Under the pieces are notes generated by a model. The model did no database searches and was not told the origin of the DNA. It saw nothing but the letters and a program-made list of their open reading frames with translations. 64,000 nt of DNA from Prosthecobacter debontii (GTDB taxonomy: Bacteria; Verrucomicrobiota; Verrucomicrobiia; Verrucomicrobiales; Akkermansiaceae). Every line of letters begins with the position of its first letter. Position 1 is the stretch's first letter. Position numbers and translations under genes: made by a program. Below, piece by piece: positions 1-64,000 of this stretch. The stretch is from positions 1 through 64,000 of the forward strand of contig CAMCBV010000001.1 in assembly GCA_945873125.1 (NCBI GenBank), read 5' to 3'.

Positions 1-2
1 CT

Positions 3-185
3 CGACTCCATTCAGCCATCGGCTTCATTGCCCCAAAAGATCGACTTGAAGGTCGTCATCTCGAAATTTATCAAACACGAGACAAAAAGCTCGAAGATGC
101 CCGCGCAGGCCGTAAGCTGGCACGCCAGAACATCTCCCTAAACACACAACCAAACCATAACCCATTAACACCTGCTGTAGCTTAA
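3..185 (+). mobile_element. IS3-family-like transposase, C-terminal end (5' truncated by window edge)
   Basis: Frame 3 reads RLHSAIGFIAPKDRLEGRHLEIYQTRDKKLEDARAGRKLARQNISLNTQPNHNPLTPAVA*, typical of the C-terminal rve/IS3 OrfB tail ('LHSAIGYVTP.D.L.GR...I...RD.KL..AR..R'). Confidence 0.8.
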
Positions 186-195
186 TTCAGAGAAT

Positions 196-225
196 CAATT
201 GAGACATTCACGCTGAACCGGGACA
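196..225 (+). repeat. Putative right terminal inverted repeat of the IS3-like element, ending ...GAACCGGGACA
   Basis: About 40 bp after the transposase stop; the reverse complement begins TGTCCCGGTTCAGCGTG, i.e. TG...CA termini as in IS3 elements. The left end is outside the window. Confidence 0.45.
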
Positions 226-381
226 AAACTTTCAAATCAGTTGCCACTACGCTTGCCGATCAGCGCTAAGGGACAGCGCTGAAATCAACATAAGAGAAAA
301 TCTGAATTTCTGAAACCACGCTGAATGTCTACGACAATGCGGCTAATGGCAGGTGCTGTGTCTAATCTTGCTCGTTGCTCG

Positions 382-882
382 TCATTCTTCTTGGGTTTTG
401 ATGTGCGCACCATTGGGTCTTTTAGGGATGCCTTCAACAATCTCATGAATAGTCGGATTCACCCAAAGGTGGTTGATGAAATGAACGTGCGCACCGTGAA
501 CAAATTGACCATCGGAACGACTATCTCGGCTGTCCCAAGTAAGGAGGTGCCAAATATCAGGCTCTCCATCACGGACAAAGAAATGGAAAATAGATCGACT
601 GGAGTCCTGAGTAAGCTGCTTGTGAAGTTGACGGAGTCCCTGAGGTGTCCGCATCTTGTCTCTGGCTCCATCCCAAAGATGGTCTACGTTATTGTCCTCG
701 AAAATGGGTGTGTGGAGGTATCCAAGGGACCCACACCCGACAATCATGCGGGATATGTCAAAGTTCCTGAGAACGATTTTATGACAGAGCTTAACCGCTA
801 CGCGCTTTTTAGTTACAGCGAAAAGCTCCGTAAGATTCTCGGGGGGACTGTTTTTGAATGCCTCGAAAAAAGCGTCAATCAT
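382..882 (-). CDS. Hypothetical protein (166 aa)
   Basis: Preferred over the overlapping + strand ORF (325-924) because the composition is protein-like (FHFFVRDGEPDIWHLLTWDSRDSRSDGQFVHGAHVHFINHLWVNP). Confidence 0.5.
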   Translation of the reverse strand: MIDAFFEAFKNSPPENLTELFAVTKKRVAVKLCHKIVLRNFDISRMIVGCGSLGYLHTPIFEDNNVDHLWDGARDKMRTPQGLRQLHKQLTQDSSRSIFHFFVRDGEPDIWHLLTWDSRDSRSDGQFVHGAHVHFINHLWVNPTIHEIVEGIPKRPNGAHIKTQEE

Positions 883-1484
883 GGTGGATATAGCGGATCT
901 GATTTCTTCAACGTCCTAGCATAGCCCCCCTGACTGGGAGCGAGCGTGGGCTTTTGGTTAATGGCTCTAGTGGTCGTGATAAATAACGGGGCAGGCGTTA
1001 GTATCGTCTTTTATTCGCCGCTGTTAGTCGGAAATGGATGTATGGTAAGGGTATCGACATCGAATATCCAATCATCAATTCGCTCATAACTTAATAGCGG
1101 CCTACCTAAATAAGCAATTTGTTTGTAATTCAGATTGCCCGTCCCTATTTCACAAAGGAAGGGAAGGCGGGTGCGATGGGGTTCGTCAACTCGTGGCGGG
1201 TGGTCGCGTGGTCGAACTTGGAATCCATGCGGAGGCGCGGCGCTCCCTGCGCGGTGACGAAGGAAATGGTGGTGGTGCGGAAAGGCTCCTGCTGACCATT
1301 GGCGGTGTGGGTAACCGTGAAGGTGTTGGGATCCATGGCGAGGATATCTGCTATGGCAGGCCCGATCCATGAGGAAATCTTGGAAATCTTTTCCTCAAAA
1401 AACTGGATATGAAATCCCACTAGCGACACAATCTGTCGCTTCGTTTGTCTACTGTTTTTCCGGAACCAAAGTTTCCATAAAAAC

Positions 1485-1799
1485 ATGAACACCAACTATC
1501 CAAAAGAAATTCCGTCCAACCTTCAGGAAAAACTCAACACGCTCGACAAGCTCGATCTTGATGCCTTCCTGCGTGAATACAGCTCATCCAAAAAATCCAA
1601 GCCGCTGGCCTTTTGGTTGCTGCTGCCCTTGGGGCTTCATTACGCGTATATCGGACGCTGGTGGTTGAGTGTTGCTTTCATTTTCACCTGTGGTGGCATT
1701 GCAGTGTGGTGGCTGGTCGATCTGTTCCGTGTCAGACAGATGATCGGAAGATACAACGAAGATCTCGCTTTCGCGCTCTACAGAAAATACAAAGGTTGA
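1485..1799 (+). CDS. TM2 domain-containing membrane protein
   Basis: KPLAFWLLLPLGLHYAYIGRWWLSVAFIFTCGGIAVWWLVDLFRV: two TM helices with the TM2 pattern. Confidence 0.75.
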   Translation: MNTNYPKEIPSNLQEKLNTLDKLDLDAFLREYSSSKKSKPLAFWLLLPLGLHYAYIGRWWLSVAFIFTCGGIAVWWLVDLFRVRQMIGRYNEDLAFALYRKYKG

Positions 1800-1805
1800 A
1801 GAACG

Positions 1806-2816
1806 ATGCCTGGTAACAAACATCATTACGCCATGGAGCGGCAATGGCGCATGCTCCGCATGATCCCTCGTCACCAGCCGGGTATCACCGTCTCAGCCTT
1901 ACTGGAAAGACTGAAAAGAGAGGGATTTTCAGTAGACCGACGCACGCTCGAGCGTGACCTGAATGAGCTTGGAATCGTTTTCGACCTGGTCAGCACCGAA
2001 GAAAAGAGACCGCAGCTTTGGTATTGGGCAAGCCATGCCAACTTCGATATCCCGGGCATATCCCTTGCGGAGGCAATCACGCTCGGTTTGCTTCGGCACA
2101 TACTTCGCTCGCTGATGCCTAAATCCTTCATCGGATCTTTAGAAGACCGCTTTGCATTGGCAGACAGAAAACTGAGTTCACATTCAGGAAACCGCTATTC
2201 GAAGTGGACGGAGCTGATCGCCTACACCCCACCCGGTCTCACATTTATTCCGCCAAGCATCGACTCGAAGGCTCTCGATACCATTCAAGATGCTTTGCTG
2301 GAAAAACGTAAGGTCACTTTCATCTACCGCAGTCCATACCAGGACGAGAAAAAAACCTACACCGTCAATCCACTCGGTATTCATCTCCAAGGCCAACGCC
2401 CTTATTTTTTAGCCACCGTGGGCGAACATACCAATGTATTGCAATTTGCGATACAGCGCATGGGAAAAACGGAGATGCTATCTGAGTCATCGATTCCGCT
2501 TCCCAGGTTTTCTCTTCATGAATACATCGGGCAAGGTCATGGTCAATTTGCGGTGGGTGAGCAAATCCACCTGCAAGCCACCCTGACCGAGTATCTCGCT
2601 ACTCTACTTGAGGAGACTCCGCTCTCCACTGACCAAAAAATCACCCGGAGCCCTCACAAAATCACTCTGACGGCCACACTCCATCGCTCCTGGCAACTGG
2701 ATTTCTGGCTGCTTTCACAGGGCCCGGCCATCACAGTCATAAAACCCACGAGCTTACGCAAAGCCGTGATCACATCCCTCAACGAGAGCATCGCTAATTA
2801 CTCGAAAGAAAAATAA
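1806..2816 (+). CDS. WYL domain-containing HTH transcriptional regulator
   Basis: N-terminal wHTH (ITVSALLERLKREGFSVDRRTLERDLNEL) plus WYL-like region (ALLEKRKVTFIYRSPYQDEKKTYTVNPLGIHLQGQRPYFLATVGE). Confidence 0.8.
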   Translation: MPGNKHHYAMERQWRMLRMIPRHQPGITVSALLERLKREGFSVDRRTLERDLNELGIVFDLVSTEEKRPQLWYWASHANFDIPGISLAEAITLGLLRHILRSLMPKSFIGSLEDRFALADRKLSSHSGNRYSKWTELIAYTPPGLTFIPPSIDSKALDTIQDALLEKRKVTFIYRSPYQDEKKTYTVNPLGIHLQGQRPYFLATVGEHTNVLQFAIQRMGKTEMLSESSIPLPRFSLHEYIGQGHGQFAVGEQIHLQATLTEYLATLLEETPLSTDQKITRSPHKITLTATLHRSWQLDFWLLSQGPAITVIKPTSLRKAVITSLNESIANYSKEK

Positions 2817-2852
2817 TTCACGACCGCGACGCATTCTGTCGCGTCACTCGAT

Positions 2853-3209
2853 ATGATAAGTGCTATGCACCAAAATACAGATACAGCACCGCCCGTGTCT
2901 TTCATCAGACAGACTCAAGAAATTACCAATTTCGAAATCTCAATCAGCAACGGACTTTACTGGATTTCATATAAGGACAACCAATACCCAATCATCATGA
3001 CGCCTTATCAATTCAAGAGGCTTTTCGAGATCGAGGGTTTGCCCATTGAAGACTTTACAGGGGATGAATCTGCTTGCTTCAATAAAGCGATACTACTGCT
3101 GCGTAACGTGAGGTTCAGTGGAGATCTCTTTGATGAGGAAGGCGATGATATTTCTCCGCAAGAATGCTGGGTGAAGGAATCCATTCAGTTAGATTCTCTA
3201 AATCCATAA
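2853..3209 (+). CDS. Hypothetical protein (118 aa)
   Basis: ORF between the WYL regulator and the DUF2779 gene on the same strand. Confidence 0.5.
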   Translation: MISAMHQNTDTAPPVSFIRQTQEITNFEISISNGLYWISYKDNQYPIIMTPYQFKRLFEIEGLPIEDFTGDESACFNKAILLLRNVRFSGDLFDEEGDDISPQECWVKESIQLDSLNP

Positions 3210-3221
3210 TCTTTAGATCAC

Positions 3222-4757
3222 ATGCCATATCTCACCAAGTCCAAAATCATGGCTTATCGCCAGTGCCCCAAACGTTTGTGGCTGGAAATCCACAAGCCCG
3301 AGCTGCGCGATGACTCCGGAGCACAAATGGCGTTTGCTGCCGGAAACCAAGTCGGTGCTGCGGCACGTCAGGCCTTTGATCTCGATGGGAAAGGCACTTT
3401 GGTTGATGTGGAAACCCTGGGTCACGTTGAGGCCATTGAAGAAACAAAACGCCTTCTCGCGGAGGGAGCAGGCCCGATATTCGAAGCCGGAATTTCAGCA
3501 GTCGGCGGCTTAGCATACGCCGATGTGATGTTACCCGACCGCACAGATGGCGTTTTGCGCTGGCGGATGATTGAAGTTAAATCCTCCACGTCCGTAAAAG
3601 ATTACCAGCGCGATGATATCGCCGTGCAAGCCTACCTTGCTAAGGAAGCGGGCATTCCGTTGGTGTCGGCTTCATTAGCATACATCAATCGTGACTTCTC
3701 GTATTCTGGTCGTGCCGGATACCAAGGCTTGTTCAAGCTTGTCGAGTTGGGTGACGAGGCGGCAGAAAGACACGAGGAAGTCAAAGCATGGTTTACAAAA
3801 GCTCATGAAGTTGCCGATCAAGAGGTGGAGCCAGAAATCGAAACCGGCGACCAGTGCTATTCTCCTTTCAGTTGCGGATTCCTGAGTTACTGCAATCGTA
3901 ACAAGGTCAGCCCAGATTATCCGCTAAGCTCATTGCCACGATTACGTCAGATCAGACGCGAGGCCATTGAAAATACCGGTGTGGACGACTTACGGGAAGC
4001 GCCCGATCATCTGCTCAACGATCTCCAGAAACGGGTGAAACATTGCAGTGCCACTGGTGAAGTCTTCTTTCAGGCAGATGCCGCCGCCGCCAAACTAGCT
4101 CCTTACGGCTACCCGGCCCGCTTTCTTGATTTTGAAACGATCACTTTCGCCGTTCCTCGTCTTGAGTACACCCGTCCCTATGAGCAAATCCCGTTCCAGT
4201 TTAGCCTGCACACACTCCAGTCAGACGAGCGACTGATACATAATGGATTGATGCATCATGAATTTCTGGACCTGAGCGGCAACAATCCATCGGATGAATG
4301 CGCCCTAGAACTGGTTCGCCTCTGTGGCAGCGAAGGACCGATCTATGCCTACAATGCAGGGTTCGAGGCCAAGGTAATCCGCGATATGGCGAATAGTCAT
4401 TCCGACGAAATAGGCGAGGCATTGCGATCTATCGAAGCGAGATTGGTAGATTTGTTACCGATCGCAAGACATCACTACTACCATCCCATCCAGCACGGCA
4501 GTTGGAGTCTCAAAGCCGTGCTACCAGCCATCTGTCCAGACTTGTCTTACTCCGAACTCGAAGGCGTGCAGGATGGGACCATGGCTCAAACCGCGTATCT
4601 GGAAGCGATCGATCCAGCTACCAGTGCGGAGCGCAAAGAAACACTCCGTAGGCAACTTCACGATTACTGCCGGCTCGATACTTTAGCCCTCGTGCGCCTC
4701 TACTATTTTTTTAAGGGTGATCCTTTTGATGACTACTATACATACACTCAGGTATAA
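3222..4757 (+). CDS. DUF2779 domain protein: Cas4-like PD-(D/E)XK nuclease fused to a DnaQ/RNase H-fold-like domain
   Basis: N-terminal LTKSKIMAYRQCPKRLWLE; nuclease core ADVMLPD...MIEVKSSTSVKDYQRDDIAVQAYLA; Cys cluster CYSPFSCGFLSYC; C-terminal RFLDFETITFAVP...YNAGFEAKVI...LHDYCRLDTLALV. Confidence 0.8.
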   Translation: MPYLTKSKIMAYRQCPKRLWLEIHKPELRDDSGAQMAFAAGNQVGAAARQAFDLDGKGTLVDVETLGHVEAIEETKRLLAEGAGPIFEAGISAVGGLAYADVMLPDRTDGVLRWRMIEVKSSTSVKDYQRDDIAVQAYLAKEAGIPLVSASLAYINRDFSYSGRAGYQGLFKLVELGDEAAERHEEVKAWFTKAHEVADQEVEPEIETGDQCYSPFSCGFLSYCNRNKVSPDYPLSSLPRLRQIRREAIENTGVDDLREAPDHLLNDLQKRVKHCSATGEVFFQADAAAAKLAPYGYPARFLDFETITFAVPRLEYTRPYEQIPFQFSLHTLQSDERLIHNGLMHHEFLDLSGNNPSDECALELVRLCGSEGPIYAYNAGFEAKVIRDMANSHSDEIGEALRSIEARLVDLLPIARHHYYHPIQHGSWSLKAVLPAICPDLSYSELEGVQDGTMAQTAYLEAIDPATSAERKETLRRQLHDYCRLDTLALVRLYYFFKGDPFDDYYTYTQV

Positions 4758-4778
4758 GGCCAACATCACCACACCATC

Positions 4779-5027
4779 ATGAACTGCTACTGCAAATACT
4801 GTGGCCACAAGGCCCCGAGCATCCACTCCCTAACTGGGAGTCTGTGTCTTCGTCATCCATCAGGTCCTAATAAAGGAAAGCACGCACTCTATGAAGGTAG
4901 CGAAAAAAACGAATACACCTGCAAGTTCTGCGGCAAAACCTACCCTTTGATCTTGTCGCTCACTTCAAGTCTCTGCTCCAGGCATCCAGATGGCTCTAAC
5001 AAAGGAAAACATGAACCAACAAGTTGA
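4779..5027 (+). CDS. Small tandem zinc-finger protein (two repeats)
   Basis: CKYCG..SIHSLTGSLCLRHPSGPNKGKH and CKFCG..LILSLTSSLCSRHPDGSNKGKH. Confidence 0.7.
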   Translation: MNCYCKYCGHKAPSIHSLTGSLCLRHPSGPNKGKHALYEGSEKNEYTCKFCGKTYPLILSLTSSLCSRHPDGSNKGKHEPTS

Positions 5028-5083
5028 GTGATCAATCCAATTGCTGACTTGACATAATCATACCGTTACAACTGAGTAGTCAA

Positions 5084-5572
5084 ATGACAGATACACCCGA
5101 AAGATATTCCCAAGAAATCGAAGCGATTAATAAGTCAATTATTAGCTTCAATGAGTATTTGAATGCCAAATACTCAATTCCGAAAATCAACGCGCAAACG
5201 ATGTTAACCGATCAGAATTGTATTCAAATCTTACATCAAAACTGGGATGGATTTGGATTTCCAAATTCTGAAAAAAGAGGTGTTTATTTTGTTTTTGGTA
5301 GAGAAATGACAACTGATCGAAACGGGGTCTACATCGGCAAGGCATCATTCGGATCCACAATCGGACGAAGGCTCTCTTCGCATCTTACCGGATTTAGAAA
5401 CTGCGAGCAGTTCATCATGAAGGGATACAACTCGGAAGTGTATGTATTAGAATGGATCATTTCCATAGACTTGGATGCGATCAGCGCTCCATTTCTTGCG
5501 CCTGCGCTAGAAGAATATTTGATTGCAGAGACACGCAAGCAAATCAATCTCATCAATGGTACAGGCAACTGA
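5084..5572 (+). CDS. GIY-YIG nuclease-like protein
   Basis: GVYFVFG...NGVYIGKASFGSTIGRRLSSH...LEEYLIAETRKQINLIN matches the GIY-YIG layout (GVY / YIG, R, E, N). Confidence 0.6.
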   Translation: MTDTPERYSQEIEAINKSIISFNEYLNAKYSIPKINAQTMLTDQNCIQILHQNWDGFGFPNSEKRGVYFVFGREMTTDRNGVYIGKASFGSTIGRRLSSHLTGFRNCEQFIMKGYNSEVYVLEWIISIDLDAISAPFLAPALEEYLIAETRKQINLINGTGN

Positions 5573-5598
5573 AGCGAACTGTCTCCTTAGCATATCGC

Positions 5599-5976
5599 AT
5601 GAATGAGAGATTTCAAAACTCCGACCTCAAAATTGCTGTCGAGAGTGTGATGCGCGATTACCAAGGCGCACTCGTCAATCAACCTCTGCCATCCGCATTG
5701 TCGACGGGCTACGCCGATCTCGATCAAAAACTTGATGGATTGCGACCCGGGCTACATGTGCTCGCTGGGAGATCGCAGATGGGGAAAACCACTTTGGTGC
5801 TGAATATGGCGGATCACATCTGCTTTGAACAAAAAGTGCCATCCCTCATCTTTTCGATGGAATTGAGAGTCGCAGAAATCATGCGACGCATGCTGTTTCC
5901 CAAATCCTTCCTCGATCCCTTTTATCGTGACCGCAACCCTAATCCCGTCTCATTAGGGTCAGGTGTCGCATATTAA
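5599..5976 (+). pseudogene. Truncated DnaB-like replicative helicase C-terminal domain (RecA-type ATPase)
   Basis: STGYADLDQKLDGLRPGLHVLAGRSQMGKTTLVLNMADHICFEQKVPSLIFSMELRVAEIMRRML: DnaB Walker A and following strand; the frame ends within a palindrome and lacks the remaining motifs. Confidence 0.65.
5937..5976 (+). repeat. REP-like palindrome with conserved-looking tail (CCCTAAT...ATTAGGG TCAGGTGTCGCATATTAAC)
   Basis: Perfect 7-bp inverted repeat followed by GTCAGGTGTCGCATATTAAC, resembling Y1-transposase (RAYT)-associated REP sequences. Confidence 0.35.
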
Positions 5977-5989
5977 CACGTCTTAGCTG

Positions 5990-6130
5990 CAGCACTTCTT
6001 GAACTTGTGCCTGCTATCTCACGGACTTTGCGGCGGCGGCAGCTCTCGATGAGGGTATACCAGATGGCGTTGGTTTGTCCGGCGGTTTCACTGCCCAGAG
6101 TGAGGGTTGAATTACCAAAGGAGTGAGGTG
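5990..6130 (-). pseudogene. IS66-family transposase remnant (C-terminal fragment)
   Basis: Minus-strand FGNSTLTLGSETAGQTNAIWYTLIESCRRRKV resembles the IS66 TnpC C-terminus (GSE.AG...A..YTLIESCRRR.IDP..YL..VL); it degenerates afterwards. Confidence 0.55.
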
Positions 6131-6264
6131 TTAGCACTGAGCTTTTATCTTTCCGTAAGAGGCTGGAGGAATGACGACAGGCTATGGTGCCAATCCCAAC
6201 AACTCGGATGCACACGACGGCTTTCCGAGACAAGAAAGATGATAATAGTGCTCCAAAGGCGTGA

Positions 6265-7866
6265 TTATTCTTCCTCTGCTCCGCCGAGGGTTACGTTGAT
6301 GTTGTATTTGTTTTGAAGGTGGGCGTGAGCTTTGCTTGCTTGTTCAGCCTTGGAGTAGCGCTTGCAGGTTAGCTGGAAAGTGCGAATGGCTTTCTCTTTT
6401 TCACCGGCTTCTTCGTAAGTGAAACCGATTTGGAGCGTGGCTTCAGGGGCGGCTTTGTCGACGACTTTGATTTGGTTATAGAGCAAGATGGCCTCGTCAT
6501 GCTCTCTGAGCCGGCGGTGACAGCTTGCCATCCGGAAGTGATTTTCCGGAAAGCGGTCAACTTGGCGGTAGGTGGTGATGGCTTTTCGCCAATCAGAAAG
6601 CTTTTCGTAACATGATGCGATGGACCAGAGGTAATCCCCAGCATGGTCGCCATCTATTTCGATCAGCTTTCGGTAAACCTCCATGGCATCTTTGATTTTT
6701 CCTTCCTCAAGATCCATGCCAGCGATGTTTTTAAGGCCCCCGACCTGATCCTTGAACTCGCCATAGATGCGCCGCGCCTCGGGGCGTTTGTCGTGAGACT
6801 TATACCATTGAGCCATATTTCCAAGTAAGCTGTCGTCACGACCAAAGCGCGCGCCGATCTCAGTATAGATCTTCCATATTTCGGAGGGGCGGCCCAGCGT
6901 GCCGTTGAGTCCGGCTGCACGGTAAAGCAAATCCTTTTCCATCATAGGGCGGCGCGAGGACTCGACGCGGAGTTCGGTGAGGAGTTGGTCGCCAAGCTTG
7001 AGGGCAGCGATGCGGGTTCCTGGGTTTCCTAGCAGGTGATTCACAGTCTTCGTTGACATGTCGTAGACCGCATCAAAAAGTGCGTCGCCTTCGTGGGTGG
7101 TCGCGAGTGCTTTTTTCCCTTCGACGAAATTTTGGGCGAAAAAGTGGATTTGGGCGAGTTCGCGGCTGGCTTCTGCGCAGGCGGTTTTTGATTTTTCGTT
7201 GCGCTCCACCGTGTAGGTGAGATCGTTGAGAATGGAGAGTTGTTCGACTTCATCTTTCTGAAGGCGGGCGTAATGGAGGAGGTCGAGGCGGGAGCGGATC
7301 GCGATCTCGTGGCTCGGGTATTCTTTGATCAGAAAGCGAAAGGCTTTTTGTGCGTCCTTGACCTCACCCATCGTGCGGTATGCATCGGCGATGCAGTAAG
7401 CGGCTATCGTGGCTTCTTCCGAATCTGGCCAGTAGTCGATGACAGACTGGAAGCCATCACGCAGCGCGGTTTTGGGTTTCTTGAGATGCATCATGGAGTG
7501 GCTCCACATGAGTTGCGCGTATGGGGCTCCGGGACTTTTCTCGTAGAGGGTGAGAAATTTCTCGAACTCAGCGAGGGAGGTTTTGAAATCGCCGTTGGTG
7601 TAATGCTTTTCTGCGATACGCATTTGATAACGCTCGACCTCCTTCATTTTCTCAAAGGTGGCGATGGGAATACGCTCCAACGGCGAAAGTTCCGCTAGTG
7701 CGCCAACCCTGAGCAGCAGTAGGCAAAGGGCTAAGAGATTTGGTAAGCGAAAGGTTATGATGCGGATTGCGAACCGCATGCCGGATCGGGCTTGTTTTTT
7801 GCCACGGTGGTTCAGTGGTCGAATTACTTCTGTGGGGGCTATCATTCTTTCGTGGTTTCGAGCCAT
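6265..7866 (-). CDS. TPR-repeat protein
   Basis: 533 aa with TPR-like units (LAEFEKFLTLYEKSPGAPYAQ, AQKAFRFLIKEYPSHEIAIRSR, AIRTFQLTCKRYSKAEQASKA); last gene of the minus-strand operon. Confidence 0.8.
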   Translation of the reverse strand: MARNHERMIAPTEVIRPLNHRGKKQARSGMRFAIRIITFRLPNLLALCLLLLRVGALAELSPLERIPIATFEKMKEVERYQMRIAEKHYTNGDFKTSLAEFEKFLTLYEKSPGAPYAQLMWSHSMMHLKKPKTALRDGFQSVIDYWPDSEEATIAAYCIADAYRTMGEVKDAQKAFRFLIKEYPSHEIAIRSRLDLLHYARLQKDEVEQLSILNDLTYTVERNEKSKTACAEASRELAQIHFFAQNFVEGKKALATTHEGDALFDAVYDMSTKTVNHLLGNPGTRIAALKLGDQLLTELRVESSRRPMMEKDLLYRAAGLNGTLGRPSEIWKIYTEIGARFGRDDSLLGNMAQWYKSHDKRPEARRIYGEFKDQVGGLKNIAGMDLEEGKIKDAMEVYRKLIEIDGDHAGDYLWSIASCYEKLSDWRKAITTYRQVDRFPENHFRMASCHRRLREHDEAILLYNQIKVVDKAAPEATLQIGFTYEEAGEKEKAIRTFQLTCKRYSKAEQASKAHAHLQNKYNINVTLGGAEEE

Positions 7867-9260
7867 TTGTTATATTCGGAATGAGCGTAGTGAATGATAT
7901 TCACACCGAGTTGGTAGCTGGACTCCCAGATCTCTTGTGGGACTCCCGAGTGGCCGTCAGCCCAGGCGTCACCGATATCGCCGGGATGATAATACACCAC
8001 GAGCCGTCCGTCCACTACCCAACCGAGTGCGTTAGAACGGCCGTGGGGTGCGACGATGGGCAAGCGAGGTAGAGCAAAGGGAATGCGATGGATGGTGTGA
8101 TCGAGGTATACATTAATCGGCTCCACGGTAGGCAGGACTTTCTTCATCATCCCGACAAATTGTCCCTCCCAACTCGAGCTGCCGCCGTTGTCGCCAAAGA
8201 GCATGCCGTGGTGTTCCAAGAGGTAAGTGCGCAGGATTTTGATTTCCGAATCGCTGAGGTTGATGGCGCGCTGCCCGGTCATATAGACCATGGGTGGGCT
8301 TTTGCGCGCGGGAAATGCTTTGAGCCGGGAAATCTCCATGGGCTCTGGCCGGTCGTTTATTTTTTGTCCGAGGCGAATGCCATACTCGGTCAGGAGGTTT
8401 AGGTCGGAGCCGCGTGCCATATCCTGATCCCAATCCCCGCCCTCGTATTTCAGTCGTATGAAGCGAACCTTGCCGCGAGCCGTGCCGGTGGCGTAGCCCG
8501 TGTCAGTCCCTTTTCCTTGCCCAATCTTGTAAAGATGCTCAGTGACTTCGAGCACGTTTAGCTTCACATCATCGATGGGCGGCGGGTTAAAAAGCAAGCT
8601 GCTGTAAGGATTGATCACATACTTTTTCTTGATCACCCGCTGGATCTTAACGACCTGCCGGAGTTGCTTCTCTTCGCCTCCGCCGAGCGGGGCTTCATAG
8701 ACTGCGCAACCGGTGAGGCGCGTGAGCACCAGCGAGATAAAACCGAAGAGCAGGGTGTAAGTGAGCAGGGTGAAAACCGATTGACGCAGGTGTGGGTTCT
8801 TTCTGCCGTAATACCAAGCGGCGAGTCTGCGTGGATCCCATATGCGTGTCTGGCTGCAAGCTGTGGCCATGCGTTTCGTTTCTCGATCGATCCACCAGAC
8901 AGCCCAAGCGAGGCCGATAAAGAACGCGCCGAACGCACCCGCCCTAGAGAGTGAAGTGGAGAGGTCATAGGCGTGAAAGAGCAGCGGGAGTTGCGCGATG
9001 AACTGCCACGCGGGTATGTAAGTGATGCTGAGAATGGCGCGGCGCAAGACGATGGAGCGGCTTCGAAAGCGAAGCATCCAGTAAACGCATACTGGAGCGG
9101 CGGCGAGGAGAGCGAGTGCGTGAAACCAAGGCGAAAAGCGAAACCACACATGCGCGTCGAGCCAAACGAAGCACCATGACACCGCGAAGACTCCAGTGAG
9201 CACGACCGGCTTGCGGACATGATCCTGAAATGCTTCCCGAAGCATGCGGATATCCATCAT
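7842..9260 (-). CDS. DUF4159 domain membrane protein
   Basis: N-terminal TM helices; C-terminal VRFIRLKYEGGDWDQDMARGSDLNLLTEYGIRLGQKI...LRTYLLEHHGMLFGDNGG matches DUF4159. Confidence 0.75.
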   Translation of the reverse strand: MMDIRMLREAFQDHVRKPVVLTGVFAVSWCFVWLDAHVWFRFSPWFHALALLAAAPVCVYWMLRFRSRSIVLRRAILSITYIPAWQFIAQLPLLFHAYDLSTSLSRAGAFGAFFIGLAWAVWWIDRETKRMATACSQTRIWDPRRLAAWYYGRKNPHLRQSVFTLLTYTLLFGFISLVLTRLTGCAVYEAPLGGGEEKQLRQVVKIQRVIKKKYVINPYSSLLFNPPPIDDVKLNVLEVTEHLYKIGQGKGTDTGYATGTARGKVRFIRLKYEGGDWDQDMARGSDLNLLTEYGIRLGQKINDRPEPMEISRLKAFPARKSPPMVYMTGQRAINLSDSEIKILRTYLLEHHGMLFGDNGGSSSWEGQFVGMMKKVLPTVEPINVYLDHTIHRIPFALPRLPIVAPHGRSNALGWVVDGRLVVYYHPGDIGDAWADGHSGVPQEIWESSYQLGVNIIHYAHSEYNKWLETTKE

Positions 9261-9736
9261 TCGAGATCTTTAAGGAAGTCGTCTCCTTTATTTTCGAGCG
9301 GATTGGTGTCAGGCGGTGCGGAGAGCTCTTCGCCGACACCGAGAGACGATAGAGGATCGGGCGCGGGCGCGACTGCCTCCGGGACAGACTCTACTGCTTT
9401 CGGTGGTGCCGGTTTTTCTATTTTTTCTTGTTTTTCGACAACGGCTGTTTGCGCCGAGGCTTTCTTTTCATCGTCTCCCGCAAAGTAAGGGACAGCTGTA
9501 AATAGCAAGATGGCGCCTGTGACCATAGCCGTGGAGATAATGACGGAACGAAATAGGTCGCTCGCGGCGATGGCGCCTAACATTTCTTTTGGCCCTTTGC
9601 CCTTGAGCTCGCGAAGGAACGATTGGATCTCTTGGACGGTGGCTCGGGAATTGTCCCTAAGCTCTCGCAAGTCAGCCTTGGGGCTTGCCATGGATGTACG
9701 GGCTTCGATGTTTTTGTTAGATTTACTTTTCATCAT
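9257..9736 (-). CDS. Single-pass membrane protein of ExbBD operon, unknown function
   Basis: SVIISTAMVTGAILLFTAVPYFAG TM helix followed by a Pro/Ala/Glu-rich tail; 4-bp overlaps with both neighbours. Confidence 0.65.
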   Translation of the reverse strand: MMKSKSNKNIEARTSMASPKADLRELRDNSRATVQEIQSFLRELKGKGPKEMLGAIAASDLFRSVIISTAMVTGAILLFTAVPYFAGDDEKKASAQTAVVEKQEKIEKPAPPKAVESVPEAVAPAPDPLSSLGVGEELSAPPDTNPLENKGDDFLKDLE

Positions 9737-10146
9737 TGAGTGGGTTTATCCTCAGGCTCGAGGATGTGGATAAGATCGCCTCCGGCTTCACTAACCGCGG
9801 CGATCACAGGTTCGAACACGGCAGCTTTAGCTTCACGATCTACTTTCAGAAACACGTGACGCCGCCCGGCGGGGGCGTCACCGAGCACAGCTGAGAGTTT
9901 TAAAGCGAGCTCTTCAGCGGAGATCTCTTTGCCATCGAGGTAGATTTTGGAGCCGGTGTCTATGACGACACTGGCGAGCGGGGCGGGTGCCATCTCTATG
10001 TTATTTAGCCGAGCGGGTTGCCACTGGATGTGGCTGTCGTCCTGAGCGCGGGCAAGGATCACGAAGAAAATGAGTAACAAGAAACCGATGTCGCCCATCG
10101 CGAACGTTGGCACCGATGCCGTGAGTTTTTTACGCGGTAGTTTCAT
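9733..10146 (-). CDS. exbD: ExbD/TolR-family biopolymer transport protein
   Basis: Single N-terminal TM (FAMGDIGFLLLIFFVILARA) and periplasmic ExbD-like domain (VVIDTGSKIYLDGKEISAEELALKL). Confidence 0.8.
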   Translation of the reverse strand: MKLPRKKLTASVPTFAMGDIGFLLLIFFVILARAQDDSHIQWQPARLNNIEMAPAPLASVVIDTGSKIYLDGKEISAEELALKLSAVLGDAPAGRRHVFLKVDREAKAAVFEPVIAAVSEAGGDLIHILEPEDKPTQ

Positions 10147-10565
10147 TTTATCTCAATGGTCCGTTCGCTTTCCAGTTCAAGAGTGAGGATGCCTCCTGCG
10201 CTTTCGATAGCTCGGGAGACGCCGATCCAAGTCGGGTAGGAAGTGTCCGGTGCGCTTTTCACGACGACAATGCGATCGGCCTCGCGGGTCTTGCTTTTTA
10301 ATTCGATCGCGATGCGGCGAGTGAACTCGGGGAGTTGTAGCGGGTTCCCGTTCAAAACAATACCGGAAGGAGTGATCGAGACCTCGGGATTTTGGCTTTG
10401 AGCGCGTTTTTCTGATTTCTCCTCAGTCTTCGGTAGCGCCTGAGACATGCCTGTCTCGGGCTGGACCGCAGCGCAGACCAGGAAGAAGATAATGAGTGTG
10501 AAGGCGATGTCCGCGGTCGCGCAATCGGGCGGATCGACCAACATTTTTCCACGCTTCAGTTTCAT
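10143..10565 (-). CDS. exbD: ExbD/TolR-family biopolymer transport protein
   Basis: DPPDCATADIAFTLIIFFLVCAAVQ; VSITPSGIVLNGNPLQLPEFTRRI. Confidence 0.8.
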   Translation of the reverse strand: MKLKRGKMLVDPPDCATADIAFTLIIFFLVCAAVQPETGMSQALPKTEEKSEKRAQSQNPEVSITPSGIVLNGNPLQLPEFTRRIAIELKSKTREADRIVVVKSAPDTSYPTWIGVSRAIESAGGILTLELESERTIEIK

Positions 10566-11275
10566 GATTTCTCTTTGTCGAGAGTTAGGCGAAGGGTAAC
10601 GACCTCGATTAACTCCGCTGCCGAGGACTCCACTTGGAGCACGAAGTCGTTGATGATTCCGGTGAAATAATTGAACGCCATGTAAGCGGGAATACCGACC
10701 ACGAGACCGAAGGCGGTGGTAAGCAAGGCAACGCGAATTCCGGAAGCGGCGGCTTGCACGATATTCTGAGTGCCGATATTTGCCTCGATGTCACCGAAAG
10801 CGACGATCATGCCCTGCACGGTGCCCAGAAAGCCAAGCATGGGCGCAACCGAGGCGATGGTTGCAAGAATGGGCAGATGTCTCTCAAGCGCAGCGACGAT
10901 ATTTACACCGTAATTCTCCATGCTCTTGATCACCTGTTGTTCCATCTGGGCAGGGTCGTAGTTCAGCCGACGCAGCACGAGGTATTTTCTCAAGCCATTT
11001 GAAAGCACCGCAGGTACGGGTCCGCGGGCGGCATCGCAAAGCTCAAGTGACTCCTCAACCTTGTCTTCAGAGAGCAGCGCGATCACTTCCTCACGTAGCG
11101 CTCCAGCATCTGTCTCAAGAAGCCTGAGACTGCGGTAGCGCTCGATGATCACGGCGATAGCCAGGATCAGCAGGATCAGAATTGGCCACATGAAAACGCC
11201 GCCATCGATCAGGATTTTTAAAGCTCCGCTTTCGAGGAAACGGGTAGCGAGGGTGTGAGGTATCGTCATGTTCAT
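10562..11275 (-). CDS. exbB: MotA/TolQ/ExbB proton channel family protein
   Basis: GGVFMWPILILLILAIAVIIERYRSL...LPILATIASVAPMLGFLGTVQGMIVAFGDI...ALLTTAFGLVVGIPAYMAFNYF. Confidence 0.9.
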   Translation of the reverse strand: MNMTIPHTLATRFLESGALKILIDGGVFMWPILILLILAIAVIIERYRSLRLLETDAGALREEVIALLSEDKVEESLELCDAARGPVPAVLSNGLRKYLVLRRLNYDPAQMEQQVIKSMENYGVNIVAALERHLPILATIASVAPMLGFLGTVQGMIVAFGDIEANIGTQNIVQAAASGIRVALLTTAFGLVVGIPAYMAFNYFTGIINDFVLQVESSAAELIEVVTLRLTLDKEKS

Positions 11276-14200
11276 TCGTTGAGGTTGGCTTCGCGTTCAA
11301 ACTGGGAGAGTAGTTCCGGGAGGGCAAGTCGGCCGCGGGAGTATTTCGCCGCATCGGATTCTGGAAAGTCCCAGCGGCAACGGTTATAGCGGCGGAAGGC
11401 TTCTGGAATGTCCTTGCCTTGCCTATAGCTTTCGCCAGCCCAGAAGAGGGCTTGAGCGGTGAGCTCATGTTCGGGGTGACTTTTTACAAAAGTATCGAAG
11501 GCAAGTCCCGCTTTTGAGTAGTTATCCAATTTGAAATAGCATTGGCCGATTCGGAACGCCATCTTGGGAGACCACTCATGATTGGGAAAGCGCTCAATGA
11601 ATTTCGCGCCGACTGAGGCAGCTACGGCATACTCTTCCTTGGTGTAAAAATGCTCGTTGATGCGAAGCATGACACTGGCGATGAGCGGGTTTTTCGGATA
11701 AGTGGCGGCCAGAGTCACATAAGCTTCAAGCGCTTCATCAAGTTCGCCAGCCTCTTCGTGGCATTGGCCGAGCTTGTATTGCGCGTCAGCTGCGAGATTG
11801 TGCTCGGGGTGGTTAGTGACGATCGATCTGTAGGCAGCGATCGCCTCGTCCCAATTTTCCATTTCCTGTGCGAACTGACCAAGTAGGTAAGCGACTCGCG
11901 GTGCGTATTTCGGATCGGGATAATCTTCCTGTAACTGGCGCAGAACCCGTTTTCCGGCTGAGAGATCCTTGCTTGCTTCTTCCTCGTTCTTGATCGCTCG
12001 ATGTCCTTTAAAGAGTTCGAACCGACTCTCTGCGATGTGGAATTGCGTTTGAATTGCGAGCTCTTCGTTTTTGAAAATCTTACTGAAAGCCGCCATCTCG
12101 CCATCGGTTCCCATGGCAACTGGGATCTTTCGCTCGATGATGGTTAGCCCGTCCGGAGTTTGTTCGACGTTGTCGAGATAACCCGCAGTGATTACGTCCC
12201 CGAAATTGCATTCAATCTCGCCCTTGAAATTTCTCTTAACCGGTTTGGTGCTTGCGACAAGAGGGAAAGAGCCGCTGAAAATTCCGCTGTGGCTCAGCGT
12301 TTCCTCGACTTCTACGGTCTCGTCCTCACCGGACTCCGTAAGGATAAGAATGAGTGCCTTGTCTCGTTCCGCTGAAACATCAAGATCCGGATCTTCTAGC
12401 AAGAGGTGGATTTTCGTTCCGACATAGGCGATTTCAGCTTCTTCAATATATTTGCTATCGGTGATACTCAGTCTGGCAGCGGAGGCAAGTGAAGCCTTCG
12501 ACTCGAGCTTGTTCGCATGAGAAACATCATGATAGCTGGCAGTGAAAATATCATTACCGAGTGATCCCAGAACCAAGCGGGTGCTCTTATCTTGTTTCGT
12601 GTCAATCTTCGCCTCCGTATCCTCCGGCGCTGATTCTTTCGTATTTGTCATGGCATCACCCAGTAGCAGAGGAATCTGTCCGACAAAGCGGCCCTCTAAA
12701 AGCGCAGGGTTGGTAGTCTCATCAAGTGCCTCATTGGCTGGGGCGTAAGCGCGGGAAAGCTTACATTCGACCGTCGCCTTCGATCCTTGGGTGGTGGTGA
12801 TTTCGACGTTTACCGTGCTGTGAGAGTCCTTCGCCTGATCTGGATCGAGCACTTCCACAGTAAGCGGCATCCGGTATTCGACTTTTCCAACGTGATCAGC
12901 AGGAACGTTTGGCGCAGCAGGAACGATGACAGGCTCTCTGCCAAACGGAGCCTCACTCTCCAAAATTCTAACAAGCCCAGGGGATGCGCTGTTGAGCAAA
13001 ACAACGGCCTCGCGATCCGCAGCATGGCCTGGGAAAGTATTCTGTGCATCTCGGTATCCCAGATAGACTTTATCTCCTTGTTTCACCACCAGCTTGTTAC
13101 CGTCTTTCGTCGCTGCAGTTTCAATCTCCGCAAGAAAGACTCCGGTAGATGGTCCTGATTCCGTGGCGAGAACCTTGAAAGGATTTTCACCGTTGAGTTC
13201 GACGGTGACTTCCACAGTGTCGCGGCCGAGGCCGGTATCGAGATCGAAATCGACTACCTCTGCGACGATGCGATCGCCGGGTTCAATCCGTAAAAGTTCT
13301 TTGCGGGATCCCTGTACACGGCCATCGCCAGACCTTTCGAAATCGTAGGACACGGGTGTGATGCTGCCATTGTAATAAGTGGCAGTTAGCGATTTCTCAA
13401 GTAAACGGTTAGGTTGTTTTCCGCCGGCGGTGAGTTCGTCGAGATATGAGGCCTTCACTGTGTCGCCAGGCGCAAGTTCCAGAATATCGTTATCTGCGAG
13501 TTCCAGCACGTTTTCGACGGGTGGGATGTGCTTTGCTCCCCCTCCGGAGATTTCGATATTGCTGACAGCTATGGCATCGCCACGGTATTCGAGAAACTCG
13601 AAGTCGATATAGCGGAGTTTGCGCGCCGCCGTTTTCAGGGTCCAGTTATGATCTTTTTGTGTGATCTCTCCTATCTCGGGGCGATCCATGGTAGGTAATC
13701 CGGGTCGTGCTTTTGGGTCGAGGTCAGATGCGGTAAAAGGATGCATTTTAACCTCGGCTGATTTTAGATTTTCTCTCGCACGAAGAACTTCAACGGACTT
13801 CTCCTTGGGTGTGGCGATGGAGAATACAGTGAGCGTATGGATGCCTCGACTGGCAAAGACATCGACGGTGCGACCGCCTTCGCCGGGAGCAAGCACAAGC
13901 CTGCCATCGAGCATGATGGCGGTGACCTTTCCGGAAACGGACAACCGCATGGCTCCATCTCTTTCCTGGACCAATGGCCCTGACCAGATGAGAAAATAGG
14001 CATCCTTTTCATTTTCAGGGATGTCCCAAGAAAGCGTTTCTACCTGAGTTTTTTCTGTGGCCTTAAGTTTGGCCGCCATCTCTAAAATTTCATTCCATGT
14101 ATAAGTTTCGCGGATAGAGCTTAATGGAGATTTATAGATTCGCAGTTGCATCGCTGGATCTGGGAAGTCCATCGATTGCACGTTCGGTGGAGTGGGAAAT

Positions 14201-17200
14201 TGGGCGAGATCAAACCAAAACCGACCGTCGTGACTGCCGCGTACGCGCATTCTGATGGGGGCCTCGTTTTTTGCATCAGGGGATGTCAGTGTGATCGTCT
14301 CCACCTCCCGCAGCTCTTTCATATCCACGGAGAGCGATTTCGGTGCAGCTCCGTCAGGCTCGCTGCGCCATGAGGTTTCCGGATCATGATCAATCGACAT
14401 GAGCGGACTGTGATCCAGCGCAGAATCAGATGCCTTGGCGCCCGCTGGAAGTTCGCCAGTGCGGATCGCGCCTTGGAAAACACCACCATGATTGCTTGCT
14501 TCAGTGATCTCCATCCTGACTTCATCTCCGCTGGATGCTGTCAGTCGAATTCCCACCTTATCTGGCTTCGCGGTGAGATCGCGGTCACCGTCCTTGATCT
14601 GTGCATAGATGAGGTTGCCCGGCTTGATCTGATTGTTGGGGCGCGTTGCGGCGCGTGGTTTTGGCTCGTCTTTTTCTTCATCTCCAACCTCTTGTTTCAA
14701 CGTATCAGTGAATGACTCATCTTGCTTGTTGATGATCTCGCTGCTCGCAACTTCCAGCGATCCATCAGAGGCGATGCGTAGGCGGGTGTTACCGAGAAAC
14801 TCGAACTTAAACTGCTTCTTGAAATCTTCCGGATAGTCGACGGTGATCACATCACCACCGGTGACCTGCAATACTCCGTCGTCTGGTTTTGCTTCGCCGA
14901 GTTCGGTTGGAATTTCTGATAGAAAAATTCCTTTTCCCGCTCCACCGCTGGATAGGAATGATTGCTCGACATCGTTGCCTGGTTCGGTGCGGACGACGAC
15001 CGGAATGCGGGTGTCGCCTCGACTGATGCCGAGATCCGGATCTTGGACCACGATGGGTAGCGCGTTTCCTGGTGTCTGCCACTGTTTGGATTCTTGGCCG
15101 AGCCGTCCGACTGTTCGTAACGTTTCCAACTGGGTTAGAAAGCGCTGCTCAATGCCGTAGACCTCCGCGAGGTTGTAGAGCGTTTCGTTTGCCAGATCTG
15201 AGTCCGGGGTATTTTCGAGGACGGACAGGAAGATACGACGGGCTCCATCGTTATCATCCTGTCGGAGTGAGAGGATGCCGAGCATGAAATTGGCGCGTAT
15301 CGCCACGGAAGGCGCAGGATTTTCCGCGAGGTCGGTGAAAATTTCTGAGGCTTGATCGTAGACCTTCTGAGCCATGAAAGTTTCGCCTATACCGAATTTT
15401 GCCTCAAGCGCCTCGGGTTGATCCTTGTGGGCATTGAGCACGGTAGTGAACTCGGCGCGCGCGATATCGTATTGCTTGGCCCTTTGGTAATGATTTGCGA
15501 GCAGGAGTTGTATCTTTGCCTTATCTCTCGCATCGGTGTTTTCAGCTTCACCGAATTTCACTAGCCAGCCGCGAAGGATTTCCTCCGCTCGTTCGTGATC
15601 TTTTGGAGTGCCCTGAGCGATGTGCGTTTCCGCGCCGAATAGAAGTAGCTCAACAGGTAATTCAGCGCGGTGGGCGTCGAATAATTCTATGTTCTGATAG
15701 TAAGCTTTTTCTGCGAGTTCCACCTCACCGAGTCTGAGATGCAGAACGATCTGGAGGAGGGGCGCGATCGGGCTGTCGGCTGGGATATCTGCGCTTAGGC
15801 TACCCATTTTTTCATAGGCCTTGCGGAGCAGAGTTCGGGCATCCGCCATCTGGTTTTCTCCTACGGATCGAATCGAATGGAGTAGGCCATTCATGATCGC
15901 TGCTGCGAGCGTGTAGTCCTCCCGAGCCATCGCAGCTTGCGCGAATGGGAAAAGTCGGTTCCATGACTCGTGATGAGGATCCGCCATTAAGATTAACTTC
16001 TGGGTGTTGAGCAGACGTCCGAGATCGTGAGGTTCGGAGTGCACTAACAACATGCCGGCTTCGGCGCTAAGTCTGCCGGCCTTGAGATTCCGGATCATCC
16101 GATAAACGCGGTTTTTCGTTTCATTCGGCATCTCTTTTGAGTTACGGGCGGCTTCAAGCCATCCACGCGCCGGCCACTCGCTCATGCCTGATGATTGGAA
16201 AGAATTTTTTTCGTTTCTTGAATGTGAAGCAGTCAGGATTTTCTCCATAGAGGCAAAGTCACCTGCTTTGAAATTCAGATCCGCAATTTGTGCTGCATAG
16301 GCGCTTTGGTGATCCGCGGAAGCCTGGAAACGCTGCATAAGAAAACGCTCCGCCTCACTGGCTTTCATGGTGTTCGCATATTTGAGTGCACACAAAACTG
16401 CATCGCGGTTCCTTGGGTCGAGTTCCATACGTGAGCGCCACCAAGTAGCGGCTTCCGCTTTCATGCCAATCTCTGACATGATGTCACCCATGCGCGGTGA
16501 GTGGTATAGCGGGGAGTCGCTCTTTTTCGATGACTCAGTGATCCACGGCAACGCCTTGCGGAGAATCGTTTCATCTTTAATCTCGCAGAGGCGAATCCAA
16601 GTGTCGGGATGTGTGGCGAACGGAGTGAATGAGAACAGGTGTTGAGCGGCAGCGAGCTGCATTTCTTTTCCTGATAGAAAAGACGCTTCTAGCCAGCGCT
16701 CCGCTGCTTCTGAATCTTTGGGAAAAGCCTTGCATAGATTTTCGTAGTGCTTTGCGGAAAATTCGCTGGATTTTCCCCCAAGATGATGGCGATAGACATA
16801 AGCAAGTCGAGCAAGCAGGTGATGACGAACTTCAGGGGATAGTTTTTTACCAAGTAACTCATTGCAGGCTTGTCCGGATTTTCCGCCGTTCTCTCGTGTT
16901 TGGCGCCAGAGTTTTGTTTCGGGATCTGCGAGGTAGTCTCTTTTTGCTTTCTGCCACTCACGGTTGCGGTCGTTATTTGCCGGAGCGGGATTCCAAACTC
17001 GATCTTGGAAACCTGCGAGATGGGGGAAGGCTTTAGCGCTCGCAATCACTGCTGCAAGGTCTTCATTGAATACCTCGTTAGACGGAGCTGAATCGTAGAG
17101 ATGCTTCACAACCTCTTCCGTCCAGCCTTCCTCCGAGGGCGAATCGGCAAGGAAACGGCGTGCCATTTCTCTCGATTTGGAAACGTCCTTCATGCGGTCT

Positions 17201-18336
17201 CGATAAACTTCGAGGACTAATAGCGCGCGGAGTTTTGCGGCTCCTGCAGGGTTCTTTTCTGATGCATTGAGTAGTCCTTTAGCTGCGAGCTGGTGATCTT
17301 TTCCGCACCATTCGATGTATGCGCGGGGGATATCTTGAGTGTTCACGTCATACTGCATCACATCACTGGCGATGACTAAGGCAAGGGCGGTTTCACCCGC
17401 CTCGGCAGCTACTTTTGCGGATCGAGCCAGAGGATCATATCTATCATCTCGGCGAGGAAACGCGGCAAGGTAGCGCCGTGCCTCCGCTTCTATTTCGGAC
17501 GGCTTGGCCTTGGCGGCAATCATTGCCTCGATCAAATACCTATGTGCTTCAAAATGATTGTAGCTCAGGGATTTTCTGAAAGATACGACAGCATTTGAGT
17601 GCTGCCCGAGCTGGCTTTCACAGCGAGCTTGCAGGAATGCGATCTGCTGAGCGGAACGCGAATCGATCTGGCCGCCGCGTTTTGTCACAGTCTTCGCGAT
17701 TTGCAAACCCTCTGCCCACTTTTCACAGCGTGTGGCGGATTGCATGCCTTGGATGGCAAGGTTCCAAAGCAAGGGACCTGGAGGGAGTTTCATTGCCATC
17801 TCGCCAGCGAGCAAAGTCGCTTCGGAGTGCGCTTGCGGCTTGTCAGTTGCGCTCCAAGTTTGCATCGCGCGAAGTCCTTGTTCGGTGGATTCGCCGTTGC
17901 GCCAAATTGTGGCTCGTTGGGATGCTCCGAGCGTTACTCGGCCAGTCCTTTCATATGCGGTTGCTAGCCTCTCTCTTGCTTCGTTTGCAAGGGTGTGGTT
18001 GGGAAGAATTTCCAAAAATTGCCTTGCTGAGGTAATGATGTCTTCATGCCGGGCCAAGGCGACGTAACCGTCTATCAGGTTCAGCATCACCTCGGCACGT
18101 CGCGGGTGATCTTTTTGGGCGCGCGCGAATTTCGATGCGGTGCGTATCAATCCGAAAACTTGCCCATCTTTTTTGTAAAGGCCGATGAGTTGCAGCATGA
18201 TATCTGCACCCGTATTTGATGTCTCGGCAGTTTCCTTGAGGCGAGCTTCTAGCTTCACGGACTCATCTGCTGCGGTTGCATAGGCAGGTAGAAAGAGCAG
18301 GAGGATTGCGGCAAGTTGTTGGATAGGTAATTTCAA
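11272..18336 (-). CDS. Giant secreted TPR protein (2354 aa) with repeated beta-type modules and an F5/8 type C (discoidin)-like domain
   Basis: Signal-like N-terminus (MKLPIQQLAAILLLFLPAYATA), N- and C-terminal TPR arrays, central repeats (GD...ETxxxxGxFxGxI...GDxIxxxYxD), discoidin-like SIDHDPETSWRSEPDGAAPKSLSVDM...RVRGSHDGRFWFDLAQ. Confidence 0.8.
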   Translation of the reverse strand: MKLPIQQLAAILLLFLPAYATAADESVKLEARLKETAETSNTGADIMLQLIGLYKKDGQVFGLIRTASKFARAQKDHPRRAEVMLNLIDGYVALARHEDIITSARQFLEILPNHTLANEARERLATAYERTGRVTLGASQRATIWRNGESTEQGLRAMQTWSATDKPQAHSEATLLAGEMAMKLPPGPLLWNLAIQGMQSATRCEKWAEGLQIAKTVTKRGGQIDSRSAQQIAFLQARCESQLGQHSNAVVSFRKSLSYNHFEAHRYLIEAMIAAKAKPSEIEAEARRYLAAFPRRDDRYDPLARSAKVAAEAGETALALVIASDVMQYDVNTQDIPRAYIEWCGKDHQLAAKGLLNASEKNPAGAAKLRALLVLEVYRDRMKDVSKSREMARRFLADSPSEEGWTEEVVKHLYDSAPSNEVFNEDLAAVIASAKAFPHLAGFQDRVWNPAPANNDRNREWQKAKRDYLADPETKLWRQTRENGGKSGQACNELLGKKLSPEVRHHLLARLAYVYRHHLGGKSSEFSAKHYENLCKAFPKDSEAAERWLEASFLSGKEMQLAAAQHLFSFTPFATHPDTWIRLCEIKDETILRKALPWITESSKKSDSPLYHSPRMGDIMSEIGMKAEAATWWRSRMELDPRNRDAVLCALKYANTMKASEAERFLMQRFQASADHQSAYAAQIADLNFKAGDFASMEKILTASHSRNEKNSFQSSGMSEWPARGWLEAARNSKEMPNETKNRVYRMIRNLKAGRLSAEAGMLLVHSEPHDLGRLLNTQKLILMADPHHESWNRLFPFAQAAMAREDYTLAAAIMNGLLHSIRSVGENQMADARTLLRKAYEKMGSLSADIPADSPIAPLLQIVLHLRLGEVELAEKAYYQNIELFDAHRAELPVELLLFGAETHIAQGTPKDHERAEEILRGWLVKFGEAENTDARDKAKIQLLLANHYQRAKQYDIARAEFTTVLNAHKDQPEALEAKFGIGETFMAQKVYDQASEIFTDLAENPAPSVAIRANFMLGILSLRQDDNDGARRIFLSVLENTPDSDLANETLYNLAEVYGIEQRFLTQLETLRTVGRLGQESKQWQTPGNALPIVVQDPDLGISRGDTRIPVVVRTEPGNDVEQSFLSSGGAGKGIFLSEIPTELGEAKPDDGVLQVTGGDVITVDYPEDFKKQFKFEFLGNTRLRIASDGSLEVASSEIINKQDESFTDTLKQEVGDEEKDEPKPRAATRPNNQIKPGNLIYAQIKDGDRDLTAKPDKVGIRLTASSGDEVRMEITEASNHGGVFQGAIRTGELPAGAKASDSALDHSPLMSIDHDPETSWRSEPDGAAPKSLSVDMKELREVETITLTSPDAKNEAPIRMRVRGSHDGRFWFDLAQFPTPPNVQSMDFPDPAMQLRIYKSPLSSIRETYTWNEILEMAAKLKATEKTQVETLSWDIPENEKDAYFLIWSGPLVQERDGAMRLSVSGKVTAIMLDGRLVLAPGEGGRTVDVFASRGIHTLTVFSIATPKEKSVEVLRARENLKSAEVKMHPFTASDLDPKARPGLPTMDRPEIGEITQKDHNWTLKTAARKLRYIDFEFLEYRGDAIAVSNIEISGGGAKHIPPVENVLELADNDILELAPGDTVKASYLDELTAGGKQPNRLLEKSLTATYYNGSITPVSYDFERSGDGRVQGSRKELLRIEPGDRIVAEVVDFDLDTGLGRDTVEVTVELNGENPFKVLATESGPSTGVFLAEIETAATKDGNKLVVKQGDKVYLGYRDAQNTFPGHAADREAVVLLNSASPGLVRILESEAPFGREPVIVPAAPNVPADHVGKVEYRMPLTVEVLDPDQAKDSHSTVNVEITTTQGSKATVECKLSRAYAPANEALDETTNPALLEGRFVGQIPLLLGDAMTNTKESAPEDTEAKIDTKQDKSTRLVLGSLGNDIFTASYHDVSHANKLESKASLASAARLSITDSKYIEEAEIAYVGTKIHLLLEDPDLDVSAERDKALILILTESGEDETVEVEETLSHSGIFSGSFPLVASTKPVKRNFKGEIECNFGDVITAGYLDNVEQTPDGLTIIERKIPVAMGTDGEMAAFSKIFKNEELAIQTQFHIAESRFELFKGHRAIKNEEEASKDLSAGKRVLRQLQEDYPDPKYAPRVAYLLGQFAQEMENWDEAIAAYRSIVTNHPEHNLAADAQYKLGQCHEEAGELDEALEAYVTLAATYPKNPLIASVMLRINEHFYTKEEYAVAASVGAKFIERFPNHEWSPKMAFRIGQCYFKLDNYSKAGLAFDTFVKSHPEHELTAQALFWAGESYRQGKDIPEAFRRYNRCRWDFPESDAAKYSRGRLALPELLSQFEREANLNE

Positions 18337-20528
18337 AATCCTGATTTTTTGAGAGCTTCGACGATTTTCTTGGCCTCCGGTGAAATTTCGCTTTCCGGAT
18401 AGTTGTCTATGAGTTGTTCAAATTTTTTCCGTGCCTCAGGTTTGCGGTTAAGCTTGTAGAGGCAGCGCCCGTAGTTGAATAGAATCACATCGAGGAAATT
18501 CGCATCCTGATAATCTTTGAGCACGTTTTCAAAGACATCGATAGCTCGTGCATAGTCTTCCTTCTGATAATAGAAGGCGGCCATTTTTGCCACTGCGTCA
18601 CCGACTCTTCCAGAATCCGGAAAGTGCTCATAGACTTTCTGGTAAGCAAGGAAGGCATTTTCGAAAAGCCTCGGGGCTTCGCCACCGGTTGCCTTGAGTG
18701 CCATTGCTTCACAGCACGAGCCAATTTGAAATTGGGCCTCACCGCGCAGATGGCTGTTAGGTATTTTGGTGATGCTTTCGAATAGATTGATCGCCCTTGT
18801 AAAATTTTCGCGTTTCCGCTCGACGTTTGCCTGCTGAAGCATCGCCTCATCGACGAACGCGCTGGAGGGAAACTCGGCAATCAACTTACGGCTCATGCCG
18901 AGAGCAAGGTCCAGTTGATCCATGGCGAAGTAGATCCGCCATAGCTGAACGTAAGTTTCCTCCAGCAGCTTGCCGCCGATTTTTTCAGATTCCGTGAGTA
19001 GCTCTTCACAAACGTCGAGTGCTTCCGTGTATTTCAGATTAGCTTTCGTATGAAGGCCGAACTCTTTGTAATGGTTGCCGATCTCGGTGAGTGCTGAAGC
19101 TGTTCGGAGCTTGGTTTTTAAGCGGAGCTCGGCGTCGCTAATTTCCGTATTTGTAACTCGCATCTCGCCGAGATTTCCCTCGATGATTCTCGCTTCGGCG
19201 GTGCGGATGAGCGTGCCGTCCGCAAGGTGAAGTTCGTCGCGGTAAATCAGGCGTATGATCTGGCCGGGTTCACCTGTTAGTGTGTTATCCGCTGTGCCCG
19301 AAAGCAACGGGATGCTAGTGCGGAAAACGCCCGCTTGCCCGGCCTCGCGGAGTTTCACCGGCACGCTGCGCAGGAGTAACAGAGGATCGATCTGAGTTTT
19401 CATATCCTCTCCATCAGGGCCCTCGGTTAACTCGCCGCTGGCTACTCCACTAGCAACTTCGTCATCAATTTCCTCGCCTGTCTTACGGCGGAAAACTTGC
19501 ACAATTGCCTCCAGCTCATCGGCGCCGGCAGTGGTATCGCGGTCGGCATCCGTCACCTGAAGATGCAAAGGCTTTCCGATCACGGCTGCTTGCAGGTCCT
19601 GTTGGAACGATCCATCGGTGATGCGTGCAAATCCATTTCCGATTACCTGAACCTGCTTCGTAATTTTTTGGTTGAAGGCTTTTGTTGCGGTTTGTGCGTC
19701 CGTGTAGGTGATGCTGACGACATCGCCGCCGCGGACTTCTAGGCTGCCGTTGTTTGGGACGGCGGTTTCTGATTGCGTGGAAATACTACCCAAAGCGAGA
19801 CGAGGATGACGTCCGACTGGATCGCAGAGCACGGTTTCCTTATCTCCGTTTTTCGTGACGCAGGTGACACCGATCTGCGTGCCTGGTTCGAGTATGGCGA
19901 AGTCTCGGTCGTCGAGTTTTATATAGAGTCGTTTACCTGCTTCGACTTTTTCAGTTTTTGAGTCCTCCGCAGAAATGGCAGTGCCAACTTTCTCCAGCGC
20001 CTCGATCGCGCGGCTGTAGTGGCCGAGCTTGAAATGGCCAAGTCCGATATAGTGATAGGCTTCATTGACTTCTTGGGCGTTGGGGAAGCGCTCGATGACG
20101 TCCCGCATGATCGTAAAACATTTTCCATAGTTACCCGCCTCATAGAAGCAACGACCGATGTTTAATGCAGCATGGGCACGGAGCAAATCGTCATCGTTAT
20201 CCTCGCTTGCGGCAGCTTCGTAGTGTAGCCGCGCCCTCTCAAAATCACGAGTCACTTTCAGTAAGTGGTCGGCGAGACGGAGATGTGCTTCAAAGCGAAT
20301 CACACTTCGGGGATAGCGCTCGATCACTGACTCCCAGATTTCTAACGCTTTTTCGTTTTCTCCGACTTCAACTCGGGAGTCGCCTGCTTGCATCAACTTG
20401 CGCGCAGCACGATCCTCGATGATTGAACCGCGCTCGGCTTTCTCTTCTTGAGAATATGCGAGGGTGGCGAAAAGGAGCAAGCAGAGGAACCCGCAATGGG
20501 CAGAGATGGACGCGAATTTTACATTCAT
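18333..20528 (-). CDS. Secreted TPR protein (731 aa) with modules similar to those of the 2354-aa protein
   Basis: Signal peptide-like N-terminus; TPR units (ALEIWESVIERYPRSVIRFEAHLRLAD, AIDVFENVLKDYQDANFLD); internal VTDADRDTTAGADELEAIVQV...GVFRTSIPL...GQIIRLIYRDEL. Confidence 0.8.
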   Translation of the reverse strand: MNVKFASISAHCGFLCLLLFATLAYSQEEKAERGSIIEDRAARKLMQAGDSRVEVGENEKALEIWESVIERYPRSVIRFEAHLRLADHLLKVTRDFERARLHYEAAASEDNDDDLLRAHAALNIGRCFYEAGNYGKCFTIMRDVIERFPNAQEVNEAYHYIGLGHFKLGHYSRAIEALEKVGTAISAEDSKTEKVEAGKRLYIKLDDRDFAILEPGTQIGVTCVTKNGDKETVLCDPVGRHPRLALGSISTQSETAVPNNGSLEVRGGDVVSITYTDAQTATKAFNQKITKQVQVIGNGFARITDGSFQQDLQAAVIGKPLHLQVTDADRDTTAGADELEAIVQVFRRKTGEEIDDEVASGVASGELTEGPDGEDMKTQIDPLLLLRSVPVKLREAGQAGVFRTSIPLLSGTADNTLTGEPGQIIRLIYRDELHLADGTLIRTAEARIIEGNLGEMRVTNTEISDAELRLKTKLRTASALTEIGNHYKEFGLHTKANLKYTEALDVCEELLTESEKIGGKLLEETYVQLWRIYFAMDQLDLALGMSRKLIAEFPSSAFVDEAMLQQANVERKRENFTRAINLFESITKIPNSHLRGEAQFQIGSCCEAMALKATGGEAPRLFENAFLAYQKVYEHFPDSGRVGDAVAKMAAFYYQKEDYARAIDVFENVLKDYQDANFLDVILFNYGRCLYKLNRKPEARKKFEQLIDNYPESEISPEAKKIVEALKKSGF

Positions 20529-21781
20529 GCGAAAAGTTCTCGGATCGGGGTGGCTTCTTTTTGCACGAGGCGCATCGGGCGACCCTGTGGTGTGACAACT
20601 TCCTTATTGAGGTCGATGCCGAGTGCGTAACAGATGGTCGCATGGAGGTCGTGTACTTTCACGGGGCGTTCCGCAGGCTCCATGCCGTCTTCATCGGAAG
20701 CACCGATGATCGTTCCGCCTTTGGTTCCACCTCCGGCCATCATGCAGCTGAAACAACGAGCCCAGTGATCGCGTCCACCGCCGTCGTTGATGCGCGGAGT
20801 GCGTCCGAATTCACTGAGCACAATGACTAAAGTCTTTTCCAGAAGGCCATTTGCTTTGAGATCGGAGATCAGAGATGCGATGCCTGGATCCATCGCATTG
20901 CCATGGGCTCGCATGGCGTTGAAAATATTGCCATGGTTATCGAATCCGCCTCGGTTCACCTGTATGAAACGGACGCCTTTTTCTATAAGGCGACGAGCGA
21001 GTAGCGCACCGCGTCCGAACTCTGTGTCACCGTATCGTGCTATCGTCTGGGGTTTTTCTTCGTTGAGCTCGAAAGCTTTCAAAGCCGGGCTTTCCATCAG
21101 GGCCACAGCGTCTTTGAGTGCAGTCTCAGAAGCCTTGAGTTCCGTGGCTCCGAGGCGGCCTGAAATTTGAGCATTCATTCTCTCGAGCACTTGCAAGCGC
21201 TGCATGCCGCGGGCATGGCTGATCCCCTCAGGAAATGCGAGATAGGGATCTTTTTCGCCGGGCCGCCCGACATAATAAGCCTCGCATTGCTGGCCGAGAT
21301 AACCGGCTCGGGAGGGCTGCCCGCTGATGCTAACAAAAGAGGGGAGATCGCCAAGCGGTTCGCGCTCATGTACCACCATGGAGCCGATACCTGGATGAAG
21401 GATGTTCGGCGACTGGCTGAAGCCGGTTTGAAGTTCGTATTGAGCGCGTCCGTGATCGCCGTTGGTTCCTGCGATTGAGCGGATTAGGGAGGCGTGGTGC
21501 ATCTGCTTGGCGAGCTGCGGGAAAATTTCCGATATCTCCATTCCTGGTACGGACGTTTTGATTGGGTTGAACTCCCCCTGTACTTTGCGGCCCGGTTTCG
21601 GATCCCACGTGTCGAGGTGGCTCATGCCGCCGCTATTCCAGAAAAGGACGACGTGCTCTGCGTGGCCTTGTCCAGGAATCCTCTCTGCCATCAGTCGGCT
21701 GATCGGCATGCCGAGTATCGACGCACTGAATAATTTCAGCATTCGGCGGCGGGTGAACTGGTAATCGTTACAAGCATTCAT
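20525..21781 (-). CDS. DUF1501 domain-containing protein (Tat-like signal)
   Basis: FTRRRMLKLFSASILG; HVVLFWNSGGMSHLDTWDPKPG...RGGFDNHGNIFNAM...LVIVLSEFGRTPRINDGGGRDHWARCFSCMMAGGGTKGG. Confidence 0.9.
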   Translation of the reverse strand: MNACNDYQFTRRRMLKLFSASILGMPISRLMAERIPGQGHAEHVVLFWNSGGMSHLDTWDPKPGRKVQGEFNPIKTSVPGMEISEIFPQLAKQMHHASLIRSIAGTNGDHGRAQYELQTGFSQSPNILHPGIGSMVVHEREPLGDLPSFVSISGQPSRAGYLGQQCEAYYVGRPGEKDPYLAFPEGISHARGMQRLQVLERMNAQISGRLGATELKASETALKDAVALMESPALKAFELNEEKPQTIARYGDTEFGRGALLARRLIEKGVRFIQVNRGGFDNHGNIFNAMRAHGNAMDPGIASLISDLKANGLLEKTLVIVLSEFGRTPRINDGGGRDHWARCFSCMMAGGGTKGGTIIGASDEDGMEPAERPVKVHDLHATICYALGIDLNKEVVTPQGRPMRLVQKEATPIRELFA

Positions 21782-21801
21782 CGGTGCAGATACTTTTTGG
21801 G

Positions 21802-24246
21802 TTATGGGATAAATCGGAATTCGTTGCAGTTAAGAAGTGACCAGCGTAGATCGGCCATGCCTTCGTGGGGATCTTTGGAGAGGATGGAGAGGGCGAAGGT
21901 TTTCTCCTCCTCCGTGGGAAGTCGCGTGAGAATTTCCCAGTAAGCGTGGACGATTGCTTCCGTCTTGTCTTTTTCTAACAAGCGGTGGATGGGCTCAAGA
22001 GATCCGACTCGTGAAGCTTCGTGTGTGATCCTGCCGTTTAGCATCATCAATTGTTGGCGCAATGAAGATGATGGATCCCGAAACTCGCCCAATCCTGCGC
22101 GTTCGGGTTGTCCAAATACTCTCAGGAAGTGCGCAGGGGGAGCGGGGCTTGCCATCCGCATCGCGCTATCGAAACGCGGATTGTCATCAACCGTGTTGGT
22201 TACGGTTTTGATGGTGTATTTCATCACCTTTTGCTTCTCTTTATTCTGTGTTTCGGCCATCTCGCGCGCCTTGATTTGCTTGTCGGATTCTTTGCGCATC
22301 GTTTCAAGTTCCGATGCTTCGTGTGGGGTGAGGATGGAATTGAAATCAAGTTTTAAGGAAGACTCTAAGTCATAGCCATCGTTTCGAAGCATGGGTTTTT
22401 CAGTTGCCATCTCCGGCGCCGATGCTTCGGCTTCTGCCATGATATATTCGCCAGTCGGCACTCTGATCTCGCTGCTGACTTCTTTCATATTTGCGCCTGC
22501 AGGCCATTTGAAATTTTTGAGATGTCCGGCGGTGACGATGCTGTCGTAAAGCACTTCTCCCAGCATGCGGCGTTGAGGAGCGGCGGTGAAGTTGCGCTCA
22601 CTATTCTCGCGGACGGTTAGAGGGATCTCTGCGGTGAGCGGAGCGCGTCGATAAGTATCAGAAAGAGCGATGATGCGGATCAAGCTCCGTAGATCGTATC
22701 CGCTTGCGATGAACTCACGAGACAGGAAATCCAGGGTCGAAGCGTGATGCAAATCTGCATAGGGAGAGAAGTTATCCAGCGGTTCGACGAAGCCGTGTCC
22801 GATCATTTCTGCCCAAACGCGATTCACATAGGCGCGGGCGAAGAAGTCATTGCGTGGGTTAGTGATCAGTCCGGCAAGTTTTTCGCGCAGTTCGCTGGTG
22901 CGGTAGATGTCACCGTGCACATTGAGCAGGCGGCTTTCTTTCTCAGCCTCACGAAGAACCGGATCTGCTTTTTTACCTGCGGTTGGGTTTACGGCTTCGA
23001 GCAAGGAGTCCAGTGCATGCGCGTCATTTCCTTCGGTGGATTTTTGTTCTTGCTGCGCGCGGAGTTTTTCGAAGCGAATGAGGTAACTTGGCTTAGAATC
23101 ATATTTTATATTTTTGAAAGGAAATCGCGGGCTGACAGGTTCACGCTCTTCCGGTTTCGCCTTGTCCTCGGGCGGCCAGAGCACGTTCATCTTGCTGCCC
23201 TCAGTGGTGTAGACTGTGCCCATGCGCTGGTTCCCGACCTTTTGGGTTTTTCCAAAAAACGCAGCGAAATCATAGAAGTCACGTTGCTCCCAATCATCGA
23301 ATGGGTGGTCGTGGCACATGGCGCAGCCAATGCGAACTCCGAGGAATACTTGCGCAGTGGCGGCTGCCAGTTCCATCGGGTTAGCATCGTCTCCGAGGAT
23401 GAAGCCGACTGCAGGATTGGAGTTTGCGCGGCCAGACGCAGCGATGAGTTCACGCACCATGATGTCGTAGGGTTTTGCCTCAGCGATGGATTTATTGATA
23501 AAGGCGAGCAATTGATTGCCTCCTTCGATGTTGGATCGGACACGCAACATGTCTGCCATGAAAATGGTCCAACGGTCGGCAAAGCGGGGATGAACGAGTA
23601 ACTTGTCGACGAGCTTCACTCTGCGGTCATTCCCCCATGCCTCGAACTCGCGGATTTCGGAAACGGTTGGAATACGACCGATCAGGTCGATGGTTGCGCG
23701 ACGAAGAAATACAAGGTCATCAATGGTCCGGGTTTTGATGGCTCCCGATTCCTCGTTCTCGCGGCGAAGAATATCGTCTAGGATGGCAGCGGCATCGGTA
23801 GCGGATTCCGGGGTGCGGTCGGGAATGGAGACACGTTTGACAGGCTCGGGTTTCTGTTCGGTGAGCGCGATTCCTTCGGGCCATGGAGCACCGGCTTTCA
23901 CCCATGCATTGAGTAGGACTATCTCTTTTGGATCCAATGCGCGGCCTTCGTCAGGCATGACACCTTCGTCGATGGGGCGGAGGTGAATTCGGACCAGTAG
24001 CTCGCTCGCTGCGGGATTACCCGGGACGATGGCGTCCGCCGTATCGCCACCCTGCATGATCCATTTATAGGTATCCATCCGAAGTCCCCCCTTGGTTTTC
24101 TCTGCATTGTGGCAGCGGACACAGTTTCTTTCCAGGATCGGTTGGATATCGTCGACGAAATCCGGGCTTGCGGCAAAGACTGTAAAGGCAGGCGCCACAA
24201 CTGCTAGAGTTTGGAGGATGAAGGTTTTGGCGTGCACGTCGTACAA
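21802..24246 (-). CDS. PSD1/PSCyt1-type protein (cytochrome c-like, DUF1549, DUF1553)
   Basis: IQPILERNCVRCHNAEKTKGGLRMDT; FLRRATIDLIGRIPTVSEI; VRIGCAMCHDHPFDDWEQRDFYDFAAFF; NPRNDFFARAYVNRVWAEMIGHGFVEPLDNFSP. Confidence 0.9.
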   Translation of the reverse strand: MYDVHAKTFILQTLAVVAPAFTVFAASPDFVDDIQPILERNCVRCHNAEKTKGGLRMDTYKWIMQGGDTADAIVPGNPAASELLVRIHLRPIDEGVMPDEGRALDPKEIVLLNAWVKAGAPWPEGIALTEQKPEPVKRVSIPDRTPESATDAAAILDDILRRENEESGAIKTRTIDDLVFLRRATIDLIGRIPTVSEIREFEAWGNDRRVKLVDKLLVHPRFADRWTIFMADMLRVRSNIEGGNQLLAFINKSIAEAKPYDIMVRELIAASGRANSNPAVGFILGDDANPMELAAATAQVFLGVRIGCAMCHDHPFDDWEQRDFYDFAAFFGKTQKVGNQRMGTVYTTEGSKMNVLWPPEDKAKPEEREPVSPRFPFKNIKYDSKPSYLIRFEKLRAQQEQKSTEGNDAHALDSLLEAVNPTAGKKADPVLREAEKESRLLNVHGDIYRTSELREKLAGLITNPRNDFFARAYVNRVWAEMIGHGFVEPLDNFSPYADLHHASTLDFLSREFIASGYDLRSLIRIIALSDTYRRAPLTAEIPLTVRENSERNFTAAPQRRMLGEVLYDSIVTAGHLKNFKWPAGANMKEVSSEIRVPTGEYIMAEAEASAPEMATEKPMLRNDGYDLESSLKLDFNSILTPHEASELETMRKESDKQIKAREMAETQNKEKQKVMKYTIKTVTNTVDDNPRFDSAMRMASPAPPAHFLRVFGQPERAGLGEFRDPSSSLRQQLMMLNGRITHEASRVGSLEPIHRLLEKDKTEAIVHAYWEILTRLPTEEEKTFALSILSKDPHEGMADLRWSLLNCNEFRFIP

Positions 24247-24546
24247 TAAAACTATTTTTGGGAATCCTATAAAAGAACCGCGGGAAAGAAAGGTGATTCT
24301 CCAAAAAACTGCTGGATCATAAGCTTAAGGCCGTATCCCGCGTCACATGGCTGTTTTTTGTGTCGGGCTTGCCATTTTGTCAGCTCTCGATGCTGGGACG
24401 CCAAGAGATGCTCGAGAATTGCGTCAACGAATTCATTTGATTCCGTCCTTCAAACAAAGGGCTTGGAATCGCCTCTGCGCCTTTTTTTGCTTAAAACCCC
24501 ATTTCTTGATGTCTTTGGTGCATTTCTAGGTTGGACGAATCGCTTC

Positions 24547-25320
24547 ATGCGTTCAATCTTTTCACGCATGCGCATACTTCGGATCCTCACGAGAAAGGAA
24601 CTCAATACCTATTTCCTTAATCCCTTTGGTTGGGTGGTGCTCGCATTTGTGGTCCTGATGCAGGGGCTGTCCTTGTCTTCGGCGATGAAGGGTTTTCGGG
24701 ACACACCTGTGAAGGATAGTCTGGTTTACGTGGTGTTTCATACCCCCTTGTTCTGGTTTTATTTTCTCTTCATTTTCCCACTGATCACGATGCGGCTTTT
24801 CGCGGATGAGGAGCGGAGCGGGACTTTGGAAACCTTGCTAACGGCACCGGTGCGGACGTGGCAGGTTGTCTTTTCCAAATATGTTGCGGCGATGATTTTT
24901 TATGTGATCCTCTGGATTCCCGCGTTACTGCAGTTCAAAGCATTTTCCTGGCTGACGGATTTTCCGCCTCCCTACACAGAGGGGGCGCTTTGGGGGAGCT
25001 TCCTGATCTTGTTTTTGATGGGATGCGCCTTCACCTCAATCGGATGCCTTGCATCGGCGATGACATCGAGTCAGATCGTGGCGGGAATTGTCACCATCAC
25101 GGCACTGGTCATGCTGTATTTTCTCGGCTTCGTTACCATGATCTGGGGTGAGTCATTCTCTGGAGCCGTTATGTTTCATTACATTTCCTCGCAAAGGCAC
25201 CTGCATTATTTCACCAATGGCCTGCTGGATACGCGACCGGTGGTTTATTATCTCTCGGTCTCGGCCTTCACCCTGTTTCTGACCTGTCAAGTGATTGATC
25301 TGCGTCGCTGGCGACCCTGA
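24547..25320 (+). CDS. ABC-2 type transporter permease (GldF-like)
   Basis: LRILTRKELNTYFLNPFGWVVLAFVVLMQG...LFADEERSGTLETLLTAPVRTWQVVFSKYVAA; start chosen at MRSIF (an internal MRILR start is also possible). Confidence 0.85.
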   Translation: MRSIFSRMRILRILTRKELNTYFLNPFGWVVLAFVVLMQGLSLSSAMKGFRDTPVKDSLVYVVFHTPLFWFYFLFIFPLITMRLFADEERSGTLETLLTAPVRTWQVVFSKYVAAMIFYVILWIPALLQFKAFSWLTDFPPPYTEGALWGSFLILFLMGCAFTSIGCLASAMTSSQIVAGIVTITALVMLYFLGFVTMIWGESFSGAVMFHYISSQRHLHYFTNGLLDTRPVVYYLSVSAFTLFLTCQVIDLRRWRP

Positions 25321-25340
25321 ACGCGATATTTTTATTCATC

Positions 25341-26891
25341 ATGTCTTCACCATCCAACCGCCCCTCTCGACCGAATCGATTCGGTATGGGTCTTTTGTCC
25401 ATCTTGCAGATCAGCATGTTGCTGGTTGCCGTGATCTGTTTGAATTACATTTCATCGTATCATTACACCCGTGCTGACTATTCGCGTGCGGCGGATTACA
25501 GCCTCTCCGCTTGGTCCGTGAATTATCTGAAAAGCGAGGCAATGACCCGGCGCGAACGCCCGGTGAAATGGATCATGGTGTTCCGCCGTTCCTCTCCCAT
25601 TTATGAGAGAGTCCGTGTCATGGCAGAGGAATATGAGAGAAAATCGGGTGGAAAGATTGAATTGGAAGTGATTGATCCGATCCGGTCAACAGATCGCGCC
25701 CAACAATTTGCGGCGGCTTACAGTCTGAAATTGGTGCGCGATATGATCCTGATTGATGCAAGATCATTGGACGATGCGCCAGTGACTCGTGAAGTGGAGA
25801 CCGGCACGGCGGCACTCAATCCCCATATTACCATCGCACTTGTCGAAGAGATGATTACCTATGCGGTCGATGCAAACGGTCAGCGCCGGCCCGACAAGTT
25901 CCGCGGTGAAGATCTCCTAACCTCACGCTTGGTGGAGAGCATTGAGGGGAAACCAAAGACCTTGTTATTTCTGGCTGACAAATCCCGCAGTGATTCGGAT
26001 GGAGAAAATTCACCATTGAAACATCTCCAGCCCATTCTTCGCTATCAGAACATCCAAATCACTCCGGAGAATCTCGCGGTACTGAAGGAAATCCCGCCCG
26101 ATGTTCATGGAGTGACGCTCGTCGCCCCGAAATATGATTTCACCGAACAAGAGATCGCCACCTTGGAAGCATATTGGAACACACCGCGATCCGCTTTGTT
26201 GATTTTGTTGGAATCCGGCGAATGTCCACCCCGGTTGAAAGCCTTTTTGCGGTCGAAAGGCGTAACACCGAGAAATGACCGTGTCATCACCAAAGACGCA
26301 ACACGTGTGATCACCACGGCGAGGGGAAATTTCACTTCAGGCATTTCCTTTCTCAAAGATCTTTCCGGACAGTCCGCCGTATTTGAAGGGGCTTCATCCT
26401 CGATCGATGTGCGCGAGAATGCGGATGATTTGATGCGTCGCAGCCTCACGCCGATGCCCTTGATTCAGGTCATGGAAGGATACTGGGGGGAATCTGATTT
26501 TGGACTGCAAACGGAACAAAGCAAAGCCGGAGAAACCTTCGATCCGATTCGCGACCATAAGTCACCGCTTTACATCGCCGCGTCAGTCACACGGGGCGCA
26601 GCAAATGATGATCGATTTGCAGCCGACACGTCGCGTATGGTGCTCATTTCAAATACGGACTTTTTACAGAGTAACCGCCAACGTGCTGAAAACATGGATT
26701 TTCTGGCATCTGCTTCGAATTGGCTGGTGATGCGAGAATCTTTGGCTGGAGCATTACCCCGGTCCTTCGGCACCTACAAACTACCGCTACTGGAAGCTCA
26801 GGTATCGTTCATCAATCGGTTGAATTTGTTTTTCGCGCCATTGGCATTTCTGTTAATCGGTGGCCTGGTGTATTCTTCAAGGCGTTCTTAG
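25341..26891 (+). CDS. GldG-like ABC transport auxiliary protein
   Basis: N-terminal TM, DYSLSAWSVNYLKSEAMTRRERPVKWIMVFR, C-terminal TM ending LLIGGLVYSSRRS; positioned after the GldF-like permease. Confidence 0.8.
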   Translation: MSSPSNRPSRPNRFGMGLLSILQISMLLVAVICLNYISSYHYTRADYSRAADYSLSAWSVNYLKSEAMTRRERPVKWIMVFRRSSPIYERVRVMAEEYERKSGGKIELEVIDPIRSTDRAQQFAAAYSLKLVRDMILIDARSLDDAPVTREVETGTAALNPHITIALVEEMITYAVDANGQRRPDKFRGEDLLTSRLVESIEGKPKTLLFLADKSRSDSDGENSPLKHLQPILRYQNIQITPENLAVLKEIPPDVHGVTLVAPKYDFTEQEIATLEAYWNTPRSALLILLESGECPPRLKAFLRSKGVTPRNDRVITKDATRVITTARGNFTSGISFLKDLSGQSAVFEGASSSIDVRENADDLMRRSLTPMPLIQVMEGYWGESDFGLQTEQSKAGETFDPIRDHKSPLYIAASVTRGAANDDRFAADTSRMVLISNTDFLQSNRQRAENMDFLASASNWLVMRESLAGALPRSFGTYKLPLLEAQVSFINRLNLFFAPLAFLLIGGLVYSSRRS

Positions 26892-26909
26892 ACTTTTAAA
26901 TTTTTCATC

Positions 26910-28787
26910 GTGCGCTCCATCCTTGTCACTCTATTGATTGCGTTAATTACGGCAGCTCTGGGAGCGATCGCTCTGTGGCAGTTTCGCGAGGGAAATCTGC
27001 ATCGCATGCTTGGCATGCCGCCGGCCCCTTTGGGAAAGAGGATTTTCCCCAATTTTGATCCAAATGAAGCGGCGGTGATCCGCCTGAAATCCGGGGATGT
27101 TTGTGCGACTTTCAGGAAAACAGCGGTCGGTTGGCGGGCGATTGAACCATGGGAGGATCGCATGGATGGACGTGCCGCAGTTGCGATCATTGGGTTCACC
27201 GCCGGCACCATTGTTGAAGACCTCGTGCCGCGTGAGAAAATCAATCTCGAGCTGGCAGGCTTTGGCAGCAAGAGCCATGAGATCCATATTCGGAATAAGA
27301 AGGGTGATACCCTTGCTCATTTTCGCTTGGGCCGCAGAACGCCTTGGGAATACCTCCCTGAAGCCGGTGGAGACAAACCGGCCCCGACGATTTACCTGAT
27401 GCCATTGGAGAAAGGCAGAAAATCCCACATCTATGCGGCAACGGGTGATATTTTGCCCTTGTTGAAGGATAATTTCAAATACCTCCGAGATCATAGACCT
27501 TTTTACTTCAATCCGCTCAACCTTCAGAAAATACGCATCAAGACCTCGGAAGGGGAATTGACTCTGGGAAGGGAAACGCTTCGCTCACCCTGGCGTATTT
27601 TAAAGCCGCTGGATCTTGCCACCGACCCCGAGGCAATGAAAAATCTACTTGAAAGGTTGGTTGAATTTCAAGCCATCAAGCTGAGTGATAGGTCCGAGGT
27701 GACGATACCGACCAAGGGAGCCAGTTCGAATTATGCGGAGATCGCATTGACGGATTATGGCTCTCAGTCCGAAACCGTTTTGGATATCTTTCCAGCAGAA
27801 GACCCTAATGCGCGTACGGCCGAGGCGATCGTGAGTGATCGACCCTATACAGTGTTTCATTTGCCGTTGAAATCTGATCACGATCTGGTGTCCGTTTCCG
27901 ATTTGCCGCTTACGGTCAACGAACTGAGGGAAGCAAAGCTGACCCAACTCAATATCGCATCGATCCGCGGTATCGCGATTGAAACCGTCACCTCGCCATT
28001 GATTTTGCTATCCCGTGAGCCTCCTGCGCCATGGCTTGTCACGGTGAACAACAGAGAGCAAAAGGCCAACGAACAGCGGCTTTATGAATTGCTTAAGGCA
28101 GTCACAGAAACCCGCGCCTTATCATTCGTTACAGACTCAGCTCCGGAAGATCTTTCTGCCTGGGGGTTGGATCGCCCGAGTCTCAAACTTACCTTCTTGG
28201 CAAAGAGCGATCAGGCATTGACCATTCACTTCGGCCTCGACACGAAGGGTGGACTTTATGCGATGCGAAAAGGGAGCTCGACGATCATGTCACTTGATAG
28301 GGGGTTTCTTGAAAAAATAGCTGTGCGTCAGCATGAGTGGAGACATGCAAGATTGGGCGCATTCAACCGGGTGGACATCACACGTATCAAGCGGCAACAA
28401 AACGGATTGGAGCCGTTGGAACTGGGCTATGATTTTAAAAAGGATAAATGGCAGGCATTTCTGGGCACCCAGGATGTGACGGCTAACCTCGATCCGTTGA
28501 AGGCGAATTTTCTAGTTGGTGCCATTGAGAGTCTGGAGGTGAAAAGTTGGCTTTCCGAGAATGAAGAAGCTGCCGCCGTACTTGAAAATCCATCCTTAAA
28601 GTTTGAAATCACTCAAAATCTGGTCGATGAATTTGGTGATGTGGCAGGCATGGAAACCGAGGTGATTGCTATCGGGATTGACAAGACCACGGGTAAGATT
28701 TTCGGCAAAAAGGCATCCGAAGGTTTGTTTTTCACACTCCCTAAAGAGACGATATCCAAGCTGGGCATTCCGCTGCTCGATGAATGA
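26910..28787 (+). CDS. DUF4340 domain-containing protein
   Basis: N-terminal TM followed by repeated DUF4340-like units (LSAWGLDRPSLKLTFLAKSDQALTIHFGLDTKGGLYAMRKGSSTIMSLD) downstream of a GldG-like gene. Confidence 0.8.
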   Translation: MRSILVTLLIALITAALGAIALWQFREGNLHRMLGMPPAPLGKRIFPNFDPNEAAVIRLKSGDVCATFRKTAVGWRAIEPWEDRMDGRAAVAIIGFTAGTIVEDLVPREKINLELAGFGSKSHEIHIRNKKGDTLAHFRLGRRTPWEYLPEAGGDKPAPTIYLMPLEKGRKSHIYAATGDILPLLKDNFKYLRDHRPFYFNPLNLQKIRIKTSEGELTLGRETLRSPWRILKPLDLATDPEAMKNLLERLVEFQAIKLSDRSEVTIPTKGASSNYAEIALTDYGSQSETVLDIFPAEDPNARTAEAIVSDRPYTVFHLPLKSDHDLVSVSDLPLTVNELREAKLTQLNIASIRGIAIETVTSPLILLSREPPAPWLVTVNNREQKANEQRLYELLKAVTETRALSFVTDSAPEDLSAWGLDRPSLKLTFLAKSDQALTIHFGLDTKGGLYAMRKGSSTIMSLDRGFLEKIAVRQHEWRHARLGAFNRVDITRIKRQQNGLEPLELGYDFKKDKWQAFLGTQDVTANLDPLKANFLVGAIESLEVKSWLSENEEAAAVLENPSLKFEITQNLVDEFGDVAGMETEVIAIGIDKTTGKIFGKKASEGLFFTLPKETISKLGIPLLDE

Positions 28788-29415
28788 AACGACCATGATT
28801 CAGCAGTTACCTTTTTCTTACGAGGGTATAGCCGGAGATATCCGCAAGCTGGGTTTGATCTTGAAGGATTCATTCGCGGCGGCAGGAATCTGCTTTCATG
28901 GAAAAATTTCAGTCCTAAATGTGGCCTGTGGTCGCGCGGATGAGACCGGAGTGTTGGTGCAAGCATTGGCGCCGGCGGAAGTGAGATTTTATATGGGAAT
29001 CGATCTCATGGGAGATGCCATTCAGGAAGCCAGTCGCCGCTGGAAATCGACAACTTGTGAAATTCATTTCATGGAGGGGAATGCCGCCATGCTTGGGAGA
29101 ATGAAGACTTTGCCCGAGTTTGATCTGATTTTTCTCAGGCATCAGAATTACTGGCATGAGCCCATGGTGTGGGAGGGAATTTTGGATGAGGCCATCACAG
29201 CGCTGAAGCCGGATGGTTATTTGGTATGCACCTCATATTTTGATCTGGAGCATGATCTCTTTGTGGCGAGCATGCGCGAACGTGACGTGAATTCAGTCCT
29301 GAATGTTAGAAATCACCAATCTCGCGCGCTACCGGATGCGGAAGGGAAAAGTGTGGACCGTTGGCTTGGTATCTGGTGCAAACAAAAGCTCGGCGGCCTG
29401 CCTAGACGTGCTTGA
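28780..29415 (+). CDS. Class I SAM-dependent methyltransferase-like protein
   Basis: SVLNVACGRADETGVLVQALAPAEVRFYMGIDLMGDAI...FDLIFLRHQNYWHE...ALKPDGYLVCTSYF. Confidence 0.7.
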   Translation: MNETTMIQQLPFSYEGIAGDIRKLGLILKDSFAAAGICFHGKISVLNVACGRADETGVLVQALAPAEVRFYMGIDLMGDAIQEASRRWKSTTCEIHFMEGNAAMLGRMKTLPEFDLIFLRHQNYWHEPMVWEGILDEAITALKPDGYLVCTSYFDLEHDLFVASMRERDVNSVLNVRNHQSRALPDAEGKSVDRWLGIWCKQKLGGLPRRA

Positions 29416-30046
29416 TCAGAGTCTCGGCAGTGAAGCGTGCTTTTTTCGCCTTGGCGTGGGAATCATCACTTGAACGGTAACCTAACGCACATGCGACGAC
29501 AGCCGTGTAACCGCTATCCTTTAAGCCGAGAATCTCGTTGTAATCGCCGGGTGAAATGCCTTCAAGAGGGCATGTGTCGATTTTCATCACAGCGGCGGCG
29601 GTCATGAGTTGACCGAGTGCGATATAGACTTGGCGAGTGTTCCATGCCTGCTTTTCGGATTGGCTCATGTTGGCTGAAAATGATGAAATCATCCCCGCAT
29701 ATCCCGCGAGATTTTCCAAGGGTGTATCTTGAACATCGGAAAGTCTTCGGATCCATGCATCGATATCCTGTTGAGAAAGGTCCGTGCGAACGGTAAATAC
29801 GATGAGGTGCGAGGCATCTGTGACCTGGCCTTGACCCCAGGATGAGGCTTTGAGTTTGTCGCGAATTTCCGATGACTTTACAACGATGAATCTCCATGGC
29901 TGAAGCCCGAACGACGAGGGGGTCAAAACGAGGGAAGCTTCGAGCGCTGCCCATGTATCGGCCTCTATTTTACGCGTCGGGTCGAAAACCTTGGTCGCGT
30001 ATCTGAAATTCAGGGATTCTAACAGTTCTTTTGGTGAAATAGGCAT
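29402..30046 (-). CDS. Nitroreductase family NAD(P)H-dependent oxidoreductase
   Basis: RYATKVFDPTRKIEADTWAALEASLVLTPSSFGLQPWRFIVV...TCPLEGISPGDYNEILGLKDSGYTAVVACALGYRSSDD. Confidence 0.85.
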   Translation of the reverse strand: MPISPKELLESLNFRYATKVFDPTRKIEADTWAALEASLVLTPSSFGLQPWRFIVVKSSEIRDKLKASSWGQGQVTDASHLIVFTVRTDLSQQDIDAWIRRLSDVQDTPLENLAGYAGMISSFSANMSQSEKQAWNTRQVYIALGQLMTAAAVMKIDTCPLEGISPGDYNEILGLKDSGYTAVVACALGYRSSDDSHAKAKKARFTAETLIKHV

Positions 30047-30056
30047 GATAAGGATT

Positions 30057-32531
30057 CTAGTTTTGGCTTAAACTCATGGGCAGGGATGCGGACGGGAAAC
30101 TTTTCAGGGTCAGACTGAAGATGATTCCAAATTCATTCTGAAAGCGATTGTCCATATGGCTGATGCCTACGCCGGCAATCCAGTCACCGAGTTCCCTTTT
30201 GAGTGTATATTGCTGCATTTCCATGGTACCGTCATCCATTTCAAAGATATGCTGGAATCCAAATCCCCAGTTTTCACTCAGGCGGATGTATGTGGAGAGG
30301 TCGATGCGATTTGAATCAAGTAGTACCGGATGATTATTGAGCTGTCGATACGCCACGGAGAATTCCCAGTTTTCATTCGGCATGAATCTGACCCTTGTAC
30401 TCAGCTCCGTGAATCCGGATCCGCTAGACAAAACAGGAAGCTGGGTTTCCAGATCAATCCCAAGCCAAGGTAGTGGCTGCCAACGCACATCGTTGTAAAG
30501 GTTGGAGTAATCCCGGTTTTCCTCCGGATCGTTGAGGTATTTATCCATGTAAGTATCGAGATAAAGCCATTCATACGATTGGTCGTCACGATGGGTGATG
30601 AGTTGGTTCCGGCCGCCAACCCTTATGATATTCCAGCTATCGAATTCATCGATGGCGGTGTAACGCATGGGATCTAGGGAGCGCGGACGAGTCGTGAAAG
30701 TCAAACGGTCGATTTTCGGATAATCCTGATCCAGTTCGTCGACTGAGGCAACCGACCAATTCATATAAGGCTGAAAGACGTGTAGCAGGCCATCCACGCC
30801 AAGATTTCTATTTCTGATGTCCCCGTAATTTTTTGAAAACTTGAGTGCGGCCTCAGCTCCGCCGTGTAGCATGAGCCTCTCATCTGAAATGGCTGGACCC
30901 TGAACCGCTGAATAATGAGTATAGGCGCCCCCAATGTGTGGACTGAGCGTGAACCAATCCTCATGGGTAAACGGTGAGGTGAACATGTGATTCGTATGAA
31001 AGCGGTTGAATCCGGTATCCAATAGTTGTGCCCTGAGCAGGGGAATTCTCGGATCCAATGGATTGGTCGCATCCAAAGCCCGGATCTTTTCAACGAGATT
31101 TCTTTCATATCCGTTGAGTTGTCGAAGCAACCCAGGCACTTGTGGATGGCCAGGAGGTAAGGATAGCAGGGGGTTTAGGATATTTCGTTCAGTAATATCC
31201 GCGGCTGCGACACCGCGAACGGAAAACGACGTTTGGCCTTCGTGTAGAATTGGGCTGCCGAAAACGGGTTTACTGACTTGATCCAATGCGATTTCCGGGG
31301 ATTGGGTATCGGTTCGGTAAAAGTCGTTCACACGGAAACGTCCGAATATGGAGAGCAACGAATCATCATCCTTGCGAAAGAGACCAATCGTGTTGTCGGG
31401 TGCAGGATTGGTGCGGTAGATAGTTGGATCAAAATCTTCCATATAATATTGATCGGACAGATAATTGAGATTCGTATCCAGTCTCCATTTCGCATCCTGT
31501 TCCAAATCCATTTCATAGCGAGTTTTCAACGCAAGCTCGAGACGATTGGCATTCACTGACGAGCGCGGAATACCGGTGCGGGAATTTTCCGGATCGAGAT
31601 CGTTTGTGTAATAGAAACTCAGCCCGCTGATCTCTTCTTTGTATTTTTGTCGAGTATCAACAAGGTCGAGACCAAATGCCGCGCCGCGGGTGGCTCTGAG
31701 ATCTAATTTCCATCTGGAAAGGAGCCACGCGTCCTCCTTTTCGCCGGTGAGTGGATTGGGCTCTCCTCCGAGCATGATGCCGTAGGTATTCAACAAAAAC
31801 GGCCCCCAGTTGGTCCGAGCTCCCGGGGTGAAATGGTAACCGAGTTCGCCATCTAGAGGCTGACTCAGGTAGGGCAGCCAAAAAACGGGCGTATCTCCGG
31901 CATACAGTTTCAAATTTTTGAATGTGACGCGATTGCCTGGATAAACCGTTGTCTTGTCAGATCGAACCCAGAAGCCGGGATTCTCGACATCTTGGGTTGT
32001 TATACCGGCATTCGTACCGATGAAAACACGCTCCGCCCCGGAGCCTTCACTGGTGAATTTTCCGGACTCAAGTAGAATGGAATCCATGGAGATACGAAGT
32101 TCCGTGGTATCGATGAAGCCAGTTTCGTAATAGTAAACGGCATGTTTTCCGCGTTGGAGAATACTGCCCTGAAATACCGATACATCTTCATCAAAGGTTA
32201 CAGATTGCGCTTTTAGGTCGACCTTTGCGCGCTTGGAAAAAATTTCCAAACCATTGTCGCCACTCACATGAACCGGACCGCCCAAGCTTATGCCCTCTTC
32301 AAGATTGCCTTCGATGGTTCCTCCATGGTTATCAACCTTGAGCTTATCAGGTAAAGTCATTGCTCCTTGTAATTCGCTCTGGGGAATTTCCGGCGCGGGA
32401 ACTGGCTGGATGCGCTCAACGGAAGGAGTCGTGTCAGTGCTGGGAAGAATCGGATTTTCCTGAGCGTTTAAAATCAAAACCAAAAAAAGTGGTGATGATA
32501 AAGTGGTGAGGGAAAAACGGTTGATCGACAT
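30057..32531 (-). CDS. lptD: LPS-assembly protein LptD-like outer-membrane protein
   Basis: OstA-like N-terminal region (SKRAKVDLKAQSVTFDEDVSVFQGS), GNRVTFKNLKLYAGDTPVFWLPYLSQPLDGELGYHFTPGART and a long beta-barrel; start set at MSINRF. Confidence 0.75.
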   Translation of the reverse strand: MSINRFSLTTLSSPLFLVLILNAQENPILPSTDTTPSVERIQPVPAPEIPQSELQGAMTLPDKLKVDNHGGTIEGNLEEGISLGGPVHVSGDNGLEIFSKRAKVDLKAQSVTFDEDVSVFQGSILQRGKHAVYYYETGFIDTTELRISMDSILLESGKFTSEGSGAERVFIGTNAGITTQDVENPGFWVRSDKTTVYPGNRVTFKNLKLYAGDTPVFWLPYLSQPLDGELGYHFTPGARTNWGPFLLNTYGIMLGGEPNPLTGEKEDAWLLSRWKLDLRATRGAAFGLDLVDTRQKYKEEISGLSFYYTNDLDPENSRTGIPRSSVNANRLELALKTRYEMDLEQDAKWRLDTNLNYLSDQYYMEDFDPTIYRTNPAPDNTIGLFRKDDDSLLSIFGRFRVNDFYRTDTQSPEIALDQVSKPVFGSPILHEGQTSFSVRGVAAADITERNILNPLLSLPPGHPQVPGLLRQLNGYERNLVEKIRALDATNPLDPRIPLLRAQLLDTGFNRFHTNHMFTSPFTHEDWFTLSPHIGGAYTHYSAVQGPAISDERLMLHGGAEAALKFSKNYGDIRNRNLGVDGLLHVFQPYMNWSVASVDELDQDYPKIDRLTFTTRPRSLDPMRYTAIDEFDSWNIIRVGGRNQLITHRDDQSYEWLYLDTYMDKYLNDPEENRDYSNLYNDVRWQPLPWLGIDLETQLPVLSSGSGFTELSTRVRFMPNENWEFSVAYRQLNNHPVLLDSNRIDLSTYIRLSENWGFGFQHIFEMDDGTMEMQQYTLKRELGDWIAGVGISHMDNRFQNEFGIIFSLTLKSFPSASLPMSLSQN

Positions 32532-32621
32532 CACGACAGAGTGAACAAGATTCCGGGTGGGGAAGTAAAGGCGCAAGATGGATTCATGCAGCCGGAAAGG
32601 CCGCTTGCCCGCGCGCGAAAA

Positions 32622-33401
32622 TCAGTCAATGCCCAGCAACTTTTTGACCAAAGGGTCCTTAAGGGCCTCGGATAGCAATGGGTGATGCAACAGAGTGCTG
32701 AAACGGCCCTTTTTCGCAAGAGCGATGAGTTCCGGGTTGTTGATGACTAGGACGTAAGGTGCGGTCTTGTCGGGTTGCGGATCCATTTTTCCGTGTGACG
32801 GGTTCTCAGAGCGATCGGCAATCATCTTGACGAGCTCGACTCTGGGTTGGGAGCCCAGCGGATCGAGTTTGTCAAACACTGAAGCCGGCAGGGTCGTTGT
32901 CAGGGATTTTTTGAGCCTAGCCGGGAAGCCGGGCATATCATTTTCGACACTTCCTTTTTTGGCATAATCCCGGATTTCGGCGAGAGTGGTGAGGTGGTGA
33001 AGCACGGCCGCAGCGATCAAACAGAGCCCTGAGGCAAAAATGAAAGTGACAAATAGCTTGCTCGTCAGTGAACGGGTTGGAGGAGGATCGTCATCTTCTG
33101 TCTCAGCGCGGATCGGGATAGGAAGAAGAAAAAAACTGAAAATTTTCCGAATGAGAATAAACGTCAGGACAAATGTCACGATGGGTAACCCAGTGGTAAT
33201 CAGGGGCGATGTCTGGCTGGTCCATTGGATGGCGAGAGATGGGGCTTTTTGCCAAGCGAGAAAGCCCATCCAAATGCTCAGTGCAAGAATGGAGAGATGG
33301 GTAATGGTTCTGAGTAATCCGCGGATGAGCATGTAAACGGCGCAAACTGCAAATATCAGCAGTGCGGTAGCGCCGAGGGAAATCTGCGACAAAGTCTCCA
33401 T
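32622..33401 (-). CDS. CvpA family-like membrane protein
   Basis: VYMLIRGLLRTITHLSILALSIWMGFLAW...TGLPIVTFVLTFILIRKIFSFF. Confidence 0.55.
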   Translation of the reverse strand: METLSQISLGATALLIFAVCAVYMLIRGLLRTITHLSILALSIWMGFLAWQKAPSLAIQWTSQTSPLITTGLPIVTFVLTFILIRKIFSFFLLPIPIRAETEDDDPPPTRSLTSKLFVTFIFASGLCLIAAAVLHHLTTLAEIRDYAKKGSVENDMPGFPARLKKSLTTTLPASVFDKLDPLGSQPRVELVKMIADRSENPSHGKMDPQPDKTAPYVLVINNPELIALAKKGRFSTLLHHPLLSEALKDPLVKKLLGID

Positions 33402-33404
33402 GAT

Positions 33405-34493
33405 CTAACCGATGGGACCACTTGCGCGTTGGAGTAGCACGTGGTCTATGAGGACAAGAGTCGCCATGGCTTCGACAATCGGAACAGCACGCGGTAGCAC
33501 GCAGGCATCATGTCGGCCTTTGCCTTGGAGGGTGGTGGGTTCTCCCTTTTGGGTCACGGTTTCTTGGGTGGAAATGATGGTTGCGGTCGGTTTGAATGCG
33601 ACGCGGAAGAAAATGTTTTCGCCATTGGAAATGCCGCCTTGAACCCCGCCGGATCGGTTGGTGGAGGTGCGGATTTTTCCATCCCGCACGATGAAAGAGT
33701 CGTTATGTTCTTTTCCGGTGAGAAGCGTCCCTGAGAAGCCCGAGCCGATTTCAAAACCTTTTGTTGCCGGGATGGAAAGCATGGCTTTGGCGAGCTCGGC
33801 CTCTAGCTTGTCAAAAATCGGTTCTCCCAGACCTGGAGGACAGTTGCGAATCACGCATTCAATCACGCCGCCGACCGAGTTTCCATCGGAACGGATGGTT
33901 TTGATGTGTGAAATCATTTCCTCGGCGACTGATGGATCGCCGGTACGAACGATGTTGGATTCGATCATCTCACGGGTCACCGTGCAGGAGTCAACGTTCG
34001 CCTGGATGTGTTGGATGGATTTGACCCATGCGAGGATTTCGATGCCGGGGCAAAGCTGATCGAGGACTTGTTTGCCCACTGCCGCCGCAGCGACACGGCC
34101 GATGGTTTCACGAGCTGAGGCACGGCCGCCACCGGATGGGGCACGGATGCCGTATTTCGCATCGTAAGTGTAATCTGCGTGAGACGGTCGATATTTTTCC
34201 GCCATCTCGTCATAAGCGGAGGGTCGTTGGTCGGTATTGCGGACCATGATGGAAATCGGTGTTCCCAGAGTGTGGTCCTCATGGATGCCTGATAAAATTT
34301 CCGCTGTATCGGGCTCTTTGCGGGGAGTTACAATTTCGGATTGTCCGGGGCGGCGGCGGTCGAGTTCTTTTTGAATGAGTTCTGCGGTGACTCTGATACG
34401 TGCCGGACAACCATCAATCACGACACCTACAGCGCCGCCATGGGATTCACCGTAAGTGTGGATGCGGAAAAGTTTACCGAAGGTTGATGACAT
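33405..34493 (-). CDS. aroC: Chorismate synthase
   Basis: [70 protein letters not shown]. Confidence 0.97.
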
Positions 34494-34537
34494 GGATGGA
34501 GAGGGTTGAGAAAGAAGCGAACACCAGAAATGTGGAC

Positions 34538-35023
34538 TTATTCCATGTGTTTGGCGAGCTTGAAGGGAATGAGAAAGCGGAGAGTGGCTTTTCTTGAAGG
34601 AGGCAAGACCTCAAAACAGGCAATCGAGCCTTTGCGGATTTCTATAGAATCTGAGCTGGAGCCCAGAAGGTATTGGGCGAATTCGGAAAAATCGGGCTCA
34701 TGACCGACGATCATGACATTTTTGAAATCTGAAAATCCACGCAACTCGGAAAGGGCGGTTTCGGGATTCATACCACAAGCCAGCCATGATTGGATGACGG
34801 GGCCCGGCATGTTGGCAGCCTTGGTAAATGATTCTGCGGTCTCGCGCGCTCGGACAAGTGGGCTGCACAACACGATGTCCGGCAACATAGCGGCACCCAA
34901 TAAAATGCGCGCGGCGTTACGTGCTTGTTGATGACCTTTTTCCAGCAGCGCGCGGGAAAAGTCGTCTGGGTTGAACGCATTCCGATCTTCGGCCTTACCG
35001 TGACGAAGGAGGAAGAGGTTCAT
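34538..35023 (-). CDS. SixA-like phosphohistidine phosphatase (histidine phosphatase family)
   Basis: [13 protein letters not shown]...[19 protein letters not shown]...[19 protein letters not shown]. Confidence 0.9.
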
Positions 35024-35057
35024 GAGTACGGATAAGGTTATCGAGCGCCCGGGAGTA

Positions 35058-35801
35058 TTACATCGTCATGCCGCCATCGACAGCCAAAACTTGGCCGGTG
35101 ATATAACGTGCATCGCGGCTGGCGATGAATAATACAGCTTTGGAAATGTCCAAGGTGCTTCCGAAGCTCGCGAGAGGGATCTTTGCGATGACGGCTTCTT
35201 TGACGTTTTCCGGGAGCTCATCGGTCATGTCGGTGGTGATGAAGCCGGGGGCAATCGCATTGCAAGTCACAGCTCGGCCAGCGAGTTCACGTGCCACGGC
35301 TTTGGTAAAGCCAATGAGACCGGCCTTGCTCGCAGAGTAATTTGCCTGGCCGGCATTTCCGATCAAGCCGATCACAGAGGCGATATTGATGATGCGTGAA
35401 TGCTCGGCCTTCATCAAGGGACGCATGAATGCTTTGACCGTGTTGAAAGCGCCTTTGAGATTGGTATCAAGAACCGTGTCCCAGTCTTCTTCTTTCATCC
35501 GCATGAGCAAACCATCACGGGTGATGCCGGCATTGTTGACCAAGATCGACACGGCGCCGATTTCATCACCGATACGTTTGGCAACCTCCTGAACGGCATC
35601 ATGGTCGGAAACATCCACTGCAAAGGCGGTGCAAGACCCTGGAAAAGTTTGATTGATCTCTTCAGCCGCGCTTCCGCAGCTTGATTCGCTGCGGCTGATC
35701 AAGGCGACTTTCGCGCCCTCGGCGGCAAAAGCTCTGGCGATTTCTTGGCCGATACCTCTTCCGGCTCCTGTGACGACAACGATTTGGTCTTTGAACTGCA
35801 T
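35058..35801 (-). CDS. fabG: 3-oxoacyl-[acyl-carrier-protein] reductase
   Basis: VVVTGAGRGIGQEIARAFAAEGAKVALISRS; NNAGITRDGLLMRMKEEDW; YSASKAGLIGFTKAVARELAGRAVTCNAIAPGFITTDMT. Confidence 0.95.
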   Translation of the reverse strand: MQFKDQIVVVTGAGRGIGQEIARAFAAEGAKVALISRSESSCGSAAEEINQTFPGSCTAFAVDVSDHDAVQEVAKRIGDEIGAVSILVNNAGITRDGLLMRMKEEDWDTVLDTNLKGAFNTVKAFMRPLMKAEHSRIINIASVIGLIGNAGQANYSASKAGLIGFTKAVARELAGRAVTCNAIAPGFITTDMTDELPENVKEAVIAKIPLASFGSTLDISKAVLFIASRDARYITGQVLAVDGGMTM

Positions 35802-35827
35802 AATGATGTGTGGGTTGGATTAAAGGC

Positions 35828-37369
35828 TCAGATCCGTGAATCCAGCAATCTTTTGAATTGAACGAGTGCCGATTCGTAGGCGGATGCTGAATTTGTATCG
35901 GGTTCGATCCGTGAGTTTGGTGAGGGCTTGCAGAAAACGGATTGGAGCTTCACGAGGTCATTCCCAGCGGCAGTGGCTGCGATGAGAGCGGCGCCAAGTG
36001 CGGCAGAATTGGCGACTTCTAGGCGCTCGACCGGCGCTTGGAACACATCGGCAACAATCTGAGCGATGCCGTCGTTTTTGGATGCTCCTCCGGTAAGGAG
36101 AATGCGTTGTGGTGCGATTCCCATCCACTGGGAATGCAAGCGCATATTAAGAAACTGGCCTTCCAGCAAAGAGCGGATTCGTAGCGCATCTGTTGGATTT
36201 TCTGAAAATTCCGTGACGGGTTTTTCGAAGTCGTGGCGTGGCGTGATCTCGGCTCCGTAGAAAGGCAGCGTGAGATTTTTCCCAGCAGAAGTTTTGGAGC
36301 TGGAGAGGGCTGAGTGATCAAACGCACCCCAGTCTATGCCGAGCTCATCGCGCAATGCTTCGCGAGCAAGGGATCCGTTGCGGAAGCAAATGAGAGACAT
36401 GAAACCACCCGCTGGATTTCCAAATACGTGCCCGAAGCCCTGAGGGTCGGTTTTCGGCTCTGCCATCGCAGCGAAAAACGTATCGCTTGTACCAAGAGAA
36501 ATAACGACTTGGCCTGGAGTGGTGGCTCCCATGCCGACGAGTGAAGCGGGATTGTCTCCGGTGAACGGGCAAACTTGGCAGCTTTTGGAAAATCCATATT
36601 TCTCGATGAAGTAGGAGCCAATCGTTCCTTGGGGCTTTAAGCAGGAAGTTGCGGGTAGAAGCTTTTCGGAAAGCTCCGGTGCGGTTGCCTTCATCAAGTC
36701 GTCGTCCCATGCCAAGTGTTTGAGATTAAGAAGGTTCATGCCCGCTCCATCGCCAAAGTCAATGGGCAGAGACTTGCCGGCGATAACCGATGCGATGAAT
36801 GAACTTACCAAGTGAACCTGATCGGTGGCGACGTAAGACTTGGGAGATTGCTTGGAAAATTTACGAATTTGCGGACCGGTGAAACGCTCAATCGCTACCG
36901 AGCCCGATCGTGAGCAGACTTCAGCGTCACCACCCATCGCATTGGCAATCTCTTTGCATTCAGAGCCGGTGGAAGTATCCATCCAGATCGGTGAAGTGGT
37001 GCGGGTGAGTGAGTTCGAGAGTTGTGCTTTGAGCGAGGAGGTTGGATCGAGATCGGCGATGATGGAATCAAATAACTCATTCACATACACCGATCCATGT
37101 TGTTGGCCGGAGCCTGCGATCATTGCGACTTTCGACAAGTCGACTTTGCCAGAGAGCTTTTCCAGAACCAAATCCAGCGCTTCCAACCACATCATGGGAT
37201 CGGCATGCACTTCTCCGTTAGCTCCGCCTGGGATGAAGCCGCTGGGTGCTTTATATTGGGGTAGTTCAGCGCCAAAATTTACCGATGCCTCGGCAATGAT
37301 TTCGCCGCGATCGTTATCGATAAGGATTGCGCTGAGGGATTGAGTTGAAGAATCGAAACCTAGGAACAT
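35828..37369 (-). CDS. FGGY-family carbohydrate kinase (xylulokinase-like)
   Basis: MFLGFDSSTQSLSAILID...IAGSGQQHGSVYVN...TGDNPASLVGMGATTPGQVVISLGTSDTFFA...ILLTGGASKNDGIAQIVADVF. Confidence 0.85.
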   Translation of the reverse strand: MFLGFDSSTQSLSAILIDNDRGEIIAEASVNFGAELPQYKAPSGFIPGGANGEVHADPMMWLEALDLVLEKLSGKVDLSKVAMIAGSGQQHGSVYVNELFDSIIADLDPTSSLKAQLSNSLTRTTSPIWMDTSTGSECKEIANAMGGDAEVCSRSGSVAIERFTGPQIRKFSKQSPKSYVATDQVHLVSSFIASVIAGKSLPIDFGDGAGMNLLNLKHLAWDDDLMKATAPELSEKLLPATSCLKPQGTIGSYFIEKYGFSKSCQVCPFTGDNPASLVGMGATTPGQVVISLGTSDTFFAAMAEPKTDPQGFGHVFGNPAGGFMSLICFRNGSLAREALRDELGIDWGAFDHSALSSSKTSAGKNLTLPFYGAEITPRHDFEKPVTEFSENPTDALRIRSLLEGQFLNMRLHSQWMGIAPQRILLTGGASKNDGIAQIVADVFQAPVERLEVANSAALGAALIAATAAGNDLVKLQSVFCKPSPNSRIEPDTNSASAYESALVQFKRLLDSRI

Positions 37370-37408
37370 GCCGAGAGTTTTCGGTTAATTTCGAGACGTT
37401 CAAGGATA

Positions 37409-37445
37409 AACAAAAAAAGAGCGGCTGCCGAAGCAACCGCTCTTA
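37409..37445 (-). terminator. Rho-independent terminator for the TorF-like porin gene
   Basis: Minus strand AAGAGCGGTTGCTTCGGCAGCCGCTCTTTTTTT: GC-rich stem, short loop, T-run. Confidence 0.85.
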
Positions 37446-37472
37446 AGTGAATTAGTTTACGTAAACTTCAAA

Positions 37473-38174
37473 TTAGAAGCTGACGGAAAGCATGGTGCCT
37501 GCGGTCAACTCGTTGTCGGAGCTGTCGTAGACGGAATCTTCATTGCCAGTAAGTGCCCATGAGTATGCGAGGAATGGCGAGATGGTCGCGGTTTCGCTGT
37601 ATGCATAATCGAGAGCGGCTTTGACACCGATGTGGCTGAATTCGCGGTTTTCGGAAACATAACCGAGAACAGCGCCTGTGTTCAGAGTCAAGCATTGGCT
37701 GAGCTCAAAGCTTTTGCCAGCTGCGAGTTCAATGTAGGTTTCGGTATCTCCTTCGATTTCAGCGAAGAATGTCAAGGAAGTATCGATGCCATAGATCTCA
37801 CGTGATGCGGAGATGTAAGCTTCGGAGTAGTCTACGTCGAAGTTTCTCTCGTTATCATAGTAAATGTAACCCAAGGCAAGAGTCGCAAAAGAGAACTCCT
37901 TGGAAACTTCACCATAAACGTCGAGCTCGGTGAAGGAATCCCCTTCGTTGGTGAATGTGCCGTGCCAGAGACCACCGCTGATGCCGAGGCCGTTGTATTC
38001 GGTTGCAAGGTTAAGACCTGTTTCAAGGAGATCATCACCGATTTTGACTCCGCGGAACATGTAGGCGGAGGAATAACCTGCGTGAAGATCAGCTTCGACT
38101 TCTGCCGAAGCGTTGCCTGCCGCGAGAGCGGAAGCTACGACGAGGGCACCGATAGTTTTGTAGTAGTTTTGCAT
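37473..38174 (-). CDS. TorF-like putative outer-membrane porin/beta-barrel protein
   Basis: Signal peptide MQNYYKTIGALVVASALAAGNASA then EVEADLHAGYSSAYMFRGVKIGDDLLETGLNLATEYNGLGISGGLWHG...; C-terminal AGTMLSVSF. Confidence 0.7.
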   Translation of the reverse strand: MQNYYKTIGALVVASALAAGNASAEVEADLHAGYSSAYMFRGVKIGDDLLETGLNLATEYNGLGISGGLWHGTFTNEGDSFTELDVYGEVSKEFSFATLALGYIYYDNERNFDVDYSEAYISASREIYGIDTSLTFFAEIEGDTETYIELAAGKSFELSQCLTLNTGAVLGYVSENREFSHIGVKAALDYAYSETATISPFLAYSWALTGNEDSVYDSSDNELTAGTMLSVSF

Positions 38175-38253
38175 AGTTTTGTTGTTGTTGGTTTCAGTTG
38201 CTTCTAGCATCCCAAACTGATCCGTGATGGAACAGACATGGCGAACAGAACTT

Positions 38254-38270
38254 AGCATTCTGCGTACCAA
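38254..38270 (-). promoter_or_regulatory. Putative sigma-54 promoter for the TorF-like porin gene (TTGGTACGCAGAATGCT)
   Basis: Minus-strand match to TTGGCACGNNNNTTGCW with 12-bp spacing between GG and GC; about 70 nt predicted 5' UTR to the start at 38174. Confidence 0.5.
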
Positions 38271-38474
38271 GGAGAAACTTCTGGCAAACCGTTGCAAGGG
38301 GTATTTAATCAATCCGTAGGATCTGTCCAGATAAAAGTGTCATCCCAATGACGGGCGAGTCGTGGGTTTTTGGAAGGTTTATTGCCCCTCTTTTTTGATG
38401 ATATTCCATTTTCGATCCTGAGACAGCATCGTTTTTCATTGATAAAATATGGATGAAATCCGGTAGCTGCATTT

Positions 38475-38491
38475 TTGGCACGGCCATTGCT
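38475..38491 (+). promoter_or_regulatory. Sigma-54 (-24/-12) promoter for amt (TTGGCACGGCCATTGCT)
   Basis: Full match to YTGGCACGNNNNTTGCW with correct GG/GC spacing, 74 nt upstream of the amt ATG. Confidence 0.8.
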
Positions 38492-38564
38492 TAGCACTGA
38501 CACTGCTGTATGAAATGCAGTTCAATCCGCAATAACAGCTCAACATCCGACAACCCTGACTCAT

Positions 38565-40112
38565 ATGATAAGAAGACATCCAACAACATTGCGAGCTCTT
38601 GCCCTAGCGGCGATGGCTTGTTTCGCCATGCCGTTTGCGTCCACGACCGTTCTTGGTCAAGATGCTACTACGGCGCCTGCCCCAACCGAAGTTGCCGCAG
38701 AAGCTGCTCCAGCAGCTCCAGATGCAGCTGCCGTAGCAGCAGACACACTTGCGTATTTCAACAACGTGGCGCCTACAGGACCGCTAGCCGGACTTCCTGG
38801 TCCAGGCCACAATGCCTTCTTGATGGTCTGCGCAGCTCTGGTTTTGTTCATGACACTGCCAGGTCTCGCGCTCTTCTACGGAGGTCTGGTTCGTAAGAAA
38901 AGCATCCTTTCTGTGATGGCTCAGTGTCTCGGCCTAGCAGGCTTGGTCACGATCATGTGGTTTGCTTTTGGTTATTCCATGGTTTTCGGCGAGCATGCTG
39001 CGGAAGGCGCACCAAGCTGGGCTGGCATCTTTGGTGACTTCAGCAAATACGCGTTTTTGAAAGACGTGGGCGGAGCCCCAAACACCAACTACACCGCGTG
39101 GCCATCCCACAGCACTTTTGCGATGTATCAGCTGATGTTCGCAATCATCACACCGGCACTCATCGTCGGCGCAATTGCTGAGCGCATGAAATATTCCGCA
39201 ATCATGATTTTCTGTGCCATCTGGATGGTACTCGTTTATTTCCCAATGGCTCACATGGTCTGGGGCTTCGATGGTCTTTTCAACGGCGTCTGGAATGGCG
39301 GCGCGAAAATTCCAAGCATCGACTTCGCTGGTGGCACTGTGGTTCACATGACTTCGGGCTGGAGCGCTCTTGTGCTCTGTCTCATCCTTGGCAAGCGCCT
39401 TGGCTTCGGTAAGGAGAAAATGTCTCCTCACAACATGGTTCTCTGCATGGTCGGCACTGGGATGCTCTGGGTCGGCTGGTATGGTTTCAATGCCGGTTCC
39501 GCTCTCGCGGCCGATGGCCTTGCATCTCAGGCATTTATGACCACCACCATTGCAGCTGCCGTAGCAGCCTTCACCTGGGGTCTTATTGAAAAGGTTCTCA
39601 AGCGCAAAGTCAGCGTTCTCGGTCTTTGCTCCGGTGCGGTGGCCGGTCTCGTGGTGATCACCCCTGCGGCAGGTTTCGTTACCGCGCAATCTGCCTTCAT
39701 CATGGGTATCTTGGCTGGCGTTGTTCCTTACTTCGCTTGCACCTTCCTTAAATCCAAAATGGGTTACGATGACTCGCTTGATACCTTCGGTATTCACGGA
39801 GTTGGCGGCACCCTTGGAGCCTTGCTCACTGCGGTTTTCGCAAACAGCAAAGTAAATCCTAACTTGGTGAGCGATGCCTATGCCAAACTGAACGGCTTGC
39901 AAGCGATGTTTGACCCAGAAACTGGCAAAGCCACCAGCGCATTGTTGATCAATCACCTCTACGTTGCGGGTATCACGATCGTTCTTTCTGTGGTTGTGAC
40001 AGCCGTAGTCGCTTACATCATCAAAGCAGTCATCGGGCTTCGTCCTTCCCCTGAAGAAGAAACCGCTGGTCTCGATATCACCGAACACGGTGAGGAAGGT
40101 TACGACTACTAA
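38565..40112 (+). CDS. amt: Ammonium transporter
   Basis: GLALFYGGLVRKKSILSVMAQCLGLAGLVTIMWFAFGYSMVFG; FAGGTVVHMTSGWSALVLCLILGKRLGF; DDSLDTFGIHGVGGTLGALLTAVFA. Confidence 0.96.
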   Translation: MIRRHPTTLRALALAAMACFAMPFASTTVLGQDATTAPAPTEVAAEAAPAAPDAAAVAADTLAYFNNVAPTGPLAGLPGPGHNAFLMVCAALVLFMTLPGLALFYGGLVRKKSILSVMAQCLGLAGLVTIMWFAFGYSMVFGEHAAEGAPSWAGIFGDFSKYAFLKDVGGAPNTNYTAWPSHSTFAMYQLMFAIITPALIVGAIAERMKYSAIMIFCAIWMVLVYFPMAHMVWGFDGLFNGVWNGGAKIPSIDFAGGTVVHMTSGWSALVLCLILGKRLGFGKEKMSPHNMVLCMVGTGMLWVGWYGFNAGSALAADGLASQAFMTTTIAAAVAAFTWGLIEKVLKRKVSVLGLCSGAVAGLVVITPAAGFVTAQSAFIMGILAGVVPYFACTFLKSKMGYDDSLDTFGIHGVGGTLGALLTAVFANSKVNPNLVSDAYAKLNGLQAMFDPETGKATSALLINHLYVAGITIVLSVVVTAVVAYIIKAVIGLRPSPEEETAGLDITEHGEEGYDY

Positions 40113-40137
40113 TATTCGTCTATCGAATTTGCATCCT

Positions 40138-40171
40138 CGGGCGAGCTGGCAACAGCTCGCCCGTTTTCGTT
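40138..40171 (+). terminator. Rho-independent terminator after amt
   Basis: CGGGCGAGCT-GGCAAC-AGCTCGCCCG perfect 10-bp stem followed by TTTTCGTTT. Confidence 0.85.
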
Positions 40172-40204
40172 TGCGGGAGAGGCAAGTTCGGATAGGAATA
40201 AGTT

Positions 40205-40675
40205 ATGAAACGGCAGGTGATGAGGTTCTTTTTGGCGCTGGGTCTGGCCGTATCCACGGTTTTTTTGGGCATGTTGTGGACTTCGAAATATGAGTCTTCG
40301 CCTGATCCGAAGGCGCGTTTTGAAATTCAGGCAATTCGTTTGAAGCAGGATAAGGGATATGTCTGGCTTGAGGCTCATTTGAAAAAAAACGGGGAAAAGG
40401 ATCATGATCTCAAGCAGCCAGTGCGGTTGGTCACGGCAGATGGGGTGAAGCATGAGCCTGCGGATTCGAGCTTTGCTGGAACGCCGGAAAAGGGCTTTAC
40501 CGAAATTTGGTTTAAATTCTGGCTGGAGACAGAGGCGCTTAAAGGCGAAATAAACCTCGAAATGAACGGTGGTGCGCTGAAAATCAAAAACTCAAAGTCG
40601 ATACCTGCGATTGGGAGTGACAAAGAAACCGTATTTAAATCCTCAAATTGGGAAACATCATGGCTTGGCTTTTGA
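40205..40675 (+). CDS. Hypothetical membrane-anchored/secreted protein
   Basis: N-terminal hydrophobic segment (MRFFLALGLAVSTVFLGMLW); overlaps the start of coaX. Confidence 0.5.
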   Translation: MKRQVMRFFLALGLAVSTVFLGMLWTSKYESSPDPKARFEIQAIRLKQDKGYVWLEAHLKKNGEKDHDLKQPVRLVTADGVKHEPADSSFAGTPEKGFTEIWFKFWLETEALKGEINLEMNGGALKIKNSKSIPAIGSDKETVFKSSNWETSWLGF

Positions 40676-41400
40676 TTGATAACTCCAATTCGCGCACCAA
40701 GTTCCGCCTGGGCAATGCCGAGGGCTTGATGGAATGGTCCGCCGTCATACCAACGCAGGATCTGGAAGCGTCTTCAATCCAAGCTTTGGTTGGCGGATTA
40801 GAGTTTTCGGCAGTGGCGGTTGCATCGGTGGTTCCTGACAAAGAGGATGAGTTGAGGAGTTTTTTTGAAAATCAGGCAGCCTATCACAGGTTAACTCATG
40901 AAAGTCCTCTGGGTTATGGATTTGAGATCGATAGCCCGGAGCAAGTGGGTCACGACCGTTTGGCGAATATCGTCGCCTTAAACGAGCGATATGATGTCCC
41001 CGGAATCGCAATCGATTTTGGAACGGCCGTCACTTTCAGTGTCATATCTGCGAAAGGAAATTTCGCGGGGGGGGTGATCGCGCCGGGAATGGATTGCATG
41101 ACGGACTATCTCGCGTCGAAAACGGCGCAGTTGCCACGGGTTAAACCGGAGGAATACCAATCAGCCATTGGCAAAACCACCTTGGAAGCGCTGCGGATCG
41201 GTGCGGTCGCGGGTCATCGCGGAATGGTTAGAGAAATTTTGCGTGAGATGATTTCAGAAATCGGCGGTGAAATTACAGTAATTGCTACGGGAGGAGGAGC
41301 GACATTCGCAGCTCACGGATTATCGGAAATTTTCGCAGTGGATCTGGATCTCACATTAGAGGGATTGCGGCTCGTTGCTGGGAGAGTTTTCAGTGTTTGA
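40660..41400 (+). CDS. coaX: Type III pantothenate kinase
   Basis: MAWLLIDNSNSRTKFRL...VGHDRLANIVALNERYDVPGIAIDFGTAVTFSVISAKGNFAGGVIAPGMDCMTDYLASKTAQLP. Confidence 0.9.
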   Translation: MAWLLIDNSNSRTKFRLGNAEGLMEWSAVIPTQDLEASSIQALVGGLEFSAVAVASVVPDKEDELRSFFENQAAYHRLTHESPLGYGFEIDSPEQVGHDRLANIVALNERYDVPGIAIDFGTAVTFSVISAKGNFAGGVIAPGMDCMTDYLASKTAQLPRVKPEEYQSAIGKTTLEALRIGAVAGHRGMVREILREMISEIGGEITVIATGGGATFAAHGLSEIFAVDLDLTLEGLRLVAGRVFSV

Positions 41401-41403
41401 TTT

Positions 41404-41533
41404 TCAACCACGAAATACACCAAAAGCACGAAAAAATCAGAACTAAACCCATCATGCTTCAGTCATCAAATCCTGCGGCGTGGATGGTTCCATAATTCAT
41501 CCCACTTTTGTGTAATTCGTGATTTTCGTGGTT
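41404..41533. repeat. Intergenic inverted repeat with CCACGAAATACACCAAAAGCACGAAAA-type arms
   Basis: Left AACCACGAAATACACCAAAAGCACGAAAAA and right CTTTTGTGTAATTCGTGATTTTCGTGGTT are imperfect inverted copies. Confidence 0.6.
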
Positions 41534-41536
41534 AAA

Positions 41537-41564
41537 AATATCTAGGATTAATCTAGATATTTTC
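41537..41564. terminator. AT-rich palindrome, possible terminator (AAATATCTAG...CTAGATATTTT)
   Basis: Inverted repeat AAAATATCTAG GATTAAT CTAGATATTTT between coaX and the ROK gene. Confidence 0.4.
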
Positions 41565-41592
41565 CCCAATGCTCTTTAGGCAGTGCGCGGCA

Positions 41593-42534
41593 ATGAGTGA
41601 ACTTCCTAAAGCAATTGGCATCGATTTCGGCGGTACCAGCGTGAAAACTGGGGTGGTGCGTGGTTCAGAAATCATTGATTCGGCGCCACCGATCGCGACA
41701 CAGGATTTTGACGGGCCGGAACCGCTGATCGCGATGATGGTGCGCACGGTTGAGGACCTACGTTTGAGGCATTCGAAAATCTCGGCGGTTGGCATTGGGA
41801 TGCCGGGCTTCGTTCATTTTGAAAAGGGCATGGTATTTAATCTGACCAACGTGAGGGGTTGGCAGAATGTGGCACTGAAAGGGATTCTCGAGGCGAAGTT
41901 GGAATTGCCTGTGGTCGCGGATAACGATGCAAACTGTATGGCGTATGCTGAATGGAAGTTAGGTGCGGGCAGAGGTTTCAGGGATCTGGTTTGTGTTTCG
42001 CTGGGCACAGGTGTGGGCGGAGGTGTGATCGTGAACGGTCAAATGGTACGCGGTGCGAATTACGGTGCGGGTGAAATCGGCCAGACATCGATCGATTTTC
42101 AGGGCCGCCGGGGTCATTATGGAAATTTAGGTGCACTCGAAGATTATATCGGTAACCGGGAAATCGCTCGTGATGCGCAGCAGGCTTATCTGGCCGCGGG
42201 AATTTCTAAAGATATCGAAGACTGCTCGCCTGTCGCGCTTGCGGAAGCGGCGCAGCATGGGGATAAAATCGCACTTCAGCGCTGGGACATTACGGGACGT
42301 ATGCTCGCGACTTCCATGATGAATGCGTGTTGGTTGTTGAATCCGGAAGCTTTGATCATCGGTGGCGGTGTGGCCCGTGCGGGTGAGTTGCTCTTCAAGC
42401 CCTTGCGCGAGCATCTCCTGCAACAGCTCTCGGAGCCCTTCAAAGACCATCTCGCGATTTTACCAGCCAATTTCGGCCACGAGGCGGGCACAATTGGAGC
42501 GGCGGCGCTTGCGCTCGAAGTAGCGGGTTTGTAA
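41593..42534 (+). CDS. ROK family protein (glucokinase-like)
   Basis: KAIGIDFGGTSVKTGVV...VGIGMPGFVHFEKG...VVADNDANCMAYAEWKLGAGRGFRDLVCVSLGTGVGGGVIVNGQMVRGANYGAGEIG. Confidence 0.93.
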   Translation: MSELPKAIGIDFGGTSVKTGVVRGSEIIDSAPPIATQDFDGPEPLIAMMVRTVEDLRLRHSKISAVGIGMPGFVHFEKGMVFNLTNVRGWQNVALKGILEAKLELPVVADNDANCMAYAEWKLGAGRGFRDLVCVSLGTGVGGGVIVNGQMVRGANYGAGEIGQTSIDFQGRRGHYGNLGALEDYIGNREIARDAQQAYLAAGISKDIEDCSPVALAEAAQHGDKIALQRWDITGRMLATSMMNACWLLNPEALIIGGGVARAGELLFKPLREHLLQQLSEPFKDHLAILPANFGHEAGTIGAAALALEVAGL

Positions 42535-42540
42535 CAGCGG

Positions 42541-43005
42541 CTAGCAGATGGCGATGATTTCGAAGTCAGGTGCTTCAATCTGCTCTCCGAGCATTTTGCC
42601 CATCAGTTTCGCGTAAAGCGGACTTTCTGGGCTGAGCAAAGTCACCTCTTGATTTTCGTAAAGGATTTCTAGTCCACCAGCTGCCGGAGCGAGGAGAAAT
42701 AGGATTTTTTGTTGGCTGCCAGGTTTGCGCAGTGTGACCAGTGCACCGGCATCCACGGGGTCGTTTAGGGAAAAATCGCCAAGCCGCAGGTTTTCAAAGG
42801 CCATCAGGGTTGCTCTCAGATCTTTGACCTGACGCGCCTGCCCCGTGGCCAGATATGATTCTTCTAAGCTACGTGTGTCGTATTTGCTCTCGGCCTTCGA
42901 ACCTGGATCGGTTGCGGCTTCATGGGCTGCGATGGCCGCTTTTGCCAAACGTTCCAGACGCGCGCGCAATTCGTCACTTATCAGTTCGACCAATTCAGAT
43001 TTCAT
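42541..43005 (-). CDS. GreA/GreB-type transcription elongation factor-like protein
   Basis: Coiled-coil N-terminus, [30 protein letters not shown]...[24 protein letters not shown]. Confidence 0.7.
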
Positions 43006-43161
43006 GTTTCAGTCGCACCATTTCGACAGGGTTTCGTCATCTTACAATACATTGCTGCAAGTGGAGGCTTGACCCCACGCGGAGGGATGGGCAATTTGTG
43101 CGCCCCTGCGGTGCCTTGGTGGCAATCCGTCGGTAAAAACGAAATCACAAATCGATTAGGT

Positions 43162-44208
43162 ATGGCTGCGAAGATTTATACAAACAAAGACGCGAATCTC
43201 AAATCGCTTAAGAAAAAGACGCTCGCCGTGATTGGCTTCGGCTCACAAGGCCACGCACACGCGCTCAACCTCAAGGACAGCGGATTCAAGGTCATCATCG
43301 GCCTATACAAGAAATCCAAATCCCGTGAAGTCGCTAAGAAGCTTGGCTTTGAAGTGATGGACACTGCGGATGCTGTGAAAGCTGCCGACGTTATTTTCGT
43401 CGCAACTCCTGATACCGTCATCCCTGCGGTTTACAACAAGGACATCGCGCCAAACATCACCAAGGGCAAAACCCTGCTTTTCTCGCACGGCTTCGCCGTT
43501 CATTTCAAAACCATTAAGCTGCCGAAAAACATCGATGTGATTCTCGTCGCACCCAAAGGCCCAGGTCACACGGTTCGCTCGCAGTTCGTCGCTGGAAAAG
43601 GCGTTCCCGGTCTCATCGCTATCCATCAAGATGTGACTGGAAAAGCTAAAGAAACCGCTCTTGCATGGGCTGCTGGTATCGGCAGTGGTCGCGCGGGTAT
43701 TTTTGAAACCAATTTCCGTGAAGAAACCGTGACCGACCTCTTCGGTGAGCAAGTCGTTCTCTGCGGTGGCGCTTCGGCACTCGTCAAAGCGGGCTTTGAA
43801 GTTCTTGTCGAAGCTGGATACCAGCCTGAGATGGCTTACTTCGAGTGCCTTCACGAGCTTAAGCTCATCGTCGACCTCATGAATGAGCAAGGCATCGCCG
43901 GCATGCGTTTCTCCATCTCCGAAACCGCCGAGTGGGGTGATGTGTCCGTTGGGCCGAAAATCATCGATGCTTCCGTCAAGAAGCGCATGAAGCAGCAACT
44001 CAAAGAGATCGAAAACGGCAAGTTTGCCAAAGAGTGGATCGCCGAATACGAAGGCGGCTACAAGAAGTTCAACGTGCTTCGTAAAGAAGGCGCAAACCAC
44101 CAGATCGAAAAAGTGGGTGAGAAACTCCGCTCCACCATGAGCTGGATCAAGCACAGCAAGATCAAGAAAGGCGCAAGCCAAGCGAGCCTCATATCGAGCT
44201 CCAAATAA
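43162..44208 (+). CDS. ilvC: Ketol-acid reductoisomerase
   Basis: [29 protein letters not shown]...[11 protein letters not shown]...[32 protein letters not shown]. Confidence 0.96.
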
Positions 44209-44223
44209 TTCAAAATGATCTCA

Positions 44224-44262
44224 CAAACGCCCGGTCTCTTCGTGAGTCCGGGCGTTTTTTTG
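44224..44262 (+). terminator. Rho-independent terminator after ilvC
   Basis: AAACGCCCGG...CCGGGCGTTTTTTTG. Confidence 0.9.
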
Positions 44263-44275
44263 TTATGCAGGAGTA

Positions 44276-44343
44276 TGGACCGCGCGAGTCCACTCGCGCT
44301 TTGGACCATAGCGTAATGAAGCGCGACTGGAGTCGCGCGGTCC
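44276..44343. repeat. REP-like palindromic intergenic element (copy 1)
   Basis: GGACCGCGCGAGTC...GCGCGACTGGAGTCGCGCGGTCC: inverted outer arms plus inner hairpins; similar to 60765-60839. Confidence 0.7.
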
Positions 44344-44364
44344 TTTGAGGGGCGGCACGCTTTC

Positions 44365-45366
44365 CTACCTGGTCGCAGCAGGCAACCATGCGCGTGCGCC
44401 TGTGCTGCGGCGTTGGCAGTCCTTAAAAAATCCGTTGAGACCCTGCCGTGTTTGCAGGTCTTCGATGGCTTCGGCGGCTTTTGGGTAGCGCCAGCGGAAA
44501 CCCGCTTCGCGCAGCCTCAAAGGATCCGCCCACCGGCTTTTCAGGATCAGCTCCGTTTCCGATTTCATGAAAAACGCACCGATTTTCAGCATCCACTCGG
44601 TTGCCGGAAGCCCGAAGGGCATTCCCATGGTTTCACGGAAACACTTCATGAGCTCGCGATTGGTGGGGAAATTGGGTGCGGTCACGTTGATCAAGCCTTC
44701 AATGAATGGATCGCGCATTAAAAAATCCACAGATCTTAAAAAATCTTCCATGTGGATCCAGCTGATGCGCTGAGTGCCTTTGCCCATAGTTCCGCCAAGC
44801 GCATTTTTGGTCAGATTGCCCAAGACATCATAAACGGTTTCAGGTTCGTTGGCCAAAACCATCCCGATGCGCATCGCAATTTTTCGGGTTTCTGCCGGTA
44901 TTTTTGCGGCGAAGAACGCGTCTTCCCATGCGGCCGCCACTTCACAGGAAAAACCCTCACCCATGATTCCATGCCATTCGTTTTGTGCTTTATCTTCCGC
45001 ATGGCGATACCATGTCGCGGTGCTTGAGTTGATCCATAATTTCGGAGGAACACGGCATGCGGCGATAGCCTTGCCAATGACTTGAGTGGATTTCACCCGA
45101 CTCGCAAGTATATCCTCGCGATTCTTTGCGTTGTAGCGGCAGTTCACACTGCGCCCGGAAAGATTGATCACCAATTCAGCTCCTTCAAGAGCGTAGGCCC
45201 AAGGTCCGATGGTTTCTCCGTCCCATTTTAAAAACATGCCGTCGCCGCTCCAGCCCTTGCGGTTTCTCGCGATCGCGACGACCTCGCGGCCGTTTCTTGT
45301 AAAGTGACGGCAAAGATAGCGGCCGAGAAATCCGTTGGCGCCGATGATGACTACTGTCGTGTTCAT
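44365..45366 (-). CDS. TIGR01777-family NAD-dependent epimerase (YfcH-like)
   Basis: TTVVIIGANGFLGRYLCRHFTRNGREVVAIAR...ELVINLSGRSVNCRYNAKNREDILASRVKST...ISWIHMEDFLRSVDFLM. Confidence 0.88.
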   Translation of the reverse strand: MNTTVVIIGANGFLGRYLCRHFTRNGREVVAIARNRKGWSGDGMFLKWDGETIGPWAYALEGAELVINLSGRSVNCRYNAKNREDILASRVKSTQVIGKAIAACRVPPKLWINSSTATWYRHAEDKAQNEWHGIMGEGFSCEVAAAWEDAFFAAKIPAETRKIAMRIGMVLANEPETVYDVLGNLTKNALGGTMGKGTQRISWIHMEDFLRSVDFLMRDPFIEGLINVTAPNFPTNRELMKCFRETMGMPFGLPATEWMLKIGAFFMKSETELILKSRWADPLRLREAGFRWRYPKAAEAIEDLQTRQGLNGFFKDCQRRSTGARAWLPAATR

Positions 45367-45380
45367 AACAAGTGGCTGGT

Positions 45381-45911
45381 TTAGCCGAGTAATTTCGAAG
45401 CGATTTGCAGCGCGAAGCTGTGTTTCATCGCGGCAACGCGATCTGACAAATGAGAAGCCATGCCGACAAAATCCTGAAGCTCGCTGACTTGTTTATGGAA
45501 CGCCCTTGCATCTTCTCCCTTGAGTCCTTTGGTCTCCTCGGCACATTTGCTGAGCAGTGCCAGCGCGGGCTCGATCTCGCGGCGTTTGCGCTCACGGGCG
45601 ATGATTCGAAAAATTTGCCATACGTCTTTTTCGGCTTCGTAGTAGTCGCGGCGATCGCCTTTGATTACCACCATTCTCACCAGTCCCCATGCGACCAATT
45701 CCTTAAGATTCGTATGGGCATTGCCCCGGCTGATTTCCAGTTCCTCCATGACCTCATCCGTGCACATCGACTGGGGTGAGATCATCAACAAAGCATGGAT
45801 CTGAGCCATGGTGCGGTTGATTCCCCACTGGGTTCCAAGTGCGCCCCATTGCGCGATGAATTCTTCCTTGGATTCTTTTAATCTGTCACTGCTGGCATTC
45901 ATATTTTTCAT
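45381..45911 (-). CDS. GbsR/MarR-family transcriptional regulator
   Basis: GALGTQWGINRTMAQIHALLMISPQSMCTDEVMEELEISRGNAHTNLKELVAWGLVRMVVIKGDRRDYYEAEKDVW. Confidence 0.88.
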   Translation of the reverse strand: MKNMNASSDRLKESKEEFIAQWGALGTQWGINRTMAQIHALLMISPQSMCTDEVMEELEISRGNAHTNLKELVAWGLVRMVVIKGDRRDYYEAEKDVWQIFRIIARERKRREIEPALALLSKCAEETKGLKGEDARAFHKQVSELQDFVGMASHLSDRVAAMKHSFALQIASKLLG

Positions 45912-45962
45912 AATATACTGAAAATACAGAATAGCAAGTAGGGAAAATGCTTATCCCAAAAA

Positions 45963-45996
45963 CAAAAAAGCCGTCATCCGGAAAGGATGGCGGCTT
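45963..45996 (-). terminator. Rho-independent terminator for the HTH/Lys-Ala-rich gene
   Basis: Minus strand AAGCCGCCATCC-TTTCC-GGATGACGGCTTTTTTG. Confidence 0.8.
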
Positions 45997-46016
45997 GTGA
46001 TTTTTGAAGTGATGGA

Positions 46017-46388
46017 TCAGAGCGATGCCTTGATGGAATCGAACTGGGCGCGTTTGGCTTTCAGATCACGCTCGAGCTTTTCGATCTCCTTGCCGAGAGA
46101 AAGCAGGCTGTTCAATTTTTTCTCCATGCTGCCCTTGGTGGAGACAGCTTTGCTTGCGGATTTGGCAGTTGTTTTTTTGGCGCCTTTCGCAGCAGCCTTG
46201 CCAGTGGATTTACCTCCCGATTTCTTAAGCCATGTGGCGATGGTGAGTTGTGATATACCGAATTTTTTTGCCGCTGTGAGTTGCCCGCCGCGTTTGTTCT
46301 TGGCGTTATGCTCATTCACGAATGCGATGATCTTGCTTTTTTCCTCAGCGCTATAGCGCTTGCCGCGAATTACTTTTTTCGTGCTCAT
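46017..46388 (-). CDS. Transposase-type HTH protein with Lys/Ala-rich histone H1-like linker and coiled-coil
   Basis: KRYSAEEKSKIIAFVNEHNAKNKRGGQLTAAKKFGISQLTIATWLKK then SGGKSTGKAAAKGAKKTTAKSASKAVSTKG then LNSLLSLGKEIEKLERDLKAKRAQF. Confidence 0.7.
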   Translation of the reverse strand: MSTKKVIRGKRYSAEEKSKIIAFVNEHNAKNKRGGQLTAAKKFGISQLTIATWLKKSGGKSTGKAAAKGAKKTTAKSASKAVSTKGSMEKKLNSLLSLGKEIEKLERDLKAKRAQFDSIKASL

Positions 46389-46459
46389 TGTTAGCACAAT
46401 GTTAGGTATGTTTAAGTGATATGCAAGTAACAATATTATATTATCATCGCAACGAATGA

Positions 46460-47581
46460 TTAATATGATGATAACTTTTCAAATAATAACAAATCATCCA
46501 ATCGGGTGATCCAAGCTTCCGCGCCATGCTTCACTTTGTCGCGTGTCACCACACCGCCGAAGCCAATCATCAAATCCACATCCGGCTTGGTTTCCAGATC
46601 CGATGTGCCATCGCCAATCATCAATACTTTTTCCGGAAGCATTGCGGCTTTCCATTGCCGGATGATTTCGTTTTTCCCCAAGTTGCGTGTGGTTGGGTAG
46701 TTTTCACCATAGCCAGCATAGTTGCCTGAAGCGTCGAAATAAAGCGGCACGGCCTCGACATGCTCGATGCCAAGTTGATCCGCGAATGGGCGGATGACGG
46801 GCTCGAAACCACCGGACAGAATTACCGGAGTCCAGCCCTGCTCGCGCGCGTGTTGAATGAGTTTTTGCGCACCATCCACAATGTGATCGATGTAGCATCG
46901 GCTCACTTCGCGGGCCATGCCGAGGTTGGGGCGAATGATCTCCATGCGCTTTTTGAAAACTTCATCCAGCGGAATATCCCCGTTCATCGCGGCGTTGGTG
47001 AGATTCACCACTTTCTCGAATATCGCAGGATCGGATAGCCGTGCTAATTCATCGATGCCTTCGATTGAGCTGAGTGTGGAATCACAATCCAGGAACAATA
47101 GTTTATTTTTGGTCTCTCGCATGGGATGGATGATAACTTCGGTTTGATTGTGTATTATATCGAAGAGGGTGATGATTTCCTCGTTGCGCATCCGAATGCA
47201 GCCATGGCTGGCGGGGCGGCCGATCTTTTCCTCATGGTTGGTGCCATGGATGTAGATAAACCGATCAAAGGTGTTTTGGTTTTCCGGGTCCTTGCCGGTG
47301 AGCCGGAGAATGCGTGTGAGTATGAGATCGTCGTTGCAGGAGATATTTGAATTCCAGATTCCAGCAGGCTTTCTGGATTTGAAAATGGTTCCTACTGGGG
47401 CATCGGCACCGATTTTTTCGCAGATCTCGAAATTTCCGGTGGGTGTGCGATAGCTGCCATCGAGGAAACCCATTCCTTTCGCGCTGGATGATATGGCGAA
47501 TGTTTTCAGTGTCGTCTCGCCCGCGATCACGCGCAGAGTCTGATCGTCTAGTGAAATTTCGATGCGTGGCTTCTCGTTCAT
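46460..47581 (-). CDS. Fusion: L,D-transpeptidase (YkuD) catalytic domain plus SerB-like HAD phosphatase
   Basis: N-terminal FIYIHGTNHEEKIGRPASHGCIRMRNEEIITLFD (HG...SHGCIRM); C-terminal LLFLDCDSTLSSIEGIDELARL...PVILSGGFEPVI...KVLMIGDGTSDLETKPDVDLMIGFGG. Confidence 0.85.
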   Translation of the reverse strand: MNEKPRIEISLDDQTLRVIAGETTLKTFAISSSAKGMGFLDGSYRTPTGNFEICEKIGADAPVGTIFKSRKPAGIWNSNISCNDDLILTRILRLTGKDPENQNTFDRFIYIHGTNHEEKIGRPASHGCIRMRNEEIITLFDIIHNQTEVIIHPMRETKNKLLFLDCDSTLSSIEGIDELARLSDPAIFEKVVNLTNAAMNGDIPLDEVFKKRMEIIRPNLGMAREVSRCYIDHIVDGAQKLIQHAREQGWTPVILSGGFEPVIRPFADQLGIEHVEAVPLYFDASGNYAGYGENYPTTRNLGKNEIIRQWKAAMLPEKVLMIGDGTSDLETKPDVDLMIGFGGVVTRDKVKHGAEAWITRLDDLLLFEKLSSY

Positions 47582-48738
47582 GAGATTGTGTGAAAGACAG
47601 CCAAAGCATTGTGTCCGCCCATCCCGTGGGCAAGTTTGAACACGGGTCCGATTAGAGATATGGATTGGTAGGGTGCGGATAGTTCGCCCAATCCGGATGT
47701 GCCGTGTAAATTCTGCGGGAGAATTCCTTGTCTCATGAAGGCTAACAGGATCGCGCTTTCAAGAAGCCCGCTCGCGCCGACCGTGTGGCCGATATAGGGT
47801 TTGAGCAAATGAAGTGTGGGGCGGGATCCGAGTGCGGCGGAGTTCAGGAAATGTTTTTCGGCACGCGCTTGGGTTTGGGTTCCGGTGGCGTGGGGGCAAA
47901 CCGCAGTAGGCTTTCCGCAAACGGCGATCGCTTTTTTCAGGAGCTGAGAAGTTCTTCCGCCGTCCTTTGGAATTCCCACGGGGTCGGCGCCGTCAGAGTT
48001 ATTGGTAAAAAACGAGAGTCTTAATTTTTCCGAAGGGGTTGAGGCGAGTGCAATCGCCGCCGCGCCTTCACCCGGGAGGAATCCATCGCTTTCCGGTGAG
48101 AAAGGATTGAGAAACGCTGAGCTTCCAAGTAGGCCAGAGGCTGCGTAGTTATCGAGCAAGAGCGGGACCAACGGAAGATCGACCGCCACCACCAGGGCGC
48201 GTTCGGCTTGACCGGAATCGATAAGAAGTTTCGCGATTCCAAGCGCATCGAGTCCTGCTGAGCAACCGCTTGCGACAACATGGTTCGGACCGTGGATGCC
48301 GAGCTCGATGGAGATGGCGGTGGCAGGTTCGCTGTGAATTGTATTGCTTGCCGCCATTAACTTGAACGGGCGTCTGTTTGGCCATTCGCCCAGCCAGCCT
48401 GCAGCGTTGCCGCGGCTTGTGCCAACGACCAGCGCGGCTCCTGCAAGTTCATCTTTGCTCCAGCCAGCCTCCGCAGCCGCTTGCTTCGCAACATGGAGAG
48501 CGGCCATGGTCACGGGACTCCATTTGCGATGATTGAGAAGCTCCCTCGGCTGAATCCATGCGCCATGAAGGTGGGCGTGCGGGCTTTCGTTTCCGAGAAG
48601 ATTTCCAAGGGGCTGAATCCCCGAAACGCCGGAGGAAATGGCCATGAGATGCGATGCAACATCATGGCCAAGGGCCGAGAGCGTGCCGAGTCCTGTAATG
48701 GAAAGTGCGGAAGTGATGCACTCGGTTAGCAAGCTCAC
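47578..48738 (-). CDS. Beta-ketoacyl synthase family protein (FabF-like)
   Basis: VVASGCSAGLDALGIAKLLIDSG (Cys), CPHATGTQTQARAE (His), LKPYIGHTVGASGLLESAI (His); SDGFLPGEGAAAIAL. Confidence 0.88.
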   Translation of the reverse strand: MSLLTECITSALSITGLGTLSALGHDVASHLMAISSGVSGIQPLGNLLGNESPHAHLHGAWIQPRELLNHRKWSPVTMAALHVAKQAAAEAGWSKDELAGAALVVGTSRGNAAGWLGEWPNRRPFKLMAASNTIHSEPATAISIELGIHGPNHVVASGCSAGLDALGIAKLLIDSGQAERALVVAVDLPLVPLLLDNYAASGLLGSSAFLNPFSPESDGFLPGEGAAAIALASTPSEKLRLSFFTNNSDGADPVGIPKDGGRTSQLLKKAIAVCGKPTAVCPHATGTQTQARAEKHFLNSAALGSRPTLHLLKPYIGHTVGASGLLESAILLAFMRQGILPQNLHGTSGLGELSAPYQSISLIGPVFKLAHGMGGHNALAVFHTIS

Positions 48739-48823
48739 CGCTCACCGCAACCTCAAAACCGCAATTTGGATGACTTTCCGCCTTTGCGCGGAGCGAAAAG
48801 ATGCCTCATAAGCGGTGTGGCGA

Positions 48824-49660
48824 ATGAAGTCGGTTCTGGAAACAATCAATGGTGGAGCAGGTTATCTCGAAAAGCGGGGGATTGAAGACGCGCGGCGAAA
48901 TATGGAGCACTTGCTTGCCAAGGTTCTGGAATGCTCGCGGATGCAGCTTTACACTCAGTTTGACCGCCCCTTGGAAGAGGCGACTCTGGCGCCGCTGCGT
49001 GAGATATTGAAAAAGCGTGGCGAGGGCATTCCACTGCAACATCTGCTGGGTGAGGTGTCATTTCATGGTCGTGATTTTCTTTGTGATGGACGTGGTCTGA
49101 TTCCAAGACCTGAGACCGAGGAGCTCGTGGAAATGATTCTCAAACAGGTGACGTGTGAAAATTTGCAGATTTTGGATGTCGGCTGTGGATCGGGAGTGAT
49201 CGGACTTTCTCTTGCGGCTGAAAAGCCAAGCAGTCATGTGACCTTGGTTGATATTTCCGAAAGCGCGTTGGAGTTGACGCGCGAGAACGCCCACAAGTTG
49301 GGTTTGGGAAATGTGGAGATTTTACGCAGTGATTTGTTCAATGATGTGACAGGAAGCTTTGACCTCATTGTGGCCAACCTGCCTTATGTGCCCGAAGGCG
49401 AGGCCGAAACCATGGCTCCCGAGCTTGCCCATGATCCGGCGCTTGCGCTGTTTTCCGGGCCTGAGGGGATGGATTTGCTCAGGCGCTTCATCCCGGACGC
49501 ATTGGGTTTCCTCAAGCCCGGTGGCTGGTTGGCGCTTGAGATTGGTTACGATCAGGCTTCACAGGTGCGCTTCTGTTTGGAAAAGTCCGGCTTCACGGAA
49601 ATCGGGATTCGCAAGGATCTTGGCGGGATCGCCCGGTTTCCATTCGCGCAACATCAATAA
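48824..49660 (+). CDS. prmC: Peptide chain release factor N(5)-glutamine methyltransferase
   Basis: GEVSFHGRDFLCDGRGLIPRPETEELVE...ILDVGCGSGVIGLSLA...FDLIVANLPYVPEGE (NPPY-like NLPY). Confidence 0.92.
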   Translation: MKSVLETINGGAGYLEKRGIEDARRNMEHLLAKVLECSRMQLYTQFDRPLEEATLAPLREILKKRGEGIPLQHLLGEVSFHGRDFLCDGRGLIPRPETEELVEMILKQVTCENLQILDVGCGSGVIGLSLAAEKPSSHVTLVDISESALELTRENAHKLGLGNVEILRSDLFNDVTGSFDLIVANLPYVPEGEAETMAPELAHDPALALFSGPEGMDLLRRFIPDALGFLKPGGWLALEIGYDQASQVRFCLEKSGFTEIGIRKDLGGIARFPFAQHQ

Positions 49661-49674
49661 AGTCACACATCGAA

Positions 49675-50943
49675 ATGGATAAACTTGTCGTCCACGGAGG
49701 CTCTGTCATCAAGGGCTCAATCAATATTTCCGGATCCAAAAACGCATCGCTGCCGATTCTTGCCGCAGCGATTCTAACAGGAGAAGACTGCATTATTCGC
49801 CGCGTGCCGGATGTTTCAGATACGAACTATATGATTCAGATTCTCAGCGCACTCGGCGCGGAAGTGGAAAGATCTTCCGGAACCGTGCGGATCTCGTGTG
49901 CGGACATATCTGATGAGGCGCCTTATGAATTGGTGCGCCGCATGCGCGCATCGATTTGCGTGATGGGTCCCTTGCTTGCGAGAAAAGGACGTGCGGTGGT
50001 TTCGTTGCCGGGTGGATGCGTGATCGGCGACAGACCGGTTGATCTTCATCTTAAGGGAATGGAAGCGCTTGGCGCGAAGATTGAATTTGAAGGTGGAAAT
50101 ATCATTCTCACCGCGCCCGATGGTTTGCGTGGTGCGGAAATCAATTTGCGCGGCGAAAGCGGACCGACCGTTCTTGGTACGGACAACGTGATGATGGCGG
50201 CAACGTTGGCCGAGGGCATCACCGTGATCGAATCCGCCGCAGCTGAGCCCGAGGTATTGGATCTTGCGAATTTCCTCAACGGCATGGGGGCGAAGATTAC
50301 CGGAGCTGGTACCCGTCGGATCGTCATCGAGGGTGTGAAAGAACTCAAAGGAGTCGAGCACACCGTGATTCCGGACCGGATCGAAGCGGGCACGTTTATG
50401 GCTGCGGCCGCTTTGGCGGGTGAGGGAGTTCGGTTGAATCGCGTCAATCGCGAGCATTTGAGAGCGATCACCGAGGCCATCATCAAATCCGGACACAAAG
50501 TGGAGTTCAACGAAGAAGGAACCTCATGTTTCGTTGAGCGCGGTGAGGTGCTCCAAGGAGTTGATCTCAACACCTCTCCCTACCCGGGTTATCCAACGGA
50601 CATGCAGGCCCAGATGACGGCACTGTTGGTCACGACTCCCGGAATCAGCGTGGTAAAAGACAGTATTTTCCCACAACGTTTCATGCATTGTGCCGAGCTG
50701 AAAAGGATGGGCGCCGATATCAAATTGGATCAGGGAACTGCGATTGTCCGGGGTGTTGAAAAACTCTCCGCAGCTCCGGTCATGGCTTCCGATCTTCGTG
50801 CTTCCGCTGCTCTGGTTCTCGCTGCGCTACGCGCCAAAGGAACTACTGAAATTTCCCGCCTGTATCATATCGATCGCGGCTACGAACATATCGATGAGAA
50901 GTTGCTCATGTTAGGTGCGGATGTCGAGCGTGTGAGGGTGTAG
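49675..50943 (+). CDS. murA: UDP-N-acetylglucosamine 1-carboxyvinyltransferase
   Basis: MDKLVVHGGSVIKGSINISGSKNASLPILAAAILTGEDCIIRRVPDVSD; RRMRASICVMGPLLARKGRAVVSLPGGCVIGDRPVDLHLKGMEALGA. Confidence 0.97.
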   Translation: MDKLVVHGGSVIKGSINISGSKNASLPILAAAILTGEDCIIRRVPDVSDTNYMIQILSALGAEVERSSGTVRISCADISDEAPYELVRRMRASICVMGPLLARKGRAVVSLPGGCVIGDRPVDLHLKGMEALGAKIEFEGGNIILTAPDGLRGAEINLRGESGPTVLGTDNVMMAATLAEGITVIESAAAEPEVLDLANFLNGMGAKITGAGTRRIVIEGVKELKGVEHTVIPDRIEAGTFMAAAALAGEGVRLNRVNREHLRAITEAIIKSGHKVEFNEEGTSCFVERGEVLQGVDLNTSPYPGYPTDMQAQMTALLVTTPGISVVKDSIFPQRFMHCAELKRMGADIKLDQGTAIVRGVEKLSAAPVMASDLRASAALVLAALRAKGTTEISRLYHIDRGYEHIDEKLLMLGADVERVRV

Positions 50944-50962
50944 GAAGAGTGAAGAGTGAATG

Positions 50963-52351
50963 TTAGATTTCACTTCTCAGATCGCTTGCGGCGTTTTTTG
51001 AGGATTCCTCAGGGACGTCCAGAAAGTCAAAGTCATCCGTGGGTTTGGAGCTAACGCTCGGTGTGATGAGCAGGGGCCGAGTGTTTTGATCAATGATTTC
51101 GATATTGGGCAGGGAAACGCCCTCGGGGGCGGCTTTGAGATCTTCGAATTTGCGGGCGGTGGTCATCACGCGGGTTTCGAAGGAGCCGATCGCTTTGTTG
51201 TAATGATCGACGGCGTTGTTCAGCGATCCACCGAGTTTGGAAAAATGCTCGGCGAGTTTTCCTAACCGTTCATGCATGGTGCGGCCGAGGGCGGAAATTT
51301 CCTTCGCATTGAGTGCGAGGGCTTCCTGTCTCCAGCCGTAAGCGACGGCTTTGAGCAGGGCGATCAAGGTGGTGGGAGTGGCGAGGATTACGCCTTCGTT
51401 GACGCCACCTTCGATCAGGCCGGGATCGGAATGAAGAGCGGCGGAGAAAAACGATTCGCTGGGAAGAAACAGCACGGTGAATTCGGGGCTGTCTTCAAAT
51501 TGCTCGGTATATCTTTTGGATGAGAGTTGCTTGATATGGGTCCGGACTTGTTGTGCGTGTTGACCGAGAAAACGCTCGCGCTCCATTTCATCTGAGGCTT
51601 CGTGCGCATTGAGATAAGCGTCCATCGGGGTTTTTGAATCGACCACGATGGTTTTCCCCCCGGGTAGCTTGATGATCAGATCGGGACGCAAGCGCTTACC
51701 CTCGTCGGTTATGGTTGTGGTTTGAAGAGTGAAGTCACAATGCTCTTGCATTCCCGCGAGCTCGACGACGCGGCGGAGCTGCATTTCTCCCCATTGACCG
51801 CGTCCGGTGGGTTGACGCAACGCCTTGACCAAGGAAGCGGTTTCTTTTTGTAAGCCGAGCTGACCTTCGCCGAGCGCACGGACTTGCTCTTTGAGCTCGG
51901 AGTATGCGCCTTCGCGGATTTTTTCAATTTCACCGATCCGCAGCTCAAATTTTCCAAGGGAATCGGAAACAGGTTTCACCAAGGTTTCGATGGCGATTTT
52001 GCGTTTTTCGATTTCGCCTTTTGCTTCCTCCGTTTGGGAGGCGAGGGTGGATTTTGCGAGGTGGAGAAATTGTTCGGATGCCCCTTTGAGTGCATCTGCT
52101 GAAAGGGCCTTGAACGTGTCGGAGAGGCGGGATTCAGCACGTTCGAGCAGGATTTGTTTTTCAGCGGCGGATTTTCGTTCCGCATCGAGCCGTGTCTCCA
52201 GCTCGGTAACCCGCCGTTCCTCGTTTTTGAGAAGATCGGTGAGACGGGTGCTTTTCCGGGTCGCGGTGAGCTGCGCGATGGCCCAGCCCGCCAAAAACGT
52301 GGCGAGTCCGGTGAGAATCAGGGGCAGGAGGGTCGAGAGTTCGGGTGGCAT
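50963..52351 (-). CDS. rmuC: DNA recombination protein RmuC
   Basis: GRGQWGEMQLRRVVELAGMQEHCDF...RLRPDLIIKLPGGKTIVVDSKTPMDAYL...GWRQEALALNAKEISALGRTMHERL. Confidence 0.94.
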   Translation of the reverse strand: MPPELSTLLPLILTGLATFLAGWAIAQLTATRKSTRLTDLLKNEERRVTELETRLDAERKSAAEKQILLERAESRLSDTFKALSADALKGASEQFLHLAKSTLASQTEEAKGEIEKRKIAIETLVKPVSDSLGKFELRIGEIEKIREGAYSELKEQVRALGEGQLGLQKETASLVKALRQPTGRGQWGEMQLRRVVELAGMQEHCDFTLQTTTITDEGKRLRPDLIIKLPGGKTIVVDSKTPMDAYLNAHEASDEMERERFLGQHAQQVRTHIKQLSSKRYTEQFEDSPEFTVLFLPSESFFSAALHSDPGLIEGGVNEGVILATPTTLIALLKAVAYGWRQEALALNAKEISALGRTMHERLGKLAEHFSKLGGSLNNAVDHYNKAIGSFETRVMTTARKFEDLKAAPEGVSLPNIEIIDQNTRPLLITPSVSSKPTDDFDFLDVPEESSKNAASDLRSEI

Positions 52352-52467
52352 GAGAGATTTCTGCTTGCGGGGTTGCGGTTGCTGGCGTTGATGTAAGGCG
52401 TTGCCGCAATCATGCTTGCCTCTGGCAGGCGCGACAACTCAAACTTCCATTCACCTTTTTAAATATT

Positions 52468-53091
52468 ATGGCACACACATTACCTGAACTTGGCTACGCA
52501 CTGAACGCGCTTGAGCCACACATTGATGCTCTCACGATGGAAATCCATCACGGCAGACACCACCAAGCTTATATCACCAACCTCAATGCGGCGATCGCTG
52601 GAAAAGCCGATCTTGAAGCGAAATCTGCTCTTGAGCTGATTACTAACCTCGGTGCCGTTTCGGAAGACATCCGCGGTGCGGTTCGCAACAACGGCGGCGG
52701 TCATGTGAATCACAGCTTTTTCTGGAAGGTCATCGCTCCCGGCGGCGCCAAAGCACCATCGGGTGAACTCGCCGCTGCCATCGACAAAGCCTTCGGCTCC
52801 TTCGATGCCTTCAAAGAAGCCTTCGCCAAAGCCGGCGCAACCCGTTTCGGTTCCGGCTGGGCATGGCTCTGTAAAAAAGCCGATGGCACCCTCGCCGTCT
52901 GCTCCACCGCCAACCAAGACAACCCGCTCATGGGCTCCGACTTCGGCGGCTGCGGCAGCACGCCCATCCTCGGCCTCGATGTCTGGGAGCATGCCTATTA
53001 TCTTCACTACCAGAACAAGCGCCCCGCCTACATCGAAGCATTCTGGAACATCGTCAACTGGGACGAAGTCGCGAAAAACTTCGCAGCGTAA
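52468..53091 (+). CDS. Superoxide dismutase (Fe/Mn)
   Basis: [41 protein letters not shown]...[27 protein letters not shown]...[33 protein letters not shown]. Confidence 0.97.
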
Positions 53092-53102
53092 TCTTATTTC
53101 TC

Positions 53103-53137
53103 AAAAAAGCCGCCGGAGTGATCCGGCGGCTTTTTTA
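53103..53137 (+). terminator. Rho-independent terminator after sod
   Basis: AAGCCGCCGGA-GTGA-TCCGGCGGCTTTTTT. Confidence 0.9.
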
Positions 53138-53143
53138 TGGAAA

Positions 53144-53221
53144 GGAACCGCGATTTCCTATCGCGACTGCAACGGCTCCACTGGTACGCTCACGAGGTCG
53201 CGATTTTAAAATCGCGGTTCC
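53144..53221. repeat. REP-like palindromic intergenic element (GGAACCGCGATTT...AAATCGCGGTTCC)
   Basis: Outer inverted arms GGAACCGCGATTT / AAAATCGCGGTTCC with an inner second copy of TCGCGA on each side. Confidence 0.65.
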
Positions 53222-53271
53222 TGTCTGTTCCTTTCTCTGAAATACATGACGGATTTCTCCCGTAGCATCCC

Positions 53272-54027
53272 ATGATGAAAATATTAGCCTTCATGATGTT
53301 GTCCTTGGTTTCCGTGAAAGCGGCCGAGGTGGGTTTGGGTGTGAAGCCGGTTGAGGGGGCTGAGGTGATTTTTGATGGGAGCCGGGAGATGCTGGATTTG
53401 AAATGGAAGTATTGGGAGGGACCGCGTTTCGCATCGGCGATGCCGATCAAGTGGAAGATCGTTCAGGATCCGGTGGATAAAGGAACCGCACTCCAAACCG
53501 ATGATCCTGCGGCAGCGGGAGGCAAGTTCGGATCAGCGGATCTTGTAACCAAGAAGGAGTATCGTGATTTCCGTTTGCATGTTGAATTTCTGGTCAACAA
53601 CAAGGGTGGCAACAGTGGTGTGTATTTGCAAAATCGTTATGAAATCCAAATCAAGGATGGCGATAAAACCAAGCACGGGATGGGCGCGGTGATCAACGAG
53701 ACGGAGTCACCATATCATTTGTATAAAGGAATCGGGCAATGGAACTCCTATGACATCGTGTTTCGCGCGGCACGTTTCAGTGAAGGAAAGTTGACGGAGA
53801 AAGCGAAGGTCACCGTTTATTTCAATGGTGAAAAGGTGCACCAGGATGTCGTCATTAACCAAGTATGGGGAGGCGCGAATTCCGGGATCGATGGAGGAAA
53901 CGATGGGGGTAAGGGAATCACCGATGTGCCAGGAGGAATCAAGCTGCAGTGCGAGGGGCACGATGTCCGGTATCGGAATATCTGGATCAAAGAGCTGGAT
54001 CTTGGTGACAAGGGAACGGATTTCTGA
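53272..54027 (+). CDS. DUF1080 (3-keto-disaccharide hydrolase) domain protein
   Basis: Signal peptide; KKEYRDFRLHVEFLVNNKGGNSGVYLQNRYEIQIKDG...QWNSYDIVFRAARF...GGIKLQCEGHDVRYRNIWIKEL. Confidence 0.9.
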   Translation: MMKILAFMMLSLVSVKAAEVGLGVKPVEGAEVIFDGSREMLDLKWKYWEGPRFASAMPIKWKIVQDPVDKGTALQTDDPAAAGGKFGSADLVTKKEYRDFRLHVEFLVNNKGGNSGVYLQNRYEIQIKDGDKTKHGMGAVINETESPYHLYKGIGQWNSYDIVFRAARFSEGKLTEKAKVTVYFNGEKVHQDVVINQVWGGANSGIDGGNDGGKGITDVPGGIKLQCEGHDVRYRNIWIKELDLGDKGTDF

Positions 54028-54078
54028 GGCGTGAAATTTTCCTTCGTTCCATCGACCTAAACTCCTTATCTTCTCCCC

Positions 54079-55263
54079 ATGATAAGCATAGGAACTCCCT
54101 TTACCGATGGCGCGACGCGCGTGATGCTTTGTGGTTCTGGCGAACTGGGCAAGGAAGTGGTGATCGAATTACAACGCTACGGGGTTGAGGTCATTGCGGT
54201 GGACAGTTACCCGAATGCACCGGCGATGCAGGTGGCGGATCGGTCTCATGTGGTTTCGATGTTGGATGGCGCGGCATTGCGGGCGGTGATTGAGTTGGAA
54301 AAGCCTCATCTCATCGTTCCGGAGGTGGAGGCGATCGCGACAGATACATTGGCGGAAATCGAGGCGGAAGGATTTGCCACGGTCATTCCCACGGCGCGCG
54401 CGACTCAACTCACGATGAACCGCGAAGGCATTCGGCGGCTTGCGGACGAGGAGCTGGGCTTAAAAACCTCACCTTACCGTTTCGCAGCAAGCGAAGAGGA
54501 GTATCGCGCAGCGGTCGCGGAGATCGGGCTGCCTTGCGTGGTGAAGCCTATCATGAGTTCCTCTGGGAAAGGCCAGAGCACCGTAAAACATCCTGAGGAT
54601 ATTCAGTCTGCATGGGATTATGCGCAGAAAGGCGGACGCGCTGGAAAAGGAAAAGTCATCATCGAGGGATTTGTGGATTTTGACTATGAGATCACCCAGC
54701 TGACGGTGCGCCATGCGGCCGGCACCTCGTTTTGTGAGCCGATCGGGCATATTCAGATCGATGGCGATTATCGCGAGAGCTGGCAGCCGCAAGCGATGAG
54801 CGACCTCGCGCGCGAAAGAGCCATGGCATCTGCCCGCGCTATCACCGATGCACTTGGAGGACGTGGGATTTTCGGAGTCGAGTTGTTTGTTAAAGGCTAC
54901 GAGATCATTTTTTCCGAAGTTTCGCCTCGCCCTCACGATACCGGTATGGTGACGATGATTTCCCAAGATCTATCGCAGTTCGCATTGCACGCGCGCGCGA
55001 TCCTTGGACTGCCGATACCGGAAATCCGTCTATACGGGCCCTCGGCTTCGGCTGTATTGCTGGTGGAAGGGGAATCTGATTCGATCATTTACGGCAATTT
55101 GGAAAATGCTCTCGCCGAGCCCGATACGCAAATTCGCCTTTTTGGAAAACCCAACGTATCAGGAAAACGCCGCATGGGTGTCGCCCTCGCACGGGGAACG
55201 GATGTAGAAAATGCGCGGCTAAAGGCTCACAAAGCGAGTGGGAAGATTCAGGTGAATTTGTGA
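54079..55263 (+). CDS. purT: Formate-dependent phosphoribosylglycinamide formyltransferase
   Basis: [112 protein letters not shown]. Confidence 0.96.
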
Positions 55264-55305
55264 CGGATTAAACTCCTTGGAAATCTAACATCAATCATCC
55301 AAGCG

Positions 55306-56916
55306 ATGAAATTTTTGAAAATCAAGGCAGCGGCAATCGCTTTATGCATTACCTCATCGTCGTTGGCGGCTGAAACCAAAGAGTTTGATGTGGTGGTCTA
55401 TTCGGCCACTCCTTGTGGTATCGCCGCGTCGATTGCCGCGGCGCGACAAGGCGCGAGAGTTATTATTATTGAGCAGACAAAGCATGTTGGTGGATTAAGC
55501 ACGAGTGGCCTGAATACCGCAGAGGTCGAGCATATGTTGAAGTGGACGATCGGTGGATTCGCCCATGAGTTTTATGCGCGTTTGGGAAAACATTATGGAT
55601 TGGAGCGGCCGACCTATGAGTTCGAATCGAGTGTTGCGGAGAAGATATATCTTGAGATGTTGAAGGAAGTTGACGTGAAAGTGAGCTATGGAGCAGAGGT
55701 CGAAACCGTAGTAAAAGACGGAACGAAAATCACCGGGATTGCTTTAACCGACGGAACCAAACTTTCCGCGAAAGTATTTGTAGATGCCAGCTATGAAGGT
55801 GATCTGATGGCACGTGCAGGAGTGAAGTATGTGCTGGGACGTGAAGCAAAATCAGAGTCCAACGAGGAAGCTGCAGGCATTAGATTTGATAAAATCTCAA
55901 GAACAGCACGCACTGTGGATGCGGATGGCAAGTTGCTTCCTGGGATTACCGCTTGGGCAAAGGATTTTAAGGAAGGCGATGCGCATCGCGGTACGATGAA
56001 CTATAATTTTCGGCTTACGATCACCAGAGATCCTGAGTTTCATGTCCCAATACCCGCTCCAAGGCAATATGATGCGAAACGTTATGTGCTGTTAGCGAAT
56101 TGGCTCAAAGACCAGACAGCTCAAAATAAATCGATGTCGATTCGAGATTTCCTCGATTTCTACGGCCGGCGCAATAGCAAGTTTGAGCTTAATAACAAAC
56201 AAGCGGCCATTTTTTCGTTAGGTCACTTTGGAGGGCAATTCGATTGGTCAGAGGCTAGCTTTGGGGAGCGCAGGCGGATATTTGAAGATCACATGGAATA
56301 CACCCTTGGCTTGCTGCATTTCTTTGCGAACGACTCATCGGTTCCGGCCAACATGCAGCAAGAAATGAAAGCTGTTGGATTGCACAAAGAAGAGTTTTTG
56401 GACAACAAGCATTTGCCTTATCAGCTCTACGTTCGTGAATCCCGACGCATGAGAGGTGAGTATGTAGTCAGGCAACAAGATGTACAAACCGATCGCCGCA
56501 AGCAGGATGGCATCGGCATGGGAAGCCACTTTATGGATTGCCATCATGTCCAACGACTGGCTGTGAATGAAAATGAATTCATCAATGAAGGTCGGATCTG
56601 GCGCAAGGGCCATGCCTACCAAATTCCATATCGCTCCATCACACCTCTGGCATCTGAATGCACCAATCTACTCGTTCCCGCTGCGGCCAGTTTTACTCAC
56701 GTTGCTTATTGTACGTTACGGGTTGAGGCCACATGGATGATCACCGGTCACGCAGCTGGCATCGCCGCAGCAACTGCAGCAAAAAGCGGCATTCCTGTTC
56801 AAAAGATAAATGTAGCAACGCTGCAAAAGCAACTGCGTGATCAAAAACAAGTGGTCGATTTCATTCCAGGTATGCCTGAAAAATGTGAGGCGCTTAATGG
56901 ACCTCCGGAGTTTTAA
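55306..56916 (+). CDS. FAD-dependent oxidoreductase (PF12831-like), secreted
   Basis: EFDVVVYSATPCGIAASIAAARQGARVIIIEQTKHVGGLSTSGLNTAEV...VFVDASYEGDLMARAGVKYVLGREA. Confidence 0.88.
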   Translation: MKFLKIKAAAIALCITSSSLAAETKEFDVVVYSATPCGIAASIAAARQGARVIIIEQTKHVGGLSTSGLNTAEVEHMLKWTIGGFAHEFYARLGKHYGLERPTYEFESSVAEKIYLEMLKEVDVKVSYGAEVETVVKDGTKITGIALTDGTKLSAKVFVDASYEGDLMARAGVKYVLGREAKSESNEEAAGIRFDKISRTARTVDADGKLLPGITAWAKDFKEGDAHRGTMNYNFRLTITRDPEFHVPIPAPRQYDAKRYVLLANWLKDQTAQNKSMSIRDFLDFYGRRNSKFELNNKQAAIFSLGHFGGQFDWSEASFGERRRIFEDHMEYTLGLLHFFANDSSVPANMQQEMKAVGLHKEEFLDNKHLPYQLYVRESRRMRGEYVVRQQDVQTDRRKQDGIGMGSHFMDCHHVQRLAVNENEFINEGRIWRKGHAYQIPYRSITPLASECTNLLVPAAASFTHVAYCTLRVEATWMITGHAAGIAAATAAKSGIPVQKINVATLQKQLRDQKQVVDFIPGMPEKCEALNGPPEF

Positions 56917-56984
56917 AATTCATGTTTATCATCATGTCATTTCAAATGTTGCGATTTATTGTCGCCTGGTAGCTGAGTGCTGTA

Positions 56985-57893
56985 TTGAATGAGTGGGATA
57001 TCATGAGTTTAAGAAAGTTCATAAAAGCGGTGGTTTCGGGCGCGCGACCGAAAACTTTGGCGGCCGGTTTGGTGCCGGTTTGGTTGGGTGGTGTGCTTGC
57101 ATGGAAGCTGACCGGTGATTTGAACGGCTGGCTGTGGAGCTGCACGTTGCTGGGTGCGCTGTGCATTCAGATCGCGACGAATTTTTTTAACGATGCGGTG
57201 GATGGAAAAAAAGGAGCTGACGGCGCGGCGCGAACCGGTCCAAGGCGTCTGACTGGCACGGGTGAAATGTCCTTCAGACAGGTGATGGTTCTTGGTGGAT
57301 TGTTTCTAACAGGAGCGGTTTTTTTTGGCACGTTTTTATGTATGGCGCGTGGCTGGCCCATGGTCGCCATTGGAATCCCGTCATTATTTCTCGCATACGG
57401 TTACACCGGCGGACCGTTTCCTCTGGCCTACCGCGGATTGGGTGAGATTTTCGTGATCTTGTTTTTTGGGTTCATCGCTGTGATGGGAAGCGTATTCGTC
57501 CAAACCGGAACTTGGCCTAAAGAAGCGATATTGCTCGGGGCGCAAGTCGGACTGCTCTCCGCGGTGCTTATCTCGGTGAATAATTTTCGTGACCGAGAAG
57601 AGGATGCGAAGGCAGGGAAAAAAACCATTGCGGTGCGCTTCGGTCCGAAGTTTACAGCCGTGGTGATTTGGTTGGAAATCAAGCTTGCGGCACTCCTTGG
57701 AATTGCGTGGTTGGTCATGGGTTACCCCTTGTATGGATTGGCAAGCCTTCCGGTTTTTGTGATTGGGATGCGCATTATTTGGGGTGTGCTCACGCTCCCG
57801 CCGGGCAAAGGTTTCAATAAGATTTTGGCGCTCGGTGCCTTGCAGTTGATTCTGTTCGCGGCGGTATTTCATGCGGTTGTAGCGTGCTTTTGA
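56985..57893 (+). CDS. menA: 1,4-dihydroxy-2-naphthoate polyprenyltransferase-like (UbiA family)
   Basis: ARPKTLAAGLVPVWLGGVLAW...IATNFFNDAVDGKKGADGAARTGPRRLTGTG...SVNNFRDREEDAKAGKKTIAVRFG. Confidence 0.9.
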   Translation: MNEWDIMSLRKFIKAVVSGARPKTLAAGLVPVWLGGVLAWKLTGDLNGWLWSCTLLGALCIQIATNFFNDAVDGKKGADGAARTGPRRLTGTGEMSFRQVMVLGGLFLTGAVFFGTFLCMARGWPMVAIGIPSLFLAYGYTGGPFPLAYRGLGEIFVILFFGFIAVMGSVFVQTGTWPKEAILLGAQVGLLSAVLISVNNFRDREEDAKAGKKTIAVRFGPKFTAVVIWLEIKLAALLGIAWLVMGYPLYGLASLPVFVIGMRIIWGVLTLPPGKGFNKILALGALQLILFAAVFHAVVACF

Positions 57894-58096
57894 CGAAAAA
57901 TGGATGGTTTAGGGCGTGCCCACTCATCCGCTTCTGGGCTATCTTTTGTCGCCATGGGTTCCGGCCAAATCGGCATATACTCCTGAAAGCGCTGCGGGTT
58001 GTTTTTGAAACATGGTCAGGCAAATCCTGATTTTCCTTATCAATGGAACGGCTTTTTGAATGGCGGTTGCGCCAAAGAAAGGATTAGCTGGTTCTC

Positions 58097-60754
58097 GTGA
58101 ATTTTTTGTTTCAAGTGGCATACGCGACCTCGTTCGGAGAATCGCTGTGGCTTGAAATCATGATATCCGGGGAGGGCAGGGATTCTCGACGGATTCTTCC
58201 CCTGAGGTGGAAGGACGCGCAGCATTGGGAGGCGAAGCTTGAGGATGGAAATATCCGGTTGCTGGAATATCGCTACGTATTTAGGCGCGAGGATGGACTG
58301 GAGTTGGCGGAGTTTGGAGATTTTAGGAAATGGCATGGTGGGTTTGCTGGAAATTCCGTGCTCTTTCTCGATGACTGGAAATCAGCAGGGAGCGAGGACA
58401 GGGTATACGAAGCAAAGGTCTTTGAGCTAACTGACGGACATCAAAGAGCGCTCGGCAAAATCCCGAAGATGGCCAACCATGAATTCCATTTGCACATGGC
58501 GCGCCTGCCGCACGGATCTGTGCCTTGTTTGATCGGTGGCTGTGATGAGCTTGGAAATTGGGACTACTCCAAGGCCTTGCCCATGGTGGAAGTGAATAGA
58601 AATCATTGGCAGGTGAATGTGGATTTGCCGATGGATGCGACGGTTGAATACAAATACGGGATACGTAGTAGTTCCATGGATCAAACCGTTCGCCTTGAAG
58701 AGGGTGTGACAAACCGGATGCTTGGCGATCGATCCGGAGCGGACCTTGTAAGGGTTTCTGATGAATGTTTTCATCGTAGTGCGGATCAGAGATTTCGCGC
58801 GGCAGGTGTGGCTGTTCCTGTTTTTTCCCTGAGGAGTGAATCGGGATGTGGGGTTGGCGAATTTGCCGATCTGAAAGCGATGGGTGACTGGGCAGCGGGT
58901 GCCGGAATGAACATGATCCAAATTTTACCTATCAATGACACGACTTCTTCGCGAACATGGATGGACAGTTATCCGTATTCCGCGATCAGTGTTTACGCTT
59001 TGCATCCGATGTATCTGCGTTTGGATGAGATGTCCGTTCCGCTTTTGAATGAGAAGGAATTCCTTATCGCGCGGGAGGAATTGAATCGCGCCAAACAACT
59101 CGATTATGAGGCGGTGATGGCGTTCAAATGGAAAGTCACGCGGAGCGTGTTTGGTGCGCATCGGAAATTGATTCTTCGCGATAAAGATTTTTTGAATTTC
59201 CTGAAGCGGAATCTGGACTGGGTTTTGGACTACGCAGTTTTCTCGGTGAAGCGCGACGAGTTTCATACGGCGGATTTTTCAAAATGGGGAGATTGGAAGA
59301 AATATGACGCCAAGAAAGTCGACGCTCTCTCCGAGGATGTGAGCGTATTGTATTATATTTGGCTGCAGTTTGAGTTGGATCGGCAGTTGATCGGAGCCGT
59401 TAAGCATTTGCACGCGAGAGGCGTTGCGCTAAAAGGGGATTTGCCGATCGGAGTGGATAGGGAATCGGTCGATGTATGGGTTGCTCCACACCTTTTCAAC
59501 ATGGATACGCAATCCGGTGCGCCGCCGGATGCGTTCGCCGTGAAAGGTCAGAACTGGGGATTTCCGACTTATGATTGGGATGAGATGCGTAAGGACGGAT
59601 ATGCTTGGTGGAGATCAAGGTTTGGAAAGCTCAGTCATTATTTTGATGCGTATCGGATCGATCATATTCTTGGATTTTTTCGCATCTGGCAAATTCCGAC
59701 CCAGCATGTGGAGGGGATCATGGGTTGGTTCGAACCCGCATTGCCGGTGAAATTGGAAGAGTTCGCAAAGCTTGGCGTGGCATTTGATCATGATCGTTTT
59801 TGTAAGCCATATATCAGGCATGCGGACCTGCTGGAAATATTCGGTGAGTTTGCAAAAGACATCCGGCAGGAATTTTTGGTGGATCAAGGCACGGATTGTT
59901 ATCGGCTTAAGCATGAATTTTCGAACCAACGGGATATTTTGAATTTCTTTGCAAATCTCACGCCGGAGGATCGGGTTAATCAAATCTGGTTACGGGATGC
60001 GTTGTTGAATTTGGTAGGTGAGGTATTGTTTTTTGAGGTCAAAGGATCGCGTGGAAAAGAGTTTCATCCGCGGATGAGAATGTTTGAAACGCGCTCATTC
60101 AAAGCTTTGGATCCTGAAGTCCAGCAAGCGCTCGGGCAGATCCACGAAGACTATTTTTACCATCGCCAGGAACGTTTTTGGGAGGTGAAGGCCTATGAAA
60201 AACTGCCAGCGATGCGCTCGGCGAGCGATATGCTCTTGTGCGGGGAGGATCTTGGCATGGTGCCGGGTTGTGTGCCAGGTGTGATGAGTCAGCTGGGGAT
60301 GCTTTCTCTTGAAATTCAACGCTGGCCAAAAATCTACGGCGCGGTCTTTTCCGATCCCGCTCAAGCGCCTTACATGAGTGTCGTTTCCACCGGGACTCAT
60401 GATATGGAAACGCTTCGTCAATGGTGGAGCGAGGATGAAGAAATGCGATCCGGATTCGCCCGGGAAATGTTTGGCATCAACTCTCCGAAGCCGGAGCTTT
60501 CGGGTGACATGGCCAAGATGATCATTCAGCAACACCTCGCCTCACCGGCGATGTGGGCTGTCTTTCCGCTACAGGATTTATTGGCGATGGATGAAGATTT
60601 GCGTAGTCAAGACATCCATGGTGAGCGAATCAACGTCCCTGCGATCACACCGTTTTATTGGAGATGGAGAATGGAGATGAATATTGAGAGACTGGCGAAA
60701 GAATTAGGATTTCAAAACGGAATCCGTGAGATGATTTCGGAGGCGGGGAGATAA
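58097..60754 (+). CDS. malQ: 4-alpha-glucanotransferase with N-terminal starch-binding (CBM20-like) domains
   Basis: GCDELGNWDYSKALPMVEVNRNHWQVNVDLPMDATVEYKYGI (CBM20-like); GVGEFADLKAMGDWAAGAGMNMIQILPINDTTSSRTWMDSYPYSAISVYALHP; DAYRIDHILGFFRIWQIP; LLCGEDLGMVPGCVPGVM. Confidence 0.93.
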   Translation: MNFLFQVAYATSFGESLWLEIMISGEGRDSRRILPLRWKDAQHWEAKLEDGNIRLLEYRYVFRREDGLELAEFGDFRKWHGGFAGNSVLFLDDWKSAGSEDRVYEAKVFELTDGHQRALGKIPKMANHEFHLHMARLPHGSVPCLIGGCDELGNWDYSKALPMVEVNRNHWQVNVDLPMDATVEYKYGIRSSSMDQTVRLEEGVTNRMLGDRSGADLVRVSDECFHRSADQRFRAAGVAVPVFSLRSESGCGVGEFADLKAMGDWAAGAGMNMIQILPINDTTSSRTWMDSYPYSAISVYALHPMYLRLDEMSVPLLNEKEFLIAREELNRAKQLDYEAVMAFKWKVTRSVFGAHRKLILRDKDFLNFLKRNLDWVLDYAVFSVKRDEFHTADFSKWGDWKKYDAKKVDALSEDVSVLYYIWLQFELDRQLIGAVKHLHARGVALKGDLPIGVDRESVDVWVAPHLFNMDTQSGAPPDAFAVKGQNWGFPTYDWDEMRKDGYAWWRSRFGKLSHYFDAYRIDHILGFFRIWQIPTQHVEGIMGWFEPALPVKLEEFAKLGVAFDHDRFCKPYIRHADLLEIFGEFAKDIRQEFLVDQGTDCYRLKHEFSNQRDILNFFANLTPEDRVNQIWLRDALLNLVGEVLFFEVKGSRGKEFHPRMRMFETRSFKALDPEVQQALGQIHEDYFYHRQERFWEVKAYEKLPAMRSASDMLLCGEDLGMVPGCVPGVMSQLGMLSLEIQRWPKIYGAVFSDPAQAPYMSVVSTGTHDMETLRQWWSEDEEMRSGFAREMFGINSPKPELSGDMAKMIIQQHLASPAMWAVFPLQDLLAMDEDLRSQDIHGERINVPAITPFYWRWRMEMNIERLAKELGFQNGIREMISEAGR

Positions 60755-60764
60755 GAAATGAGAT

Positions 60765-60839
60765 ATGGACCTCGTGTCTTCGGATGCAGCGGTGGTTACT
60801 CGCCTTGTGAAACATGCGCGTCTGGAGACGCGCGGTCCA
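60765..60839. repeat. REP-like palindromic intergenic element (copy 2)
   Basis: GGACCTCG...GCGCGTCTGGAGACGCGCGGTCC; right hairpin matches 44276-44343 with compensatory A-T to T-A stem changes. Confidence 0.6.
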
Positions 60840-60848
60840 CTTAGAGGT

Positions 60849-61814
60849 TCAAGCTAGTCCAACTGCTTGCCGTATGCGGCTTAGCACTTTTGCAGCTTCT
60901 TCTCTGGCCCGGTTGGCGCCGTCCTTGAGGACTTGGTCGACATAGCCGGTATCTTTGAGGATCTCCTCGCGGCGTGTTCTCATCTCGGAAAAATAATCCC
61001 AATAGGCATCGGCGAGACGTTTTTTGAAATCGCCGTAGCCGCAGCCGCCGCGCTGGTGATCGGCGATCATGCTCCCAAGTTCCGCTTCGTTGGCGAAAAG
61101 TTTGTAGAGCGCGATGATGGTTGAATTTTCGGTGGATTTCGGATCCTCCACGGGTGTGGAATCGGTGACGATTTTCATCACCCATTTACGCAACTGCTTT
61201 TCTTCGCCGAAGATGGGCAGGGTGTTGTCGTAGCTCTTGCTCATTTTGCGTCCGTCGAGACCGATCACGAGTTCGGTTTCCTCTTTGATGATCGCTTCCG
61301 GCATGACGACCGTGCCTTCGCCATAGGCTTCGTTAAGCTTCGTTGCGAGGCTGCGGGTGACTTCAAGGTGTTGTTTCTGATCTTTTCCGACCGGAACTTT
61401 TTCGGAATCGTAGAGTAAAATATCCGCCGCCATCAGGACGGGATATGCGAAGAGGGCATGGTTCGGGGAAATGCCTTGAGCGACCTTGTCTTTGTAGGAA
61501 TGGCATTTTGCCAGAAGCGGCATGGGGCAAACCGTGGAGAGGATCCATGCGAGTTCGTTGACTTCAGGAACGGCGCTTTGCCGGAAAAACACGGATTTTT
61601 CAGGATCCAGACCGCAGGCGAGAAAATCGATAGCGAGTTCGCGGATGTTTGCCTTGAGAGCCGCGGCATCTCGGCCGGAGGTCATCGCATGGTAGTCCGC
61701 GATGAAATAAAAGCCCTCGCCTTGTTGCTGCAGTTCCACCGCGGGTTTGATCGCCCCGAAATAATTTCCCACATGCAGTTTCCCGCTTGGCTGCAGTCCC
61801 GTCAGAATTCTCAT
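60849..61814 (-). CDS. trpS: Tryptophan--tRNA ligase
   Basis: MRILTGLQPSGKLHVGNYFGAIKPAVELQQQGEGFYFIADYHAMTSG; GLDGRKMSKSYDNTLPIF. Confidence 0.97.
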   Translation of the reverse strand: MRILTGLQPSGKLHVGNYFGAIKPAVELQQQGEGFYFIADYHAMTSGRDAAALKANIRELAIDFLACGLDPEKSVFFRQSAVPEVNELAWILSTVCPMPLLAKCHSYKDKVAQGISPNHALFAYPVLMAADILLYDSEKVPVGKDQKQHLEVTRSLATKLNEAYGEGTVVMPEAIIKEETELVIGLDGRKMSKSYDNTLPIFGEEKQLRKWVMKIVTDSTPVEDPKSTENSTIIALYKLFANEAELGSMIADHQRGGCGYGDFKKRLADAYWDYFSEMRTRREEILKDTGYVDQVLKDGANRAREEAAKVLSRIRQAVGLA

Positions 61815-61893
61815 GGCGGAACTTTGCCCCTCTTTGCAACCTTTTGAAGTTTAAAGTTTGATGTTTCTTGGAAGCTCTATAAACATCCCGCCC

Positions 61894-62829
61894 ATGCGCA
61901 CTCTAGTTACAGGAGGAGCGGGCTTTCTCGGCTCCCATCTCTGCGACCGCCTGATCAAGGATGGTCATGATGTCATCTGCATGGATAATTATTTTACCGG
62001 CAGAAAAGCCAATGTTCTGCATTTGATTGATAACCCGCATTTTGAACTGGTCAGGCATGATGTCACGGAGCCGTTTATGTTTGAGGTGGATCAGATTTTC
62101 AACCTCGCTTGCCCCGCGTCTCCGCCGCACTACCAGCACAACCCGATCAAAACCACCAAGACCTCGGTTCTGGGCGCGATGCACTGCCTTGGCCTTGCGA
62201 AAAGGATCGGTGCTCGGGTTTTTCAAGCGTCGACCTCTGAAGTTTATGGCGATCCTGAAATCCACCCGCAGACGGAGTCTTATAAGGGTTCGGTCAATCC
62301 TATAGGTATTCGTGCCTGTTATGACGAAGGGAAGCGGGTTGCGGAGACCTTGTTTTTTGACTACCACCGCCAGCATGGGGTCGAAATCCGAGTCGCCCGG
62401 ATTTTCAATACATACGGCCCGCGCATGTTGCCTGATGATGGTCGGGTGGTTTCCAATTTCATCGTTCAAGCTCTGCGTGGCGAGGATCTGACAATTTACG
62501 GAGATGGCAGCCAGACGCGCTCTTTTTGCTACATGGATGATCTTTTAGAAGGATTTATTCGCTTGATGAATCATGACGAGATCACGGGTCCGGTCAATTT
62601 GGGGAATCCCGGCGAATTTACCATGCTAGAGCTCGCTGACCGGATTCTTCAAAAAGTCGGAGGAAAATCAAAATTAGCGTTTCATCCCTTGCCGGGAGAC
62701 GATCCAAAACAGCGCTGCCCTGATATCTCTCTGGCCATGAAAGAATTCGGCTGGCAGCCAAAAATAAGCCTCGATGAAGGGCTGGATTCGACCATTGGGT
62801 ATTTCCGCAAATTGCTCGCTGAGTCATAA
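61894..62829 (+). CDS. UDP-glucuronate decarboxylase (UXS-like NAD-dependent epimerase)
   Basis: [41 protein letters not shown]...[27 protein letters not shown]...[15 protein letters not shown]...[14 protein letters not shown]...[10 protein letters not shown]. Confidence 0.94.
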
Positions 62830-62899
62830 ACCGAAATTTCCTCAGAAATTTCAGAAGATGCTGGAAACATCGAGTATCCATGGCTAGTCTGGATGATCT

Positions 62900-63421
62900 A
62901 TGAAAACCCTCATTTTTCTAATCGTCATGGTATGCGGTTCGCATTCGGTATTTGCCGAAACTCCCTCGGAAAAGGCTGAGGCCTGGTATCAGAAAGGTCT
63001 GGCTGCGGAAAAATCCGGCGATCCTGGCACGGCCATTGCGGCTTATAAAACGGCACTTAAATTCCATGCAGGTCATGCAAAAGCCCGCTTTCAACTTGGA
63101 GAGGTGAAAATCAATGCCGGAAGCATCAAAGCTGATGCGGCGGAAGCGAAAATCGGTGGAGTCATGATTCCAGCCTATCAAATCGAGGATGCCTCGGTCC
63201 AGGAGGCGCTGGGATTGCTGGCTGCATTGATCGAGAAACAAACCAAAGAGGAAATAACTCCCAATTTTGTCGTCGAAGATCCCACCAAGAAGCTAACGGA
63301 TGCGAAGATCACAATGAATTTAAAGAATGTGCCGGTGAGCGCGATTCTGAAGTACATTCATGCCCAAACCCACACCAAGATTCGCTACGATGAACACGCC
63401 GTGGTGATTGTTGCTCGCTGA
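62900..63421 (+). CDS. Secreted TPR protein with C-terminal STN/secretin-N-like region
   Basis: Signal peptide; AEAWYQKGLAAEKSGDPGTAIAAYKTALKFHAGHAKARFQLG; KLTDAKITMNLKNVPVSAILKYIHAQTHTKIRYDEHAVVIV. Confidence 0.7.
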   Translation: MKTLIFLIVMVCGSHSVFAETPSEKAEAWYQKGLAAEKSGDPGTAIAAYKTALKFHAGHAKARFQLGEVKINAGSIKADAAEAKIGGVMIPAYQIEDASVQEALGLLAALIEKQTKEEITPNFVVEDPTKKLTDAKITMNLKNVPVSAILKYIHAQTHTKIRYDEHAVVIVAR

Positions 63422-63498
63422 TCCATCCTTTGGGTTGTAGGAGAAAAAGATCTCAGTCAATCCTTCACGTTGATAGCGCTACTGAGCTGTTTTCCCAT

Positions 63499-63540
63499 AA
63501 AAAAAGCCGGTTTCAGTGAAGAGAACTGAAACCGGCACAG
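63499..63540 (-). terminator. Rho-independent terminator after azurin gene
   Basis: Minus strand GCCGGTTTCAGTT-CTCTTC-ACTGAAACCGGCTTTTTTT. Confidence 0.9.
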
Positions 63541-63556
63541 AGTATCCGAATCGAAG

Positions 63557-64000
63557 TTATTTGGCTTTGACCGTCATCACACCTTGCATGATGGCAAAAT
63601 GACCGGGAAAAGTGCAGACAAATGGATAGCTTCCGGCTGCTGGAGCGGTAAAGGTCACTTGATCGGCTTCGCCGCCACCCAATAATTTGGTGTGAGCGAC
63701 AATCAGTTTGGCAGATTCCGCATCGGTGGGGATGTATTGATTGTCTTTTGCTGGTGCGCATTTGCCGGCGAACGCGGGAATGACCGTGCCGGCTTTGAGA
63801 ATCACCACATTGTGTCCCATAGCCGCGGCAGGAAGCTGACCGATGTGCTTGAGCGATAACACCACTTTCTGACCTTCGGTGACTTCAAATGCTTTGATGT
63901 TGAACTGCATTTGGTCATTGGCGGTGATTTCGATCTTGGCATCTTCGGCGATCGCGAATTGGCAAAGAGCCGCTGATAACAAGGTGATTGCAAATTTTTT
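63557..64000 (-). CDS. Azurin (blue copper protein); N-terminus runs off the window
   Basis: IEITANDQMQFNIKAFEVTEGQKVVLSLKHIGQLPAAAMGHNVVIL...GSYPFVCTFPGHFAIMQGVMTVK; upstream frame KKFAITLLSAALCQFAIA continues past 64000. Confidence 0.92.
   Translation of the reverse strand, partial: KKFAITLLSAALCQFAIAEDAKIEITANDQMQFNIKAFEVTEGQKVVLSLKHIGQLPAAAMGHNVVILKAGTVIPAFAGKCAPAKDNQYIPTDAESAKLIVAHTKLLGGGEADQVTFTAPAAGSYPFVCTFPGHFAIMQGVMTVKAK

What the first reader, a model, noticed from the sequence alone, without database searches (positions are those of the whole stretch)
46460..47581. L,D-transpeptidase fused to a SerB-like HAD phosphatase in one polypeptide
The N-terminal ~155 aa carry the YkuD catalytic signature (HGTNHE...SHGCIRM). 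After a short linker the C-terminal ~215 aa carry all HAD motifs (DCDST, SGG, K, GDGTSDLE). No signal peptide is evident, although L,D-transpeptidases normally act in the periplasm on peptidoglycan. A cytoplasmic YkuD domain coupled to an amino-acid or phosphate-ester phosphatase suggests a novel function or moonlighting, or an alternative start or export route.
Basis: partly seen in the sequence, partly recalled or inferred. Interest (0 to 1): 0.7.

Follow-up and report, generated by a model that had tools for sequence, protein, structure and literature searches.

The report
Cell-wall recycling enzyme fused to SerB
One bacterial protein carries both a cell-wall-recycling cutting enzyme and what looks like the cell's only serine-making phosphatase; the join is real, old and shared by dozens of related species, and relatives that lost the phosphatase half carry other candidate serine-making enzymes, one of them a family with no assigned function.

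Summary
Window 46460-47581(-) is a single 373-aa ORF: a YkuD domain (residues 5-151) plus a SerB-like HAD-IB phosphatase (about 160-365), with all catalytic residues kept. It is not an assembly error: 69 of 387 genomes of the order carry it in one frame, in three genera of one family, under purifying selection. Outgroups keep two genes; in a fourth genus the two genes lie in frame, separated by one stop codon.
A leaderless cytoplasmic YkuD enzyme is already known: ElsL, an L,D-carboxypeptidase of cell-wall recycling. This genome has no LdcA but has Mpl, so an ElsL-like role fits; no export route is needed. The HAD half is probably the cell's phosphoserine phosphatase: only SerB-like gene, substrate-binding Glu and Arg invariant, serA present.
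Strongest support: most relatives that lost or wrecked the HAD half carry ThrH and/or DUF1015. DUF1015 and an intact SerB-like HAD never co-occur (59 genomes). DUF1015 occupies the HAD's gene slot in three genomes, and its predicted fold matches only free-serine kinases in the PDB.
So: a new domain combination of known enzymes, probably fused by operon adjacency. The DUF1015 link is the more surprising by-product. All functions are inferred.

The parts
46460..47581 (-). ElsL-like YkuD / SerB-like HAD fusion, 373 aa
   Evidence: single ORF; Pfam and NCBIfam domains; AF2 pLDDT 88.4, pTM 0.81
47129..47569 (-). YkuD domain, residues 5-151; H112 and C128 catalytic
   Evidence: PF03734 66.9 bits; H112, G113, T114, G127, C128 invariant in 75 sequences
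47105..47128 (-). short linker, residues 152-159
   Evidence: between domain ends; same length in aligned fusions
46487..47104 (-). SerB-like HAD-IB phosphatase domain, residues 160-365 (D165, D167, E174, R212, S256, K303, D324, D328)
   Evidence: Foldseek best hit human PSPH, E 1e-20, TMt 0.87
47578..48738 (-). beta-ketoacyl-ACP synthase-like gene directly upstream; stop overlaps the fusion start by 4 nt
   Evidence: PF00109/PF02801; C-H-K-H residues kept, ATGA overlap in 41 of 52 loci
46017..46388 (-). downstream small lysine-rich helix-turn-helix-like gene, conserved neighbour
   Evidence: matches in most loci; HTH_28 in a homologue

Best explanation
A cytoplasmic two-headed enzyme. The N-terminal YkuD domain works as an ElsL-type L,D-carboxypeptidase that removes the terminal D-Ala from recycled cell-wall tetrapeptides, so that Mpl can reuse the tripeptide. 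The C-terminal HAD domain is the cell's phosphoserine phosphatase, the last step of serine synthesis. The two became one protein once, by loss of the stop codon between neighbouring genes of a KAS-elsL-serB operon. Shown here: the fusion, its conservation, its grouping on the tree, the residues, the genome context. Inferred: both activities and the operon-to-fusion route. No functional coupling between the two reactions is shown, and none is needed.
For: Fusion: 69 of 387 genomes, genera g1 (43), g19 (16 of 16), g21 (10 of 10). Separate genes in outgroups; YkuD and HAD adjacent and in frame across one stop plus 3-6 nt in 11 g24 genomes; KAS-YkuD-HAD as three neighbours in g25. Tree: fused forms plus nested HAD losses are one group. 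dN/dS 0.06-0.20 in intact HAD and 0.09-0.18 in YkuD. YkuD as ElsL-like: leaderless, while the six other own YkuD proteins inspected have leader or lipoprotein N-termini; no LdcA; Mpl 418 bits; ElsL is a leaderless cytoplasmic YkuD LDC with orthologues in Verrucomicrobia (PMC8649774). HAD as PSP: only SerB-like gene found in the genome; SerA 589 bits; counterparts of Mj PSP E20 and R56, which bind the amino and carboxylate groups (PMC6321591), invariant in all intact copies; fold closest to human PSPH. Replacement: ThrH (14 genomes) and DUF1015 (22 genomes) never co-occur with an intact SerB-like HAD (32 genomes; Fisher 9e-12 for DUF1015); on the tree 4 supported independent pairs, none contrary. 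In the G014/G016/G022 clade ThrH and DUF1015 are present and the HAD is deleted or has lost its motifs, with dN/dS 0.39 against 0.11 for its own YkuD.
Against: Both domains score below the curated cut-offs of NF040925 (107 vs 270) and TIGR00338 (105 vs 144; 0 of 59 relatives reach it). The lipoprotein paralogue in the same genome scores higher on the ElsL model (126), so that score alone does not show an LDC. SerC was not identified with certainty: TIGR01364 absent, and a class-V aminotransferase scores only 66 bits on serC_3 and resembles BhcA/PhnW more. G030 lacks SerB-HAD, ThrH and DUF1015. AmpG and other recycling genes were not searched.
Confidence: 0.72

Rival explanations
1. The HAD half acts on another phosphate ester, such as histidinol phosphate or a recycled muramyl sugar phosphate, and merely resembles SerB.
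For: Genes annotated as PSP were proposed, on mutant fitness data, to be histidinol-phosphate phosphatases in several bacteria (PMC5764234); below the SerB cut-off; linkage to a recycling enzyme would suit a sugar phosphatase (recalled: MupP is a HAD).
Against: The carboxylate-binding Arg, of no evident use for histidinol phosphate, is invariant; exclusive with ThrH and with DUF1015, whose predicted fold is serine-kinase-like; without it a serA-bearing genome would have no SerB-like gene. Histidine genes were not searched.
Confidence: 0.12
2. The two domains are functionally coupled: one regulates or orients the other, linking cell-wall recycling to serine supply.
For: Long retention of the fusion in three genera; confident two-domain model.
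Against: HAD deleted or degraded several times while YkuD stays conserved, so YkuD does not need it; no shared metabolite; SerB-like domains stand alone in outgroups.
Confidence: 0.1
3. The protein is exported by an unrecognised route and is a true L,D-transpeptidase.
For: The Pfam family name; the catalytic Cys/His are intact.
Against: No leader in any aligned copy and no upstream start in the window; sibling YkuD proteins do have leaders; a phosphatase of cytoplasmic type is attached; ElsL precedent.
Confidence: 0.03
4. Sequencing, assembly or gene-calling artefact joining two genes.
For: Two adjacent in-frame ORFs exist in genus g24.
Against: 69 genomes, several in single contigs, purifying selection across both halves.
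Confidence: 0.01

Closest known systems
ElsL, cytoplasmic L,D-carboxypeptidase of Acinetobacter baumannii (PMC8649774; NF040925)
   Same: leaderless YkuD domain with catalytic Cys, genome without LdcA, Mpl present, orthologues reported in Verrucomicrobia
   Different: fused to a phosphatase; scores well below the NF040925 cut-off; activity not tested
Phosphoserine phosphatase SerB / human PSPH (TIGR00338)
   Same: HAD-IB motifs, substrate-binding Glu and Arg, fold (TMt 0.87)
   Different: below the SerB cut-off; carries an N-terminal YkuD domain instead of ACT domains or nothing
Fusions of SerB-like HAD domains to other enzymes, e.g. Dunaliella DsGPDH (PDB 6iuy)
   Same: SerB-like HAD joined to an unrelated enzyme
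   Different: different partner; glycerol metabolism
Secreted L,D-transpeptidases (e.g. B. subtilis YkuD, E. coli LdtE)
   Same: YkuD fold and Cys motif
   Different: they act outside the cytoplasm; this one has no leader, and in its family the His of SHGC is often replaced

Membership tests
ElsL-class cytoplasmic L,D-carboxypeptidase | YkuD domain with catalytic Cys and His | tested here: met
   H112 and C128 invariant in 75 sequences
ElsL-class cytoplasmic L,D-carboxypeptidase | no signal peptide | tested here: met
   domain starts at residue 5; no upstream start; by inspection, no predictor available
ElsL-class cytoplasmic L,D-carboxypeptidase | score above the NCBIfam NF040925 cut-off | tested here: not met
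   106.7 vs 270; the exported paralogue scores 125.7, so it is not filed as a member of that model
ElsL-class cytoplasmic L,D-carboxypeptidase | removes D-Ala from cytosolic tetrapeptides | not testable with these tools
   consistent context only: no LdcA, Mpl present
Phosphoserine phosphatase (SerB) | HAD motifs and PSP substrate-binding Glu and Arg | tested here: met
   invariant in 42 fused, 15 adjacent and 7 standalone copies (gaps at contig ends apart), lost in 2 degenerate ones
Phosphoserine phosphatase (SerB) | score above the TIGR00338 cut-off | tested here: not met
   105 vs 144; none of 59 relatives reaches it
Phosphoserine phosphatase (SerB) | fills the serine pathway in its genome | tested here: inconclusive
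   SerA present, sole SerB-like gene, exclusive with ThrH/DUF1015; SerC not identified with certainty
Phosphoserine phosphatase (SerB) | phosphoserine phosphatase activity | not testable with these tools
   needs an assay
Secreted L,D-transpeptidase | export to the periplasm | tested here: not met
   no leader by inspection of the sequence

The most novel reading that the evidence does not exclude
The phosphatase half is a replaceable module: in relatives its job, phosphoserine to serine, is done by DUF1015 (PF06245), a free-serine-kinase-like protein that moves the phosphate from phosphoserine to a nucleotide (SerK run backwards). This would be an unrecognised way of making serine and could explain genomes with serA and serC but no serB.
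Probability: 0.4. Interest if true: 0.75.

Novelty: new variant of a known kind. Interest (0 to 1): 0.5.

Why it matters
It is a join, unreported in the held library, of a cell-wall-recycling enzyme and an amino-acid biosynthesis enzyme, with the steps from operon to fusion still visible in relatives. The repeated loss of the phosphatase half gives a natural experiment that points to DUF1015 as a serine-pathway enzyme. 'serAC without serB' is stated as an unresolved puzzle for many Firmicutes (PMC7478625).

Tried and rejected
Export or alternative start: no start codon upstream in frame. Assembly error: rejected by 69 genomes. Literature on a YkuD-HAD fusion: 0 papers. Literature on DUF1015 and serine: 0 papers; DUF1015 is mentioned in only 2 papers, whose titles and abstracts show no link to serine (not read further). 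SerC by TIGR01364: none in the own genome. Sequence relatives of DUF1015 in the PDB: none significant; only the fold comparison gave an answer. The genome-contig scan with the protein returned only two close relatives.

Full report
CHECK. Window 46460-47581 on the minus strand is one 373-aa ORF. Residues 5-151 match YkuD (66.9 bits) and 160-330 match HAD/Hydrolase families. The best NCBIfam models are ElsL for the N-terminal half (106.7 bits) and SerB TIGR00338 for the C-terminal half (105 bits), both below their curated cut-offs. The nearest PDB sequences are human phosphoserine phosphatase and, more weakly, B. subtilis YkuD. AlphaFold2 on an alignment of 29 fusions gives a confident two-domain model (pLDDT 88.4, pTM 0.81). 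Foldseek puts the HAD half on human PSPH (E 1e-20, TMt 0.87) and the YkuD half on 1y7m (E 4e-10).

NOT EXPORTED. The ATG overlaps the stop of the upstream ketoacyl-synthase gene (ATGA), and the frame upstream has no start codon for 59 codons. All 29 aligned fusions start within a few residues of the domain. Six other YkuD proteins of the genome that were inspected carry hydrophobic or lipobox N-termini. This is by reading the sequences; no signal-peptide predictor was available.

DISTRIBUTION. Of 387 genomes of the order, 69 hold the fusion in one open frame: 43 in the window's genus, 16 of 16 in g19 and 10 of 10 in g21. In 11 genomes of g24 the two genes are adjacent and in frame, separated by one stop codon and 3-6 nt before the ATG of the HAD gene. 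In g25 KAS, YkuD and HAD are three neighbouring genes. In the other families examined HAD and YkuD are apart. In family f6 the YkuD domain is instead fused to the ketoacyl synthase (584 and 583 aa). No fusion outside these three genera appeared among 388 genomes of the phylum.

ORIGIN. On a KAS+YkuD tree, with the HAD columns left out, all fused forms and five HAD-less forms are one side of a branch. The HAD-less forms are nested in it, so they are best read as secondary losses (G017+G025; G006; G030; G014). This is a quick tree with many open forks, and KAS is missing for many outgroup rows; exact counts of losses are approximate.

SELECTION. dN/dS is 0.06-0.20 for the intact HAD and 0.09-0.18 for YkuD in pairs of fusions. 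In G016/G022, where the HAD has lost its catalytic residues, dN/dS is 0.39 for the HAD and 0.11 for YkuD. Some synonymous distances are near saturation, so the values are rough.

YKUD FUNCTION (inferred). ElsL of Acinetobacter is a leaderless cytoplasmic YkuD L,D-carboxypeptidase of muropeptide recycling; orthologues were reported in all Verrucomicrobia orders (PMC8649774). The window's genome has no LdcA and has Mpl, so a recycling LDC is expected. Caveat: the exported lipoprotein paralogue scores higher on the ElsL model, so the argument rests on leader, context and precedent.

HAD FUNCTION (inferred). It is the only SerB-like gene found, beside a full-length SerA. [quoted passage not shown] PSP-like HADs can be histidinol-phosphate phosphatases (PMC5764234); the conserved carboxylate-binding Arg argues against this.

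REPLACEMENT TEST. An intact SerB-like HAD was found in 32 of 59 genomes, ThrH in 14 and DUF1015 in 22. Neither ThrH nor DUF1015 ever occurs with an intact SerB-like HAD (Fisher 9e-12 for DUF1015). Relatedness inflates that figure: 4 supported independent pairs exist, essentially all in the expected direction and none contrary, which cannot reach p 0.05. 13 of 14 ThrH genomes also have DUF1015. Exceptions with none of the three: G030 (92% complete) and G019 (59% complete); in G023 and G034 the fusion is cut by a contig end. In G006, G017 and G025 a DUF1015 gene sits directly downstream of YkuD, in the place of the lost HAD; the G025 copy is only 19% identical to that of G006, and those of G017 and G025 score lower on the DUF1015 model. 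The model of the G006 DUF1015 (pLDDT 93.4) matches only free-serine kinases in the PDB: nine hits at E <= 0.001, eight labelled as free serine kinase or SbnI and one (1vk1) a Pyrococcus protein of unassigned function (TMq only about 0.35, so part of the protein). SerK is an ADP-dependent free-serine kinase (PMC5120207). That DUF1015 converts phosphoserine to serine is therefore an inference from exclusivity, position and fold; the kinase direction is not excluded.

JUDGEMENT. The fusion is real and a new combination of known enzymes; the likeliest cause is operon adjacency, with no evidence of functional coupling. The by-product, DUF1015 as a candidate serine-pathway enzyme, deserves more attention than the fusion itself. 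Novelty is judged only against the held papers and libraries.

Noticed in passing
L056:6040-7356, L057 (DUF1015 within 5748-7589), L058:6081-7331; absent from the window's genome: DUF1015 genes replace the SerB-like HAD directly downstream of YkuD; DUF1015 is exclusive with intact SerB-like HAD in 59 genomes, and its predicted fold matches only free-serine kinases.
   Followed up: partly
L064:4459-6213, L080:4290-6041: In another family (f6) the YkuD domain is fused to the C-terminus of the ketoacyl synthase, the same gene that lies just upstream here; the reason for the KAS-YkuD link is unknown.
   Followed up: partly
L034:1501-2577, L036:1498-2634: Fusions whose HAD half has lost most catalytic residues but is still open in frame.
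   Followed up: yes
window 46017-46388: Small lysine-rich HTH-like protein, a conserved downstream neighbour, often with a doubled repeat in relatives.
   Followed up: no
window 47198-47209 (SHGC motif): The His of the YkuD SHGC motif (H126) is variable in this family (H 50, Q 10, C 9 of 75) although the Cys and the first His are invariant.
   Followed up: no
G000:C17 (L004:1447-2034): A lipoprotein-type paralogue of the YkuD domain, about 40% identical, scores higher on the ElsL model than the leaderless domain.
   Followed up: partly
G030: A 92% complete relative with SerA but no SerB-like HAD, ThrH or DUF1015.
   Followed up: no
L033:1501-2615: In G010 the fusion is broken inside the HAD by an apparent frameshift; may be an assembly error.
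   Followed up: no
window 44365-45366 and 45381-45911: TIGR01777-type oxidoreductase and MarR-like regulator downstream, conserved in a subgroup of relatives.
   Followed up: no
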